From Anaerolineae bacterium (lineage in GTDB: Bacteria > Chloroflexota > Anaerolineae > 4572-78 > J111), in assembly GCA_020433835.1 (NCBI GenBank), contig JAGRBY010000481.1:1-5721 (forward strand): DNA of 5,721 nt, read 5' to 3'. Positions within the stretch are counted from its first letter, which is position 1. Every line of letters begins with the position of its first letter. Positions 1 to 5,721 of the stretch are shown here, piece after piece. The translations under genes and the position numbers were made by a program. The notes beneath the pieces were generated by a model. That model saw only the letters and a program-made list of their open reading frames with translations, was not told the origin of the DNA and searched no databases.

Positions 1-13
1 TCCGGAGTTGTAT

Positions 14-1246
14 ATGCGTCGGGTATTAGAATACCAAGCTGACCAAATTGAGATGGTTTTGACCAGCCATCGGGTACCCGGCAGAGTGACCGGCGGAGTG
101 GTTACGCCCCGCTGGATAAGCTATCGGGTTTTCCCGGAGATTTCAACCAAAGTTTCAAAAGTTATAGGGTTATCTGAAGAGTTAGCGCTGCGGCTTGGTG
201 CGCCACGGGTGAGAATTTCTCGGCAGGGAGCGGCCGTTCAGGTTGATGTTCCTCGCGAGGATGCGCAAGTAGTTCGTTTGATTAACCTGTGCCGCCATCT
301 TAAGGAGATACCCAAGCAAACCGCTATCTTAGGCATGGATGAGTCGGGCGTTCCGCTTTTGCTGCGGCTCCCCTCACCGGATGTGGCGCACGTGCTCATT
401 TCAGGTACGACCGGCTCCGGGAAAACGGCCTTAGCCCGCAGCATAGCACTCTCTCTGGCGATGCATAATCGTTTGGGCGAAGTGCAGATGATTTTTATCG
501 ACCCTAAAGGTAATGGCTTTGACCCGTTTGTTACGTTTGATGGAGGACATGGTCATGCTGCTTTGCCGCATCTGCTGCGACCGGCTGTCCAGGATGTTCA
601 TCAAGCCATCTTCTTACTGGGGGAAATGGTTGAGGAAATGGTTCGGCGCGATCGGGAGAATATCTGCGAACCACGGGTCATCATCTTTATTGATGAAGTG
701 GCCGATTTGATGGAGCAGGGCGGCAAAGCGATGGATCGGTTGATGACTCGCTTAACCCAGCGCGGTCGAAGCGCCGGCTTGCATGTAATCGCCTGTACCC
801 AAAAACCGCTGGCAGCCAGTATCGGTAGTTTAACCCGCAGTAATTTTCCGGTGCGGCTGGTGGGCAGTGTTGCCAGCGCTGATGATGCCAAAATTGCCGC
901 CGGTATTCCCGGCACCGGCGCGGAAAAGCTGCTAGGACGCGGTGACTTTCTCTTAATCGCCAAAGGTCATGTAACACGCTTTCAAGCAGCCTACGTCAAT
1001 GAGCAGGAAATTCGCCAAATTGTTAACCGTATGAGTTCGGGGGGCCGCCAAAGCCGTCGCTGGCTCACTCCGCAGCCCCAACCGCGCCCTGAAACCCAGT
1101 CACAACCCTTGGCCGCCACAGGCACCGAAGGCCGTGCCGGCCGTGCTGTTGAGGCTCCAATTGTGGCTGTACCGCAAGAAGAGGTGGTGAAAAAGCGGAA
1201 AGGATTGGGCATGATGTTTGGGCACCAATTGAGGTTAATCAAGTAA
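14..1246 (+). CDS. FtsK/SpoIIIE-type DNA translocase ATPase, compact form
   Basis: Predicted ATP-driven double-stranded DNA motor of the FtsK/SpoIIIE/HerA superfamily. Numbering from the ATG at 14 (410 aa): residues 1-100 resemble the FtsK alpha region that precedes the motor (the stretch around VSKVIGLSEELALRLG matches the usual VSKI-x-L-x-DDLALALA pattern). Walker A is GTTGSGKT (131-138), Walker B is VIIFIDE (222-228, Asp227/Glu228), the GRSAGLHVIACTQKP segment (251-265) is the FtsK-type arginine/sensor region, and GAEKLLGRGDFLL (302-314) is the typical end of the motor. The tail after about 340 is rich in Pro, Gln and Arg. I see no membrane segments and no winged-helix gamma domain, so it is shorter than classical FtsK (usually over 700 aa). 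GGAG at 4-7 lies 6 bases before the ATG, which supports this start. However, the frame stays open to base 1 (TTG at 8 is also possible), so the gene could begin outside the window. It heads a run of small genes. The motor assignment is firm; the substrate and cellular role are unknown. Confidence 0.88.
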   Translation: MRRVLEYQADQIEMVLTSHRVPGRVTGGVVTPRWISYRVFPEISTKVSKVIGLSEELALRLGAPRVRISRQGAAVQVDVPREDAQVVRLINLCRHLKEIPKQTAILGMDESGVPLLLRLPSPDVAHVLISGTTGSGKTALARSIALSLAMHNRLGEVQMIFIDPKGNGFDPFVTFDGGHGHAALPHLLRPAVQDVHQAIFLLGEMVEEMVRRDRENICEPRVIIFIDEVADLMEQGGKAMDRLMTRLTQRGRSAGLHVIACTQKPLAASIGSLTRSNFPVRLVGSVASADDAKIAAGIPGTGAEKLLGRGDFLLIAKGHVTRFQAAYVNEQEIRQIVNRMSSGGRQSRRWLTPQPQPRPETQSQPLAATGTEGRAGRAVEAPIVAVPQEEVVKKRKGLGMMFGHQLRLIK

Positions 1247-1271
1247 CGGTAGAGTAGCAAAGGGGTATATT

Positions 1272-1661
1272 ATGAAAAAGTTTCTGTTTTTTGTCGGAGT
1301 TTCATTTGCGGTGGCGATGGCCGTGGTCATCGGTCTGCGTTTAAGCCCCGATGCTATGGCGGTTATTATCGGCATTATTTGTGGTGTGCTGGCCTCAATT
1401 CCAACCAGTATCATTTTGGTTTGGGTTTTGCGACAGCGCGAAAAGCAGCCTGAAGAAATGGGGTATGGCCCCTACAATCGCTACGGGCATTACCCACCGG
1501 TCGTTGTCGTGAATGGCCAAGGCACTAATGGTTATGGTAATTCAGCCGCCCCACCGCCGGTTTTAACGCCCAGTACACCTCCCGGTACGCGTGACTTTAA
1601 AGTCATCGGCCAGGAGACCACGGAAAATGTCGGCGATATTTTACCTTCACTATGGGATTAA
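1272..1661 (+). CDS. Small two-helix membrane protein with Pro/Gly/Tyr-rich tail, unknown function
   Basis: I do not recognise a named family. The 129-residue protein starts with Lys-Lys and has two hydrophobic helices at about 4-22 and 28-53, separated by a short turn (RLSPDA) and followed by a basic RQREK segment. By the positive-inside rule both ends should be cytoplasmic. Residues 60-108 are low-complexity and rich in Tyr, Pro, Gly and Asn, so probably disordered, and the end is acidic (about 115-129). AGGGG at 1261-1265 lies 6 bases before the ATG and is a good ribosome binding site. The gene begins 25 bases after the translocase and its stop overlaps the start region of the next gene, so it is probably co-transcribed. 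It might anchor the soluble ATPase at the membrane, but that is inference from position only. Confidence 0.75.
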   Translation: MKKFLFFVGVSFAVAMAVVIGLRLSPDAMAVIIGIICGVLASIPTSIILVWVLRQREKQPEEMGYGPYNRYGHYPPVVVVNGQGTNGYGNSAAPPPVLTPSTPPGTRDFKVIGQETTENVGDILPSLWD

Positions 1662-1906
1662 TGATGGACGAAAACTCAGAACGTATTCAAATGCTGGAGC
1701 GTCGCTTCAACCTTTTCCCGGCCCGATTTACCTGGCGCGGTCGGGTCTACAATGTCGACGCTGTCAACGAATGTAAAACCGTCACCAGCCGCTATGCTGC
1801 TCAGGGAATGCATCATTTCTGGATTCGGGCCGATGGGCAGATGCTGCACTTGTGTGAGATTTTTCCACACAGCGACTGGCTTATTTATCGAGATGCAATG
1901 GAGTAA
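1661..1906 (+). CDS. Small conserved-looking protein with F-x-WRGR-x-Y motif (DUF6504-like), unknown function
   Basis: The protein has 81 residues from the ATG at 1661. The core FTWRGRVYNVDAV near the N-terminus, then a His/Trp-containing stretch (HHFWIRADGQMLHLCEIF) and a C-terminal DWLIYR, recalls the DUF6504-type pattern, where an F-x-WRG-x-x-Y strand is followed by a W-x-V and a Y/F-E-L-like strand. This is resemblance by eye, not a demonstrated match. Three in-frame ATGs are possible (1652, 1661, 1664). The one at 1661 overlaps the preceding stop as TAATG, the usual arrangement for translational coupling. GGGA at 1654-1657 is a weak ribosome binding site suiting 1661 or 1664. No membrane segment or signal peptide is visible. 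Its function is unknown; the tight packing suggests it works with its operon partners. Confidence 0.7.
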   Translation: MMDENSERIQMLERRFNLFPARFTWRGRVYNVDAVNECKTVTSRYAAQGMHHFWIRADGQMLHLCEIFPHSDWLIYRDAME

Positions 1907-1909
1907 ACG

Positions 1910-2131
1910 ATGGTAGAAGGATTATTGTGGTTTGATAGCGATCCCAATCGCAAACTGGCAGATAAAATTGATAGCGCTGCACAGCGCTATCATCATCGTC
2001 TACACAGCAAACCAACCATTTGCTATGTTAATATCAAAGACTTTGATGAACAACATCCCGAAATAAATGGAATTTTGCTGAAGCCTAAAGATAATATTTT
2101 ACCGCATCATTATTTGATTGGTATTGAGTAA
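1910..2131 (+). CDS. Small soluble protein of unknown function, last gene of the translocase operon
   Basis: The 73-residue protein begins MVEGLLWFDSDPNRKLADKI and has a predicted helix around residues 14-30 (KLADKIDSAAQRYHHR), a strand PTICYVNIKDF, and an ending LPHHYLIGIE. I do not assign a family. The central I-C-Y-V-N and the N-ILPHHY-LIG ending look like conserved core strands rather than random ORF sequence. It starts 3 bases after the preceding stop, and GGAG at 1900-1903, inside the end of that gene, lies 6 bases before the ATG. It is followed 43 bases later by a strong terminator, so it closes the operon. There are no transmembrane segments. The single Cys is not in a paired motif. 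Function cannot be inferred. Confidence 0.72.
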   Translation: MVEGLLWFDSDPNRKLADKIDSAAQRYHHRLHSKPTICYVNIKDFDEQHPEINGILLKPKDNILPHHYLIGIE

Positions 2132-2174
2132 AACAGACTTGCTGGTTGTTTGCCCGTAGGTTGTAGGCTTCACT

Positions 2175-2208
2175 AAAACAGGGAGGATCCCCGTCACCTC
2201 CCTGTTTT
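2175..2208 (+). terminator. Rho-independent terminator after the translocase operon
   Basis: AAAACAGGGAGG (2175-2186) pairs perfectly over 12 bp with CCTCCCTGTTTT (2197-2208) around a 10-base loop. The 3' arm ends in TTTT, and the 5' arm starts with AAAA, so the same structure could also act on the other strand. It sits 43 bases after the stop at 2131 and before the promoter at 2244. Confidence 0.92.
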
Positions 2209-2243
2209 GCTATTTAAACGGCGCTTTGTCTATAAATAATCAT

Positions 2244-2273
2244 TTGCAAAAAATTGATTGTTCGTATTACAAT
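2244..2273 (+). promoter_or_regulatory. Sigma-70-like promoter for the acetyltransferase-selenoprotein unit
   Basis: TTGCAA (2244-2249, 4 of 6 to the -35 consensus) is followed after 18 bases by TACAAT (2268-2273, 5 of 6 to the -10 consensus). Transcription would start near 2280 and give a leader of about 45 bases before the start codon. The position just after the terminator supports it. The rest of the 2132-2326 gap holds only the terminator and the ribosome binding site. Confidence 0.6.
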
Positions 2274-2313
2274 TTTGGACACGATAAACGAAAGAGCTAT
2301 TGGCAGCAATACT

Positions 2314-2319
2314 AAGGAG
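2314..2319 (+). promoter_or_regulatory. Ribosome binding site deciding the acetyltransferase start
   Basis: AAGGAG is a near-perfect Shine-Dalgarno sequence. It favours the non-ATG starts at 2327 (TTG, 7-base spacing) or 2324 (GTG, 4-base spacing) over the upstream TTG at 2300. Confidence 0.8.
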
Positions 2320-2326
2320 AAGCGTG

Positions 2327-3172
2327 TTGTACAAAATTCGTGATCTCGAAACCTACGACGAAATGAAGAACGTGCGAGCACTACAACAAGAAATTTGGGG
2401 TTTTGATGACGCATCGCTGGGATTATATCCGCCGGTGCTAAAAACAGCGGCAACAAATGGTGGAGTAGTTTTAGGGGCAGTCGATGAGGAAACCGATAAA
2501 ATGATAGGTTTCCTTTTTAGTTTTATTGGACGTGAAAAAAGCGGTCTCTTTAAGCTCTGTTCGCAAAATATGGGTGTGCTCAAAGACTGGCGGCGGTATG
2601 GCATCGCCGAGGAACTTAAACAGGAGCAGCGCCGGCGAACCATAGACCAGGGGTTGCCGCTGATTACCTGGACGTACGATCCGCTTGAAGGGCCGAACGC
2701 CAACCTGAATTTGCACAAGTTACGTGCCATCAGCCGCACCTATTATCGCGATTATTACGGCATCGACTTTGGAACACTCAATGCGGGTTTACCTTCAGAC
2801 CGTTTACTGGTGGAATGGTGGGTGAGTGGTGCCAGACAATCGGACTCTCAGGAAACTGATCAATCGCAAGCCGTGGCTATCTTCTCGGTTGAGGGGCAGG
2901 GGGTTGATAAGCACATTGCCGATATGAATCTGGATTTGCAGGCCGAAACGCTTGAGCTGGAAAGTGTGCCCGATATCCATCCCCTTAAAAACGCGAATAT
3001 GTCCTTGGCCCTCGATTGGCGATTGAAGATGCGTGAAGCATTTGAAAGTTATTTTGCTAAAGGCTACATCGCCACCGATTTTACGTCAACCGTTACCGGC
3101 GGTGAGCGGCGGAACTGCTACATCTTGCAAAAATCTTCTGCAACGTTATTGGCAACAATTGGAATTGAGTAA
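2327..3172 (+). CDS. GNAT-family acetyltransferase, COG3375-like
   Basis: Predicted acetyl-CoA-dependent N-acyltransferase; the substrate is unknown. The 281-residue protein (from the TTG at 2327) opens with YKIRDL and the segment LQQEIWGFDD, typical of COG3375 proteins. The acetyl-CoA loop R-x-x-G-x-A is at 89-94 (RRYGIA), preceded by the beta-4 strand MGVLKDW. WTYDPLE (115-121) with NLNLHKL (126-132), and GLPSDRLLVEWW (154-165), are further signature stretches of this group. Residues after about 170 form a more variable region. Start choice: AAGGAG at 2314-2319 lies 7 bases before TTG 2327 and only 4 before GTG 2324, so 2327 fits better, but GTG 2324 cannot be excluded. A TTG at 2300 would place the binding site inside the gene and is unlikely. 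The next gene starts 3 bases after its stop, so the two are probably translated together. The family call is confident; the substrate is not known. Confidence 0.88.
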   Translation: MYKIRDLETYDEMKNVRALQQEIWGFDDASLGLYPPVLKTAATNGGVVLGAVDEETDKMIGFLFSFIGREKSGLFKLCSQNMGVLKDWRRYGIAEELKQEQRRRTIDQGLPLITWTYDPLEGPNANLNLHKLRAISRTYYRDYYGIDFGTLNAGLPSDRLLVEWWVSGARQSDSQETDQSQAVAIFSVEGQGVDKHIADMNLDLQAETLELESVPDIHPLKNANMSLALDWRLKMREAFESYFAKGYIATDFTSTVTGGERRNCYILQKSSATLLATIGIE

Positions 3173-3175
3173 GCG

Positions 3176-3547
3176 ATGATAAAACCCTACCAACATTGGC
3201 TTCTGTGGGACGGCGACTGAGGCTTCTGACGACGAACAACCGTCTGGGTCAGACGGCAGGATTTACAAGAGAAATTTTATATGGTGCCTTATCAGGATTG
3301 TCCATCTCCACCGATGACGCCGCAGCTTTATCGAGCCTGTGAAGAGGCTATCCATGTTATCACCCGCAACGGTCAGGTGTTGAGAGCGGGCCGTGCGGCT
3401 ATGTTTATCTTGGAACAGATTGGATATCCGCGTTGGCTTGTTCGACCCTTTACCTGGCTTCCTCTGTTATGGGTTACCGAGTTGGGATATCGCATCATAG
3501 CCGATCACCGGCCCTTTTTTAGCAAGTTTTTGTTTACCAAAGATTGA
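3176..3547 (+). CDS. Predicted selenoprotein: DCC-family (DUF393) thiol-disulfide oxidoreductase with U-x-x-U active site
   Basis: The frame from ATG 3176 encodes 123 residues if two in-frame TGAs (3218-3220, 3227-3229) are read as selenocysteine. The N-terminus then reads LLWDGD-Sec15-GF-Sec18-RR, which is the DCC family signature D-G-D-C-x-F-C with both cysteines replaced. The rest is intact family sequence: TTVWVRRQD, the strand FYMVPYQD (34-41), AIHVITRNGQVLRAGRAAMFIL (split here as AIHVITRNG and QVLRAGRAAMFIL), and the C-terminal hydrophobic helix with GYRIIADHRPFFSKFLF. Length matches the family (about 110-150 aa). DCC proteins are predicted thioredoxin-like redox enzymes. A SECIS-like hairpin follows the second TGA (3240-3256). 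The start is 3 bases after the acetyltransferase stop, with a weak GAG at 3167-3169, implying translational coupling. The gene ends in tandem TGA TGA. The alternatives are a pseudogene, or an 88-residue fragment from ATG 3281 that lacks the active site. Two losses hitting exactly the two catalytic Cys codons, with the frame otherwise intact, make these less likely. Confidence 0.85.
3240..3256 (+). promoter_or_regulatory. Putative bacterial SECIS element
   Basis: CCGTCTG (3240-3246) pairs perfectly with CAGACGG (3250-3256) around the loop GGT (3247-3249). The 17-base size equals the minimal upper stem-loop of the E. coli fdhF SECIS, which also carries a GGU in its apical region for SelB recognition. 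There are 17 bases between the second TGA and the loop, and 26 between the first TGA and the loop. Both fall within the roughly 16-37 base range known for bacterial SECIS elements. The element lies inside the coding sequence, as bacterial SECIS elements do, and encodes part of TTVWVRR. SelB binding is inferred, not shown. Confidence 0.78.
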
Positions 3548-3560
3548 TGAAGATGTTAAA

Positions 3561-3618
3561 GATAGCCCTATTTTGCCACCACGCTTGCGAGAGGGTAAAA
3601 TAGAAAGATGCGGCTATT
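3561..3618 (+). other. Long imperfect inverted repeat in the selenoprotein-kinase gap
   Basis: CTATTTTGCC (3568-3577) pairs with GGTAAAATAG (3594-3603) around a 16-base loop. Directly outside, GATAGCC (3561-3567) pairs with GGCTATT (3612-3618) after an 8-base bulge on the 3' side. That gives 17 base pairs including two G-T pairs. The loop contains a small CG-CTTG-CG mini-hairpin. There is no T-tract after either arm, so it is not a standard terminator. It may be a transcript end or mRNA-stabilising structure, or a protein-binding palindrome. The remainder of the 3548-3662 gap shows only a possible -10 box, TAGAAT (3624-3629), with no convincing -35. Confidence 0.55.
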
Positions 3619-3662
3619 CATATTAGAATGATGGCTAATCTCCATACAACCTGACCAAATTT

Positions 3663-5582
3663 ATGCAATTACCCATCGTATTTAACGATCGCTATCAACT
3701 TTTCAAAAAAATTGGTGAAGGCGGCTTGGCCGAGGTCTACCAAGCTCAGGATATGTCGTTGGGCCGCTCGGTGGCGGTTAAGGTGCTGCGACTTCAATAT
3801 ACGCGCGATCCTTCTTTTTTGGTGAACTTCCATCGCGAAGCCCAAAGTGCCGCCCGTTTGAGTAATCCTCATATCGTGGCTGTGTATGATTTCGGACAGT
3901 ACAACGACCGGCCTTACATTGTGCTGGAATGGGTGCCCGGATCTGATCTACGCACGATGCTCAACGAACGCGGCAAAGTTTCTGTTGAGCAGGCGGTTGA
4001 GTTTGGGATTCACGTTTGCTCTGCGGTTGGTACAGCGCACCGAGCCGGATTGGTGCATGGCGATTTGAAACCCGGCAATATTCTGATAACACCCAGCCAT
4101 CAAGCTAAGGTGGCCGACTTCGGTCTGGCCCGGGCCTTGGGCGAAAGCGCGATGGATGAGGGTGAAGTCGTGTGGGGTACGCCCGCCTATTTTGCGCCGG
4201 AACAAGCCTCAGGCGACCGGGTACTGCCGGCCACTGATGTATATGCCATCGGCATTATTTTGTATGAGATGGTTACCGGTCGTGTCCCATTTGTTGGTGT
4301 TGACGATCAGGACGTAGCTCGTAAGCAAATCTATGAAGCCCACATTCCCATTGACAAGATCGACCCTCGCATTCCTGAACCACTGGCCCGTATTGTGGAT
4401 GCGGCAATGGCCAAAAACCCCAATGAGCGCTTTCTTACCGCCGATCATCTGCGTGAAGCACTGATGATGTTCCAGCAGGGCAATCTGATGGGGACGGCTT
4501 CGCAAATGCCTATCTCTGCCGTAGTCGGATCGCCGGTGCAGGGACAGGGGCGTTCTGCTCAGAATCGAGGAGCAGCGTCCGGACGTCGACCGCCTGCCGG
4601 TTCAACCCGGTCGTCGGGATTGGGCATCGATATGATTATGATACTGCTCGGCTTGCTGGCGATTGTTGCCGTTTTGGGGCTGGTGCCGCTGTTTGTAGCG
4701 CTTTATAATGCCTACCAACCGGGTGTGAATTCATCGGCGGCGGGCGAGTTACCGGCAGGTCAGGTACGTATGCCGGATTTGGTGGGGTTAGAAGAGAGTA
4801 CGGCCCGTTCGGCACTGGAGAATATGGGACTGATATTGGAAGTGAACGGCGAAGAGCCGCATCCCACCTGGCCGGCTTTTACAATTATCGAACAGTCGAT
4901 TCTGCCGGGAGCTGCTGTGGCTGAAGGTTCAGTAGTTAACGTTATATTGAGCCAGGGACCGCCCTTAATTGAAATACCCGATGCCCGCGGAATGCGGTAT
5001 GAGGAAGCAGAGCAGCAGCTTCAGGCACTCGATCTCGTTGTGCAAAAATATGAGGATTGGAGTACGGAAACGCCGGGGGTTGTGACCCTGCAAGAGCCGC
5101 CTCCCAACTCGCTGGTTGCTAACCGTACGCTGGTGACGCTGGTGGTGAGCAGCGGAGCCAGAAGCCCCGTTGGAGCTAATTTAGGCGGCCAAATCGCTTT
5201 AAATGCCTACGAACTGCCGCGTTTGCAATACCGCCCTGGTGAGTCGGTGGCCATTTCTTTCTTTTGGCAGGCGATTACCCCTCCTACCGATAACTACAAT
5301 CTTTTTATTCGTTTGACAACGCCTGAGGGTGGCATTGTATCTGAAATTGATGAGCGCCCTCAAAATGGCTCGGCCCTCACCTCCAATTGGCAAGTGGGGC
5401 AAACAATTATTGATCCCTATCAACTTTCTATCCCCCAAACGACAGTTGCGGGTGATTACGAAATTCGGGTTGGTTTTTACAATCCGGCCACAAATACGCG
5501 TCTGCCTATCACCGATGCAGGCCGGGCCGAGGCCGATGACCTTGGCTCGTTGGTATTGCGAACCATTCAGGTTGTTCGATAA
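3663..5582 (+). CDS. Membrane-anchored PASTA-domain Ser/Thr protein kinase (PknB-like) with extra C-terminal beta domain
   Basis: This 639-residue Hanks-type kinase has a full catalytic domain: glycine loop GEGGLAEVY (18-26), ATP lysine in VAVK (Lys40), helix-C Glu59, catalytic loop HGDLKPGN (132-139, Asp134), DFG (152-154), GTPAYFAPE (172-180) and TDVYAIGIILYEMVTG. The catalytic loop has Gly instead of Arg before Asp134, so it is a non-RD kinase. A Gly/Ser/Arg-rich linker (about 275-320) leads to one transmembrane helix (about 324-347). Outside the membrane come two PASTA repeats (about 366-432 and 435-498), which in PknB/PrkC bind peptidoglycan fragments. A further domain follows (about 509-638) whose YELPRLQYRPGESVAISFFWQA and later AGDYEIRVGFYNPATNTRLP parts resemble a beta-sandwich module of Chloroflexota surface proteins (resemblance by eye). 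The likely role is envelope sensing and phosphorylation of cytoplasmic targets. No clear ribosome binding site precedes the ATG at 3663. It is probably transcribed apart from the upstream pair. Confidence 0.93.
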   Translation: MQLPIVFNDRYQLFKKIGEGGLAEVYQAQDMSLGRSVAVKVLRLQYTRDPSFLVNFHREAQSAARLSNPHIVAVYDFGQYNDRPYIVLEWVPGSDLRTMLNERGKVSVEQAVEFGIHVCSAVGTAHRAGLVHGDLKPGNILITPSHQAKVADFGLARALGESAMDEGEVVWGTPAYFAPEQASGDRVLPATDVYAIGIILYEMVTGRVPFVGVDDQDVARKQIYEAHIPIDKIDPRIPEPLARIVDAAMAKNPNERFLTADHLREALMMFQQGNLMGTASQMPISAVVGSPVQGQGRSAQNRGAASGRRPPAGSTRSSGLGIDMIMILLGLLAIVAVLGLVPLFVALYNAYQPGVNSSAAGELPAGQVRMPDLVGLEESTARSALENMGLILEVNGEEPHPTWPAFTIIEQSILPGAAVAEGSVVNVILSQGPPLIEIPDARGMRYEEAEQQLQALDLVVQKYEDWSTETPGVVTLQEPPPNSLVANRTLVTLVVSSGARSPVGANLGGQIALNAYELPRLQYRPGESVAISFFWQAITPPTDNYNLFIRLTTPEGGIVSEIDERPQNGSALTSNWQVGQTIIDPYQLSIPQTTVAGDYEIRVGFYNPATNTRLPITDAGRAEADDLGSLVLRTIQVVR

Positions 5583-5679
5583 AGGGTGACCCGCGACGGC
5601 ATCCCATTCCCACAAATCATAAAAATTTGGCATTTTGTTGAGAACAGTTTGTAAAACGTAAACTTGTCTTAATATTTGG

Positions 5680-5708
5680 TTGGCGAATTGACTTTATTTT
5701 GGTATAAT
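5680..5708 (+). promoter_or_regulatory. Promoter for a gene beyond the right edge
   Basis: TTGGCG (5680-5685, 4 of 6 to -35) and a perfect TATAAT (5703-5708) are spaced by 17 bases. The -10 is preceded by TGG, making an extended -10 (TGnTATAAT). Transcription would start near 5715. The rest of the 5583-5721 stretch is AT-rich, and I see no gene in it. A 5-bp CAAAT/ATTTG hairpin at 5613-5629 is too weak to call a terminator for the kinase gene. Confidence 0.65.
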
Positions 5709-5721
5709 TACAAGGCTATTT

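Follow-up and report, generated by a model that had tools for sequence, protein, structure and literature searches.

A DCC1-like oxidoreductase gene with UGA at both active-site cysteine codons: a likely Sec-x-x-Sec selenoprotein with one downstream SECIS predicted to serve two UGAs

SelL is a UxxU selenoprotein, that is, it carries two selenocysteine (Sec) residues three positions apart, for which a diselenide is expected. Table 1 of PMC13188914, in the available text of that source, names among the UxxU selenoproteins a Prx-like thiol:disulfide oxidoreductase, the NF041115 metal-binding protein, and an FmdB-like protein, and the available text of PMC2398784 gives a UxxU Prx-like 2 in the GOS data. 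As to the RNA signal, the legend of Fig. 2 in the accessible part of PMC13188914 defines the bacterial SECIS (bSECIS) as a stem-loop with a UGA-to-loop spacing of 16–37 nt.

The gene described here belongs by profile to another family, the DCC1-like thiol-disulfide oxidoreductases (PF04134, DUF393; YuxK in source names). It lies in a 5,721-nt stretch of DNA from an Anaerolineae bacterium, the whole of which was analysed and is called the window below. Its D-x-x-[C/U]-x-x-[C/U] motif is placed as in the DCC1-like family, but both catalytic Cys codons are UGA and are followed by a SECIS-type hairpin. The predicted product would share with the Prx-like, NF041115, FmdB-like, and SelL proteins two Sec residues three positions apart and an expected diselenide, whereas those proteins represent other domain families; the window gene stands outside them because Pfam finds only PF04134 in it (the sole match at E ≤ 0.001, the peroxiredoxin-like domain PF00578 being absent). 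It is highly probable, in our judgement, that the gene encodes a Sec-x-x-Sec selenoprotein whose two active-site UGAs are served by a single downstream bacterial SECIS.

When translated, the gene at 3176–3547 reads MIKPYQHWLLWDGD-U-GF-U-RRTTVWVRRQD...FLFTKD and ends in TGA at 3545–3547; the only internal stops of the frame are the two TGAs at residues 15 and 18 (Table 1). With U read as Cys, the product matches the DCC1-like profile with E 8.2e-16 and 59.7 bits over positions 1–109 of 113, above the Pfam gathering score of 27.8 bits for PF04134. Both TGAs coincide in register with the two Cys of the family redox motif D-x-x-C-x-x-C, where relatives have Cys, TGA, or both. Translation and profile match thus bear out the first-pass annotation, which had described a frame open except for two TGAs at the catalytic Cys codons and had foreseen that gene callers would report an 88-residue protein; the ORF 3281–3547 is indeed the database entry P0002 (88 aa) for this contig. 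In the predicted fold, U15 and U18 lie at the N-terminal end of a helix, and matches to solved structures are weak. A search of solved structures by sequence returned four light-harvesting peptides with E 0.074 or worse, which were taken for chance. Neither viral relatives nor a PHROG match were found.

Table 1. Features of the window, with coordinates, strand, and the basis of each assignment.
Feature	Position	Strand	Description	Basis
FtsK/SpoIIIE-like gene, then small genes of 129, 84, and 73 codons	2–2131			
Upstream neighbour gene	2324–3172	+	start codon uncertain, no Pfam match; outside the proposed mechanism	
DCC1-like (PF04134) gene	3176–3547	+	123 codons, TGA at codons 15 and 18, final stop TGA	translation, Pfam
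First in-frame TGA (codon 15)	3218–3220	+	first active-site Cys position, predicted Sec	aligned loci
Second in-frame TGA (codon 18)	3227–3229	+	second active-site Cys position, predicted Sec	aligned loci
Predicted bacterial SECIS	3240–3256	+	7-bp stem CCGUCUG/CAGACGG, loop GGU (3247–3249)	conservation, covariation, covariance model
88-aa ORF without active site (P0002)	3281–3547	+	output of ordinary gene calling	
Ser/Thr protein kinase with PASTA domains	3663–5582		ordinary	Pfam

That gene callers list the 88-aa ORF would also agree with a broken gene, in which translation truly ends at the TGAs and no more than this downstream ORF is produced. The pattern of substitutions argues otherwise. 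In the comparison of the window with L001, L057, and L058, residues 6–14, before the TGAs, show 8, 6, and 21 substitutions at codon positions 1, 2, and 3 (21/35 at the third), and residues 19–46, after the TGAs, show 47, 24, and 89; such a third-position excess both before and after the TGAs points to coding constraint on both sides. A further test of this reading is provided by the relatives.

Classification of 98 DCC loci, the window included, gave 63 with Cys-x-x-Cys, 30 with TGA-x-x-TGA, and 5 with Cys-x-x-TGA. Every one of the 65 motif stop codons is TGA, with no TAA or TAG there in any of the 98 loci, among which there is also no TGA-x-x-Cys (Sec-x-x-Cys) gene. TGA-bearing loci were encountered in Anaerolineae, Thermomicrobiales, Myxococcota, Acidobacteriota, Armatimonadota, and in one “Cyanobacteria” MAG. 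Fifteen loci are from named genomes, six being Cys-x-x-Cys and nine TGA-x-x-TGA; the latter are L001 (Anaerolineae), L003 (Polyangia), L010 (Myxococcales), L005, L007, and L013 (three Pyrinomonadaceae), L008 and L011 (two copies in one Thermomicrobiales genome, G008), and L012 (a MAG titled Cyanobacteria bacterium RYN_339). The two DCC genes of G008 are 62% identical. While querying genome contigs with a single protein gave no matches, an alignment query including the short relatives did. Six taxon surveys, which differ in query and threshold, found matches in 25 of 396 genomes from the class of G001 at E ≤ 1e-6 (two TGAs in 6, one TGA in 1, the G175 fragment excluded) and, at E ≤ 1e-10, in 6 of 347 genomes from the phylum of G005 (two TGAs in 1, one in 0), 27 of 329 from the phylum of G010 (13 and 3), 4 of 158 from the class of G008 (2 and 0), 57 of 291 from the phylum of G002, Armatimonadota (3 and 3), and 1 of 254 from the phylum of G011 (1 and 0). 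For Armatimonadota, 30 of the 57 matches were taken as loci, the other 27, including G1304 (two TGAs) and G1306 and G1303 (one TGA each), lying outside the classification. The readable single-TGA loci (L078, L090, L096, L098, and L133) are all Cys-x-x-TGA. Repeats (L056, L081, L087, L114, L118, L119, L121, L123, L128, L139, and L149) were dropped from the counts, as was L080 from genome G175, a motif-less fragment that matches DCC residues 77–120 with one TGA and one TAG inside and looks like a decayed copy.

This fragment can be cited in favour of a broken gene; apart from it, no stops were found elsewhere in the gene among close relatives, the sign of decay for which the first-pass annotation had provided. 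The pair of TGAs recurs across several phyla, in 30 loci whose frame is open before and after it, TAA and TAG are lacking at the motif, and the hairpin considered below is conserved and covarying, all of which makes a broken gene extremely unlikely. Assembly error, raised at the same time, is no explanation either because the same two TGAs are found in some 30 independent loci. The anticipated Cys-x-x-Cys homologues and other TGA-x-x-TGA genes, aligned at the same two codons, proved to exist in several phyla.

The protein databases give a different picture of the family. A protein search found 130 relatives; among the 120 matches listed, 59 (the window's entry counted) are 76–88 aa long, and the 58 other short relatives, when aligned, all start past the motif. 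Judging from the protein entries alone, many of the short database relatives would be truncated Sec genes. Of eight full-length relatives examined, seven are Cys-x-x-Cys, whereas P0003 (148 aa) has W-D-G-D-W-G-F-W. The Trp-x-x-Trp of P0003, known from the protein entry alone, is probably the product of a TGA=Trp (code-4) gene call on a TGA-x-x-TGA gene. It can also be held to favour UGAs read as an ordinary amino acid, either Trp via a changed code or Cys via a Cys-charged UCA tRNA, as can the Cys found at both positions in homologues and the TAA ends of the window's three ORFs of at least 200 codons. However, Trp is incapable of the redox chemistry of the DCC family, which was counted against the Trp reading, and in all nine relatives' loci examined, at least one mechanically called ORF of 200 or more codons ends in TGA, contrary to a changed code. 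The hairpin and the Sec machinery bear on this reading as well.

A SECIS-like hairpin had been noticed after the TGAs, and its position at 3240–3256, conservation in double-TGA genes, and covariation corroborate that observation. The hairpin CCGUCUG-GGU-CAGACGG has a folding energy of −10.2 kcal/mol, and its loop lies 17 nt from the second UGA and 26 nt from the first. In loop (GGU), stem length (7 bp), spacing, and energy, it conforms for both UGAs to the bSECIS criteria in the available text of PMC13188914, sharing with the bacterial SECIS described there the 3-nt loop, the 7-bp stem, and G at loop positions 1 and 2. In the DNA from the 98 loci, the 7-bp stem and 3-nt loop stand at a fixed offset after the motif. 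The inner five pairs are formed in 28/30 double-TGA genes (exceptions L077 and L094) and in three of the five Cys-TGA genes, namely L090 (1741–1773), L096 (1537–1569), and L098 (1744–1776), the exceptions being L078 and L133; in the Cys-Cys genes, they are formed in only 1/63 (L073). The three TGA-bearing genes in which the standard hairpin is missing (L077, L078, and L133) were counted against the Sec reading, and so was L094, where one inner pair is broken. L077 (genome G130) belongs to a more distant DCC subfamily, reads GN-TGA-GF-TGA, and perhaps reflects an independent gain of Sec with a different SECIS.

Pairing tests on the first 73 loci, which predate L120–L148 (the final counts above being from all 98), gave a mean of 6.5 pairs of seven in TGA-TGA, 6.25 in Cys-TGA, and 2.44 in Cys-Cys genes. 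This contrast was reached in 0 of 20000 label permutations and was gone when the 3′ arm was slid by 1–3 nt. In the alignment of the 35 TGA-bearing sequences, pairing is seen in 91.4% of cells, and six of the seven pairs have changed on both sides; the covariation score is 0.273 against a shuffled mean of 0.136, with 0/500 shuffles as high, a control that kinship may inflate, though slid versions also score far lower. The coding sequence carries the same imprint. The codon for Arg26 is AGR (AGG or AGA) in 31/31 TGA-bearing genes versus 2/27 Cys genes (Fisher p 2e-14), although further along the TGA-bearing genes only 15 of 364 Arg codons are AGR; the Val25 codon is GTC in 27/28 TGA-bearing versus 4/23 Cys genes. 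Codon choice at Val25/Arg26 is, on these alignments, fixed by the hairpin stem.

A covariance model, which scores sequence as well as pairing, was trained on 20 double-TGA genes, none of them from Anaerolineae or Thermomicrobiales. In the window it finds the hairpin with 40.2 bits (E 5.6e-11), the next best match having 8.9 bits. On 49 loci unused in building, 28 of the 63 Cys loci being outside this test, it detects 11/14 other TGA loci versus 0/35 Cys loci at E ≤ 0.01; the best match in the Cys loci has E 0.012 and lies away from the gene. The hairpin is thus above chance because it is conserved, covarying, and found by a held-out model. Its fold energy is unremarkable (z about −1.8 to −1.9), and fold energy alone was rejected as SECIS evidence. 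A 50-nt piece including the UGAs prefers another fold (−14.8 kcal/mol), which was counted against the Sec reading. Two sub-threshold Rfam matches in the window were taken for chance.

Bacterial SECIS elements are a known type of signal; the difference here is that one hairpin stands within range of two UGAs nine nucleotides apart, and no bacterial precedent for one hairpin serving two UGAs was evident among the papers listed by a literature search aimed at it. It may be supposed that UGA18 alone is efficiently recoded, UGA15 mostly terminating or using another element, so that the protein would be rare or selenium-regulated. The unequal distances of the two UGAs from the hairpin accord with this supposition, as do the Cys-x-x-TGA genes with the same hairpin (L090, L096, and L098), which imply that the hairpin can act where only the second codon is UGA. 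On the other hand, 26 and 17 nt are both within the range published in the available text of PMC13188914, UGA15 is kept in 30 of the 35 TGA-bearing genes, and Sec-x-x-Cys genes number 0 among the 98 loci, both of the latter being odd if UGA15 blocked expression. We give recoding of UGA18 alone a small chance and regard a SECIS common to both UGAs as the likely arrangement and the most unusual feature of the family.

Thirty relatives' genomes that carry a TGA-bearing DCC gene were searched for the Sec machinery, 8 of them reached via the named loci and 22 via the surveys, six Armatimonadota genomes with TGA-bearing matches standing outside this sample. A tRNA-Sec is present in 28/30 (not G157 or G1224), SelB over the cut-off in 28/30 and SelA in 28/30 (in both cases not G332 or G326), and SelD in 27/30 (not G001, G157, or G1224). 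The tRNA-Sec match in G332 is long and weaker (56.7 bits), and the lack of a SelD match in G001, the closest syntenic genome, was counted against the Sec reading. Of the 27 genomes in which SelD was matched, 22 have, as expected of Sec users, a selD gene with its own in-frame TGA, whose product is probably itself a selenoprotein. No TGA-form genome (0/30) lacks both tRNA-Sec and SelB, versus 7/41 Cys-form genomes (G004, G013, G056, G170, G189, G252, and G972); because one or the other is present in 34/41 Cys-form genomes, the machinery is consistent with Sec while discriminating weakly. ARAGORN reads a tRNA-Sec with anticodon UCA in 8/8 double-TGA genomes and 4/6 Cys-form genomes given to it; in G004 and G013, which have low-scoring RF01852 matches, it reads tRNA-Ser and tRNA-Arg.

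These results also weigh on the decoding of UGA as Cys or Trp. ARAGORN assigns the UCA tRNA of the eight double-TGA genomes as tRNA-Sec, tRNA-Sec, SelB, SelA, and SelD occur in nearly all genomes tested, and a SECIS-type hairpin, unneeded for a plain suppressor or a code change, accompanies the UGAs, so that an ordinary amino acid is very unlikely here. The pseudogene and code-change readings were rejected on the recurrent TGA pair, the covarying hairpin, and the Sec machinery.

The distribution of the forms suggests, from the aligned sequences, repeated switching between Sec and Cys in the DCC family. A tree of 98 rows, with the two trait residues masked, is poorly resolved; the best tree needs 16 Sec/Cys changes, of which its well-supported branches force only 4 for the Cys group and 3 for the Sec-Sec group. 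One TGA-x-x-TGA gene clusters with three Cys-x-x-TGA myxobacterial genes (support 88), and Cys-x-x-Sec may possibly be an intermediate in the switching.

The neighbourhood of the gene is conserved only inside Anaerolineae-like loci. The gene directly upstream, which we take to be acetyltransferase-like, is syntenic in L001 and L060. The order FtsK-like, membrane, 84-aa, 73-aa, and presumably acetyltransferase-like is the same in L001, whose FtsK is 78% identical to that of the window, and is partly kept in L058 and L060. This shared order makes an Anaerolineae-type bacterium the most likely source of the window. Twenty ORFs that flank 18 of the other 34 TGA-bearing loci show no recurring partner gene: EVE is found twice (L094 and L090), the rest of those with Pfam matches are each different, and seven of the twenty have no Pfam match, one being the syntenic gene of L001. 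Since neighbours differ between loci, the context names no substrate.

The following mechanism can be proposed. SelB with Sec-tRNA-Sec would bind the GGU-loop hairpin and insert Sec twice, first at codon 15 and then at codon 18. The resulting protein of 123 residues, with a predicted thioredoxin/glutaredoxin-like fold, would carry U15 and U18 at the start of its first helix, where the pair may alternate between the selenolate and diselenide states as a partner is reduced or oxidised. The support for this comes from the DNA itself, namely from the frame, the TGA positions, the conservation and covariation of the hairpin, the Sec/Cys exchange, and the Sec machinery of relatives. These tests favour the two-selenocysteine DCC enzyme of the earlier proposal, in which Sec would enter at both UGAs, one hairpin would be common to them, and diselenide chemistry would be expected.

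The first-pass annotation knew of no description of the two-Sec form for DUF393, and the available text of the 2026 inventory, which covers 119 prokaryotic selenoprotein families and subfamilies, has no PF04134 or DCC entry either (PMC13188914). The term DCC is absent from PMC13188914, PMC12013277, and PMC9312934, and a full-text search, with subscription papers, preprints, and GenBank records outside it, found no literature joining selenoprotein or selenocysteine with DCC, DUF393, PF04134, COG3011, or YuxK. Among the NCBIfam release 20 models, none fits a Sec form of DCC. The DCC double-Sec form is thus apparently a widespread, unlisted selenoprotein family with a predicted Sec-x-x-Sec site. 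It seems to us probable that this is an undescribed double-Sec family with one SECIS for two UGAs nine nucleotides apart, and that Cys-Cys, Cys-Sec, and Sec-Sec forms were switched several times across bacterial phyla.

The Sec forms of the DCC family stay hidden because gene calling leaves only a stub that lacks the active site; with PF04134 entered in the selenoprotein inventory, annotations in several phyla would be corrected. As nature provides Cys-x-x-Cys, Cys-x-x-Sec, and Sec-x-x-Sec versions of the gene for comparison, two questions become testable: how one bacterial SECIS serves two UGAs at different distances, and what the advantage of a diselenide active site may be, for which repeated switching, if true, would provide a natural test.
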